Of a stretch of DNA of 64,000 nt, positions 1 to 64,000 are shown piece by piece. Numbering within the stretch: the stretch's first letter is position 1; every line of letters starts with the position of its first letter. The position numbers and the translations under genes are program-made. Source of the stretch: Sipunculus nudus (lineage: Eukaryota; Annelida; Sipuncula; Golfingiida; Sipunculidae); assembly GCA_026874595.1 (NCBI GenBank), contig CM049307.1, positions 80,576,643 through 80,640,642 of the forward strand, read 5' to 3'. The notes under the pieces were generated by a model. The model saw only the letters and a program-made list of their open reading frames with translations, was not told the DNA's origin and did no database searches.

Positions 1-640
1 ATTCTTAAATAAACCCTATCAATACAATACACTAAATCAATACAATCATACAGTAAAACAGCGGTATAGCAACAAGTCAACACAATCACACAGAAAATAA
101 TGATTGTGCACACTACCTGGATATCAACACCATCACAACGATAAGTCCTTTAAATATAAGCTCTCGGAGAATGACGGTCCAGTGGAAAGTTCTTGCAACA
201 ACCCAGGAAGTAAACTGAATTCCAAATGCATAAAATCCAAGAGAAAGTCTTTGAAAATCTATAATTGCCGCATTCGTCGGATAAGGTCCTGACACACGCT
301 TCTGCGTCCGCTGGAATCAGCTCTGCTGTCTGCCCTCTGGTTCTAAAAAACAGCCCCTTTATATACCTTCACACCCCAAGCCGAGATTCTTCCACTTCTA
401 GAACAGTCTATAAGGTCTTGCACAACACAGTAAAACACGCGTTTCAGGAATTCTCTGGAAAGACATCGCCGTTCCTCTACACACCATGGTGTACATGTGA
501 TCTCGCCCCAAGCCAGCATAACAACAAGAGTTCAACCAGTACGGATTAAACATAGAAAGTAATACGCGGCCAGAGACGACTGCCACAACAGGAGTTACGC
601 CCGTGTCACATAATAAAAAGAGCACCTGTAACAGTATGTT
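1..640 (-). mobile_element. LTR-like repeat, copy 1 (cut by window edge)
   Basis: Read on the minus strand this segment matches the plus-strand segment 9378-10050. Shared landmarks in order are a block with GGTGTGTAGAGG, a TATA box (GGTATATAAAGG), a block with CCAGCGGACGCAGAAGCGTG, CTTATCCGACGA and a T-rich tail with GATTGTATTGATTTAGTGT. A central TATA box, a GC-richer block about 60 bp downstream and a late AATAAA-like signal are the layout of a U3-R-U5 long terminal repeat. No reverse transcriptase or gag is attached, so it would be a solo LTR. Its outer end lies beyond base 1. That it is an LTR is inference; that it is a dispersed repeat with two opposite-facing copies is seen directly. 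Confidence 0.55.
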
Positions 641-2133
641 CATAGATCTTGGATACAGTGAAAATGTATAGAGGTTATGTCTTCATATTGTTTAAGAACC
701 AAAATTGAACACTTTAAATTGAAAAATAATCAGTAATATTCATCCTACAGCAGTTTTACTAAAGAAAATAAAATAAAATATGATTTTTTTAATGACTATA
801 AAATAAACTGAATCAGTTGAGCACTTTTTTGTAATGCGCAGTATAAGGTAACCTCTTAGGGAGTTTTTAGAAGTAACATTAAACATTGTGTTAGAAGCAG
901 CGAAAGCCATTAACAATATAAATATGTTTAAGTATGGTGACCATGCAAACTTGCTCTATTTATTTAAATGTGCTCTCGGAAAAATATACTTGAACTGAAA
1001 AATGTTTTATCAATGATGAAAACTTAACGAAGAATACAAAATGATTACCCATGTAGGGGTTGAAAAAAATAACTGAGATACACCTAAGATTAGGAAAAAA
1101 ATAATAAACCCATGCGTTATCTATACACGTTCAGACTATACAAGCTCGGCAAACATTTCCATTTATTGAAGATGTCAAGGCCACTTATGATCACCCTCTG
1201 CTTGTTTACCTAAATATATTAACTTCATTTAAAGTACATTTTAATATGTTCCATGATGATGTCTGAATGTATTCAAAGGAATTCAAATTGCAGTGTAAAC
1301 TTTATAATTACATATAAACATCACAGCACTTAAAAAAGGTGCTCAGAGAGAACACTTTCAGGATAATTTTCTATCATTTTGTAATTACCCGGGTTGAATG
1401 TTGAAGCGCGGGCGAGTCATTCTTCATAATAATATATAAAATGGTATAAAGACATAAAAACTGCTGGTTATTATTTCCCTGATTATTCTTATGGGCAATG
1501 TGGTGTTCAGGTGCATGGCTAATTTAGAAATAAGATAATGTGTATTCTGAAGGCCACCCGTCTAGGGACCACCAGTATAACTTTTGTTTATACATGAAGT
1601 CTGAAAGTGTAATTAGGGCGCCCCTTGAAAAGCGTTGCCCTATAGTCTGTTCGTCTGTCCGTGACACTTTCTTTCGCGAGCATATCTCAAAAAGAATACA
1701 TTTGGTCTTTCTCAAAATCATAGGACTGGTTGGTGTCTGTAAGGGTTCAGACCTATTTGATATCAGACCCGCTGGAAATCCATTATTGCCGCCAGATCAC
1801 AATTGGTGATTACAATTTTCTTTCGCTTTCAATATCTCAAAGATAAAATGGTTGATGTTTTTGAAATTTACAGGGATTACTGGATGCCTACGAGGGCTCC
1901 AGCTATATCGAATTACAGACCTGCCTATTACTCAGTATGGTCGCCAGAGGACAACCAGTGATTTTCTTTTTCAAATATTTAACAGGACATTGACACTCAT
2001 GAGGGGTTCCGTCCTTTCTAATATTTGTTAACACCAATATGCCTGTTTTTGGCAAATAATTATTAAATCCTTTCGCAGCGATATTTTAAAATAATGCTGT
2101 AATTTTTTTCTCTTAAAAATTATCTCTTTCAAA

Positions 2134-2187
<54 letters not shown>

Positions 2188-5158
2188 TTGTCTTATCCTG
2201 AAGCAAGTGGAAAAAACATGAGGGCTTTTCGTGTAACTTTCTCAGTATTGTCAGTCCCTGTTTTTCTTTCTATCCATTACGGGTTTAACCATGACAATTA
2301 CATTTAAAGATGGGAAATGGTAGCATCGTCTTCGGTTAACGTATAAAAGATACGATAACTTCTATGTTGTTATCCATCTATTGCGAAAAAGGGTGCAAAG
2401 AGCATTCTCTGGAGATCTACGAGTGTTTATTCAATGTACTTGTCAATTGTTTGCAAATTACCTGGCCTTTAGGAATATATTAAAATTAACCAGTGATGCC
2501 ACTCTATACTTTTATATAAGACTCATTTCTTTTAATACCTTTTCATATTTTTAACATTTATAAATATATTTATAATAACCAGTGTTGCAATTCTATACTA
2601 TTTTTAAAGACTACATTCATTTAATATTTTTTTCTCAAATATTCATCTTCAGGTGGTAATTAAAGGCTGCATACTGGAATTAATTGATTGCATTAGAAAA
2701 GCTCTATCTGTATTTCATAACAGTAGTATTTTATAAGCAATGATTTTTCTGCGTTCTAGCCAATGTTTGAAAAAAAAACACTGGATATAGGGAACATATT
2801 GCGCTATTAATTCATAATATCATGAGAGGGACTAGGGACATAATAAATTTTATTTCACCTTGGAGCACTTTGTTATGCAAAAATAAAGTCTAAACGAAAT
2901 CGATTCCAGAATATTACAGGACTTTGCGGTCGCATTTGCAGGGCTAAATTAGCACCGGGCCAGGAAGTGTTCCCGTAATTATGAATTCAAGGATGATCGC
3001 GATTCCGAGTCATTTTGTTTTGTTGTTGAATAAAGCACTACCAAATTGTGGGATGATAGCAATTTTGGGGTGGTCGAAAGGCATGTTCCGTTGTAAATAG
3101 AAACTCCTGTAATATATTACTGTTAAAGTACTTGTGAAATAAAGTGTGTTTACAAAAAAGGTACAACCTTGATTACCCTCCAACTTCTATTCACTCCCCC
3201 CATCCCGACCCTTGAAGACACCTTCCCCACCCTGCATGGGGAATCCCCAGTCTGTATACATCATGTGTCTGATGAGCGTTATACCCACTGTCAAAACCGG
3301 ATGCAAATAATAGGAAACAAGCGAAGAGTCCGATTAAAACAGGTTGTAACCGGTTCCAGCAAGAGGGGGTACCCCTGATGTTGAGTTTTGCACTTTGTAT
3401 TGTAGCAAATCATGAGGTCAGTGTAATGTAGATTTTTACCCCAGTAAAGTTGAATATTTTACTAATGCTTAGCTAAAGTGAAAACTTAAAAAAAGATTTC
3501 TCCGAGATATATATGATAAGATAAATCACATGCCCAATGTGAATAATAATTGCTTATATTATAATCCTCAACATCAACAGAGCATGTAGAAATTTGTCAG
3601 TTATAGTGATGGTATCATATATATATCGGTATGTAGAGGTAATCGTAATGAGGGTTTATACTTCAATACCAAATTTGCTTCAAAGATAAAAAGAATATTA
3701 GGATTACGTTTATAATAAGATACATTTTATTAATAGTTACTATAAATCTAAACTGTTGTTAGATATTGAATGTTATCATAGGACATTTCTGGTGAGGGTG
3801 GTTAGATAGGAAAGATTTTTATCAAAATATGTATATTACGATATGATAAGTACCAAGGATTTATTGACTATGGTAACGTATACGGGTAAAACAGTACGCG
3901 TACTGTACTTCTACTATGATATAAGTAACAATATAGCAAGGTAATTTTACTTATATTTGTTTCAAGTGTCCCTTTGGTAAACAAAACAACAGGGAGAGCG
4001 TTGAAATACATGTATATCTATATACATAATACATGTCGATGACATATTATGCGAGTGGTAATATTTACACCACATCAAATAGCAATATACAGTCCATAAT
4101 TCACAAGAACAGTATAATTAAAGAAACGTGTAAAGATATATTAGAAGCCAACAGCACTAATACGTATTAGCAGCGTTGCAATACATAACAACAAAAACTC
4201 TTATAGTTATAAATATATCGTACCTACTCCGGGGGATTCCAGTCCTGAATAGATTTTGATGAAATTGTGTGGAGAGTAAAGGGAAACCAAAGGAATAAGC
4301 TAATAAATTATTGGGTTAATCTGAACACCATTTAATTATTTTTATTTTATGTTTCTTTTCATTCGTGTTATTGGCAGTAGAGACCTTTTTTTGTTTTGTT
4401 TAAATATTTTATTGCAAAGCTCCTACAATACACATTTCATACATTTTTAGACACGATCACCTCAAATACAATGTATATAATTTATACAAAGTACATTTCC
4501 TTGACATTATTTCAACCATACTTCAACATTTCAAAGCTTGTACATTGCACATACAAAAAAATACATATATTCTAGTGGTCCCTGCAGAAAGCAAATCTTC
4601 AAATATGTTTGGGTTTCCATTACTTAAACTACAAAAGATACTGTATGTTATATTTATTCCTTATTTTGTTCCATTTTTCCAAATAATTTATAATCTTACC
4701 TTTATGTTTTGCTTGATGCTTATTTTTTTTTTATCTATTTCAATCTACTAACAGAAGCTGCCATAAATTTCATGTGTTCTGATTATTTTCCTTTGTACGA
4801 TAATATACACACACATTTTTAATATAAGGAGCACCTGATTTAGTATAGAGTTATCCTATATTGGAAACCATCCATATAATACTGTGTTCAAGATTATAGT
4901 GGCACGATCACTCGGTTTGATTTCATCTATTCAACAATTCCAGTATTTTTTGTTACAAAACATTCGTAAAAAATGTGCAGTTGGGTTTATACATACAACT
5001 AAACGCGTCCATTTATTTTATTATTCTAATTATTTATTTATTCATTTATCTAATATTTACTTTATTCATATCATTTAAGATAGTTTATTTACTATTTTAA
5101 TTATCTATTTTATTATCTATGTGTACATAATTTCATATTCGTTCATTTCTAAACATAG
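641..5158. other. AT-rich non-coding stretch
   Basis: I see no supported exon here. It could be intron of the GST paralogue whose last exon begins at 5159, since its earlier exons were not found in the window. Around 1540-1960 is a block with several 'atatctca' motifs and a TCTGTCCGTG core that resembles a dispersed repeat, though no second copy is in the window. A pure (AT)n tract lies at about 2136-2177. The rest is low-GC sequence with short chance reading frames. Confidence 0.4.
2136..2177. repeat. (AT)n microsatellite
   Basis: About 42 bp of uninterrupted alternating AT. Confidence 0.9.
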
Positions 5159-5377
5159 TTTACCTATGCTGATCTGTCGGTGCGAGCCATCGTGAATTAC
5201 CTCGAAGGCTGGGAACTCAAACTACCTCTTGAGAGAACCAGGAAGTTAAGGGCTTTGCTGGACAGGCTTGAGAAGCACCCAAAGATGGTGGAGTGGAAAC
5301 AGAACGCAGTAGTCGGCCCTAATGTGCTAGATGTGTTCCATTCCATGGCCAATGGTGCCGATGGCATTAACTCATAA
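5159..5377 (+). CDS. Sigma-class glutathione S-transferase, terminal exon (upstream paralogue)
   Basis: The exon starts after AG at 5157-5158 in phase 0 and reads FTYADLSVRAIVNYLEGW through to TAA at 5375-5377 (72 residues). It aligns throughout with the last exon of the neighbouring complete GST (16885-17091, LTWADLTVHHLVTWLQGW): same splice phase, same helical (Y/W)AD(L) motif near the start, matching R-K-L-(R/K)-A and E-x-x-P-(K/R)-(M/I)-V-E-W segments. This is the C-terminal alpha-helical part of a cytosolic GST, lining the hydrophobic-substrate pocket. No exons 1-4 for this copy were found between 1 and 5158, so either the gene extends past the left edge with an intron over 5 kb or this is an orphan exon. 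The exon has no internal stop. Weak points are a modest polypyrimidine tract before the acceptor and the missing upstream exons. Confidence 0.8.
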   Translation, partial: FTYADLSVRAIVNYLEGWELKLPLERTRKLRALLDRLEKHPKMVEWKQNAVVGPNVLDVFHSMANGADGINS

Positions 5378-7004
5378 AACCACTATTTTTCCCTGGTCGG
5401 AATCCATTGGAATATATATAGTTCATATTGTTCACGGTATATTTTTATATAAATTTTAAAACTTCAGACAATTTAATCAAGCATTCCTCTTCAGCATACA
5501 ATGTGGCCTATTAAATTGGGCCTATATATAAAGTAGTTTGAGACCAGGGGTTTGAAACATTTAAGATTTCAACCAATCCCATTTGATCTTGGGTCTGTAT
5601 ATATACTTTATTTATATTAACCATTCATCTACATCAAATATACTAAAATTTGATGAACATATTTGTTTTTAACAGCTTAAAGGTGCCTATTCTCCTGCTT
5701 TTTTAAAAAGAATGTATTTGATATCTGGTTTCCTCTGTGTAAATATTAATGGTGTAAGGGTAATTAAGGTTATGATGTAAAGGATGTATAAACTTGTTAA
5801 TCAAAAACATGTATTTAAATACAACAATGTAGAAAACGCCAAAAAAATCATGTAACTTAAGGTGGAAGGTTGCATATGTGCGAAGGTAGATTTTGGCAAA
5901 ACGCCATTTGCAAAAAATTGGCTTTTCTGACTTGCCGCCAGATGCTCTTGTTGAAGTTGTTTTTGTTATTTTAGCGGACCACCACATATTATGAACACAT
6001 TGATGTAAACAAAATAAGCAGCCTGTGTGCGGTGATATTCGCATTTTTTGCCTATTTTTGTTAAGCTCCAATAGATTACCTTTAGTTTATAAAGGTCAAA
6101 TAAGTGATTGGATTCCTTTAAGCTTCAGGAAGATGTACCGTTTTCATATATGTGAAATCAAAAAGGTTTAATTTAGATCACGATAACGACAGAAAACTGG
6201 TCCATCTGGCATTTCCATCGAGTTGCGTAGGCAGCACCAATAAAATATCATGGGCTTTGGACGCGCGGGCTCCTTTGTTGACCTTCGAAGTACTACCTCC
6301 TGGCAATTTTAACCTTATTAGTGTTAAGTTTCCTAAAAGAATTAACAACTAAAGTGTTATTTGATTTCATTTCAGATATGTTATCTTAGCTGATTAGTAA
6401 ACTTAAACTTTGTTATACAGATACGTTTATAAAAGTAGTAATATGAAGTTTCAAGAGGTGTACAGTTTCCATATATGTGTATAAGTTATCCTAGTCAATT
6501 TACAAAATAGACTTATAATTAAGGGATTCAGTGAATCAATATAATTTGAAACCGGCAGATCTTTAATATTCCATTTATATTAATGTGTGTTATTTATCTA
6601 AAGGGAATTTAAACAAAAATTTAAATAAATCAGCAATATTGAAAACGGGTTAATATTTAATATTTAATTTATAACTGAATTTTCTTTTTCTTTTGTTCAT
6701 AAGGGAGAGTATTTCGGATTAAAATGAATAAAATTTAAGTACTGTGATTATGATGTATGTATGTGTCTCTTATTAGAATATAAGTTAGAATAATAAAAAC
6801 AAAATTTGCAACTGCCTCTCTGCTTTTGTATTTGACTTTTTTATGCACTGGTCGTTCTCAAAATCCTGATATATATATATATTTTAGGTGTCCTTTACCA
6901 AAAAAAGTCCGACTGTTGTAATCTAAATAGAGTACTTCAAGAAGATGTAATCTTACACTGATTGTTTAATACCATTGACCTTTGCTATGTAGGTATATTT
7001 ACAG
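5378..7004. other. Intergenic, no supported gene
   Basis: Lies between the 3' end of the first GST and the candidate leader exon of the second. Two short related blocks containing TGTACCGTTTTCATATATG (about 6136) and TGTACAGTTTCCATATATG (about 6460) hint at a dispersed repeat. Open frames here (minus strand 5703-6071; plus strand 6152-6352) have no recognisable domain and lie in AT-rich sequence, so I do not call them genes. Confidence 0.4.
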
Positions 7005-7073
7005 GCTTGTATGAGCCTATACGTGCCTAGTTTTGCTCGTTTGTGCAGTCTATCTGACGCCGATTACATCAAG
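7005..7073 (+). other. Candidate 5' UTR exon of the GST gene
   Basis: A 69-bp segment is bounded by an acceptor-like TTTACAG (AG 7003-7004) and a strong donor, AAG|GTAAGT (GT at 7074-7075). The GST start codon at 8669 sits only 7 bp after an acceptor-like AG (8660-8661), so a spliced non-coding leader is likely, and this is the best upstream donor I found. It could be internal, or the first exon with the transcription start inside it. No TATA box was evident. Transcript data would settle it. Confidence 0.3.
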
Positions 7074-8660
7074 GTAAGTCGCAGAACAACCATGGGTCCA
7101 TTTAAGTGACATATCTAGGTAAAATGTACTACCTTTAAATCTATCCAACAGTTGTTTTTAATTCAGAGTAGACAAAGTAATACATATATAATGTTAAACC
7201 TTGTACAATTAATGTATTTTTGAATGCATATATTTATACATGTGTGAGACTTTCTTTAAGTTTCGTGAGTTATATTTTAAAAAAGTATAAAAAATTGCTT
7301 AAAATGCTTTATATTAATCCAGCCCCTTCCCAACGCGACATTATTGAAATGAAGACAGTATACTGTTTTTACTTGTTCCTCTAACTAAGGCGATAAGGCC
7401 GGCGCTTTAACTCGGACTATGCGTCATTTGGGTTTGCCAAGATATCCGGAATAGTTTATTCATGTCCAAAGGTAAACTGACAGGGGCCTGCGAGTCATGA
7501 TGAAACCTATAACAGAACACCCATAAGGGTCGTATCAAATATTTGCTGTGTGGTAGTATTTGACATAGAGGCGTATGTTGTCATGTCATATTTGCTAAAT
7601 AATGGAGAAATATGATGTTACCCAAAATTAATAACGTTAATTGCCTTTCTTCTCTATGGCACCAAATCACACGAAGCCGTCAAAGGCGTCATGATTGATG
7701 TAGAGACAAACTTTCCAAGTAAAACCGTCCTCGTTATTAACAATAGCTTCATGAATGCACGTTAGTCAACCATGAAAGAACATTTATTATTTTTCCCGAC
7801 GGAATAACGTCACTTTATGTCTTACTTCGGAAAAACTGGCAGTTGGACAACAGATGAAAATGAAAAAGTATTGTTAGAAATGCACATCTGCACATACTAG
7901 AATTGATGCGAACCCAATAGCTTGTACTGCCACCTCAACGTCTTCAGTTCATTAAAAATCGACGTTTAGGTGGCAGGCTGCCGCTAGACCAAAGGTAGAG
8001 TCGGCACGAGTAATAATGATTTATGCTGGGCTTTTCTCGGGTTCCACGAAGTTTGTAGAACTTGGCGAGAAAGCCCTTTTTTACTAAACAAAGTGAAATA
8101 TGTATAATTCTAGTTAACGTTACCTTCCATGAAACTTTCATCCTACATGGAGAGAAAATTTGTAATGGTTTGGTCTGCATTCTACAACCGTCATCGTATA
8201 CTATATCATATATTTAATTTTATTTATTATATTTTATTATATTATATATCATATTATATATTATAGTACAGTGAAACAGCGCCTAACGACCACCAATGGT
8301 TAACGACTACCTACACATAACGACTCCTTGTTCATGGTGCCGATTCTTTTTTGTTTTTGTTTTTGTTTTCCTTTAGACCACGCTTAGACGATCACCCACT
8401 TTATCGAAGTCCCATTCTTGGTCGTAATATCGAGATTATTGTATATTCCATATTTTATGACCACTATTTCACATTAACATAATCGCTTTCACTTTGATTA
8501 AGATTAACTAAACATGAAGCAATGTTTTATTTTTATTTTAATGCCATAAGATGGAAAGAGTAACAGCGGGTTGATATTATTATTGATCAGCCGAATCATT
8601 TATATGTTTAATTCTTTGTAAATATTTAAATATTGTTAATAATAAATGTTATTATTTGTA
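7074..8660. other. Probable leader intron, non-coding
   Basis: No coding exon seen. At 8269-8440 a TA-flanked CAGTGAAACAGCGCCTAACG with several ACGAC/CGACCA motifs resembles one end of a pogo/Tigger-type transposon, but I could not find a matching opposite end. Confidence 0.35.
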
Positions 8661-8668
8661 GATCCACC

Positions 8669-8801
8669 ATGGTACACTACAAGTTGATATACTTAGACCT
8701 GAATGCTCGCGCAGAAGTCACGCGCATGCTTTTCTTCTTAGGAGGAAAGGCATTTGAGGACATCCGGTTTGATATTTCGGAAATCCCAAAGTATAAGCCG
8801 T
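8669..8801 (+). CDS. GST coding exon 1
   Basis: Encodes residues 1-44 plus one base of codon 45. It begins at CCACCATGG, 7 bp after an acceptor-like AG, and ends at donor CCGT|GTAAGT. It contains Tyr8 and the following helix (RAEVTRMLFFLGG). An in-frame upstream ATG at 8633 would precede the acceptor AG and is not used in this model. Confidence 0.9.
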
Positions 8802-10088
8802 GTAAGTGTAATACAATGCGTGGTATATTCATCTTTCTACAAGCAAGCAATGATTAAGTCGAGTCCACAATTTCCGAGTCTAAGATAAAGTCCGAGTCCA
8901 GGCCTTTCGAGTCCGAGTCCAAGTCCGAGTCTTTGAGGTTCCAGTCCAAGTCGACATTCTTCGAATCTGAGCCATGTGGAACCCGAGTCCAAGTACTTGT
9001 CCAATTCAGATCATTATAAAAGTTTAAATGGAAATTGGACATGCTTTTACTATAATGGTTGATTACATTTATAGCTCCGGAAGCTGAGCCAAGCTTGGTT
9101 TATATAATGATATTATTTTGTAATGTCTGTTTGTAGTCCGCACATGTATATAAGTGTGTATCATATATGAGTTTTTCGCTATTAGACTCGAGGCGGACCC
9201 TCGATGATTTCTGGAGTCCTTACTTCTACGTGCAAGTCCTGGACCCTCGAGTCCATATCGGAGTCCGAGTACCTCCTAAGTGGACTCGAGTTCGGACTCT
9301 AGTCTAAGTCCGGACTCGAATCCTACATCCTGAATTTTTGGTATATACGATTGGTTTCATTTTCTGTGAAGAGGACTTGTCACCTATAGAGGTACCCTAC
9401 TAGCCTATAGAGGTACGGGTGACATAGATTTGCTCTAATATATCTGAACCACAGGTTGAGACTTCTTGAGTATATGTGCTTGCTTGGGGCGAGCTCACGT
9501 GTACACCATGGTGTGTAGAGGCACGGCGATGTTTTTCTAGATGATTCCTGTAACGTGTGCTTACCGTGTAAATGTATTTTTCTTCGAATATTCGAGAAAA
9601 TGAAGCTTCTCGGCTTGAGGTGAAAAGGTATATAAAGGGCTGTGTTTTAGAGCCGGGAGAGCAGCAGAGAAGATTCCAGCGGACGCAGAAGCGTGTGTCA
9701 GTTTCTGGGACCTTATCCGACGAGTGCGGCAATTATAGATTTTCTTTTGGACTTCAGTTTACTTTCTGGATTGTTACAAGAGCTTTACACTGTACTGTCA
9801 TTCTCCAAGAGTATTCATTTAAAGAACTTAGTTGTGACGGTGGTGGTATCCAGATACTGTGTACTTTGTGTATTTTACTGTGTGATTGTATTGATTTGTT
9901 GTTATACAGCTGTTTTACTGTATAATTGTATTGATTTAGTGTTTTGTTATGGTAGGGTTGTTTTACGAATAAATTATGGTTATTTGTTAATAAAAAAACA
10001 CTGACTTCTTTATTCATTCCCCTAGAAATTTCACGCTGCCTAGTGTTACAGAAACTGATTTTTTTTATCTCCATTACAAATACATATA

Positions 10089-10161
<73 letters not shown>

Positions 10162-11656
10162 TTGTAGTATATAAGTACTGAATGAATCCAACAGTGCTCT
10201 ATTAGCCTTACATGCTAATTTTTACATGGATAGTCAAATACGGTCTGTGTTATTTTTATGTATTATTTTTATATATTTGTTTATTTATTTGTATGTAATG
10301 AATTGCAAGTCAACAACAAATTCCTGAAACTGAAGGCTAATAAATGTTATCTTATCAATTAGCTTATCTTATCTGATGCACAGAATTTATAACGAAAATG
10401 TTTATTTACATATTATCACGTGTTTTAATGGTGTCGCAATAGTCAGATGAAGTGAAATATTAAGGAACGGTTTGTGATATTATGTAACTACAAGCCGAAG
10501 CACTCAGCCATGCTCAGGTGGGAGTGTATGGGGATTTATATGATTATGTCTGCATTTGGAAATGAGCTCTGACCTTTTGATTAGTCTTTGTGTCTTGGGG
10601 AACGTTATGGTTTGGACTTTTTCCAGACAAATATTACACCTTCATGCACTGGGGAGCTTTCTCGGGACTGCGTACTTGAGGACCCGCCAGTGTATTAAAT
10701 ATTGGGTGTTTGTTTTCTGTTTGAGCCAAATGAACTTTGTGAGTTCCGAGTCTTTTTCATACTTAAAGTGGCTGAATGATTTCTTGTGGTACCTGTTGCG
10801 GGGTTTAAAGTCGGTGCCGGCAAGTCCGATGTAGGTTTTTCTAAGGCGCTGACGTCACAACCCAAACCTTGGCAAAACGCAATCGAGCGGATTCAATTTC
10901 CGTAAAAAAACAGTGGCCCCTTCAAGGAGCATGCCTACAAGCTGGCATTATGCATCGGGCTTGCCTGCATGCACTGACACCTGACCATGGCTGAGTGCTT
11001 CGGCACGTTATTACATAATTTCATCAACCGTTCCTAAACAGTTCACATCTGACGATGGCGACAACATGAAAACACGTGTTAATGTGTAACTGAACATTTT
11101 CGTTATAATTTCTTTATATAGATATATAAGGATAGGTCATGGGCCTGCAGGTGGCACTGTCAATTGAATGAAGATAAAGTGTCCATATGATAACAATGAT
11201 ATCTTATTATTAAGCCATTCTTATGGTTTATTTATTGTTATTACTATTGTTGTTATTTTCTAGTTGATGTTTTAATTAACTGTAAAGCAAGTTTATTATT
11301 ATTAAAGTAACATTCATCATATTCATATATTAATCTATTTCCCTTAACATGTATTTTCACACTATTATTTTTAGCCGCCCCTTTTGGACAGTTTCCAGTT
11401 TTGGAAGTAGATGGAGTAAAGATGTGTCAGAGTCACTCCATCAACCGTTATCTGGCAAACCAGTTTGGTAAGTCATGTTTTGTACATAATTAGGCCCGAT
11501 ATAGGGTACACCCCTCATGCGGCGGTTTAACAGTCGTTCCAGGACTCCTTCGTTTTAACCGCTGCTTCGTATAGCAAGCTTCTCCAGATTGACCAAACTA
11601 TGAACTCAATAAATAATCATGAGCAGTGCATTTGCGAGTAACCAATCAAGTATTTT

Positions 11657-11703
<47 letters not shown>

Positions 11704-12759
11704 AAGGAGACCGTTTAAACATATCTAGACCAAAGATTGCAGGAGCTATTCCGCCGACTGCCGAGTGAATAAAAAGACAAAAATCCAAAATGGCAAAATA
11801 CTTCACAATGATTGCGATATATTCATCACTGGAGAACAGAGCTATAGCAATGACGTCTGATGACGTCATTCCTTGATGACATAACTGAATCCGGGTCATG
11901 TGCCGAATCCAAACCCCGAAATGCCCGAAATCTCATGAAATATTCAGGGCCTTTCGGGAATTGTCATCCAGCATCTTCTATCGATTCTGAAGCGTCATCA
12001 GGGATTATTCACAAAAATATGGTCACTTATGCACGAATCGCACGGGTCAGTGAGCATCCTACAAAAAGCGACCCCATATGGTGGAGGCATGTATCCATTT
12101 AGATGCAGATTTCTAGTTAAATGTTATAGTAATACATTTTTTAAAGTTGAAGCTAGGCAGGTTCCTCAACATGAAATAACCAATTTCGGTTTGATTATAA
12201 TTATCTTTATTTTTCGTTGTTTTTTAGATCAATTAAATTTTATTTTTAAAATGAAATCGGTAGTAGCGCCTGGTCTGTTAGACCTAAATACCTTGAAAAT
12301 CTGCTATAACAAACCCTCCTTTTCTTCTCGCCAGGGTATGCGGGTAAAACGCCACTGGATAAGCTCCGGGCTGATATGATCGTTGATTGGACTGAAGATA
12401 TGGTGAAAGTGTTCAGACCGACAATGTTTGGGGAATCTGGATATGAACCTAAGGTTTTGATGCTTTCTGTACTCCATGAAACAGAACTTCATGAATAGTG
12501 TGTATATCTTACACATACTCGCACCCACATGCACACATATACACACGTGTGTTCTTCGGCATCAACAGAGGCATCGACAAATGACATACACGGCTATACT
12601 GTTGATTATTATATATCTATGTAACTGAAATAATCAATTCTGAAAAATACGATACTACAGCTTTAATACCAAAATAACACGCCGATTTTTCCGTCTCGTC
12701 CTGTGTTCTTCTATCATACCCGACACATTTTTTATATAAGTCATACACACACACCCTCT

Positions 12760-12845
<86 letters not shown>

Positions 12846-15800
12846 TTCCAGGAACGCTGAGGACAACGTCTGTGAAGCTCCACATCGATCGGTTCTGGGT
12901 GTTCCAAGCGTCCCTACGGGCGCGAAAAATTTTTTTGTTTGCATGAGAGGATCCAAGTTTATTCGTTTGGCAATAACTGACATTTGCCGACTAACTGAGA
13001 AACCAGTTAATTGTGAAGACAATGAACTGACAACCCTTAGATTTTACGTTAACCAAATAATGAAACAAAATCTAATCATGTAATGATCCCAAAAAAATGG
13101 ACTATATTTATGTTTTTTCTCTTTCCTTAAGAAATTTTCCTTCCTACAGGAGGTCATAAAGTGTTCTCTAAGTGGCAAGTTTCCAAGTGATTCAAACGTG
13201 TGATGAATACTAGCCAGTTGTTCAGGTGACCACTTAATCTTGTGGCAAGACCGAAGAGGGGATTAGAATTTTTTTTGTCTACATGTGCGAAATTTAGTAC
13301 AATAAGTTTCCTGGGTTAGTTGATACCTCCGGAGTAGTGTTATTTTCAGCCTCTCGTAATCTAACGCTTCTTCGTGTTTGTTTTTTTTGTGTGTGTGTTC
13401 GTGTGCTCTTCTCTTTAAGCTCAGACGCTCTATCCTCACGAGCCCTATCACTTGCACGTTTCTTCTCCAGCAGTGTCAGTTTTCTATCTACAAAAACTTG
13501 AAGTGCTCCTATGAATAACCCACCCACTCTCAAAAAGTGCGAGATTTTCAATACCTCCATAAATGCCTTTATCTAGCCTTATCACTGATAAGATTATTTG
13601 TATTTTATTTACAAAGGAAAATAAAGATAAACCGACTATCTCCTCCTGTCCTCCTTCAAACAAAGACCTGCCCAGACACGTTAAAAATAGACAGAAGCAT
13701 TTACACAAAATTGTACACAGCTCATTTAAATTTCAACAACTATATTTACAATATATACAGTAAGTAAATATTTCGTTGGCTCAACGCTCATTCATATTTC
13801 TTCTGTGGTTCTTTCCCACAGCTCAAGTCTGAACCCCCACAGCGCATAATACGGTGGAGTGGACCAATCCAGTTCTATAATTAAATATCAAAAACAAATA
13901 TTTACTGGTTTAAAGGTTTATTAGTAATAATATAATTATTAGGTCTTATCTGAACTGCTACTAATTTAAAGGAGGCTCCTGAAACTTCAGATAATCTATT
14001 TATTTACAGGACCTTTACTCACAGGAATGAATTTGCTAGCTGTTGGAAGCAGCAATTTATCTGATATGACTAACAAAAAAAAAAACAAAACAAAACAAAA
14101 AAAAACAGATAGATGTAAAGAACGACTTTATAGTATCTCTAATCTGTAATATCTTTAAATGATAATAAAGGGAGAAAAAAAAGTGGTAAAGTATATTCTT
14201 GACACTGAAAGAATTATACAGGCTACGGCAAATTTCATTCAGTAGGAATAAAATTTAGGCTCACCATGCATGAAAGCAATATGACTGGGTGACTGTGCCT
14301 CCTTAAAAAGGTAGGTAAGACTGGGTTGTACCTCGACCGCCAGGGCTGTTTTGTTCTGGGCTTGTTGGTGGTAATTTCTTTGCACCAGCAGGTCATTTGG
14401 AGTGTCTGTCGCATCACGTCTCTCTGGCTCCACTTCAGACGGTTCGTCTTCTGCACTAACGTCTCCGGCTCCGACAGATTACAATATATATGAGTACGTG
14501 TGAGGCTGATATCAGCAACAATAAGTATTTATTTAGCACATATGTTCATGAGTTGGTCTTCAATAGTTTTGATCCACAGAGGGGGGGGGGCAATATCAAA
14601 ATGTCCAGTTATGAAGCTTGCATCTTCCTGCTTGGAGTCTTTTTGGAAACTGAATTTTCTTTTCATTAATGGGCGCTTACCGGCCAAAATTTACTGTAGC
14701 CTCTTTTAAAATATCGGCATCGTTACCTGGAGACCTCAGGACGCTTCAAAACCCCAAAAACATTGCATGATTCACTTGTGCCTTGAAATATGCACGCGTT
14801 GGTTCAGACTGGACAATATCAAACACCCCCAAAGGAACAATGTACTTTAATCCCCGATCACAGAGTACAACTCGTTTAAAGATTCCTAAGGTATAAACTT
14901 AGATGAACATACCACAGCATTTTTTAATGACTGATTTTGACAGATTGAAATTAATGTGAATTATTAAGATATCATGGTAATTCTGTGACATCCTCCTCAT
15001 ACAGTAGGCAGCCCCTCCTACAAGTCATGCCTTCATCTACCCTTATAAAAAAAGAGTATGTAAGATATTGCTGTATCTACTTCATCAACATTTTGTAAAA
15101 ACCCACAATGCTCAGAATCCGACTCACAAGAGGACGACTCTGCTGGTTAGGGTTGTGGGCGTCAATCTGTGCTACCCACAATGCAACGGGGCTCCTAAAT
15201 ACACACAGCGCCGTAGGTGTAAATGTATAGTGAAGAGGGCATGTAGTCCGTTAAAATATGATGGCCAATAATTGTTTCAAGGGCAAGTTACATAAATATG
15301 TTTTTTTTTGGTGGTGAGGAATTCCCGGAATAAGTAATATTTTTACGCATACGCATGTGACCTGTAAACAGAATTTGTCCTTGCAATGTAACATTTTTTT
15401 TTTATTTTTTAAGTTTGACAGATGAGACAAGTTGTCCCGCCCGTTACACACTGAATAACTATACATGGCAAACGACAGAAAAATTCGATAGTCGGCACTA
15501 CTCAACTATCTTAAACTGGTCCTAGGGTAGTTTTTTTCCCTGTAGAATCTATTCCTGCTTGGAACATTTTTGCAACTCTCCTTTTTATGTGATAATTTTC
15601 AGATTTAAATCAATGAGCAGAGAATAATGTATTATACATGAATATATTGAAATTTTGGCTGAATGCTTGCTTATAGAAAACATTTCAATTTGTGGTAATG
15701 GCGATTATCGGATTGTTCTGGTGTTTGCCCTGTCTGGAATGGAAGAGGTGTGTTTTAAGTAAAACCGACTTCTGGTGGAAGGCTGGTAGAAACCTTTAAA

Positions 15801-16675
15801 ACCATATCTTAGGGTTCAACCCCTGATTTCCGAAATTATAAATGAAAAGGGTTTTTGAAAGGTTTTCCGTTTCTCTGATCTTCCAGTGGGACAAGAAGGA
15901 CGAGTTCGGTCGTGAGAAGCTGCCCGTGATGCTAGGTAACCTGGAGAATATACTTAAGGAGAACGGTGGCGGTGATGGGTACTTTGTCGGGGATGAAGTA
16001 AGCAGTCTTTTTAAAACAGATACAATTGTTGATGTATATACGCTCCTCATGCAGCGGTTATACACTGCAGTCGTCCTAGGGCTCTTTTAGTTTTAACCGC
16101 TGCCTGTATGACAAGGTTCTCTGGGTCAGAACAACAGGGTGTGCACAATGCTAAGAACTGTAATTAGACCAATGAGAGGGTGGTATCGAATTGCGCATTC
16201 AGCTCCAAATTTTAAACATGCGAGACCCGCTCCTGTTGGTCTGATAACACCGTTTCTGGAACAGAGCCAAGAATCAGACCTACAAGAGTTTTTAAATCAG
16301 GAGTAAAATTAGAGTCTGCAGTATATAACCGTTGCGTCAGGAGCGACGTTGATTAAAACCAGAGACACATATTTAGCTATGCCTTTGAATCTACATCAAA
16401 TGACGCTTGAGTTGTATTGCAGTTAAAAAAAATGGAACACATTATGAATAGTCGTTTCTTTGTATCGGTGGGTTAATGTCGTATCGCATTTATTGTACAA
16501 TTATGTTAGGTTTATCCTATATTTACACTTAGTGTGAGGTAAGAAGTCTTTGTGATGATTTGCATTAGCCAGGACCTAAACTGTGGTCGTCTTTCCAGGG
16601 GTGGACGTGAATGTGGAGTGGTCGTGTAGATATAGTGATTATCTGTGTATTTATATAGTGTGGTTCAGTATGTGC

Positions 16676-16722
<47 letters not shown>

Positions 16723-17091
16723 GAGTATGTAGGATTAAATGGTAATTCTTTCTTGAATTACTTATAAGAACCAATTTATTTTCAGAGCGTACTTATATGT
16801 ATATATTATAATATACATTAAATATTTATTATTATTTATTAAATCAATAAATTAAACAAATCATTTTCCTTTATCTCCACACAGTTAACCTGGGCCGATC
16901 TTACGGTGCATCATTTAGTCACATGGCTTCAAGGCTGGGAGGTGACGATAGACTCGGAGAAGACGCCCAAACTGAAAGCCTTCCTCCGCAGGGTAGAAAC
17001 CAATCCCAGAATTGTCGAGTGGAGGGAGAAAACGCGGATCAGCCGACACCCATTGGATATATACAGGGGAAAAGAACAACTAAACATGTAG
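8669..17091 (+). CDS. Sigma-class glutathione S-transferase (HPGDS-like), complete five-exon gene
   Basis: Joined exons are 8669-8801, 11375-11467, 12335-12453, 15887-15997 and 16885-17091. All junctions keep frame (663 nt; 220 residues plus stop), close to the 200-210 residues usual for sigma GSTs, with a slightly long C-terminal tail. The N-terminal thioredoxin-like domain (about 1-76) has the catalytic tyrosine at position 8 (KLIYLDLNARAEVTR), the cis-proline segment APFGQFPVLEVDG and the GSH-binding Q63-S64. The all-helical C-terminal domain follows, with the GDGYFVGDELTWADL motif at the exon 4/5 join. The family conjugates glutathione to electrophiles in the cytosol; some members isomerise prostaglandin H2 to D2, and the substrate here cannot be told from sequence. 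The ATG has a good context (CCACCATGG). A paralogous last exon lies 3.3 kb upstream in the same orientation, indicating a tandem GST cluster. Confidence 0.92.
8855..9320. repeat. GAGTCC-rich simple/inverted repeat in GST intron 1
   Basis: GAGTCC and its close variants recur many times in 8855-9010. A second cluster at 9185-9320 mixes GAGTCC with its complement GGACTC (for example GTGGACTCGAGTTCGGACTC). The two clusters can pair with each other. The minus-strand reading frame at 8854-9042, rich in Asp and Ser, is an artefact of this repeat. Confidence 0.75.
9378..10050 (+). mobile_element. LTR-like repeat, copy 2 (possible solo LTR)
   Basis: Same family as 1-640, in the opposite orientation. 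It begins near TGTCACC and may end near GTGTTACA, giving TG...CA type termini, but no convincing target-site duplication was found and both ends are estimates. It has a TATA box (GTATATAAAGGG, about 9629-9640), GCGGACGCAGAAGCGTGTG downstream, and AATAAA-like sequence near 9970. No retroelement coding region is attached. It sits in GST intron 1. Confidence 0.55.
10083..10160. repeat. (AT)n microsatellite
   Basis: About 78 bp of alternating AT with one GT interruption near its start, directly after the LTR-like element. Confidence 0.9.
10504..10843 (-). pseudogene. GIY-YIG endonuclease remnant of a Penelope-like element
   Basis: The minus-strand frame contains TYIGLAGTDFKPRNRYHKKS, which carries the YIG half of the GIY-YIG motif and the following R and H. 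SELTKFIW and a CNICLEK cysteine cluster come next, then RSELISKCRH near the C-terminus. This order matches the C-terminal endonuclease of Penelope-like reverse transcriptases, which nicks target DNA for integration. One in-frame TGA interrupts it just before the RCNICLEK motif, and the N-terminal reverse transcriptase is absent, so it is inactive. The final stop lies at the start of the terminal repeat. Confidence 0.72.
11039..11092 (+). ncRNA. Hammerhead-ribozyme-like motif in the Penelope-like terminal repeat
   Basis: In order: stem I 5' strand CAGTTCACAT (11039-11048); core CTGACGA (11049-11055); a weak stem II region (11056-11067); GAAA (11068-11071, its last A opening stem III); palindromic stem III AACACGTGTT (11071-11080); cleavage-site A at 11081; stem I 3' strand ATGTG-T-AACTG (11082-11092), complementary to the 5' strand with one bulged T. 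All conserved core positions of a type-I-like hammerhead are present. Stem II pairs poorly, so this copy may be inactive. A short palindromic stem III is typical of the hammerheads described in Penelope-like terminal repeats. The other terminal repeat holds a more decayed version (minus strand, about 10410-10460). Confidence 0.6.
11375..11467 (+). CDS. GST coding exon 2
   Basis: The acceptor is TTATTTTTAG and the donor TTTG|GTAAGT. It completes Ser45 and encodes APFGQFPVLEVDG and CQSHSINRYLANQ, the glutathione-binding half of the thioredoxin-like domain. Phases 1 and 1 match the flanking exons. Confidence 0.92.
11513..11590 (+). repeat. Short hairpin-forming dispersed repeat, copy 1
   Basis: CCTCATGCGGCGGTTTAACA is followed by GTTTTAACCGCTGC, so GCGGTTTAA pairs with TTAACCGC. 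It matches 16045-16120. It lies 46 bp downstream of the exon 2 donor of the GST gene and looks like a MITE remnant. Confidence 0.6.
11662..11701. repeat. (AT)n microsatellite
   Basis: About 40 bp of alternating AT in GST intron 2. Confidence 0.9.
11702..12334. other. GST intron 2 remainder
   Basis: No exon apart from the GST exon that follows. A block near 11884-12020 (ACTGAATCCGGGTCATGTG and on) resembles 60325-60430 (ACTGAATCTGGATCATATG), suggesting a dispersed repeat family. Confidence 0.4.
12335..12453 (+). CDS. GST coding exon 3
   Basis: The acceptor is a strong pyrimidine tract, CTTCTCGCCAG. It encodes GYAGKTPLDKLRADMIVDW onward to GESGYEPK. The donor AAG|GTTTTG is weak, but it is the point that restores phase 0 with exon 4. 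The reading frame runs on a few codons past it. Confidence 0.82.
12744..12842. repeat. Compound (CA)n/(AT)n microsatellite
   Basis: CACACA-rich sequence runs into about 68 bp of alternating AT in GST intron 3. Long YIYIYI reading frames across it on both strands are artefacts. Confidence 0.9.
13263..13460 (-). pseudogene. Gypsy-type gag-like fragment
   Basis: The minus-strand frame contains LDYERLKITLLRRYQLTQE followed by TKFRT. A 'D-Y-x-x-L-K-x-x-L-L-x-R-(Y/F)-x-L-T' segment is characteristic of the gag region of Ty3/gypsy-like retroelements in animals. Only this short piece is recognisable. A second frame (13294-13560) contributes the basic, Arg/Lys/Glu-rich stretch upstream, implying a frameshift. 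No protease, reverse transcriptase or LTR lies next to it. It is in GST intron 3. Confidence 0.45.
13461..15886. other. GST intron 3 remainder, non-coding
   Basis: No exon supported. Minus-strand frames at 14235-14456 have no domain I recognise; being near the gag-like fragment they may be retroelement debris. There is an A-rich tract near 14066-14105 and a G10 run near 14581-14590. Confidence 0.35.
15887..15997 (+). CDS. GST coding exon 4
   Basis: Acceptor GATCTTCCAG, donor GAA|GTAAGC, 37 codons in phase 0. It encodes WDKKDEFGREKLPVMLGNLE and then NGGGDGYFVGDE, a hallmark segment of sigma GSTs. Confidence 0.92.
16045..16120 (+). repeat. Short hairpin-forming dispersed repeat, copy 2
   Basis: CCTCATGCAGCGGTTATACA is followed by TAGTTTTAACCGCTGCCTG; GCAGCGGTTA pairs with TAACCGCTGC. 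It matches 11513-11590 and lies 48 bp downstream of the exon 4 donor of the same GST gene. Confidence 0.6.
16682..16717. repeat. (GA)n microsatellite
   Basis: About 36 bp of alternating GA in GST intron 4. Confidence 0.9.
16885..17091 (+). CDS. GST coding exon 5 with stop
   Basis: Acceptor CTCCACACAG. It encodes LTWADLTVHHLVTWLQGWEV through EKTPKLKAFLRRVETNPRIV to a TAG at 17089-17091. It is the direct counterpart of exon 5159-5377. The last 12 or so residues (IYRGKEQLNM end) extend past the usual GST C-terminus. Confidence 0.92.
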   Translation, partial: LTWADLTVHHLVTWLQGWEVTIDSEKTPKLKAFLRRVETNPRIVEWREKTRISRHPLDIYRGKEQLNM

Positions 17092-20000
17092 TGAAAGACG
17101 CCTGATATAGGGAATGTTAATTTAAAATACAGTACCTTAAAATTAATAGAGAGATAACCAGATGGCCGTGCGCATTGCTGTCTGGCTTGCAACTGTCTTA
17201 TTGGTAGGGGTCTGCTATGTTATAGATAATAAGTATGGTGATTTGCAATTGCGGATAGCGATAACATTTTCGTATCGATAGTTTTCGATATTTGTCAATC
17301 ATGATTGCAATTGAATTACTACAGTGAAAATAAGGTTTCGGTTTTCAGTTTTAGACTCACCTGCACCAGGGTTGAGTTCAATTGCAAATGCATTTGAAAA
17401 TGTCGCATTTGCATTTGCATTTAAATACAGAGCTACCAGTAGCTTTGCATATGTTTTTAAATGCACTGTATGAAACATTTAATTTTAAGATGCAAATGCG
17501 ATTCATAAAATGCTCTCTTGTATGAGTAAAACAAGGCTTTGCTTTTCAACTGGGATTTGAGCAGTTCTGTGCTGACTACAAATAAAATGAACAGTTTGTA
17601 TAGGTCATGGTATATACAAAGCTAGGAATCTTACAGTGCACATAATCAGTGTAACGGGTACCTTTGAACAAGATTATTGTTATTTACAGTAACTCTCGCA
17701 TTTGCTTATCAATGCCATCTAGTATTAAAACTTTTTTCTGAACGATTCAGAAGTTTAAGATATCTATATTTTCGATTAAACGTTAACTGTAATTATATTT
17801 CAAATCAGCGTACTGAAGCGTTATGTATTCCTGCTTTCGATTCCCTCAAAATTATAAGAATATACAAAGGAATGAGCCAGTTTTAATGCCTTACTCAAAC
17901 ATTCTGTGTTTCACTAAATTTCACAAGATGGCGCTGATAAGCAAATGCAGGAGTTACCGTAAATTACAATACTTCTGTTCAAAGGTACCCCGTTGATAAG
18001 TGGATCATTCCTGTTGGTGTAATGTAGTCATGCTTAATTTTCAGCTACTTCAAAACTGTTTTAACTTGATAAAAGAAGACTGGAGATGCATAAGTATACC
18101 AAATGTAATTTGCACCTGATGTAAATAGTTACCGGTGCTGTTTTGTGAATTCAGACATCCCTGTAGGCATAATATATTGGTGCATTTAAAAAAATCCATC
18201 AAATATCTTGATACAATACACAATTGACCAGGAATAGGGTTATAGTAAGATATGTAATAGTAATAATAATAATAGAAAATAACAGGTTTTCAAAGATATT
18301 GTAACAGCAATAGACGAGAAATTTTAAACGGTAATAGTATAGTAAAAGGATCCCGAGTCACAGAAAAGTATTAATTACTCTAACTATTACAACCCATGAC
18401 TAAAACAGGTAAGGGATGGAGTGATTTTTTTTATTATTTTCAAAGCTGAAACGCAGGAAAGGGCTAAAGATGTAGTGTGATTAGTTCATGCTAGATGCTG
18501 TCATGGTCCAGGAGGCACTGCATGGGCATGAGGTATGGGTTTGAGGTGATAACCAATTACACTAACCCTGGGCTGGTTTTGTAGATTCATTAACGAGGCT
18601 TGTTCAGTTTACATTGCAGCAGTGTCTGGTCAGAGGACAAGTTATTGGCTAAACAGTACTGCTGCAGTATTTGCGATGTTTGAGTACCTCAGGGCTGGGT
18701 AGTCTGATGGCCATAATCACTGATGAGTTAATTAATGGTGCCACAGACAGTGAATAAATCTCTGTTTGAACTCATACCAGTATTGCAGTTTGGCTTGAAC
18801 AAACCTGTGTGTTTGAAAATGGAAAGTTTATCAGGTGTTATAAACACCTACTCAAAATAAATTAAAATTACCTTATCTAAGAAGAATACAGATGTATTGG
18901 TGGTGGCTACGAATATACACGACTTCTGTGATTTGAACTTGAACTTTATTTAACAAGGCATAATACAAATTGAAACATGCTTCAAAATAGTGGTGGGAGT
19001 CGGTTCCTTTTTCATAATCGATCATTGGATTGGGCAAACCGATCGATGATCGATTATTAATCGGTTCAGACAAAAATAAAGAAATATGCAATTATCTGTG
19101 AAACTGTACTCTCTTTACCCAGCCCGTATGTCTTAGTAATTCTACCTTAGGAAAAGAAGTCTTTGCCTTTTTTATATTTTCCTATTATTATTATGATATG
19201 CTATTTAAAGTTGCATTTTAATTAATTATAAAAATCAAGAATTAAACCACAGTCCAGGAAATCTATACTTGCTGGCCCTCTTCACCACCAGCAAGGACTT
19301 TCATTTTATAAAAATTATGACGACTGCCGACATGCATAATGGTTTTACAGGCCCGCCAGGAAAATTACAGGCCTGAATAATTATTGGTAAAAAAAGTAAT
19401 TGAAAGCTAAATATATAATTACTCATGCGACAGCGGCACCTGGATTCAGTTGAACAGATTATTTCTAAGAACCTCGCAAAATTGGCATAGACCTGGAGAA
19501 TTATGGAGCATTTTAACGCCATATCGCCCATATTTTGCAATGAACATCTCGTTAGAATACTCTCCGCTAATTCTGCAGCCACCTGCCAGTTCACGGAGGT
19601 TTAATAAGTCCTCCGTTCTCTCATCTACCGTATCATACTCAGTTAGATACGGAGGTTATTTGGAACACAGACTCATTAAATGAATCGCGGGATGTTGTAA
19701 AAAATGGAAGGATAATTTATGCCTATCACCTAAAGGCATTCTGGGGAAAAAAAACAATCATGAGTATGATATAATCGATAGTTGCCTTTGGTAATCGAGC
19801 GCTTGAAAGTGGCAGCAAACCGACTGACTTTCGAAAAAACTCGATGCACACTTATTTCATGTAAATCGATAGGATGAAAAGTACCACGATTTGTATTGCA
19901 ATATACTACCACATAGAGCAATACATTGCCATACTAAATTTGTAGGTGATAACCAGGCATACTTATTGGTGACATCATTGACGGGCTGACGATATGACCA

Positions 20001-20995
20001 TACGTTTTGTAAGAAGCAGCAAAAGGCAGAAATAATACAAATTATTTTGGAAAATACGGGCGGCGTATCAAGGTGTCTGAAGAAGTGCAGGTTGGAGGCG
20101 GTTGACCCTTAGGATACTTGCAATTTGCAAGTTTGACAATCAAGATTTATACTGGCAAATACGTACAAGGGTGCCCGCATGAAAACTAGGTTGCTAGGGA
20201 GGGTTAAACGCACAACAAATATGAAAATTAAAAACGTTTTCGGACGGTTCAGATTCAGCCCATCGAAAGCTCGAGGAGGTCAAGGCAACAATAATAAATC
20301 TGACATAATAATTTCCAAATATTTAACACAATCCTGAAAAAAATGTGGTCTATCAAAAATAACAGGCAGTATAAGATGAGAGTGTGTTCAGGCAAATAAC
20401 TTTTTCGACTTTCATGATTAGGAAATAATTGTTCTACTTAAATGCAGTTAAATAGAAAAATCAGTTCTTGTCTCATAGGTATTTTTATATTCTTCCATGG
20501 TAACACAAACCCTAACAAACCAAGAAATATACATATGTATTACTTCTGCAAGGGTAAGCACCATTCACACCTGCTGTGTACCTGTGTCTCCCAACTGCCG
20601 CTGTCCATGAATGCCTGTATATGTATCTTTCACAGGTATTTCTTAATCCAATCTAAGCATTGGTCGTTCTTTGGATATATGCACCTCTCGATGTCTAACA
20701 TATATATCGAGGAATAAATATCAACGAAAGCAAAACAATTGCAAGTCAGGGGCGTATGCAGGATTTACCGATGGGGGTGCCATGCCAATCATTGTCAAGC
20801 GATGTGAACTGTAGCTAGATGGCTAGTTACAAACAAGGCTCGAAAGTTGGTTACAGAGATAATGACTGCTTGGCCAATCCCGATTGTTTTGAACAATATT
20901 AACGAATATAGAACGTTACAATGAGGCCCCAAGACTTAAAACTACTGCCAGAAGAATGTTGTGGTCTTAATTGTGATCTGTGATGGCGGTTTTCT
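17092..20995. other. Non-coding stretch downstream of the GST gene
   Basis: No supported exon. 17380-17500 holds repeated ATTTGCAT/GCATTTGCAT motifs. 18985-19075 contains GTGGTGGGAGTCGGTTCC with several overlapping ATCGAT blocks (CCGATCGATGATCGATTA) that look like the end of a transposon, but no partner end was found. Confidence 0.35.
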
Positions 20996-21440
20996 ATATC
21001 CTGAGAAGAAAACATGGCCAAGCCACTCTCCAGTTTTCCTATATTTTTATTGTTATGAAATCATCGATACAGCCACGTGAGATATAATGCGCGGCTCTCC
21101 TGTTTTCCTATATTCTAATTATTATGAAAACATTGATACAGCCACGTGAGATATACTGCGCGACTGTCCAGTTTTCCTGTATTCGTACTGGTATTAAAAC
21201 ATTGATAAAGCTAAGTGAGATATAATGCGCGACTCCCCAGTTTTTCTATTTTCCTATTGTTACTAAAAAACAATTTAACAGCTACGACAGATATTGTGCG
21301 TGACTCTCCAGTTTTTCTACTTTGCTATTGTAATGAAATCAAGGTTACAGCTACGTGAGATATAATGCGCGACTCTCCAGTTTTCCTATAGTCTTATTGT
21401 TATGAAAACAAAGCTGCAGCTATGTGAGATATGTTACATA
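20996..21440. repeat. 69-bp tandem repeat array, about six units
   Basis: Units start near 21036, 21104, 21173, 21241, 21312 and 21380, preceded by a partial unit. Each has TTTTCCTAT, TATTGTTATGAAAACA, CAGC(C/T)ACGTGAGATATAATG and GCGCGACTCTCCAG, with about 10-20% divergence. The second half of the array (from 21209) recurs at 32690, so the left edge of the large duplication falls inside this array. Confidence 0.85.
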
Positions 21441-24203
21441 ACCCTTATGTCTTGATAATCCTTTACTTATCATCATCTAGTGGAGTTCTTAAATCATGAT
21501 GCATCAATAATGGCCTTGGTTATCAGTATGGATATTTTAAACCGCATCTATACAACTTAAAGTAATTAATTAAAGTAGATACTTCTCGGATCCGTTGCAA
21601 GGCCACAAAGGTATGCTAGGAGCATATTTAAGAAGATGCCAAGCATAACGCAGCTGAAACACAGCTCTGCTTCATCTCACTATTTTTACCTTTACACTGA
21701 TCAGTTGTCTTTTATAGTATGGCTCTTAATACGAAGCAATGCCTGGAAAAAACAGTTTAAGGTTATCATAGCTGTAATATTTATAAGCTTGTTTTTAATA
21801 AAATGGGGTATGACAGTATATTTCCATGGGTAATCTTTTTTAGAAGTGGGGTGCTGTGAAATATTTAACTTCTGAATTGGCGCCCGCCTTATTTTGAAAT
21901 ATATATATAACAGGGATAATGAGAATTTATGATAAACTAGAAATCTTCATTCTAAAGAATGCAAGCAGGAGAGTGGGAATGGTAGCTTGGTGACATGTAT
22001 ATAAATAACAAAATCACAGCACTGGGGCATGTTGTCTCCTTTCTCCAAGCAGAGATGAAATGGGAGAGAACAAATCAATAAACTGTCATCACTGAGTGGA
22101 GGTGTGAGACTTGGATCTGGTCAGACAGTCTCGCTTTAGATCTTTACAATGGAAGATAAAAAGACGTAGATTTTAATTAGTTATGGATGCTCATGCTGAG
22201 TAAGGGTGCTTATTTGTACAAACCATTCATGTTACAAACAAATCAACACTCGTAACCACATACTGAGGGTGTGAAGCATGGAAAACTCTTCACATCTTTG
22301 ATGTCTATTGCCATGAAATTAAATAAAGTTTTCTCTGTCTAGCGCGTACATTTGCTAAATGACAGGCTCCTACAGTCTGAAAATCTACAAAACGGCATAA
22401 CATAAATGTCATTTAGCATTTTATAAAGATTAATGTAATATACAATTAAGTAAACGAGGGAAATGTTTGCTGTTAAGATATTCTGTGAAGTGACAAATTA
22501 TATTTATGGTTCGAAATTTTCAACAAGCATTAAGATATCAGATACAAGACAAAGGCTTTGACTGGCCCCTTGCTGTGTTATAGTCCATATCATTATCTAT
22601 CTTCACGTTTTTTGGGGAAAATATCTATTACAAATAAAATGTTAAAATTATTCATGATTCAAGGGTTGTAGGATCCATTCTGCTGCAGGCCTGAGTGAAA
22701 AATAATGTCAAACAACTGATTTTATACTTGTAAGACATAAATGGTCTAAAATGTGACAAAAAAAGATTGCACTGTTAAATGTGTTATATTTACCAATTAA
22801 GAACTGAGAAACAAACCTGCTGTTTGAGATAATGATGTAATTTTCCCTACAAAGCCCTCTCTTGACCATATTTATAGAAATTCTTCCATGTAGTAAGGTT
22901 GTGTCCAGCTCTGCATTAGTTTAAGTAATCACCCATGTTTGATCAACGTAAATAATGCAATAGACCCCTAAAGTAAATACTTGTTTTTACTTCTTATAAC
23001 ATATAACTTAACACAAAGTTGGCAGAACAATGTATGTAACTTGAGGCTGAATTGATTTTTTTTAATATTCTGAAATCTGCTATTACACAAAAGGAAACAA
23101 TTATAGACACACGGCTGGGATCGACTTTAGGTAGGGTATAATTTTTCTTTTATTATTTGAGTTTAAAGCAGCAAGGTATTTAGTTATATAACTTGTTCAA
23201 ATGCTAAAGTAATTAAATGATCAAATGTATTATTACAAATCACCTATAAAATGAAATTCTTTAGTTATAATGGATTTCTTAAGTAACAAATACAATATGT
23301 AAATAGCATATACATGCATAGGGAATCAGAAACTGCAGAAAAATATGGAATCATGCAGTGTGTTCCTATGACCTTTATTAGGTGAGATCTCGAGTATATG
23401 GATGCCCACTTGACCGTTACAGATGAAGGCCTAATTCAGTGTCAGTGATCCCTGCACTCACATGAAGAGTGCTGACATTTTCGCTGGGCCGAGCACTCCC
23501 CGGACACCTGTGTGTAGTACTGATATTTTGGACCCGCTCGCCATATTCACAGGGCAGGTGTAAAAAGATTCACCCGATGAACCGTCATATAAGCATTACC
23601 ATAAACATTCCAAATCAAGACCATAGATTTCAGTATTACCGTAAAGAATGTAATTATGAGGTTAATAAAAAGGTCACTCCTTGTCAGCCCAGTCCTTCTT
23701 TAAGATCTTTTATACATATTGCATCACATATATCAATCCCGATCAAACCTTCCAGTGTTCTTCACAGTGTCAGGGTGCACCAAAACAGTGCATAGGTGAG
23801 CTCTAAAATAAAGCTGGTCCCTAATACCAGTGAATAGCCCTGGCTTTGATAGTGACACAGACATTGCCCTACTCACAATGGTATAGAACACCTTGAATTA
23901 AATAAAAACCACTATTGATTCAGATTACGTCAAATATTTTATCAGAATCAGTTCAAATTAACCAGCAAACCAAATGCAAGAAAAACATAAAACCTGACCG
24001 CCTGGCGGAGGTATTATTATGGGGAACATAAGGATCATTCCTTGTTCAGAAATTTGTGATTCAATCATCATAATTGATTTTAAATGTAATATGAAAGTGG
24101 TCACAGGCAAAAAAAAAAAACGACACAGCAACACAGGGAAGGAATGTCTCCATTCAACAAATCCATATAAGGGTTATTTGACTATAACTATAACTCTGGA
24201 ACC
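21441..24203. other. Copy A non-coding segment
   Basis: No exon recognised. Open frames at 21636-21833 and 23469-23795 are also open in copy B, but with only a few percent divergence that is expected by chance. Neither shows a known domain or clear splice signals. Confidence 0.4.
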
Positions 24204-24440
24204 GGCTTCTGTGGCTCAGGGGTAGAGCATAGAACTCACAGCCGGGAGATAGTGGGTTTGAATCTCAGCCGAAGAGGTGAGATTTTTCACGAGCGGCCCC
24301 CACCCAGGGTGAGCGCTCTGTAGGCTTAATGGGAAGGCCGAACCGGTGTGTTTCACTCACAAACGGTGTGTGCCTTAGGGGGTTCCTTGGTGGTTTAACC
24401 CAGCAATGGGGACAATAAATGGGGCCTGCAGGTGCAGCAG
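24204..24440 (+). mobile_element. tRNA-derived SINE, copy A
   Basis: The first 70 bp form a tRNA-like head: box A TGGCTCAGGGGTAGAGC and box B GGGTTTGAATC, ending with AGCC that complements the starting GGCT. A non-tRNA body follows (GTGAGCGCTCTGTAGGCTTA, CAAACGGTGTGTGCC) with an AATAAA-containing tail near 24415. Internal pol III boxes plus an unrelated body define a SINE rather than a tRNA gene. The 3' boundary is approximate. It was present before the segmental duplication. Confidence 0.75.
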
Positions 24441-25234
24441 TCACTGGGCCTTGTTAACACCAGGATATTAAATGAAAGGTAGCATGTGATAATGCCCTGA
24501 ACAGCATGTTATCCGAAACTGGAATCGAATTCTGCAGATGTATATATATACTTAGAGTTGAGCTAGCATTGAAAATGGAGGGGGTTTACCTCCAACCCAA
24601 AACAATATTAAAAAAATGGCAATGGACCTCCACAGGGTAAAAAAATAGCTGCATGTCTCAGATGGAAAAGGAGCTTTTGAATTATAAACATATGATGGTG
24701 ATCAAGATCACCTCAAAACTTTAATGGTGGTGTTACAAAATCTGTTTATAACTTTGTGCATAAAATTGTACTAGACAAACCAAAAATAATATACCTCTCA
24801 CCTCCTTTAATAGGTATAATTAGTGACCTGTGGAGACTATGAGTGGTTAGCGTGGATGCTGACTGCAAAAAAAAAAAAATATTGAAAAAATGAAATCATA
24901 ATTAATAATACCCCTTTATCTTAAATCACCTGTATTTTTATCTGTACAAAAAAAATATAATTAACAAACCATAGAATTTGTTTGTTGTCGAACATGTATT
25001 GAATCAAGCAACACCATTATGTGGAACACATTTTGTGTTTGTGGCTGCTATTGCTAATTTTTGTAGGGCAACTAAAAATTCATGTAGGGTAAGTAAAAGC
25101 TATATGTTACTTGCTTGACTGGGCAAGTACTTCCAAATGTTTATGTCGAGCCCTGCATATAATTTTGAATCTATTTGATGAAGTTTATCAATTAAACTAA
25201 ACTATATGTACAACGTGTATTTTCTCTATTTCAG

Positions 25235-25416
25235 GCCGGAAAGGTCCACTTTGGCTACATCTATGGAATCGGAGTGGTCTGCTGCCTGGGCCATGTACGC
25301 TCTGCTCAAGTTGATGAGTTAGGCTCAGGTCTCTGCAGGCTGCATCGTCAGCACACTTGGCCAATGTCTCCTTCCCATGGTCTCTTGTCATTCACAACTG
25401 TACTCATTTCGCTCCG
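25235..25416 (+). CDS. Candidate spliced exon of unknown product, copy A
   Basis: A 182-bp segment has a textbook acceptor (TTTTCTCTATTTCAG) and donor (CTCCG|GTAAGT) and higher GC than its surroundings. One frame is open throughout (AGKVHFGYIYGIGVVCCLGH and on); the other two contain stops. No family was recognised. It could be an upstream exon of the kringle gene 2.7 kb downstream in the same orientation, an exon of another gene, or part of a non-coding RNA. It is almost identical in copy B. Confidence 0.4.
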
Positions 25417-28095
25417 GTAAGTGTAGTTCACAAAAATTGACTAGTTCTTGAATGTTTTTTTGATTGTGTATTATTACTGAATTAATGATATTACCCAAAT
25501 GTCTTGGCTGCATTTTTAATTTTGTTTTCTCCATGTAATTCTGATAAGGATAGGTCCTTCACTTCTCTGTGTTGCACTGTCTATTGAAATAGGGTGTAGG
25601 TATCGATTGGATAAGCATGATATAGTATTATAATGCTTTCTGGATTCCAGGTTTAGGATTAATACAGCAGTCATAACCAGTGAATTTACATCGTCATTAT
25701 TGTTAGGCGTTAGAGTGAATCTCTAAAACTCTAATGGAATATTTCACCAATTTGCTTTTTGATTCTCAGGAGGTTTTGAACAATGGGACCATCCCTACAC
25801 AATAAAATGCCTAAACCTCTATGTCCTCTGCCATTTGTTATGTATTATTGAACATTGAGAAGTTCAGCAAAGACATAGACTAACTAGTTCCATAGATGAT
25901 ATTTTTATATCAATTTTCAAATCACTGAAATTAACTCAGGAAAGAATGTCTGGCCAAAAGCTGATTGTGGTGTTGGCAACTGTATCTTAAATAATTATTC
26001 AGGCCAAAGCCAAACTTATTCTGTCGGCTCAGGGACCGAAAATCATCGCAGCAAGCATTCTACGTGACCATTCAAACAACATAAATTTAATCCATGCTCA
26101 GTGATAACTTTATTAAATAAAATTCTACGTGATTAATACCTGTTATGACTTCTCTAAAGATACAGAGGCAAGAGCAGTAATCAACAACTTTAATAATTAA
26201 GACTTTATGCTCATGAAAAAAAGTGATCCATGAAAAATAGGACAAATTTCAGGTTCACAGTTGTTTTGTTGTAGTGTGGCATTGTTTATTAGTTAGTGTA
26301 GGTAGTGTCATTAAGGCAAAAGACCGTACTTTCTTTTAAAATGTTATTTAATAACATATTTTATTCAGAATAGGTCAACCTCTCTACCTTCTGGGAAATA
26401 ATATATATAAATATGTGAAATGAAAATGAAAATGAAAGTGAAATGAAAATGAGCGAAGATGTTATCAAATGAAATTTAAGGATAAAGATTATAATTTAAC
26501 TGTTGATGGTGCTGATACCATAGATTAACCTTTAAATCAACTGAAAATGAATTGGTCAAAATAATTTTTAACATAAACTTTATAAATACTCCAATTTTAG
26601 ACTATTTTGTTTCAGATATTGTACAATTTTGCCTGGAAAAACAAAAATGAAAGAAATTTCAGGGCAGGGGGTATTGGTGTTAGTGTCACATTTTCTTCAT
26701 TATATTGAGGAAAGTCAAAAGCATGCCAACTTTAGGCTTAAATGTTGTATATTCACCAGATTTGTTTGCTTCTAAGCTCTGTGTGTAAATTGATTAATCA
26801 GTTTGATACATTATTTGTCAGGATTATCTAATTTTGTTAATATAAACAGATATTTAACATCTTATATAATCAACTGATTACAGCAAAATAAAGTAAGACT
26901 TGTCTGAAATATGTTAGGATGCAGCATATTGGAGTGACCTCTGGTGGAAGTAACTTGCACTTGTCACAAATGTAGTTAACCAAGTCTACACTAGAGGTCT
27001 GTCTCTTCTGAAATCAAATTTAAACTTCTGACATGAGAATATTGCCTCTCATTAACTTCAGTGTGGAACACGGCATCTAGTTGTGAAGAATTTGTCCAAA
27101 CATATAAAGTTCATGTGTTTGGGTAAATACAGGAAAAATAAACAAAATAACGCAGTCATTACTAATAGTTAAAAGCATGCATCCCCTGTATTTTGCCACA
27201 AGATATTTTTTATGTAAACTTGTAATATCACTATGGGCAGCACCTGATCAACTGTTTATTTGAGTCCACAGGAGAAGCCACACGCAGTTCATGCAATGGG
27301 ACTTAAGAAACTTAAGATGTAGTGCTAAACATGCTGTACAATTGTATTTCATTAAGCAGGGAAATGAGTGATTTGTGTGGACCAAATATCAGAGACGAAA
27401 ATAACTGTGCCCATATCGTCCTTAATATAACATCCTTTGTTTATACTTAGATTGTTACCAGTTAAATACATCAACTTACATCTAAGAAAATGAGATAAAT
27501 GATGTGACACTGCTGTCTCAAAATGCAGGTTCAAATGCTTAAAATTATATGTGAAATATGTTTTGTCCTGGAACTTGGTATGCTCATTGGTGACGTATAC
27601 CGTATTTCTTCTTTATTTAAAACCGCGGTTTAAAATGGAAACTCGAAACTAGGTGTTTATTCTTAACATGCACAGTGTGGTCTTAAAAGTGGGCAAATAA
27701 ATATATTTCAATAATAGATAATTTCCATGAGCATGGGCAATGCGTGTAATGCACGAGGGTCGCCTGCTGTGTCCGTGTCCAGTGGGCCAGCATTGCCGGT
27801 ATTGTGAACGAAATGAGATTAATACTACATCAGCTTTTAGGACACAGCAGGCTTCCTGTCCTTGTTATTATTGATATAAAATATCTTGCATTATTTATAT
27901 AACAGACCCGAATACTTAGGGCCAATCGTTGCCATAACCTTTTTTTTCACTTAAACTACACCGCCGATAAGGTTCTGACCGAAATTCTGATCACTAAAGA
28001 ATATATTAAACTGTCGCCTCAAAATGTATCTGGTATCTCCTGCCTTAATAAAATATTGATAACAGATATTGCTCAATATGAACATATTCTATTAG

Positions 28096-28350
28096 GATGT
28101 CAGGCAACCAGCCGAGGATACGAGTATGCAGGGAAATTAAACAAGACTGTAGTGGGGTCATACTTATGAAGTGGACAGATGCGCTCCCTGCAGGGGACTA
28201 CAGGCTTGCATCTCGATTGTACCCTGATGCCAGTGCCGAGGAAGCTGCTAATTACTGCTGGAATCCTAGCGGCTCCCCTTCTGGTCCTTGGTGCTTTACC
28301 AGAGGGAACAGTTATACCACAGACATCCAATGAAACACACACACGATGTG
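28096..28350 (+). pseudogene. Kringle-domain exon with a frame break, copy A
   Basis: The exon lies between TATTAG and ATGTG|GTAAGG (255 nt). Frame 1 opens with GCQATSRGYEYAGKLNKTVV, the start of a kringle (first Cys, GYEYAG, NKT), then meets a stop. A second frame continues with KWTDALPAGDYRLASRLYPD and NYCWNPSGSPSGPWCFT, the kringle signature 'NYCxNPxGxPxGPWC(Y/F)T'. The frames join only with a shift just before KWTDA, where the second kringle cysteine should be. The expected C-terminal CDxPxC is also not in frame. Kringles are disulphide-bonded binding modules of secreted proteases and receptors. The same shift occurs in copy B, so the damage predates the duplication. A noncanonical but expressed domain is less likely. 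Confidence 0.75.
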
Positions 28351-28879
28351 GTAAGGATCATAAAAAGCATGCCTTTTATCAACCAGGTCATGTCATACCC
28401 TTTACCTGTCAAACCTAACACCATGGGGATAATGTATGTTTTTTGTATTCTTCTAGAGAGTTGGGCCGTATGGTCCAGTTCTAAGACTGGCAACAAAATA
28501 AAAATGACAGGCCTGTCAAACTTTAATACCTTTATGTTACCTTGATCCATTGCCATGCTGTGCTTTGGCTTAAGAAACAGTTTAAGTTCAATGGGTTTTG
28601 GTGCAGAGATCACCAGACGGTGTACATAGCATATACTCGAAGACTAAAGTGGAAAGGTTGGGTACATGTGCTTCTGGTTTCCCGGATTGAATGGGATAAA
28701 AAGGGAATCTGGTCAACTCACATTTTGTTAACTCCTAGTCGATATACCTATTTATATATCGCTGCTGTTCCTTGCTTAAATCTCCGCTGGAGCTGCCCAG
28801 TTCACAACTAATTAATAAATCTCAAGGGCCTCCTACAAGGACGTTGGCATGGCTGGTTATGAAAATCTTTAGGAATCTT

Positions 28880-28883
<4 letters not shown>

Positions 28884-28929
<46 letters not shown>
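28884..28929. repeat. (AT)n microsatellite at the 3' end of the copy A LINE
   Basis: About 46 bp of alternating AT, directly beyond the 3' side of the minus-strand LINE fragment. Confidence 0.9.
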
Positions 28930-28931
<2 letters not shown>

Positions 28932-28979
28932 AGTTATTGAATATATTTGAATTAAATTGTACCTTAACTGGAATGTAAG

Positions 28980-30254
28980 GCAGAAGGCAAGAAGATATTG
29001 TGAATACTCAGTAAACCAACGTCACACCCGCCACCGTGTCTCAGGTTCCGAACGAGGATGCCTTACCGAATATAAACAGAGGAAGAGAAATATTTTATTA
29101 GACATAAATGTAATGCATTGCAAAATTTATATTCAAATTATCAGTTATTTCTTTATTTTATATTTATGCAAGACTTATGTCATAGTGTGTCCTATCAATT
29201 TGATGAAATTCTATCATTTAACTTTGAATTTTATTAGTTTTGCTCATATTTGATTAACTTTTAGTACTGATATAACCGTTTGTTTTCTATTTTGATATGT
29301 CTTGAGAAATTCTTGTGTTACAAAGGTAACAGTTCATTTATGACATTTATCTTAATATGTTTTTATAAAATATTGTTTGTGTACCAAATGAAGCCTTGAC
29401 TGTTCGTGAAATATCAGTTATTTGGTCGGTCTTATTTATGATTTTTATGTTAACGAGACTGTTTTCAATCATCTAAGTTCTGGTTTTATTTGTAAATCGT
29501 ATGATTTGAGAATTGTGATATTTAGTCTGAAAATGTCATTTGTTTAAAGTTGTTAAGATTTGGAAAACGGTTCAGTGTGGGCATTGTATTTGTAATATTT
29601 CTTATAGCTTTTAGGGGGTTTGTCTAATCTATTTATTTCAAAGCTGCATACAAGTATTCCATAGCTTATATGGGATGAGTGTATTACAAAGAATCTGTCA
29701 TGTATGCCCTGGTAGAAAATGTTTTTTTATTTAATCATTTTCCAAATGTATGTTTAATGTTTAGCAAATTTGTTTGTGCGAGTTTGTCATTCCATATGAT
29801 CATCCAATGTTATGCTACGAAAGAGACCTCTGAAGGTGATTATATATTTTAAGTTCAAGGGTTTTGTCTTATATGTACTTATTTTATTTGTGAAATGTAA
29901 TTAATTTTGTATTGTTTGCATTTAATTGTTTTTGCATTTAACAAGTTATGTACATTGTTTGATTCATTGTTGATGTCGTCATAGTCTTTTTGTTCATTGT
30001 AATTTGTTAAGGGGTTGCATAGTGTTGTATAATCTGCATATAGAATAAACTTAAAGAAATTACTTCAGTGTTGAATGTCATTCCTGTGTATCAGATGCAG
30101 TAAGGGAAGTAAAATCAATTCTTGTGGTACCCAGTTAATTATTGTAAATTTGACGCACTTGTGATCTCTAAATACAACAAATCGTTTCCCCCAACGTAGT
30201 GTTTTTCATGGATACCAAACAGATCAAGTGTTTGTAAACTTTGTCATGATATAA
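28980..30254 (-). mobile_element. Decayed LINE reverse transcriptase, copy A
   Basis: On the minus strand the RT core is readable across stops: RDHKCVKFT, then NWVPQ...LLPLLHL, then FKFILYADYTTLCNPLT at about 30010-30050, then thumb and C-terminal pieces (WKMIK, HFLPGHT, HPI*AMEYMYAALK). The 'VPQGS-x-L-PLL ... YADD' order marks a non-LTR reverse transcriptase of the jockey/CR1/RTE-like group. In this copy the second catalytic Asp of YADD is Tyr; copy B keeps YADD. Many stops and frameshifts make it dead. Confidence 0.75.
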
Positions 30255-30439
30255 GTGTTTACTCTGATTTCGGATCCCATTTTCAAGATGAGTTGAGAAA
30301 CAAATCTTCTGAAAGTTTTTCCATTTTGTTGCCTTTGTTTGAAGTTTGTATATCTGAAAATAAAAATAAATAACTCCAAGCATGTACATGTATAGCTACT
30401 ATACTCTACAAAGTATACTTTATCCATGGTTCTGTCTTA

Positions 30440-31396
30440 ATTATATTTGCTCTAATTTTAACCTCCTTATTTACCTCTAGGGTACATTTGATTGGAAAAT
30501 GATCAGATGCATCAAAAATTCAATACAGAGAATGTTTTGATGATATTAAAATGTTCACTGCTGATAATGATATTGTCAACAACACTTTGTCCTGTACTTG
30601 TTACACAAGTGTATTCTCCTGATAAATCAGGAGCAGTTATGCCATTCAATACATGTATATTAAAACTACAGCACAGATGCTGTACAGAATAACCAATTTT
30701 TTTAATTTTGCAATCTTTGGATTCATTAGACACATTAAATGTATCATTTGGATAAGCATCCTGTATTCCAACATAATCTAGCTCATCATATTCAATAAAA
30801 TCATTCAAGTTTCCAATCCTTGCATTAAAGTCACCCAACAATATGAAACATAACTCATCATAGTGAGATGCAATATCTATCAAAATATTCTCGAGCCTTA
30901 ATATACCATCAGAATCACCAATATCATTGTATAAAGGTGAACTTTCTGGAGCCACATAGGTACATAACATTAAAATGTCCTTGTGAGAGTTGAAGGGCAT
31001 CCCATCAACAATAAGTGCAATTATATCAGTGTACTTGTGTATATTATTAATTCTTATATTACAATCTTTTCTTATACAAAACCGGACTCCCCATCTAGAC
31101 ATATTGCCTCTTGAAATCCCATAACAGTTAAAGTCTTGAAAATAATCACAGAACTCAGTAGGATATTTTGCCCAGGTTTCTACTATACAAAGTATTTCAC
31201 ACTCTTCCATTAGCTGTATGAATCCAGGTACATGCAATTTAGATTTTAATCCCCTTGCATTCCAACATATAATATGTAAATTATTGTTAGTATTTTCAAA
31301 AGTGCTGTTATTGGTAACTGAAGAAAGAGAATTTGGTGTTAGTGGTGAACTAACCTGTTCCTGTGGTGCAAGTGCAGTTTGAATGTTACTAGTCAA
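30440..31396 (-). pseudogene. LINE apurinic-like endonuclease domain (inverted part)
   Basis: The minus strand has a long open frame of 294 codons: LHIICWNARGLKSK (endonuclease motif I, N in WNARG), EILCIVETW (catalytic Glu), MLCTYVAPES, FILLGDFNAR (catalytic D/N), and after one stop DASDHFPIKC (about 30480-30510; the conserved S-D-H). This is the complete AP-endonuclease fold of a non-LTR retrotransposon, which nicks the target for reverse transcription. It was truncated by the insertion event and is not expected to work alone. Confidence 0.88.
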
Positions 31397-31537
31397 AACA
31401 CATGGTGCTGTTAGTTGACCATCATCAATATGTTGGATGCAAGTACAATCATCATCTGCAACAGAACAAAATACATGATAACCAAGCCTGTTTTCATATA
31501 TTTCTGAGATTAAAGAAAATTGACCCTGGCCACACCC

Positions 31538-31915
31538 CTATTCACGATATGCTGAATGTGTAATCATAACCTTCGAGTTAGTTTTAGCATCCCACTTAAA
31601 CATCTGCCCTTTAATGTTCAGTTTGTCAAAAGTCAGGTATGCTTCCTTGTTTGCTTCTCTAGCTTGCAGCATAAAGGGAATCAGATTCCTTCTAGCCTCT
31701 CTAACCAAATCACTATAATCATGGGAGACCTTGATATCACTTTCCTTTAATGACTGCCTAGCCTGTAATAACACTTCTTCTTTGTCGTTAAACTTTGTAA
31801 ATTTAACAATTATAGGCCTAGGTTTACCATTCCTATTTCTAACTGGAAGTCTATGTGCTCTGTCTATACCTAATTCTGCATCTGTATCACAGACAATACC
31901 CATTTTCTCTTTCAT
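31538..31915 (-). pseudogene. LINE ORF1-type nucleic-acid-binding fragment
   Basis: The 125-residue minus-strand frame reads ...DRAHRLPVRNRNGKPRPIIV, KFTKFNDKEEVL, SDIKVSHDYSDLVREARRNL and ends after HSAYRE. 'I(D/E)RAHR(L/V)...PRPIIVKF...D(Y/F)...' is the C-terminal half of L1-type ORF1 proteins (RNA chaperone). It is upstream of the endonuclease frame on the same strand, as in an intact element. The N-terminal coiled coil is cut off at the inversion point. Confidence 0.8.
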
Positions 31916-31925
31916 TACAGATCTA

Positions 31926-32495
31926 ATAATAACTTGGGCAACTCATATAAGAATATTATTGTTTAAAACAGGCTTTGGTTATGTTTGGTTAGCACAGTCT
32001 GTGGGAAATAGCAACATTTAAATAACAAATTTCAAAGAGAGACTAAAGGATATAGCAATGCAAGAATGGCAAGAAGATATAACCTTATGTAATAAGTTGG
32101 ATTTCTATGGGTCTCTTAAATCAATGCTGACAGTAGAGAAGTATATTTCATGTGTTCCTAACAAATGTCATAGACAGACACTTGCCAAATTACGATGTTC
32201 AAATCACAAATTATCCATTGAAACTGGCAAACATCAGGGAATAGCAAAAGAAGAAAGAATTTGTATGTATTGTTTTAATAGAGGATTTAATGTATTAGAA
32301 GATGAAAGTCACTTCATGCTTGAATGTCCTATGTATGTAGATCTGAGGGTTAAGTACTTAAGAGCTGACTTACTAGAACCAAATGAACACAATTTAAAGA
32401 AACTTTTTAATTTAAATGAACCATGTGAGATAGCTAGTGTTGCAGCATTTGTATATCATTCATTTAGAAGGAGAGAACAATCATTGGGTAATTAA
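31926..32495 (+). pseudogene. LINE ORF2 C-terminal fragment with CCHC-type cluster
   Basis: Plus strand, open at least over 32058-32495: TGFGYVWLAQSVGN, LKSMLTVEKYISCVPNKCHR, then CMYCFNRGFNVLEDESHFML ending in EC (Cys-x2-Cys...His-x4-Cys, a C-terminal zinc-binding cluster of non-LTR ORF2 proteins), then stop. It matches the damaged plus-strand fragment 43430-44120 (FGYVWMNLEVGD; CKFCINHGFNLIEDE), so both belong to one LINE family. Confidence 0.8.
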
Positions 32496-35400
32496 TGTAT
32501 AAAGTGTTAACCTTGAACCATTGATGGCAGATTAATAACCTGATTTATAATTGGATATTTTTATTTTATTATTTGTTCATGTTTTGTTAAAATGACAATT
32601 TGATATTTATAGTCTATTACTATGTTAATGTTCCTTTTTTTTGGGAACTTTAGGCCTGAGGCCTTTTCCTGAATAAACTTATTGAGATAAGTGAGATATA
32701 ATGCGCGACTCCCCAGTTTTTCTATTTTCTTATTGTTACTAAAAAAAACAATTTAACAGCTACGACAGATATTGTGCGTGTCTCTCCAGTTTTTCTACTT
32801 TGCTATTGTAATGAAAACAAGGTTACAGCTACGTGAGATATAATGCGCGATTCTCCAGTTTTCCTATAGTCTTATTGTTATGAAAACAAAGCTGCAGCTA
32901 TGTGAGATATGTTACATTACCCTTATGTCTTGATAATCCTTTACTTATCATCATCTAGTGGAGTTCTTAAATCATGATGCATCAATAATGGCCTTGGTTA
33001 TCAGTATGGATATTTTAAACCGCATCTACAACTTAAAGTAATTACTTAAAGTAGATACTTCTCAGATCCGTTGCAAGGCCACAAAGGTATGTTAGGAGCA
33101 TATTTAAGAAGATGCCAAGCATAACGCAGCTGAAACACAGCTCTCCTTCATCTCACTATTTTTACCTTTACACTGATCAGTTGTCTTTTATAGTATGGCT
33201 CTTAATACGAAGCAATGCCTGGAAAAAACAGTTTAAGGTTATCATAGCTGTAATATTTATAAGCTTGTTTTTAATAAAATGGGGTATGACAGTATATTTC
33301 CATGGGTAATCTTTTTTAGAAGTGGGGTTCTGTGAAATATTTAACTTCTGAATTGGCGCCCGCCTTATTTTGATATATATATATATATATAACAGCGATA
33401 ATGAGAATTTATGATAAACTAGAAATCTTCATTCTAAAGAATGCAAGCAGGAGAGTGGGAATGGTAGCTTGGTGACATGTATATAAATAACAAAATCACA
33501 GCACTGGGGCATGTTGTCTCCTTTCTCCAAGCAGAGACGAAATGGGAGAGAACAAATCCATAAACTGTCATCACTGAGTGGAGGTGTGAGACTTGGAACT
33601 GGTCAGACAGTCTCGCTTTAGATCTTTACAATGGAAGATAAAAAGACGTAGATTTTAATTAGTTATGGATGCTCATGCTGAGTAAGGGTGCTTATTTGTA
33701 CAAACCATTCATGTTACAAACAAATCAACACTCGTAACCACATACTGAGGGTGTGAAGCATGGAAAACTCTTCACATCTATGATTTCTATTGCCATGAAA
33801 TTAAATAAAGTTTTCTCTGTCTAGCGAGTACATTTGCTAAATGACAGGCTCCTACAGTTTGAAAATCTACAAAAGGGCATAACATAAATGTCATTTAGCA
33901 TTTTATAAAGATTAATGTAATATACAATTAAGTAAACGAGGGAAATGTTTGCTGTTAAGATATTCTGTGAAGTGACAAATTATATTTATGGTTCGAAATT
34001 TTCCACAAGCATTAAGATATCAGATACAAGACAGAGGCTTTGACTGGCCCCTTGCTGTGTTATAGTCCATATCATTATCTATCTTCACGTTTTTTGGGGA
34101 AAATATCTATTACAAATAAAATGTTAAAATTATTCATGATTCAAAGGTTGTAGGATCCATTCTGCTGCAGGCCTGAGTGAAAAATAATGTCAAACAACTG
34201 ATTTTATACTTGTAAGACATAAATGGTCTAAAATGTGACAAAAAAAGTTTGCACTGTTAAATGTGTTATATTTACCAATTAAGAACTGAGAAACAAACCT
34301 GCTGTTTGAGATAATGATGTTATTTTCCCTACAAAGCCCTCTCTTGACCATATTTATAGAAATTCTTCCATGTAGTAAGGTTGTGTCCAGCTCTGCATTA
34401 GTTTAAGTTATCACCCATGTTTGATCAACGTAAATAATGCAATAGACCCCTAAAGTAAATACTTGTTTTTACTTCTTATAACATATAACTTAACACAAAG
34501 TTGGCAGAACAATGTATATAACTTGAGGCTGAATTGATTTTTTTTAATATTCTGTAATCTGCTATTACACAAAAGGAAACAATTATAGACACACGGCTGG
34601 GATCGACTTTAGGTAGGGTATAATTTTTCTTTTATTATTTGAGTTTAACGCAGCAAGGTATTTAGTTACATAACTTGTTCAAATGCTAAAGTAATTAAAT
34701 GATCAAATGTATTATTACAAATCACCTATAAAATGAAATTCTTTAGTTATAATGGATGTCTTAAGTAACAAATACAATATGTAAATAGCATATACATGCA
34801 TAGGGAATCAGAAACTGCAGAAAAATATGGAATCATGCAGTGTGTTCCTATGACCTTTATTAGGTGAGATCTCGAGTATATGGATGCCCACTTGACCGTT
34901 ACAGATGAAGGCCTAATTCAGTGTCAGTGATCCCTGCACTCACATGAAGAGTGCTGACATTTTCGCTGGGCCGAGCGCTCCCCGGACACCTGTGTGTAGT
35001 ACTGATATTTTGGACCCGCTCGCCATATTCACAGAGCAGGTGTAAAAAGATTCAACCGATGAACCGTCATATAAGCATTACCATAAACATTCCAAATCAA
35101 GACCATAGATTTCAGTATTACCGTAAAGAATGTAATTATGAGGTTAATAAAAAGGTCACTCCTTGTCAGCCCAGTCCTTCTTTAAGATCTTTTATACATA
35201 TTGCATCACATATATCAATCCCGATCAAACCTTCCAGTGTTCTTCACAGTGTCAGGGTGCACCAAAACAGTGCATAGCTGAGCTCTAAAATAAAGCTGGT
35301 CACTAATACCAGTGAATAGCCCTGGCTTTTGATAGTGACACAGACATTGCCCTACTCACAATGGCATAGAACACCTTGAATTAAATAAAAACCACTATTG

Positions 35401-35684
35401 ATTCAGATTACGTCAAATATTTTATCAGAATCAGTTCAAATTAACCAGCAAACCAAGGGGCAAGAAAAACATAAAACCTGACCGCCTGGCGGAGGTATTA
35501 TTATTGGGAACATTAGGATCATTCCTTGTTCAGAAATTTGTGATTCAATCATCATTATTGATTTTAAATGTAATATGAAAGTGGTCACAGGCAAAAAAAA
35601 ACTACACAGCAACACAGGGAAGGAATGTCTCCATTCAACAAATCCATATAAGGGTTATTTGACTATAACAATAACTCTGGAACC

Positions 35685-35919
35685 GGCTTCTGTGGCTCAG
35701 GTGTAGACCATAGAACTCACAGCCGGGAGATAGTGGGTTCGAATCTCAGCCGAAGAGGTGAGATTTTTCACGAGCGGCCCCCACCCAGGGTGAGCGCTCT
35801 GTAGGCTTAATGGGAAGGCCGAACCGGTGTGTTTCACTCACAAACGGTGTGTGCCTTAGGGGGTCCCTTGGTGGTATGACCCAGCAATGGGGACAATAAA
35901 TGGGGCCTGCAGGTGCAGT
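35685..35919 (+). mobile_element. tRNA-derived SINE, copy B
   Basis: Duplicate of 24204-24440. Box B reads GGGTTCGAATC, closer to the tRNA consensus than copy A, while box A is damaged (GGTGTAGACC for GGGGTAGAGC). Confidence 0.75.
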
Positions 35920-36696
35920 AGTCACTAGGCCTGGTTAACACCAGGATATAAAATGAAAGGTAGCATGTGATAATGCCCTGAACATCATGTAATCCGAAAC
36001 TGGAATCGAGTTCTGCAGATGTATATATACTTAGAGTAGAGCTAGCATTAAAAATGGAGGGGGTTACCGCCAACCCAAAACAATATTAAAAAAATGGCAA
36101 TGGACCTCCACAGGGTAAAAAAATAGCTGCATGTCTCAGATGGAAAAGAAGCTTTTGAATGATGGTGATCGAGATTACCTCAAAACTTTAATGGTGGTGT
36201 TACAAAATCTGTTTATAACTTTGTGCATAAAATTGTACTAGACAAACCAAAAATAATATACCTCTCAACTCCTTTAATAGGTATAATTAGTGACCTATGG
36301 AGACTATGAGTGGTGAGCGTGGATGCTGACTGCAAAAAAAATTATTGAAAAAATGAAATCATAATTAATAATACCCCTTTATGTTAAATCACCTGTATTT
36401 TTATCTGTACAAAAAAAATATAATTAACAAACCATAGAATTTGTTGTTGTCGAACATGTATTGAATCAAGCAACACCATTATGTGGAACACATTTTGTGT
36501 TTGTGGCTGCTATTGCTAATTTTTGTAGGGCAACTAAAAATTCATGTAGGGTAAGTAAAAGCTATATGTTACTTGCTTGACTGGGCAAGTACTTCCAAAT
36601 GTTTATGTCGAGCCCTGCATATAATTTTGAATCTATTTGATGAAGTTTATCAATTAAACTAAATTATATGTACAACGTGTATTTTCTCTATTTCAG

Positions 36697-36878
36697 GCCG
36701 GAAAGGTCCACTTTGGCTACATCTATGGAATCGGAGTGGTCTGCTGCCTGGGCCATGTACGCTCTGCTCAAGTTGATGAGTTAGGCTCAGGTCTCTGCAG
36801 GCTGCATCGTCAGCACACTTGGCCAATGTCTCCTTCCCATGGTCTCTTGTCATTCACAGCTGTACTCATTTCGCTCCG
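36697..36878 (+). CDS. Candidate spliced exon of unknown product, copy B
   Basis: Duplicate of 25235-25416 with about one base difference (a conservative change near the 3' end), both splice sites intact and the same open frame. The exon appears less diverged than the flanking introns. Confidence 0.4.
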
Positions 36879-39561
36879 GTAAGTGTAGTTCACAAAAATT
36901 GACTAGTTCTTGAATGTTTTTTTGATTGTGTATTATTACTGAATTAATAATATTACCCAAATGTCTTGGCTGCATTTTTAATTTTGTTTTCTCCATGTAA
37001 TTCTGATAAGGATAGGTCCTTCACTTCTTTGTGTTGAACTGTCTATTGAAATAGGGTGTAGGTATCCATTGGATAAGCATGATATAGTATTATAATGCTG
37101 TCTGGATTCCAGGTTTATATGCAAGGGTTAGGATTAATACAGCAGTCATAACCAGTGAATCTACATCGTCATTGTTGTTAGGCGTTAGAGAGAATCTCTA
37201 AAACTCTAATGGAATATTTCACCAATTTGCTTTTTGATTCTCAGGAGGTTTTGAACAATGGGACCGTCCCTACACAATTAAATGCCTAAACCTCTATGTC
37301 CTCTGCCATTTGTTATGTATTATTGAACATTGAGAAGTTCAGCAAAGACATAGACTAACTAGTTCCATAGATGATATTTTTATATAAATTTTCAAATCAC
37401 TGAAATTAACTCAGGAAAGAATGTCTGGCCAAAAGCTGATTGTGGTGTTGGCAACTGTATCTTAAATAATTATTCAGGCCAAAGCCAAACTTATTCTGTC
37501 GGCTCAGGAACCGAAAATCATCGCAGCAAGCATTCTACGTGACCATTCAAACAACATAAATTTAATCCATGTTAAGTGATAACTTTATTAGTTAAAATTC
37601 TACGTGATTAATACCTTTTATGACTTCTCTAAAGATACAGAGGCAAGAGCAGTAATCAACAACTTTAATAATTAAGACTTTATGCTCATAAAAAAAAGTG
37701 ATCCATGAAAAATAGGACATATTTCAGGTTCACAGTTGTTTTGTTGTAGTGTGGCATTGTTTATTAGTTAGTGTAGGTAGTGTCATTAAGGCAAAAGACA
37801 GTACTTTCTTTCAAAATGTTATTTAATAACATATTTTATTCAGAATAGGTCAACCTCTCTACCTTCTGGGAAATAATATATATAAATATGTGAAATGAAA
37901 ATGAAAATGAAAGTGAAATGAAAATGAGCGAAGATGTTATCAAATGAAATTTAAGGATAAAGATTATAATTTAACTGTTGATGGTGCTGATACCATAGCT
38001 TAACCTTTAAATCAACTGAAAATGAATTGGTCAAAATAATTTTTAACATGAACTTTATAAATACTCCAATTTTAGACTATTTTGTTTCAGATATTGTACA
38101 ATTTTGCCTGGAAAAACAAAAATGAAAAAAATTTCAGGGCAGGGGGTATTGGTGTTAGTGTCACATTTTCTTCATTATATTGAGGAAAGTCAAAAGCATG
38201 CCAACTTTAGGCTTAAATGTTGTAGATTCACCAGATTTGTATGCTTCTAAGCTCTGTGTGTAAATTGATTAATCAGTTTGATACATTATTTGTCAGGATT
38301 ATCTAATTTTTTAATATAAACAGATATTTAACATCTTATATAATCAACTGATTACAGCAAAATAAAGTAAGACTTGTCTGAAATATGTTAGGAGCATATT
38401 GGAGTGACCTCTGATGGAAGTAACTTGCACTTGTCACAAATGTTGTTAACAAAGTCTACACCAGAGGTCTGTCTCTTCTGAACTCAAATTAAAACTTCTG
38501 ACATGAGAATATTGCCTCTCATTAACTTCAGTGTGGAACACGGCATCTAGTTGTGAAGAATTTGTCCAAACATGTAAAGTGTGTTTGGGTAAATACAGGA
38601 AAAATAAACAAAATAACGCAGTCATTAATATTAGTTAAAAGCATGCATCCCTGTATTTTGCCACAAGATATTTTTTTATGTAAACTTGTAATATCACTAT
38701 GGGCAGCACCTGATCAACTGTTTATTTGAGTCCACAGGAGAAGCCACACGCAGTTCATGCAATGGGGCTAAACAAACTTAAGATGTAGTGCTAAACATGC
38801 TGTACAATTGTATTTCATTAAGCAGGGAAATGAGTGATTTGTGTGGACCAAATATCAGAGACGAAAATAACTGTGCCCATATCGTCCTTAATATATCATC
38901 CTTTGTTTATACTTAAATTGTTACCAGGTTAATACATCAACTTACATCTAAGAAAATCAGATAAATGATGTGACACTGCAGTCTCAAAACGCAGGTTCAA
39001 ATGCTTAAAATTATATGTGAAATATGTTTTGTCCTGGAACTTGGTATGCTCATTGGTGATGTATACCGTATTTCTTCTTTATTTTTAACCGCGGTTTAAA
39101 ATGGAAACTTGAAACTAGGTGTTTATTTTTAACAGGCACAGTGTGGTCTTAAATGTGGGCAAATACATATATTTCAATAATAGATAATTTCCATGAGCAT
39201 GGGCAATGCGTGTAATGCACGAGGGTCGTCTGCTGTGTCCGTGTCCAGTGGGCCAGCATTGCCGGTATTGTGAACGAAATGAGATTAATACTACATCAGC
39301 TTTTAGGACACAACAGGCTTCCTGTCCTTGTTATCATTGATATAAAATATCTTGTTTTATTTATATAACAGACCCGAATACTCAGGGCCAATCGTTACCA
39401 TAACCTTTTTTTTCACTTAAACTACACCGCCGATAAGGTTCTGACCGAAATTCTGATCACTGAGGAATATATAAAACTGTCGCCTCAAAATGTATCTGGT
39501 ATGTCCTGCCTTGATAAAATATCGATAACAGATATTCGTCAATATGGACATATTCTATTAG

Positions 39562-39816
39562 GATGTCAAGCAACCAGCCGAGGATACGAGTATGCAGGGA
39601 AATTAAACAAGACTGTAGTGGGGTCATACTAATGAAGTGGACAGATGCGCTCCCTGCAGGGGACTACAGGCTTGCATCTCGATTGTACCCTGATGCCAGT
39701 GCCGATGAAGCTGCTAGTTACTGCTGGAATCCTAGCGGCTCCCCTTCTGGGCCTTGGTGCCTTACCAGAGGGAACAATTATACCACAGACATCCTATGAA
39801 ACACACACACGATGTG
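39562..39816 (+). pseudogene. Kringle-domain exon with a frame break, copy B
   Basis: Duplicate of 28096-28350: same splice sites, length and frame break before KWTDA. Here the first frame ends at TAA rather than TGA. NYC has become SYC (ASYCWNPSGSPSGPWC) and the WC is followed by LTRGN. All remaining kringle landmarks of copy A are kept. Confidence 0.75.
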
Positions 39817-40322
39817 GTAAGGATCATAGAAAGCATGCCTTTTATCAACCAGGTCATGTCATATCCTTTACCTGTCAAACCTAACACCATGGGGATAATG
39901 TATGTCTTTTGTATTTTTATAGAGAGTTGGGCCGTTTGGTCCTAAAATGACAGGCCTGTCAAACTTTGATACCTTTATGTTACCTTCACCCATTGCCTTG
40001 CTGTGCTTTGGCTTAAGGAACAGTTCAAGTTCAATGGTATTTGGTGCAGAGATCACCAGACGGTGTACATAGCATATACTCGAAGACTAAAGTGGAAAGG
40101 TTGGGTACATGTGTTTCTGGTTTCCCGGATTTAATGGGATGAAAAGGGAATCTGGTCAACTCACATTTATTTAACTCCTAGTCGATATACCCATTTATAT
40201 ATCGCTGATGTTCCTTGCTTAAATCTCCGCTGGAGCTGCCCAGTTCACAACTAATTAATAAACCTCCAGTGCCTCCTACTGGGACGTTGGCGTGGCTGGT
40301 TATGAAAATCTTTAGGAATCTT

Positions 40323-40326
<4 letters not shown>

Positions 40327-40375
<49 letters not shown>
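40327..40375. repeat. (AT)n microsatellite at the 3' end of the copy B LINE
   Basis: About 49 bp of alternating AT, the duplicate of 28884-28929 with a different length. Confidence 0.9.
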
Positions 40376-40376
<1 letters not shown>

Positions 40377-40399
40377 AGTTATTGAATATATTTGTATTA

Positions 40400-41890
40400 A
40401 ATTGTACCTTAACTGGAATGTAAGGCAGAAGGCAAGAAAATACTGCGAATGGTCAGTAAACCAACGTTACACCCGCCACTGTGTCTCAGGGTTCAAACGA
40501 GAATGCCTTATCGAATATAAAGAGAGGAAGATAAATATTTTATATGACATGAATGTAATGCATTATAATTTATATTCAAATTATCGGTTATTTTTGTTAT
40601 TTTATATTTATGCAGACTTATGTCATAGTGTGTCCTATCAATGTGATAAAATTCTTTCATTTTACTTAGAATTTTATTATTTGTGCTCATATTTGATTAA
40701 ATTTTAGTACTGATATAACAGTTTGATTTCTATTTTGATATGTGTTGAGAAATTCTTGTGTCACAAATGTAACAGTTCATTTTGTGACATTTATCTTTAT
40801 ATGTTTTTATTAAATATTGTTTGTGAACCAAATGAAGCCTTAACTGTTCGTGAAATATCAGTTATTTTGTCGGTCTTTTTTATGATTTTTATATTAACGA
40901 AACTGTTTTCAACCATCTAAGTTCTGGTTTTATTTGTAAATTGTATGATTTGAGAATTGTGATATTTAGTCTGAAAATGTCGTTTGTTTAAAGTTGTTAA
41001 GATTCGGAAAACGGTTCAATGTGGACATTGTATTTGGTGTCTGTACTATTTCTTATAGCATCTAGGGGGTTTGTCTAATCTATTTATTTCAAAGCTGCAT
41101 ACATGTATTCCATAGCTTATATGGGATGAGTGTATTACAAAAAAATCTTTCATGTATGCCCTGGTAGAAAATGTTTTAATTTTATCATTTTCCAAATGTA
41201 TGTTAAATGTTTAGCAAATTTGTTTGTGCGAGTTTGTCATTCCATATGTTCGTTCAATGTTATGCCACGAAAGAGGTGTTTCATATATTTTAAGTTCAAG
41301 GGTTTTGTCTTGTATGTACTTATTTTATTTGTGAAATGTAATGAATTTTGTTTTGTTTACTTTTTTTTGCATTTAACTATTTATGTACATAATTTAATTC
41401 ATTGTTGATGTTGTCTTTTTATTTATTGTAATTTGTTAAGGGGTTGCATAATGTTGTATCATCTGCATATAGAATAAACTTAAAGAAATTACTTCATTGT
41501 TGAATGTCATTCCTGAATATCATATGCAGTAAGGGAAGTAAAATGGATCCTTGTGGTACCCAGTTAGTTATTGTATATTTGACGCACTTGTGATCTCTAA
41601 ATACAACAAATGGTTCGTCGGAATATTTTCCCCCAACGTAGTGTTTTTCGTCGATTCCAAACAGATCAAGTGTTTGTATAACTTTGTCATGATATAATCT
41701 TTGAATAAATCGATGTATGTTGTGAGAGGTGTTTCCATAATCAATTTCTGTATTTAGTCATTCAACTATTTCAAAGACTGAAACCACATTGGTCCTTGTA
41801 TAGCAATTTACATTTGAAGATATTCATATAATTGGTTGTAGATTTTATATTTTTAGGGTAACTACTTACCATGAGGCGTTGCCAAAACAG
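40400..41890 (-). mobile_element. Decayed LINE reverse transcriptase, copy B (longer)
   Basis: Same element as 28980-30254 but with about 200 bp more of the 5' part: YNQLYEYL-like, QCGFS, then HRFIQRLYHDKVIQTLDLFG, VFRDHKCVKYTITNWVPQGS and FKFILYADDTTLC (about 41440-41480). The intact YADD and VPQGS motifs confirm a non-LTR reverse transcriptase. Several stops remain. Confidence 0.8.
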
Positions 41891-42239
41891 AGGGAAGTGT
41901 TTACCCTGATTTAGGATCCCAGGCGCTCAGTCGTATTTTAGTGTGGAGGAAACGCGAGGTCCCGGAAAAAAACAACGACCATGGACGGGAACTACAACCC
42001 ACGCTCATTGATAGGGCCGCACGTTTAACCCATCGACTGTCCAATCTTGCAGTTAATGCAATGTTTCAGATATTTCTAGTCACAAATATGGAGCATATAC
42101 GAGACATGTTGACTGTCACGAAATAGAACATGTCTTTTATATGTTTTATTTTCATTTCTCGGATTATTAGTATCTTTGTATGAGTTTGATTTGTAAGAGT
42201 TTAAGAATTATACTTTGTAATATTTAAAGAATATATTTG

Positions 42240-44125
42240 AAATTGAAAATGATACAGAGCTTGAAGGAATTATAACACCACATGAAGTACAGAAATTTCA
42301 TATATGAAATGAAAAGAAGGAAGGCCCAAGGACCTAAAGGAATAACAATAGACATAATGAAAGATACATATAGTTACATGTCAGTTCACATTTTTCAATT
42401 ATTTAATAGCATGTCAGGAAATGGAGTTTTCCGGCCTGTTGGAGGAAAACAGTTATTGAACCAATTCACAAAAAGGGTTCCACCACAGATCCTAAAAATT
42501 ATAGAGGAAGTTAATATCGTAGGAAACCTGTTTACAAAATATTGACAAGGAGACTTCAGATTTTTGTTGATAAAGCTGGATCATTATGTGAAACACAAGC
42601 TGGCTATAGGGATGGATATTCAACAGTAGACCATGCATTTTCTTTAATGGGGTCTGTGCAGAAATAGTTAACAAACAAGGAAAGCTTCTATTGTATTTTT
42701 ATTGATTTTTCAACTGCTTTGAAGTGTACAACATTATTTATTGTTGTATGTATTATTTAAATTTGGGATAAAAAGGAAAGTGTTACAGACACTGCAATCA
42801 ATGTTTAGTCAAATTAAAACATTTATGCTTACAGAGGAAGGATTAACAGATTATTTTAAATGTACTAACGGCACTCGAAAAGGATGCATGGTGAGTCCTC
42901 TCCTGTTTTTCTTATTCATAAATGTATTTTAAGGACAAATAAATAAAACAAAATATCATAGTACAACATTAATGAATATTACCCAAAATCAATTACATTA
43001 ATGTACGCTGTTTATTTAGTATGCTTAATTGATAGTTTTTCTGTCAATTATGGCTTAAAAGTTAATATAGGAAAGACAAAAATTATAGTTTTTAGACACA
43101 GGGGACCATTTTATAAAAAGATAAATTGCACTATCAAAATACTCAAATTGAAACGGTAAATGACTACAGATCCTTAGGGGTAATATTCACAAGTACATTG
43201 TCATGGTATAAAACGCAGGCAACGCAGGCGGAAAGAGAAGTGACTTTTATAGGAAATATACTTGTTTATCAGTGAGCCAGCTTTTTTTTATCGCTTTGAT
43301 TGTATGGTGACACTGGTATTATTATATGGTACTGTGGGGCTGTAAAAGATGTGAAATAAATGAAAAGGTGCAATATTAATTTTGAAAGTACATCCTAAAA
43401 ATTAGCTGTACAGTATCAAATGCAGCATCATGGGGAGTTTTGGAGGGCATCAAATGTATGTCAGTCAGTTAGTAAGTTGTCTAAAATATTGGGCAAAACT
43501 ACTACCTTATGAGAATAATACATATCCCAAACGCTTATATGATATACTGTTTAATCTAGATATGAATGAAAAACAAATATGGGTTTTTCATATTAGAAAC
43601 ATAATATGCAGGGCATGTTTTGGGTATGTGTGGATGAATCTAGAAGTAGGAGACATTAGACTATTTTCGGTTAAAATAAAGGAAAGGATAATTGATATGG
43701 CAGCAAAAAAATGGACTTGTGATGTAGCTTCAAAAACTAAATGTAATTTATATGGTTCTTTTTAATATATTCTCTCAATGGAGAAATATTTAGTGTGTGC
43801 CCAATAATAAGCCTAAAAAACGCTAGCTAGATTGACATGTTGTTATCATGATTTGATGATTGAAAAGGAAAGGTATACGCAAAAAGATATAGAAGAACGA
43901 ATATGCAAGTTTTGTATTAACCATGGTTTTAATCTAATAGAGGATGAGTTCCTTTTTGTATACACAAATGTTTATTATATAATGATTTTAGGAAAACATA
44001 TTTGAAAAAGGGTCTACATGCACCAAACAAGGAATTTTTTTAGGGTTTTTAAATTAAATAATTATATTTGCAGCAAATGTATATCAAGGTTTTAAATTAA
44101 GAGAAAATTGTATAAAATGACTTTT
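42240..44125 (+). mobile_element. Decayed LINE fragment (same family as 31926-32689)
   Basis: Plus-strand RT pieces in order: MKRRKAQGPKGITIDIMKDT (finger), ETQAGYRDGYSTVDHAF, FYCIFIDFSTALK (palm D), GTRKGCMVSPLLFFLFIN (the R-x-G-C-x-x-SP-LLF motif), then FGYVWMNLEVGD and the cysteine cluster CKFCINHGFNL. Numerous stops and frameshifts; the FADD-box region near 42960-43060 is not readable. It ends near 44120. Confidence 0.8.
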
Positions 44126-45228
44126 TAACAGACATATTCAATATTTGGCTGTATCATTAATAATTCATTTATCTATTGAATGATTTATTTATTGTAGTGT
44201 GTTAATATGATCTGAAAATAGGAATTGGGATGAGCATGCAGGTATTTTGCTAAATCATTTTGTAATCTCCTGTAATGTTTTTGATTACAGGATTTTCACT
44301 GAAAATACCACTATAACCCACTGGATCTTGTAAGTATAAAGGAAATATGTTCAAAAACTGTTTGATATTTTCATTTAGTTTACTGTTTTCTGTGTTATAC
44401 ACTTTAGTTAATTTAACAGATTCCAAGTATGTGATGTAAAATAATGAAGTTATAATTATGTGATAAAAGCCGCCAATACACATACCTGAATTATGTTAAC
44501 TAAGTTAATTAAGTTATTTATGTAACGTAATTGGGTTACAGCTGTTTAAATGTTAGAATATTTGTATACTCTTGTATCTATAGACCCAGGCCTCCTTTTT
44601 TTCTGAAAAAACAACTTGTTGTTATGTGTTGAAAATAGGCCGGGGTCGCCGGATAGAGTACTGTTTTGTGACACATTGGGGGAATTCAATAGAGGTTACC
44701 GTACGCGAGGTAGGTCTTTGTTCTATAGGCATTGTTTCCAGCCTATTTAGTATTCAGCACGCTTATGAATATAAATTAAGCTTAGTAACGAAGAATTCTC
44801 GAGATTTGTATTAGTCTTATAAATATGAATGAACCTCCACGGCAGTAGTTTGGGAGGGCCGCATACTTATGTTAGGATTATTTAGTGTTTTTTTAGTGTG
44901 CAACCAGTGCTTTTAATGTGGTGTGAGGCGTAACAGGACGGGAACACTATCCTGTAGGTGGTTTTGAATCATTTACTTCTTTTTAATTTATTTTATTATA
45001 TACTCCTAGTTGTTTAGCCACTGCCTAATGTTTTCTTGTGTGTCTGAGTGCCGAAGTGCGCAATCAAAAATCACACCATCTCTTCTCTACCACATTAAAC
45101 TAAAGGCAACTCGGTCCATTACTTGGTAAGGGCAGCTTTTCTCCAAGGACAGCAGAAAGGGGTTACTTTTACCGGATGACATTGACACCTTTAAGACTTT
45201 AACATAGTCATTGAACATCGCACCCATA

Positions 45229-45230
<2 letters not shown>
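44126..45230. other. Non-coding stretch
   Basis: No exon recognised. The segment 44630-44810 is less AT-rich and reads open (RGRRIEYCFVTHWGNSIEVT...) but has no domain or splice evidence. Confidence 0.35.

Positions 45231-45285
<55 letters not shown>
45231..45285. repeat. (AT)n microsatellite
   Basis: About 55 bp of alternating AT. Confidence 0.9.
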
Positions 45286-45287
<2 letters not shown>

Positions 45288-45439
45288 TATTTTAACACGG
45301 CATTTTAGGTTGGGTATCCGTTGCTATATTAAAATAATTGAATGTTTTGTATTAATTCTTTTGTTAATTAATGGTATAGCCGTGTTAGTCTGTAGTCGAA
45401 GTGTAGGTAAAAAGAAATTCGAAATTTTTCTTTTCTTTA

Positions 45440-48010
45440 GAAAAAAGGAACTACACTTCAAAATCAATTTCTGTAAACGAGAAGAATAGAAAACCTATCA
45501 GTGACGACCAATTAGAAATATTACGGGAATGTAAGGACTTTTATTGCAATTTATACAAATGTAAAGGTAACAAAACAATTCAGAGAGACAATTGTCCATT
45601 TTTCAACCAAACCAACACTCCGAAATTAAACCCTTCTGAAATAAACGAAATCAATAAACCTTTAACCCTTCATGAATTGTTTAAAGCACTGAAACAATTT
45701 AAGCCGAATAAAAGTCCTGGTCCAGATGGTTTTACGTCGAAGTTCTATTTATTTTTTTGGAAGGATATTTTGGATATATTTTATCCATGTGTAAAATACT
45801 CTTATGACGTAAGGTCTCTCTCTCTATTGAACAAAAACGTGGAATAATATCCCTACTACTCAAAAAAAGATAAAGACTTGAAACAACTATAAAAATCGGC
45901 GGCCTATATCCCTGCTTCCTGTTGATTATAAGATTATAGCAGGATATAAGTAACAGGATATAATTAACATATAAGCATCAACACAGTCTTCTAATACTCT
46001 CATATCAATCGACCTGGAAAAGGCTTTTGATACCTTAGATTGGGATTTTTTATGGAACACGCTAAATGAATATAATATACTGGATCTTTTATGCAGATGG
46101 ATTAATATATTATACACTGGTACGAGCAGTTGCGTACAAAATAATGGGTATTTTTTACCACGCTCTATGATACAACGCGGAGTCCGGCAGGGATGTCCAC
46201 TTTCGCCTATTTTATTTGTTCTATCGGTAGAATATTTAGCGATTAACATCAGAAATAATAGAATGATTAAGGGCATTTCTATGGATTACATTCAGGTAAA
46301 ACTTTCTCAATTCGCGGATGATACGACGTGCTTTGTGGCGGATGTAGAATCCGGGAAAAAAGTACTCGAAACATTAACATCCGGCGAATTGTAATCTGAT
46401 ATAAAAGTAAATATGGATAAGACAGAGGCTAGGTGGATAGAAAGCAGAGCGGGTAAGGAAGATGGTGACCTCCCAGTCAGATTGTTTAAGGGGAAATTTA
46501 AAACTCTTGGTATTATTATATGTGACAATGAACATGAAAGAATGGAACATAATATAAAAGAAAACAGTAGAAAAACTGAAAAATAAGTTTACTATCTGGC
46601 AATGCAGAGCACTTACCCTTCGAGGAAGAACTTAAATAAAAAAAAACTCTAGGCCTATCTCAAATAATTTACTGTATGTCAGTTTACAAATAACAGATAC
46701 ATATTTAAATGAAATCCAAATATAAATAAATGTATAGATGCATTCATATGGAAAAAAATCAACACCAAAAATCAAATATAATGTTATGATAAAAACAATA
46801 AGCGAAGGAGCCATAAAATTACCAGACATTAAAACACAGGAAAAGGGACTAAAACTTAATTGGGTAAAATAAAATTAATGGTTCACTGCCTGTTTTAGAA
46901 ACTTTAATAAATTTATATCTTGGAAATAATTACATGAATGTAAAAGATTTATTTTTGAGTCGCTGTAGCCTCATACTTCCACCTAGCATCCCACCGTTCT
47001 ATAGGGCCATTATTAATGCTGTAGAAGATTTCAAATCGAGATTCCTGCCAATAAACATTGAGGACGTAAAGCAGGAAATAATATGGCATAATCCATTTAA
47101 CTATATTCTTAAGAAAAGTATATTCTACAAACACTGGTATAAATATGGTATAAAGAGGATCAAATACATTGTCTATGACCAAGGATTTTTGAAGGCCTCG
47201 GACTTGAAACAGAGATATATTTTAAATACAAACTTTCTCGAAGTGTATAGTGTAACTAAAACAATTCCAAAACAATGGAAAACATTTTTAATCCAAGAAA
47301 AGACAAATTTATAAATTTGCACATCAAGCAAAACGTCGGGCGAGGTGTCATCTGAAACTGGTTCTGTTTTTACTGGTTCACAGTAAATGTAAAGTCCTTT
47401 ATAACACACTAATAAAAATAAAATATCAAGAACAAACTGCCCTTTCATATTGGCAAAATATGTATGATATATCTAATGAACAATTCAGTTTATATATTAG
47501 TCACCCCAACAGATACCTGTATTCTACAAAATCCCAGGATTTTCATTTAAAGCTCCGCCACCGTATAATCCCATTTAGAGAGAAATTACACAAAATGAAA
47601 CTAGTAGATAATCCTGACTGTGAATATTGTAATAGAGTATTGATTCTCTGGAGCATAGGTTCTTCTTCTGCCGATATACATTACGGTATTGGTATGAAAT
47701 TAATAACTTTTGGAACTGTTTTAGTTAGAGTCGGATCTCGAAAACAATTAGACAAGGGATTTTTGGTGAGCATGAAAATATGAAAGAAAGGAACCGGGAG
47801 CTTTTTAATTATTTTATTATATAAGGAAAACTTTGTTTACATCGACAGAAATGTTCAAATGCAGAAATATCTTTTCCGAATGTTCTTAACCATGCAATAA
47901 TAGATTTAGAAAACAAAATATCCGTAATGAGGCGAAGAGGCAAGGAAAATACATACATTGATCAGTGGAAGTGGTTGCATGATACTATAAAAGAATTGTA
48001 CACTTGATAC
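45440..48010 (+). mobile_element. L1/Tx1-like LINE fragment (ORF2 RT to C-terminus)
   Basis: Plus-strand pieces in order: KPISDDQLEILRECKDFYCN, LFKALKQFKPNKSPGPDGFT (RT finger), SIDLEKAFDTLDWDFLW (palm Asp), RGVRQGCPLSPILFVLSVEY, VKLSQFADDTTCFV (catalytic FADD, about 46303-46344), then a long C-terminal region (46934-47314: HNPFNY, KHWYKYGI), FHLKLRHRIIPFREKLHKM with CEYCN, and QWKWLHDTIKELYT before TGA near 48006. Frameshifts and stops break it into at least five frames. The 5' part (ORF1, endonuclease) is absent, as in a 5'-truncated insertion. Confidence 0.85.
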
Positions 48011-49246
48011 ACTATTTTTTTTATAATCCTTGGTGTGTTACTTATCACATATTACATCTTTTGTAGATCATGGCGCCAGGAGATGTAATCTTAATACGAA
48101 GGCATAGTAATACGGATATTGCATATTATTCTTATTGGATAAACCTTTCCCTTTTAAGGTTCTGACATAGGTATGTGTGGTGTATGTTATTTTCAAGTGC
48201 AACACCTGAAGAGTGCCTTTTGTTGACTAAATTCATGATCACTTCAGATCAGTTGTATATTTTTTTGGCTTTACGTTACGTTCTTTTTTCTTCTTGGTGT
48301 CGATGATGAAAAAAATAGAAATAATAAAGTTACCTATTGTCTGAGACACAAAAGAAAGAAACAAAAAAAAAAACAAAAAAAAAGAAAGAGGGAAGCCTTT
48401 TAGACAGACCAGCCTCTTTATTTACACACGACCTTTCGAAGCGCATAGGCTTCTTCGTTAGATGATGCCTACTTACCACCTAACAAAGAAGTCTACCTTA
48501 AAAGCGTCAATCTTTCTCCTACTCTATTTTTGTTAATAATTAAATGTTTTTTTATTGTTTGCCAAATGTGTGAACATCTGGCTTCACCGTTGACTACATT
48601 GTTTTACTTTTTATGTTTTAAAACAAATGATACAAATCTACACAGTATATATGCCACAGTGATACTTCAAAATGGGATTAGAGTCATGCCCCTCTGCCCT
48701 CGACACCATTTTGGTCGAATTTGTTTCTACAATCGGCTCCTGATGCACAATACCAGCTACTATCAAAGTCTGATGTCTCAAACTTTATGTAACCTTCGCC
48801 TGATGAATAATTATCATTTCCCGCTCTTTCAAGCGACCTACTAAATTCCATGCTTTGCCTTCAAGCCTACGCCTTGTTTAGAAAAAAAAATGTCTAATGA
48901 TCCAGTTTTAGCTGACAAATTCTTCTTTCATATCAATCACAACATATAACTATTAGAATGTAACATTACTTTTGTTAGGGGGTTAATGCAGCAGGAAAAT
49001 TTCGAAAAGTCCATGAGCTGCACATCCAAGTCCTGTTCTATAAAAATAAATGTTCAACGTTTGGAAACCAATTACTCTTGGTGGTCAACGATTTCCAGAA
49101 ATTAAGTTTTGACTTTAAATTGTCCCCACTGAAGGTAATCTCTTTGATGGTGAGAAGCTAGAAAATGCGTCAAATTACCTAGCAAAGGAAAAGAGATTAC
49201 TGAACTCGTGAGCGTTAAGATTGGCATTTCATTTAGGAAAAGCATC

Positions 49247-49250
<4 letters not shown>
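48011..49250. other. 3' flank of the LINE and non-coding DNA
   Basis: An A-rich tract with AAAGAAAG runs (48340-48390) may be the LINE tail. Next to it, 48400-48480 read on the minus strand has CTAACGAAGAAGC, GCTTCGAAAGGTCGTGT and AATAAAGAGGCTGG, which recalls terminal repeats of other Penelope-like elements, but no second copy is present. No coding exon found. Confidence 0.35.

Positions 49251-49311
<61 letters not shown>
49251..49311. repeat. (AT)n microsatellite at a LINE 3' end
   Basis: Alternating AT interrupted by one AC, followed by (TTTA)n. On the minus strand this is (TAAA)n and then (AT)n trailing the LINE 3' end. Confidence 0.9.
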
Positions 49312-49316
<5 letters not shown>

Positions 49317-49473
49317 TTATTTATTTATTATTGCAACCACAAACACAATACAAACATTGACATTACATGTGAAACACTTCACATATCAGTCGCATAAAAT
49401 ACATATGTTTAACTATAGTTAGATAAATACAAGCACACACACAATGAACAGAATACACCGAGTCCATGTAACC

Positions 49474-50470
49474 TTAATTAGTTAACATAGAAGATATAGT
49501 CCTCCATGTTTCATAATATGGATTTTTAAAATTTAAATTTTTACTTGCTATATGCTTTTCAATTTCAAAAACATATATTATTTGTTGCTTTACCCTTATC
49601 CAATCTAATTTCACCTGTTCTAGACGAGAAGAGTAAATGGAGTATTTAATTAAAATAATAAGTAAATTTAAATCATTTCTGCCCTTTATCTTTCCAAATA
49701 AGACGTCTCTTTTACTTAAAACAATTCTTTCATTAGTGTGTTCATTCCACCATTCGGTAAAACGACTCCATAATGCAACTATATAAATATAAATATATAT
49801 CTGTAAACCCTCAATTTTATCATTTCGCTCTATTTTGGTTGCCAATGCTTCTAATATTAGGATATATAAATAAAGTGATAAAGGGTCACCTTGTCGGACT
49901 CCTCTTTCTATCTGTATACGCTCTGAAAGATGTCCATTGTTTATTACGTTACTAAATATGTTCATTTTTTTCTAATATTTGAAACATAAAGGCCCATTCC
50001 AATGAGTCAAAAGCCTTTTAAAAGTCGATTGCTAATAATATACCTTGTATATGTTTTTCCTCTGTATAAGGCAATAAATCTGATAGAAATCTTAAAACAT
50101 CATGAATGCCTGGACCTTTGATGAAACAAGACTGGTAATTATTTATTAATTTTGGTAAATACTGTATAAATCTATTTGAAGGTGCTTTTGACAGAATTTT
50201 ATAATCCGTATTTAAAGAGAAATTTGCCTCCAGTTTTCTACCTTAAATCGATCTTTTTCTTTATCTAATAGACTTATTATGGCTTGTCTTTGTACAGCAG
50301 ATATTTCTCCCCGCTTTTTTTAAAAGTTAAAGCCGTCAATCATATAATTACCAAAGATGTGCCAATTTTTTTGTAAAATTCAACAGGTATTCCATCACTC
50401 CCTGGGCTTTTGTTTGATTTCATAGTATTTAGAGCTTTTAAACATTCTTCAGATGTGAGTGGACCTTCAC
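49474..50470 (-). pseudogene. LINE reverse transcriptase remnant
   Basis: Minus-strand motifs in order: a finger motif with SPGSDGIPVEF (about 50380-50410), CFIKGPGIHDVLRFLSDLLP, AIDF*KAFDSLEWAFMFQIL (about 49985-50035), and RGVRQGDPLSLYLYILILEA (about 49855-49915). The catalytic (Y/F)ADD is deleted. The last part (49474-49790) is C-terminal sequence ending near MLTN. Confidence 0.82.
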
Positions 50471-50560
50471 AAGATAATTTTTTCATCTTCTGACAGCATT
50501 GGCATTTTAAGATCTTTTAAGTAATATTAAATTTCACCTGATGTCATCTTTAGATTTGAA

Positions 50561-51168
50561 CTATAAAGTTTTGTATAAATTTTTTTGTATATAATTAACT
50601 GGTCTGTGATCAGAATGATAGGCTGCCTCTATACAAATATCATCCACATAATCATATAGTGAGTTGGATATCAACCAGTAGTCCAACCTACAACGGGTAA
50701 CTGGATTATTTCTTCTCCATGTATATCTTTTTTTTTGTTTGGATATCTCCTCCTCCATACATCAGTTATATCAAATATCTCACATATAGAATTTAAAATG
50801 TTTCTGACTTGGTTTTTATTATGGTGTAAATTACCTATTTTATCTAATCTATTATCAAGAACAATGTTGAAATCCCAAACCAAAATAATATTACTTCTCC
50901 CTTTTTGGTTTTGCTCCATCATTCTCTCCATTAGAATCCTAAAAAATATGTTTTGTTCATTTAGGCTATTCGGTGCATATGTATTGATCAACAGAAACGG
51001 ATTATTTTCAATTATAGAATTTAACATAAGCAATCTGCCATTTTCATATTCATGAATTTGCTTTACCTGAATATCCAATTCATTATAAATTAATATAGCC
51101 ACACCACGACTATTATTATTCCCATGAATATAATATATCTTTGCACCCCATTCATTCTTCCAAAGCAC
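50561..51168 (-). pseudogene. LINE endonuclease remnant
   Basis: Two overlapping minus-strand frames. 50671-51168 reads NNNSRGVAILIYNELD, LLINTYAPNS and IILVWDFNIVLD (catalytic D-x-N). 50561-50758 continues with YTWRRNNPVTRCRLDYWLIS and AAYHSDHRPV (the terminal S-D-H). A frameshift lies in the overlap. The N-terminal part with the first Asn and the Glu is upstream, in broken frames. Confidence 0.85.
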
Positions 51169-52157
51169 TTCATTCTGTTCACTGCTATAAGTTTCTTGAA
51201 GAAAAGTTATGTCTGTTTTCTCCTTATGCAGTAATCTAAATAATGATATTTTTTTCTGGTTTTATTAAGTCCTCGAATATTTAATGTTTTAATATTTAAA
51301 TTACAGCTGCAACTATTGAACACTTCAAGTAAATATGATATGTTTTACCACATACAGAGATATATCAAACATGTCAGAGACTCTCATCAGTGCATTAAGG
51401 TTACCAGGACAGTACAATACCTGCAGGGCAAACACATTTTCCCCCTGCATTGGCCTTGACACAAGAAACACACATTGACCATTTAAAGGACACATAAGAG
51501 GCTTACCAAAAGCTTTAGTTCCCTCTGTTATTGGGTTGACCTATTTTAAACTTCCCCAAACAAATACCACTACTTCGGTCCTGCAATGCAATTTTGTGAA
51601 ACCGCAAATCCATCCAGGCACACCTCTTTGCATGCCACCCTTTGCAAAATAATTAAGTACAAGTGTACCTTTGAAAATCATCTTAACTTAAACTCAAAAT
51701 TCACAGTTAAATCCATGTGATACCAGGATATATTTGAAAGTAACATACTTACCTATAAAAAAAAGTTATATAATATTTAGTATAGTAAATTTACATTTAA
51801 ACATATAACCATGATTTAGTAATTATTAATTGCATTTAAAATACAGTTTCCAAAAGGCAAGACAATATTAGATAATAAATGGTTCACTTAGGTTCAGCTA
51901 TGACATTAAACTTTGTGTATATTATATTACAGCCAAAATGTAAACCACAGGGTATAATACTGAACAGAAACTTAATACGATTGAATACATATACAGGGTG
52001 CACTCAGTATGTACCATAGATCCTCCATATAACAGTAGCATGAATTGATATAGATAATGTGCATCTTAGTTCAACACACTAATGAAAATATATTTTTTAA
52101 AAGAACATAACCAGTAGACTTTATCTTGAACAATAAAATATTCGAAATTTCACAGAA
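51169..52157. other. Inter-ORF region of the minus-strand LINE, plus possible inserted sequence
   Basis: 51169-51300 continues the 5' end of ORF2 on the minus strand. 51300-52157 has no readable frame. It is longer than a usual L1 inter-ORF spacer and may hold an unrecognised insertion. Confidence 0.35.
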
Positions 52158-52926
52158 TCATAGTTTTTTTAGTTTGTTCAAATGGTTGATATGCACAAGT
52201 GAACCATCCTCCGTTTTCACAATTAATTTTCCATCAGAGGTCCATGCCAGTTGAACTTTTTTGTGTTCTTTAGCTGCCAGTAACAACTTGAATCTATAAT
52301 CAGTTAGATCTTCCACAATATAGAAGTCTGTTCCTTTTGGCAATTTTCTTTTCGTTATCACGTTCTGCCTACATGCGTAGCTAACAAATTTGATCAGAAT
52401 TGGCCGGTTCTGTTTCCCTGTGCGTCCTACCCTGTGCATCCTGTCAATCATCCAGGGGTCAACTTGGGCTCCAATCTTCTCGAAAATTTTCCAGACTTTA
52501 TCTCTTAAATTATCATTTTCGTCCTCCTGGACACCAATAATTCTTATACTATTTCTGCGACTGTACTGTTCTAATTCTTCACAGTGGGCCCTGGCTGACT
52601 CCAAGTCTCTCTCGAGAGAGAGATATGTTCACCTCAGGTAAAGTAGCCAGTTCTCTCTTACATTCATGTTTCAGCTTACATTCATCTTTCAGCTTACTTT
52701 CATATACACTTTCTAAATGACAAATAGCACTATTTACCTCAGTCTGCATGTTCTTTACCAGGGCCTCTGTCTGTTTAAGTGATGAATCAATCCCTTGACT
52801 CTCAGCTCTCAGAGTTTCAATTTTACAGTCCATTTTACTTTCCATTTCAGCCATATTGTTGTCTAAATGTTTCAAGATATTTGTTTCCATGCTCTTTAAA
52901 AATATTTCCATAGTATCTTTATCCAT
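52158..52926 (-). pseudogene. LINE ORF1 (coiled coil plus RRM-like and C-terminal domain), frameshifted
   Basis: Minus strand. 52579-52926 encodes a helical N-terminus (MDKDTMEIFLKSMETNILKH...) with heptad-like spacing. 52158-52604 encodes LEQYSRRNSIRIIGVQEDEN, IDRMHRVGRTGKQNRPILIK and FYIVEDLTDYRFKLLLAAKE. 'QYSRRNSIRIIGV' and 'I(D/E)R.HRVG...RPI(I/L)(V/I)KF' are hallmarks of the L1-type ORF1 (Transposase_22-like) RNA-binding protein. A frameshift at about 52590 splits it. Confidence 0.9.
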
Positions 52927-52990
52927 TTTCTCTCAATATATGGATTTTGGAGCTACTCCAAAGCACAACCTGCCATTTACATTGGCCTTG

Positions 52991-52996
52991 ACCTTC

Positions 52997-53038
<42 letters not shown>
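52991..53038. repeat. (AT)n microsatellite
   Basis: About 48 bp of alternating AT just upstream of the minus-strand LINE 5' end. Confidence 0.9.
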
Positions 53039-53042
<4 letters not shown>

Positions 53043-53345
53043 TATTCTAGTCATTAGATAGACCAGTCTTCCTTTAAACGCTAAAATAGTGGGACCGCCG
53101 GTGATTAAGGGGGGCCATATGTAGCCCCCTAATATGTCGACAATTTTTAGTTATAAAACATTGCAAATTGGTCGATTTGGCATTAGTAACCATTATGTCT
53201 ATTATATTATTATGTTTTCACATGTTCAAGACCAAGTTATGCCATTTTGGTTTCCTTTTCCCATATGAATTCATATATATATTCCCATTGTTGTTCCACA
53301 AATGTCTAAAATAAGATGGTCCCCTTAATATTGTCTGTATGGTTT

Positions 53346-53346
<1 letters not shown>

Positions 53347-53413
<67 letters not shown>

Positions 53414-53414
53414 A
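53347..53414. repeat. Compound (AT)n/(GT)n microsatellite
   Basis: Alternating AT with one GT interruption, then about 24 bp of GT. Confidence 0.9.
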
Positions 53415-53472
53415 GAGCGACATAAATAGTAAAATCATATATTGTTTAGTGTGGCCCTCCATTAATCCTTAC

Positions 53473-53723
53473 CACATTAGGCGCCATCCATGTGATCTGT
53501 TTCGCGGTGTTGTTCACTCTGGAAAACACCAGGGACCAGAAGGGATCTATTTCGGATTCCGGCAGTATTTAACAGCTTGTGTACTGTCATCAGGGTACAA
53601 GCAAGAAACATGTCAGTTATGCTCTCGATAAAAACACATTTGTCCATTTCATGTATTATGATCCTTCCACAGTCTTGATCATTTCGCCTGCATACTCGTA
53701 TCTTTGGCTGGTAGCCTGACAAG
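53473..53723 (-). pseudogene. Degenerate kringle exon 3 (minus strand)
   Basis: Homologous to 28096-28350 in inverted orientation: the same 5' part CQATSQRYEYAGEMIKTVEG, then a stop, KWTN, then in other frames LYPDDSTQAVKYCRNPK and IPSGPWCFPE. Acceptor (CTATCTTTCCAG) and donor (ATGTG|GTAAGG) are both recognisable. At least two frameshifts and several stops make this a pseudo-exon. It is more diverged from copies A and B than they are from each other. Confidence 0.72.
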
Positions 53724-53935
53724 CTGGAAAGATAGGACAACATTTAAAAATGGGTCTTTTCCTGCCAAATGATCTGATCTATCCCTTGTTAGTTACGGAA
53801 GAGGAATTCTTCAAGTTCGCATTGCGATATGATACCTGGATTAGTAGAGGAAATACCTCAATTGCACTTTGTCGTTGGAATTAAGAAATTAGGCAATTTC
53901 AGAAACCCGTAGCTTGATGAAACCCTGTTATTTAC

Positions 53936-54024
53936 CGCTTCTTGGTACGTCACATGTCTCCAACTGACTGTTGGGTCTAATGCTTTCTGTTGTCACGTTG
54001 TTCGATGATCCATCATAAACTTCC
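53936..54024 (-). pseudogene. Internally deleted kringle module (minus strand)
   Basis: Reads EVYDGSSNNVTTES, then jumps to NSQLETCDVPRSGK and a stop. It has the start and end of a kringle but lacks the middle (no NYC...PWC). It matches both ends of module 54035-54290, so it arose as a tandem copy that then lost about 140 bp. Next downstream on the minus strand is the kringle exon at 53473-53723. Confidence 0.6.
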
Positions 54025-54034
54025 TGTTATTTAC

Positions 54035-54290
54035 CGCATCTTGGTACGTCACATGCTTCAAACTCACTGTTCGGTATGCAGTGTAGCACCACGACCAGTA
54101 GGTTTGCCGTCTGGGTTATGGCATAAATTGGATGCGTCTGCCAGAGATGCATCAGGAAACAGTTCATATATTTCTTTCTTGTGTCCTGGTATTTTGACAT
54201 TAAACATGTCTCGAGCATACCTGCTGTTTCTGTTGTCACATTGTGCGATGATCTATCATAAACTTCCTTCTTCAGTGTGGATCCACACCC
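54035..54290 (-). pseudogene. Degenerate kringle module (minus strand)
   Basis: Minus strand: CGSTLKKEVYDRSSHNVTTE (first Cys and early strand), then after frame changes YELFPDASLADASNLCHNPD followed by GKPTGRGATLHTEQ, then SEFEACDVPRCG. These correspond to the kringle landmarks (first Cys, 'FPDAS', 'N-x-C-x-NPDGKPTG', and terminal CDVPRC), with the WC Trp/Cys and the second Cys lost. It ends at GCG|GTAAAT. Confidence 0.65.
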
Positions 54291-54984
54291 TTATAACCAG
54301 GGAATGTGTGTCTGTGTTTAATGGTTAATTTGGCTGCTTTATGTAGAGTTATACAGGGATGTAAGTTAAAATCTCATATTTCTCTGTCCCGCATGACACA
54401 AGTTTACAAAGGTTCAATTCGTTCACGATGGTCATATTTAATTATTTTCACCTGTGATCGCTTCTGAGAATTTTTTGGGCAAACGTTTATAGCAATACCT
54501 AAAGCAGGAAGCCACACGTACTAGGTAATCCTCACAATCAAATCCAGAAGGAAACGTAAAAATGTAAAAGAATAAATAAATAAAACTAGTTTCCTCTTTT
54601 TGCTGCAAGCCGTAGTGTGAGAAAGTCTATATATAACGATGTAATAAACACCAACTACAAGGCAAGATGAAACTTTTCATAGCCTTCTTATGCTGTAATT
54701 GAATTGTACGCTCACTGCATTGTGATCGGCCAACATCCCAGTCCTCCAAAACCACATTAGGCCCCTAAACAACGTTGTGATGGATTAAATACGTTAACCG
54801 TCCAGACGATAGAGTGTTAGGTGTTGGTCACAAATTAAACCATGCTCTTATTTGATGTTCAGTGATCTAACGGTAAGTAAACATGCAGTAGATAGGAACA
54901 TGACAGGGCAGGATAATATGAAATGACCACAATTCCAATTTAATCTAGGAAGACTGTTTTAAAAGTCTGTACAGTTTTAACATC
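54291..54984. other. Non-coding stretch
   Basis: I see no further kringle or methyltransferase exon. Confidence 0.35.
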
Positions 54985-55495
54985 ACATGTTTAACTCACA
55001 TTTAGCCACAAACGGTCGCTACTGGCACGTGCACTTTAAATTGCACATCATGAGAGCTGACAACTGTTTAGGAACAAAAAGGGATTCTTATCATGTGATC
55101 AATATCGTCCATACGTTGTATTTCATGTGGGAATACCCATGGTAATGTTATAAAACTTGGTTTGGCACGATGTTGCGCCTATTTTAGCGTTACTAATGGT
55201 GCATACTAATATGATGTATTCACTACAACCAATTTGTGTAATTCCCTTGTGCCTTGCTAAGATCAAGACACCCTACGTTGCATATATGTGATATGAAATA
55301 CTGTGATCTTTATTGTTCTATTTATCTCTGTTTCATTCATTCATAAAAAAACTCACATGTTCTTATAATATAGAGTTTTGCGCCTAAAAATATTTATATT
55401 AACGTTTATCTCTGATTAAGCTCTCGCTGTGATCTAGCAAAATGGAAGATTCCTTTCAAGGTTAACCGTTCAACCGGACTTGTGGGTGTTGGCAA
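54985..55495 (+). pseudogene. Histamine N-methyltransferase-like pseudogene (exon 2 and 3 remnants)
   Basis: 54985-55180 aligns with exon 2 of the downstream gene: FNSHLATNGRYWHVHFKLHI versus FNSQVATNPRYEHVHFTLHT, then DSYHVINIVHTLYFMWE versus DSYHVIHIMHTLYFLWD, after which the frame is lost. 55425-55495 aligns with the end of exon 3 at DNA level (shared ATTCCTTTCAAGG and the exon-end GTTGG). The donor GT has become GC, and exon 1 was not found. It is a decayed tandem copy 7 kb upstream of the intact gene, same strand. Confidence 0.75.
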
Positions 55496-57930
55496 ACTGA
55501 ATGCAATTCATATATTCGTCGTCGAATTTAGGCTAAATGCAGAACCAGCAATGAATAGGACCCTATTTTATATACTTATAAATCATTTTGTTGTAATTTT
55601 GTTATCGCTTAATGCACGAGTGGACCTATAAACTTCTTTAACATTTGAGAAATATTTTATTATTAAAAGATTACCAATTGTATATAGTTAAATATATCAT
55701 CCAAATATTTGTTATTTTATTCTGTTTACCACAATTATTGAAAAAAAATTATTGAATACGTACATAAAGGATTTATTTTCATCTATAAAATTCTTTTGAA
55801 GAATACCACTGGTGCTTTCATTTGCTAACAGATTAAACGTTTGCTGGAAATCCATGTAAACATGGAACAAACAATGTTTATGGGATATGATAAAAACGAT
55901 GTGGTTAAAATTACAATTTAGATTTGTGAAGTTAATCAGGGAAGGTAATTAAAATGTCACTGTCCTGTCTTATTGCAAGTCAAATAACAATTGTTCATGC
56001 AAAGATGTGTGAAAACGGACAGTCACAATGTATACAAAATAGGGTAAATATTAGACCAGAAAACTGAATGTATCGGCAAAATCCAAATTTAAAGCTGGTA
56101 TGCTCTTTAATAAATGTTAACACAATAACCTCTCACAAATTATCATGAAAATTCGGACTAGGCTTATTTTGCAGCTGCCTGGTAGTGAATTACATGGTAG
56201 GATATCGGAAGAAATTTGTTATAATTACAACCACTGTCAGAGATTGCAAAATACCTAAATATATACTTAATAACGGAAATATTAATCCAAATTAACCTTT
56301 CATTTCACTATTAGAAATAAGGGAGCAAACAAATATTTTCAGACGTATGTTAGTTTTAATAACAGAACTCACTCTGCCAAACTTTTCACCGATTAAAAGG
56401 ATTGCGTATTGCCCTAACAGTAAGCTCACGGCATACCTTGTGTTTAAGTGGCTTGGTGAATAAAGAATATATCACAAATTACTCCACAAACAATTAAAGA
56501 ACCAAAAAAAGCTTTAGAGGCTATCATTCTGGTGCCTGATTTACATTCCTGTAAAATAAAAGAAATATGTTATTGATGTTAAAAATTAAATCGTATAAAA
56601 AAAACAACAATATGAAATGCCCCTTTGCCCCAACAAATAATAATTATTGAAAAAGTAATACTTATTTGAAACATTAAGTTTAAAGGGTGCCATGTCACCC
56701 TAATAGAGGGGAATTGGCATTATAGTCCGTTTCATCTCCTCATGTCTACTTTTTTTTAGCCATGAACAATTTTATTTGTTACTTTTAAATGGAAAACCTG
56801 ACAGTGCAGGGTAGAGAATTGAAGAACCTAATATTCAACAAGGTAAATAAATACCTAGCTCATAGATTATTTCAGAAACAGAATTATTTAAAATTATGAG
56901 AAATCAGTCTATATTTTACAACATATCAGACCAACATTTGGCAGTCAAGGCCATTGGTCACATACAAAAACATACTTTTGATTGGATGATGTCATTTAAA
57001 CAGTCTAAAAATATAAGCACCTAAACAAAGTTGGCTACTCATGCAAGGACACATCTGATCTGACAGATCATCGGGAAGAGACAAAGCAGTTGTGAAACAT
57101 AAACTGGAGCTTTATTGTAAAATTTGTAATTGCCATATTAGGTTTTCAATTCCATATGTAGTGTTCTAGGAAATTATTGAAAATTACAAACTTATACTAA
57201 AATGATCTCCAAAAAAAACAGGTGGACACAGGTTGATAAAACCTTATTATATTAGGACTAGAGGTGTTTTGGGGAGGAATGTGTGCCTTCCCGCCTTAAT
57301 ACAATAAGCATTATTGTGTACCTTGGCTGCCTAAATAAAATATTCTTTTGGCCACCAACAGTTCAGTTCGTTTCTTGGAGGGTATCACCACAATCAATTA
57401 CGTGACTTGTTGGAATCATGCAAGGGCATATTGAGTTTACCTAGACGCAAAGTTATTTATTTATCGGCGATACAAGGTGTTTGTTTTATGTAAGGTAGAA
57501 GAACTGAATGTTTTTGACATGACCTTCCAGCCTTGAGAAGGTAAATTATTTAAGATATTTTAAAATGCAGCAATATATATCGACAAAATACGGCACTGCC
57601 CCCAGGGGAGGAAACTCTAGCTTGTATCAAGTTAAAAGATATGATTTCTTATTTTTTAAATGGATCCTGGGTACAGAAAATATGCACAATCACCCTAAGT
57701 CACCCTTGGTTTTCCGAAACACGTAGAAATAAAAGAATATATATATTTATACATTGTATAGTGTTAATGGGATTCAAGGTCGAGATCAGTCTTTAATGTT
57801 TTGATCTTTTATATATTTTTGCATAATTGTTAATTTTTGCAAATTACTAATGAATGTAATCAATGTGAAATGGAATGAATCTATCTTTCTGAAACTTTAT
57901 ATGAACAAAGAAGTGCAACCCAGTCCTATG
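55496..57930. other. AT-rich non-coding stretch
   Basis: No exon, transposon end or repeat partner recognised. Confidence 0.35.
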
Positions 57931-58105
57931 AATGTTTCAAGATGACAAAGCGAATTCAATCATTGCAGCAAAACTGGTATGTAAAATTTCTTACTCTGAT
58001 GAAATTATATGGATAGGTGTAATCGATAATAGCGTACGTCATCTTTATATATGGAAAAAGGATAGCTCTAAATATTTTGTTACTTGTTTACCAAGAAACG
58101 TTTGG

Positions 58106-58215
58106 GTATCGGCAATCGCAGGAGACAACTTTACGGAACAGTAATTGTCGGGCGTGCTCCGTTCAGCTAAAGCAGGAGACAACTTTATGTACCAGTAATC
58201 GTCAAGTGTGCTCCA
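58106..58215. repeat. 54-bp tandem duplication
   Basis: GCAGGAGACAACTTTA...CAGTAAT(T/C)GTC...GTGCTCC(G/A)TTC occurs twice back to back with about 20% difference. It makes the local minus-strand frame internally repetitive; no gene is implied. Confidence 0.75.
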
Positions 58216-59700
58216 TTCCAGCTTGTGTACTCGTGTCTCCATAACTGAGTCTCAGTGATCAACCTATAGGAAAACGTAAGGTTATCTTGGGTGGTTTGCC
58301 CCTGAAATCATCTGCCCAGTGTTTTCATGTAATGTGGCAGTTTGTTTTAAGGAAAGGAGGTTCAAACTGTCTAATTATTCTTTTAATTAGGGCGTGACCG
58401 TTCCTGACATTTGTGTACTAATTTAACGCATGTTTCACCTTAAAATGAGTAAAAAAAAATATTTATTCCCTTCAGCCGGTTTGGTATATGCCTCAAAGTG
58501 GTAATGTATATCGTTGATGGACAGTCATGAAGAATTTAGTTAAAATCAATTATTTGTAACTAGTTAAATATTTAGTATCTGCTTGTGTTAGCTTTAAAGC
58601 ACTGTGTGCTTCAGAATCGTAAACGTTTGATATATCCGATTTTCAACAAGCATTCTTTGAACATGTTCTAACACTCTTAACAATCAGCTTGACATTTCAG
58701 AAAAGCCTTGCAAAGAATTCTGTTTTTTTTTTTTTTTGGTCAGTTTGAATTTCACATGTTTTCTCATCGTTGATTTGTTTTAAAGAGAATATTGATAATC
58801 TACGATACGGCTCAGAGAGGACTTGGGAACTGCACAACAACATAACCTTTCGAAAGGTCTTTGCTGGTCGAGATATTCATGCATCCAAAGGGCTATGATA
58901 TAAAAACTAAAACAGTAGAAAATATAACATTTCAACACTAGAAATTCGCATTCTAAGGTATGCAAGCCTCCGCCATGTGGGGGTCTCTACTGTAGGATGT
59001 GCCCCGACACGTGTTTGCATTTACTATTCGGCAATATTAACAAATCACTCGTGCATAAGTGACTGTACAAATGTGAATACAGTGGAACCCCGCCTTGCGA
59101 CCAACCCACAATTGCGACCACCCAACAATTACGAACATTTTGCTGGGTCCCGAATTTTTTTAGTTTATTTATGTTTAAAAATGACTCAAAATTATGACCA
59201 TCCCTGAATTCAGAATTACGACCAGATTTCCTGGCCCCAGCGCTAATCCGACCCCGCTAATGCGACCACCGCCGAGAAATACTGAAACAACATTTATCAC
59301 GAGTCAATAGCTGTGTCTTGTCACAGGCGCCTTTACGAAAGATCAAAGCGGGTAACATAGTTTCTTAAACCGAGTGTTAATCTGGTCCTGCATATCTTCC
59401 CGACTCGGTGTCTTCGCTGAGACTCGTTGAGGTGTAGGTTACAGATCAAAGAGGGTAACCATCGGCCTGATTACTTAATGAGCCGGTCTGACCTGGGGTC
59501 AGATGCTAATTGCCCCTCAGTGATCACCTGTATTACAGCTACCCTAAGTGTGGGGTTGCGGCCTTAATATTTCAACTCATCACATATTGTTCGATCCTCA
59601 CTGGTAAAATTAACGACCTAGTTAATCCTAAATGTGTCCATACCTTACTGGCACTGAGTATTGGGCAGTCAGTAAAATGAATAAATAAAGCTTGCATGGA

Positions 59701-59715
59701 GGGGGGGGGGGGGGG
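59701..59715. repeat. Poly(G) tract
   Basis: Fifteen consecutive Gs (GG-rich from 59697) inside the pogo-like element; can form a G-quadruplex and is a likely sequencing-error site. Confidence 0.9.
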
Positions 59716-59809
59716 TCCCTCACATTAACTTGCCTTTTCTGATAGATCGTTGTCAGTTTATTTCTCTACTGGTTAAGTTTGCATTTTAATTGCTTGCTGT
59801 TAGGCAACC

Positions 59810-59951
59810 ATGCCTCTGAAAGAGCTCTCCTTGAAGGATAAAGAGGCGTTGATCAAAGCGGCAACACCACGCGCAGTCAGCAACAGTGGCTCAGCAGTTT
59901 AGCGTCGGGAAAACTCAAGTGCACGCAATATATACTCAAGCGGAAGGCTAA
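59810..59951 (+). pseudogene. pogo transposase N-terminal (CENP-B-type HTH) remnant
   Basis: The ATG at 59810 begins MPLKELSLKDKEALIKAA. After a frameshift near 59870 the frame resumes with AQQFSVGKTQVHAIYTQAEG and a stop. 'K-x-x-L-I-K...x-A-x-Q-F-x-V-G-K-(T/S)-x-V' is the helix-turn-helix of pogo/CENP-B DNA-binding domains. The DDE catalytic region is absent. Confidence 0.72.
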
Positions 59952-60306
59952 ATATATGACAGCCACGTATTATGTTCAATATGCATTCAGTAGGTTGTAA
60001 TCGTATTGCCTTAGTGTTATTATTTGTTAATCATTCGTCACTACGTATGTGTACATGTATATTAATTTTAATCATGAATAAATATGTTCAGCTACACACA
60101 AAAAAACATTCATAATAAGGGTCCTCCGCTAAGTAAAATATTGTGTTATAATTCACATTAAAAATATGCAACAGATAAACTCTGATACACATTAAATATC
60201 AGCGTGTTATATGCGACCACGGTAAGAGTTTCACAAATACGACCACCCCAAAATTACGACCACTTTGCTCAGTCCCCAGGGTGGTCTTAATTGTTGGGTT
60301 CCACTG

Positions 60307-61785
60307 TATTACTATATAATATTACTGAATCTGGATCATATGACAACCAAAATCTTTCTGAATTCCCTGAAAATTTCATAAGTCTCCTTTTATGATTACG
60401 TAAGTAATGTTGTGAACAAAAATACACACACAAGCACAGACGTGGTGATCGCATACTATCTTGATCGGGGTGGGGGGAATAATTAAATTATTTTATCGAG
60501 GCACTGTCTCTATTATATGCGCGTAATTAAACACAGAAATTGTTTTCCAGGTAAGGCCGGATCAATTGCATTGTATTCAAATTATGTACGTTTGGGTCTA
60601 ATAACAGATTAAACTGCGCAGTTTGATCATTTATAAATGGTAATCGCCTTGTTAACTGTCACTGCACGACATCTAACTTTTTATATAACTTCTCATATAA
60701 ATATTAAAAGCGTGACTTGAACCTTTAAAATACTATGGTCGAAGAAGACATTCATTTATATCTGATTGAAGACCACAGTTGCTCGGACCAAACCTCTGCA
60801 CTCGCACGGGTACATCGTTTCATTTTAAATCCAGTCTAATCCAGGTAATATACATGTTTACAGGGCAGTTCTGTGTATAGATTGAACAAGTGCGTATTAG
60901 GTTCTCCTAAGAACCAATAAGCTGTTGATATATGATAGGGTAACACAGGCTGTCGAGTAATTAATTTGCAACTTTTAAAGTATTCTAGTTTTAATTATGT
61001 TTTAACAAAAGATTCTGTTTTATATCACGGTCTAACTTTAGAATCAAAATACACAATTTGCACAAAAATGCACAATTTGTGTAAAATTTCTTAATGAACA
61101 AGATATTACTAATTCGTTGCTAACAGCATTTAAATTGGTTGGGATATGAGTAGAACCCTTGTGGTTCGTCCCTTACCAGGCTATTATTTGTTGTTTAATT
61201 ATAGTTTTCATTCAGAGTATATATTGTTGGATAATTCCTTAGGTTTAACACTTAGCTCGGCAAAGGACTAAATCAAATTTATAATGTGATATCTGACATC
61301 TAGTACAACCATTATGTGTTTGCTGTGCTAATAATACGCCAATTGGGAGATTCTTGTTTAAAGTGATTATTCATTTTTACTCCTAAAAAAATCAGTTCAA
61401 TACCTTGTTTTACTAAAAACCGATTTTGCAAATGAAAATGCATCAACTGACTTGACCATATAAAATCTCAATGTTCTATCATATCATGTTTTCCATATTT
61501 CATTTCCGTAAGATCGTTGCAAAATTTAAGGTTCATTTAGGAATAAGCTCTTCCCTTGTAGTTTAAGTAAACATATTCCAAATGTGTTTGTTGTGTGAAC
61601 GGCATCCACATCTAAGACTTTGCCCTTATTTGATTGGCTCTTATACAGGTGACATCATGGACTGAACAACTCAGATCTAGCAATGCATGTTGTTTTTAAG
61701 CTCTCCTAAAAATTTTGGACGGTCAGTTGCAGAAATACTGTGCTTTTTCTGAGATCTAGAATTTTTAGTCACATACATATATACA
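60307..61785. other. Non-coding stretch
   Basis: Apart from the 60325-60430 block related to 11884-12020, nothing is recognised. Confidence 0.35.
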
Positions 61786-62085
61786 CTACACGAAAAACAC
61801 GTCAGTGTGTCTTACCCATTGCCACTCTGAGTTTCATTTGTTCTTTGTGCGGTTCTCTGCAGGAACGGCAACGGACATGTACAACTCAACAAGCGAAATG
61901 AACTAATCTCAAAGTGTCGTTATTCAGAAAATCCACCGAACCGCGCAAAGAACAAATGACCACTAAGAATCTCTGTGACGAGTTCTCAGTCTTCTGATGA
62001 TCACCAAAGGGTAAAAACAGGTAAACTTTCTGGCGTGAAACTCAATGTTGCAATGGGTAAGACACACTGACGTTTTTACACGTAG
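61786..62085. mobile_element. MITE-like inverted-repeat element
   Basis: Outer arms CACGTCAGTGTGTCTTACCC (61798) and GGGTAAGACACACTGACG (62055) are inverted, and ATTGC follows and precedes them respectively. Inner arms CATTTGTTCTTTGTGCGGTT and AACCGCGCAAAGAACAAATG are also inverted. No coding region. The 300-bp element sits about 250 bp upstream of the methyltransferase exon 1. A target duplication was not clear. Confidence 0.7.
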
Positions 62086-62330
62086 CATATAGCTCTACGT
62101 CAATCGTATAGAGCAATTAACCGCTTCTACTGGGTCTATCATGATAATTTATATGTGTGTGTGTGCGCGCTGCGTCCGAAAGAATACGATAACACTTAAT
62201 TCAGGATCAGTATGACCGGGATTTGATTTTTAGAAAATTGTCACAGTTTCTTGACTTTTCAATAGGTCAATTACGTTTCACTTCCCATTACATGACACAG
62301 ACACACTCCGTTGTCTTTCATTCTGTGCAG

Positions 62331-62534
62331 AATCCCTGGTTGCTTTTACAACAATGTCATTTTATGAAGAAAACCACTACAAAGCAGCGCTCGAAGTCTA
62401 CCACAGGCAGAGCACACAAATAGAACTTGACTGTAAATGGCTGAAAGAGAATGTCGCCGATATCGCCTCGAAGGTTACCAAGGAATCCCTGCAAGAACAG
62501 CCAGTGAAGGTCCTTGCAATAGGTTCAGGGACAG
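62331..62534 (+). CDS. HNMT-like exon 1 (5' UTR 62331-62353, coding 62354-62534)
   Basis: Acceptor TTCATTCTGTGCAG, so a leader exon must exist upstream (not identified). First ATG in context ACAACAATGTC. Encodes residues 1-60 plus one base and ends GGGACAG|GTAAAG within the SAM motif. Confidence 0.85.
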
Positions 62535-64000
62535 GTAAAGTTATACACAAGGAAAATATATAATTAACCTGTCAAATTGAAATGTTTCCAAGAGTCAAAA
62601 TTAGATTGACAAGACAGTACCTGAAAGTGAATGTTGTATATATTGAACTAAAGGCAACTACGGATAGCGGTGAAGGTTGCTGGAATAAGCCCAGGAATAA
62701 AATATTACTTGTTAAAAATACCTTTAGAATAATAAGAGATTATAAATCAAACTTATAATTGTTTATGTTTGAGAAATGAGCCTGCCATTAATGTCTAGTT
62801 AGATCTTGTACATTCGTATTTAAAAAAGAAATTTAAATGGTGAATCCATTTGGTCTGTTAATCGATAATTGTAGGATCTAAAGACACGGTTATCCTGAAT
62901 GAACTCCTGCCTTTGTATTCCAATATCCACTATTCCGTGATCGACTCAAGTCCCCATCAGATGGCGGTGTTTAACTCACAGGTTGCAACAAACCCTCGCT
63001 ATGAGCACGTGCACTTTACCTTACACACCATGAAAGCCGAGGATTACCTAAATACGGAGGAGGATTCGTATCATGTGATTCATATCATGCATACCCTATA
63101 TTTCCTGTGGGACAGCTGGAAGCGTGTGATAAAATTCTGTTGGGATCGACTTGCACCGGGCGGTGTGCTTTTCACTATTCATGAAGCGACAGGTACATAC
63201 GTGTGTCCAACTCTGTTCCTGTCAAAGCTACATTTTGGAACAGTAATATGAGCCAGAAAAATATACAATTACAAAAGGGAAGTTACGACGTTTTAAACTC
63301 GTATGTTATTCTTGCTGCATATACAGAAACTACATCATATCTTTCAATTTTTCACATTGAAATATCTCAGAGAAATACTTGAAATTGATCCTATTTTATT
63401 TCAATTATTATCCTTGTCTCCTTGAATTATATAAAATTACCAACGACAATGCAATATTTCTCATTATTCAGAGTATGGAGCTGCATTCTATTTATTGGAA
63501 AGTATCTCCAGGATTCATGGTCCTCAGCCCGATCGTTTCACTCCAAAGGAAACCGCGGCAGCTCTAACTGAAATGAGGATTCCTTTCAAGGAAAACTGGT
63601 GGCATGGGAACCTCAATGTTGGTAAGTTCATTACCAAACAGATGTTATTTATAAATTAGAGTATTTATGTGCAATGCTTTAAAAATATCATAGATCTATT
63701 ATATATATAAACAATATCAGTTTCCTGAAAGTTACACTTGTGAAACCAAATTTACCTTTATGAACAAATTTTAAATTTAAGGTGTAAACCGACCTATTTG
63801 ACGAATATAGTAAAATAATTTCAAATATATATACATATATTTAAATAAATAATAGTACATAAGTTCATTTATTTTTGTCTCATAAAGGTGTCATGTTTGA
63901 CGATGGAAACGACGATGGGGACCTTCTGCTGGATTTACTCTCTCAGCAGAAGAATGCTCGTACGGAGCCAACTTCCGGTTGGAAATGTCGTCTAGATCGT
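62354..64000 (+). CDS. Histamine N-methyltransferase-like protein (partial, runs off window)
   Basis: Exons 62354-62534, 62875-63192, 63472-63621 and 63888-64000 (open at the edge) join in frame to 254 residues; human HNMT is 292, so roughly the last eighth is missing. SAM-binding motif I is VKVLAIGSGTG (about 51-61), then an acidic motif II in SVID. The DDGNDDGDLLLDFL-like segment in exon 4 (here MFDDGNDDGDLLLDLLSQQ) corresponds to the HNMT 'GNGDLLWDFLT' segment, and HIMHTLYFLWD to 'HMIQMLYYV'. The family is a class I SAM-dependent methyltransferase fold in the cytosol; HNMT methylates the imidazole of histamine. Whether this invertebrate member uses histamine is unknown. All donors are phase 1, a uniform pattern supporting the model. 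No stops. A decayed copy lies 7 kb upstream. Confidence 0.88.
62875..63192 (+). CDS. HNMT-like exon 2
   Basis: Acceptor ATAATTGTAG, donor GCGACAG|GTACAT, 318 nt. Encodes SKDTVILNELLPLYSNIHYS through to LAPGGVLFTIHEAT: the central methyltransferase fold including the post-motif strand and 'APGG' turn. Confidence 0.9.
63472..63621 (+). CDS. HNMT-like exon 3
   Basis: Acceptor TCATTATTCAG, donor GTTG|GTAAGT, 150 nt. Encodes EYGAAFYLLESISRIHGPQ through PFKENWWHGNLNV. Confidence 0.9.
63888..64000 (+). CDS. HNMT-like exon 4 (cut by window edge)
   Basis: Acceptor TGTCTCATAAAG. Encodes VMFDDGNDDGDLLLDLLSQQ and on to CRLDR at the window end. Confidence 0.88.

Follow-up and report, generated by a model that had tools for sequence, protein, structure and literature searches.

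The DNA that interrupts an intron of a GST detoxification gene of Sipunculus nudus is a decayed, internally rearranged and truncated copy of a Penelope-like element (PLE), a kind of retroelement common in animals, with inverted pseudo-LTRs that each carry a hammerhead ribozyme motif. Sister copies in the same genome conserve the hammerhead and related PLE families pair it alike, whereas the copy described here has nearly lost stem II in one arm and has lost core residues in the other. Taken as a whole, we consider it highly probable that this is an old, rearranged PLE copy whose decayed hammerheads are unlikely to cut the GST pre-mRNA now. Positions below are those of the window, by which we mean the whole stretch of 64,000 nucleotides that was analysed.

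The initial annotation had placed the element in a GST intron, with its hammerhead-like motif on the sense strand of that gene. Plus-strand GST exons indeed lie on both sides of the element, and the right-arm hammerhead is on the same strand. The features of the region are as follows:

About 8663-8806, plus strand: N-terminal exon of the GST gene, lying upstream of the element and located with three paralogous exons of this genome as tblastn queries (best E 1.5e-11).
10084-10160, no strand: (TA)n tract, the presumed insertion target, with TA runs at 10084-10093 and 10095-10160.
10161-10218, minus strand: PLE tail, the optional 3' extension past the pseudo-LTR, with an 85-92% match to sister-copy tails.
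10219-10372, no strand assigned: foreign insert between the tail and the left arm, with no match in the sister copies compared.
10373-10530, minus strand: left pseudo-LTR, an inverted-repeat arm, in the element sense.
10397-10461, minus strand: left-arm hammerhead with a broken core, G8 and G12 being changed, and a 3-nt insert in stem I.
10507-10839, minus strand: C-terminal half of the PLE endonuclease region, interrupted by stops and frame shifts and located by tblastn with the ORF of sister locus L021.
10837-10872 and 10874-10951, plus strand: two coding pieces from just upstream, inverted and in swapped order, located by blastn against L021 and L016.
10968-11119, plus strand: right pseudo-LTR, an inverted-repeat arm.
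11037-11098, plus strand: right-arm hammerhead with intact core and stem II nearly lost; the expected cut lies between 11081 and 11082.
11377-11460 (limits of the profile match), plus strand: GST exon downstream of the element (Pfam GST_N, 24.9 bits against a cut-off of 20.9).

The gene belongs to a local GST cluster, as eight GST_N matches fall on both strands of G000:C2:80566714-80813679, some of them below the cut-off and one with a stop. Elsewhere in the window, an inverted repeat of about 520 bp (1-518 and 9477-9970, 77% identical) flanks the GST N-terminal exon region, and a direct duplication of about 9 kb (21209-30254 and 32685-41697) has 95.6% identity.

Several parts of the earlier description of the element can be kept and others need revision. 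The inverted terminal repeats are present, with 82.5% identity over 149 bp between 10382-10530 and 10968-11113, and as the two arms are thus 17.5% apart we read the insertion as old. The extent first given, 10389 to 11106, is too small, since the tail on the left arm reaches leftward to about 10,160 and the (TA)n tract to about 10,084; the right arm has no tail. The AATTT motif noted at both flanks does occur there, as the outer ends of the inverted-repeat arms, but it is not a target duplication. A minus-strand GIY-YIG frame had also been described, and this is correct for the YIG half and the C-terminus, as the DNA between 10373 and 10839 matches that portion of the sister copies on the minus strand with stops and frame shifts, but the pieces from upstream lie on the plus strand and the frame has no Pfam GIY-YIG score. 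With the L021 ORF, tblastn gives an alignment over 10507-10947 at 63.5% identity (E 8e-51), of which the upstream portion matches poorly. The description of the element as a truncated PLE member is supported by the sister copies, which share its arms, coding region and tail. The inner end of the foreign insert resembles by eye a run of TTATC units and may be where a different retroelement ends.

A DNA search of the same genome (1.43 Gb) found at least 123 matching pieces. As 40 of the 506 first-look candidates were scored in this search, and 150 of 470,530 places in the protein search described below, all copy numbers are lower bounds. The sister set comprises 38 loci with 45 arms besides the two in the window, one short arm (L044) having been dropped, and the alignment A1 holds 41 of these 47 arms (39 sister arms and both window arms); L014_1048m, L017_1017m, L027, L033 and L035_958m were left out as duplicates or near-duplicates and L042 as truncated. 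Several sister loci extend into long ORFs that include this C-terminal protein; the ORF of L021, for instance, has 528 codons. Some of the sister terminal repeats abut (TA)n directly, and others are separated from it by a tail of about 66 bp, which is present in 18 of the 40 sister arms with a readable end (five of the 45 lack one). A TA run of at least 14 lies within 200 bp of 36 of these 40 arms, compared with 4.35% of 2000 stretches drawn at random from the window. At all seven sister loci with two readable inverted arms, each pair being taken as a single insertion, exactly one arm carries the tail. Published Penelope copies likewise sit at AT-rich targets and have inverted pseudo-LTRs, one of which may be tailed (PMC3846280). 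Pseudo-LTRs with an optional tail are seen here in both the window and the sisters, and insertion into AT-rich sequence in the sister arms.

Membership of the PLEs is firm on this anatomy and is not formally proven on the protein. Neither the window frame nor the sister ORFs reach the Pfam GIY-YIG threshold, and the sister ORFs obtain no name above threshold from Pfam, NCBIfam or PDB. The GIY and YIG motifs of the endonuclease region were read by eye. A profile comparison of the sister ORFs with the genome's Pfam-recognised GIY-YIG proteins gives a weak alignment of the GIY/YIG/R..H stretch (E 0.0017 with a probability of 15.5%, and E 0.011 with 3.8%). For the reverse transcriptase, which is absent from the window copy, the sister ORFs have no Pfam or PDB match and a weak NCBIfam match to Drt3a (17.6 bits against a cut-off of 200); some motifs of the sister ORFs may be read as those of a reverse transcriptase. 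No relatives of the element protein were found in the viral_contigs or genome_contigs sets. Near-identical GIY-YIG frames of 621-637 codons were also seen on small contigs (C61, C62, C64, C65, C66, C72, C75 and C89); these look bacterial and perhaps come from a symbiont or from contamination.

The hammerhead of the right arm can be followed residue by residue. Stem I begins on its 5' side with CAGTT (11039-11043) and CACAT (11044-11048), and is followed by the core CTGACGA (11049-11055), the stem II stretch (11056-11067), GAAA (11068-11071), the stem III palindrome AACACGTGTT (11071-11080) and A 11081 (H17), after which the 3' side of stem I reads ATGTG (11082-11086), a bulged T (11087) and AACTG (11088-11092). 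Stem I has five plus five pairs across this one bulge, the palindrome is perfect, and every residue of the conserved core (C3 U4 G5 A6 N7 G8 A9, G12 A13 A14, A15.1-U16.1 and H17) is in place; the left arm, lacking G8 and G12, does not have that core. Beside a U.U mismatch, stem II of the right arm consists of G.A, G-C and C.A, so that a single one of its three pairs is standard. A descriptor that leaves stem II free matches the 64-kb window once, at this place, and matches twice in 200 dinucleotide-shuffled windows, while a descriptor demanding three stem II pairs has no match in the window.

In the sister copies the motif is much better preserved. Their consensus is a type I hammerhead in which stem I is CACAU/AUGUG extended distally past a single bulged U, the core is CUGANGA and GAAA, stem II is a U.U mismatch followed by UGC/GCA with the loop GGCA, and stem III is the 10-nt palindrome AACACGUGUU, with UA preceding the cut. 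All core positions are kept in 28 of the 41 aligned arms (27 of the 39 sister arms and one of the two in the window) and all three stem II pairs in 35 of the 39 sister arms, while a descriptor comprising the core, stems I and II and a near-palindromic stem III finds matches in 22 of the 38 sister loci. The initial annotation had recognised the order of core, stem I and palindromic stem III in the right arm, and the poor pairing of its stem II, and both observations agree with ours; it had asked whether sister copies keep the CTGANGA and GAAA cores and whether they conserve stem II, and on these figures they do. The repaired stem II that it offered, TGG...CCA, is not the form of the family, and its suggestion that the ribozyme may be active at present finds no support, with stem II of the right arm nearly gone and the left arm short of two core residues. 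Pair counting detects no covariation within the family above that in shuffled alignments, as is expected from near-identical copies.

To look beyond the family we used as protein query a divergent PLE endonuclease region with 37% identity to that of the window (E 2.9e-9), and examined the DNA downstream of 27 hand-picked loci with a descriptor comprising the core, at least three pairs in each of stems I and II, and a near-palindromic stem III. A hammerhead was found at 20 of these 27 loci, always on the sense strand, compared with one of 13,500 shuffled loci. By our own grouping on sequence the 20 loci represent seven further families, or eight with that of the window. When nine rows from families A-E are tabulated, pairs 1-4 of stem I, 2-4 of stem II and 1-4 of stem III are standard in every row but one, the exception being stem II of the window's right arm, and between these families nearly all paired positions change on both sides (pair 3 of stem II changes on one side only and pair 1 of stem III is invariant). 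The U.U mismatch at 10.1-11.1 occurs in three of the eight families (A, C and D; L070-L096), the other five having G-C. Hammerheads in other families with different stems and the same pairing lend independent support to the motif, which, as judged by these sequence comparisons, is real at the family level. It does not accompany every GIY-YIG locus of the genome, since of 17 loci that a Pfam search for GIY-YIG drew from it none has a hammerhead by either of two descriptors; several of these look like other PLEs, and some are perhaps truncated or non-PLE. A looser scan of 13 of the 17 gave one match, in L064 with a TTGAAGA core, which we found unconvincing. Two further observations concern PLE-like DNA in this genome. 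Tandem PLE copies with frames of up to about 718 codons occur at G000:C17:31677636-31690178 and G000:C1:55954985-55966071, with spacings of 2427 and 2924 bp. In the window itself, a PLE-like C-terminal peptide (61882-61938, E about 0.001) lies within a small inverted repeat (84%) at 61780-62091. A CTGATGA follows this peptide, but by eye it forms part of no complete hammerhead and was not counted.

General covariance models are of little help with this variant. No Rfam hammerhead was found in the window, in the element or in five of the 38 sister loci that were scanned, and a scan of six of the 27 related loci that passed the descriptor gave a single match, to Hammerhead_1 (15.8 bits, E 9.9); the gathering score of that model, 34, was reached in none of these sequences. 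It had been suggested that the lack of a covariance hit would refute the motif. The hit is indeed lacking, but as the Rfam models are insensitive to the variant, this refutes nothing and would reject good candidates. Our own covariance model, R1, scores the right arm at 82.3 bits and the left arm at 59.1 bits, figures that are no independent evidence because both arms were used to build it; three other R1 matches in the window (at most 15.4 bits) were taken as noise. Folding is either uninformative or unfavourable. In none of five sequences folded, including sister L010, is the minimum-energy structure a hammerhead, and for every one of the 41 arms the hammerhead has a poorer score than the minimum-energy structure; of the right-arm hammerhead, the fold prediction retains stem I and nothing else. 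As the sister minimum-energy folds are also not hammerheads, folding alone does not separate the window copy from its sisters.

Two other accounts of the DNA itself have to be considered. It might be a MITE-like or retrozyme-like non-autonomous element with inverted repeats and a hammerhead of its own, and not a PLE fragment, as would suit its short length and the inverted arms seen in the window and in some sisters, such as L012 and L035. However, arm spacing and internal junctions differ among the copies, sisters continue into long ORFs, and the reordered interior of the window copy recurs in none of the 38 sister loci; we set this reading aside because of the varying internal junctions, and regard it as very unlikely. 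That the likeness to a hammerhead is due to chance could be argued from the two matches of the weaker descriptor in 200 shuffled windows and from the missing Rfam match, but related families whose stems differ in sequence have this motif at the equivalent place, at a frequency (20 of 27) far from that in shuffled loci, and chance seems to us an extremely improbable explanation.

A further question is whether the right arm still cuts the GST pre-mRNA between 11081 and 11082, be it alone, as a dimer formed with a second transcript or with PLE protein supplied by young copies, and so affects GST expression. Its intact core, stem I of five plus five pairs, perfect palindrome and sense orientation in the intron would permit this, and the near-identity of the sister arms suggests that the family was active recently. 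Moreover, very weak stems II are known in nature. In natural hammerheads U10.1-U11.1 is found and is the best-tolerated mispair, and stem II can consist of two pairs or in one case of a single pair (PMC3088659). The U.U of the family is therefore no objection to its function, and sequence alone is insufficient to call the window copy dead. Against continued cutting are the state of stem II, with G.A and C.A in addition to U.U, the predicted folds that keep stem I only, and the divergence of the arms with no sign of constraint. The only two R1 arms of the intron are also oppositely oriented, which leaves the ribozyme without a tandem partner in the GST transcript. It may well be that the source elements were active, but with stem II lost from the right arm and core residues from the left, the two arms of this copy probably no longer cut the GST pre-mRNA; such cutting is on this evidence possible but unlikely, and we assign it a low probability. 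More speculative, and in our estimation quite improbable, is the idea that the right arm cuts the GST pre-mRNA in trans or with the protein of a young PLE copy, so that bursts of PLEs would act on those host transcripts that carry sense-strand arms in their introns; were it true, retroelement activity would be linked to host RNA processing.

We return to the old, decayed PLE copy, for which the most probable history is that a PLE inserted at a (TA)n tract in the GST intron and left inverted pseudo-LTRs, one of them tailed, each bearing a minimal type I hammerhead with a 10-nt palindromic stem III. In the source element the ribozyme would most likely have cut the element's own RNA, after the position equivalent to A11081. 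It would have done so either in a dimer of two RNAs held together by their palindromes or assisted by the protein of the element; from the anatomy and from published work, the palindromic stem III would form double hammerheads between two RNA copies. In the present copy the right arm has kept its core and lost stem II, the left arm has lost core residues, and cutting is unlikely. Eight hammerhead-bearing PLE families by our grouping, with differing stems and like pairing, thus occur in one eukaryotic genome, and with U10.1-U11.1 in three of them the set is suited to studying why a ribozyme that looks poor is retained by PLEs. The loci scanned also demonstrate that Rfam hammerhead models miss this variant, and the window copy is a case in which a ribozyme of this kind lies within a host intron in sense orientation, where after its decay it is probably harmless.

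Minimal type I hammerheads of PLEs were reportedly treated by Cervera and De la Pena in 2014 and by Lunse, Weinberg and Breaker in 2017. Hammerheads in PLEs, the weakness of their stem III and their cutting as dimers or with the aid of protein are already published, as are the U.U mismatch of hammerheads and hammerheads in introns; added here are this family, the seven related families that share its pairing and the habit of insertion at (TA)n, for none of which absence from print is claimed. The role of PLE hammerheads is called a mystery in a review (PMC7761336). As regards intronic hammerheads, that of the window resembles those in vertebrate RECK and C10orf118 in being of a mobile-element type within a host intron, but the latter are described as conserved and as cutting in vitro (PMC3088659), whereas that of the window is decayed and gives no sign of conservation. 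PAc of Anolis is an endonuclease-containing PLE that likewise has a pseudo-LTR hammerhead, AT-rich targets and a tail; according to the account of that element its ORF begins at stem II, and cutting requires the element's protein and is dispensable for insertion in vitro (PMC11167929), whereas no ORF starts after the core here. The Penelope elements of Adineta vaga share with ours the inverted pseudo-LTRs, the optional tail on one of them and the simple AT-rich targets, but their typical copy is described with two direct and one inverted pseudo-LTR and a 31-bp tail (PMC3846280), whereas the targets here are (TA)n and the tail measures about 66 bp, as judged from the inverted arms that were compared. 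The minimal hammerheads of PLEs are said in reviews to have no proper helix III and to cut perhaps as dimers (PMC6155905, PMC7761336, PMC6466107). Apart from the decay of the window copy, and from a family that we could match to no named one, the present hammerheads do not differ in kind from these as they are described there: they are of type I, lie in a pseudo-LTR in the element sense, and have a weak or palindromic stem III that would suit cutting as dimers.
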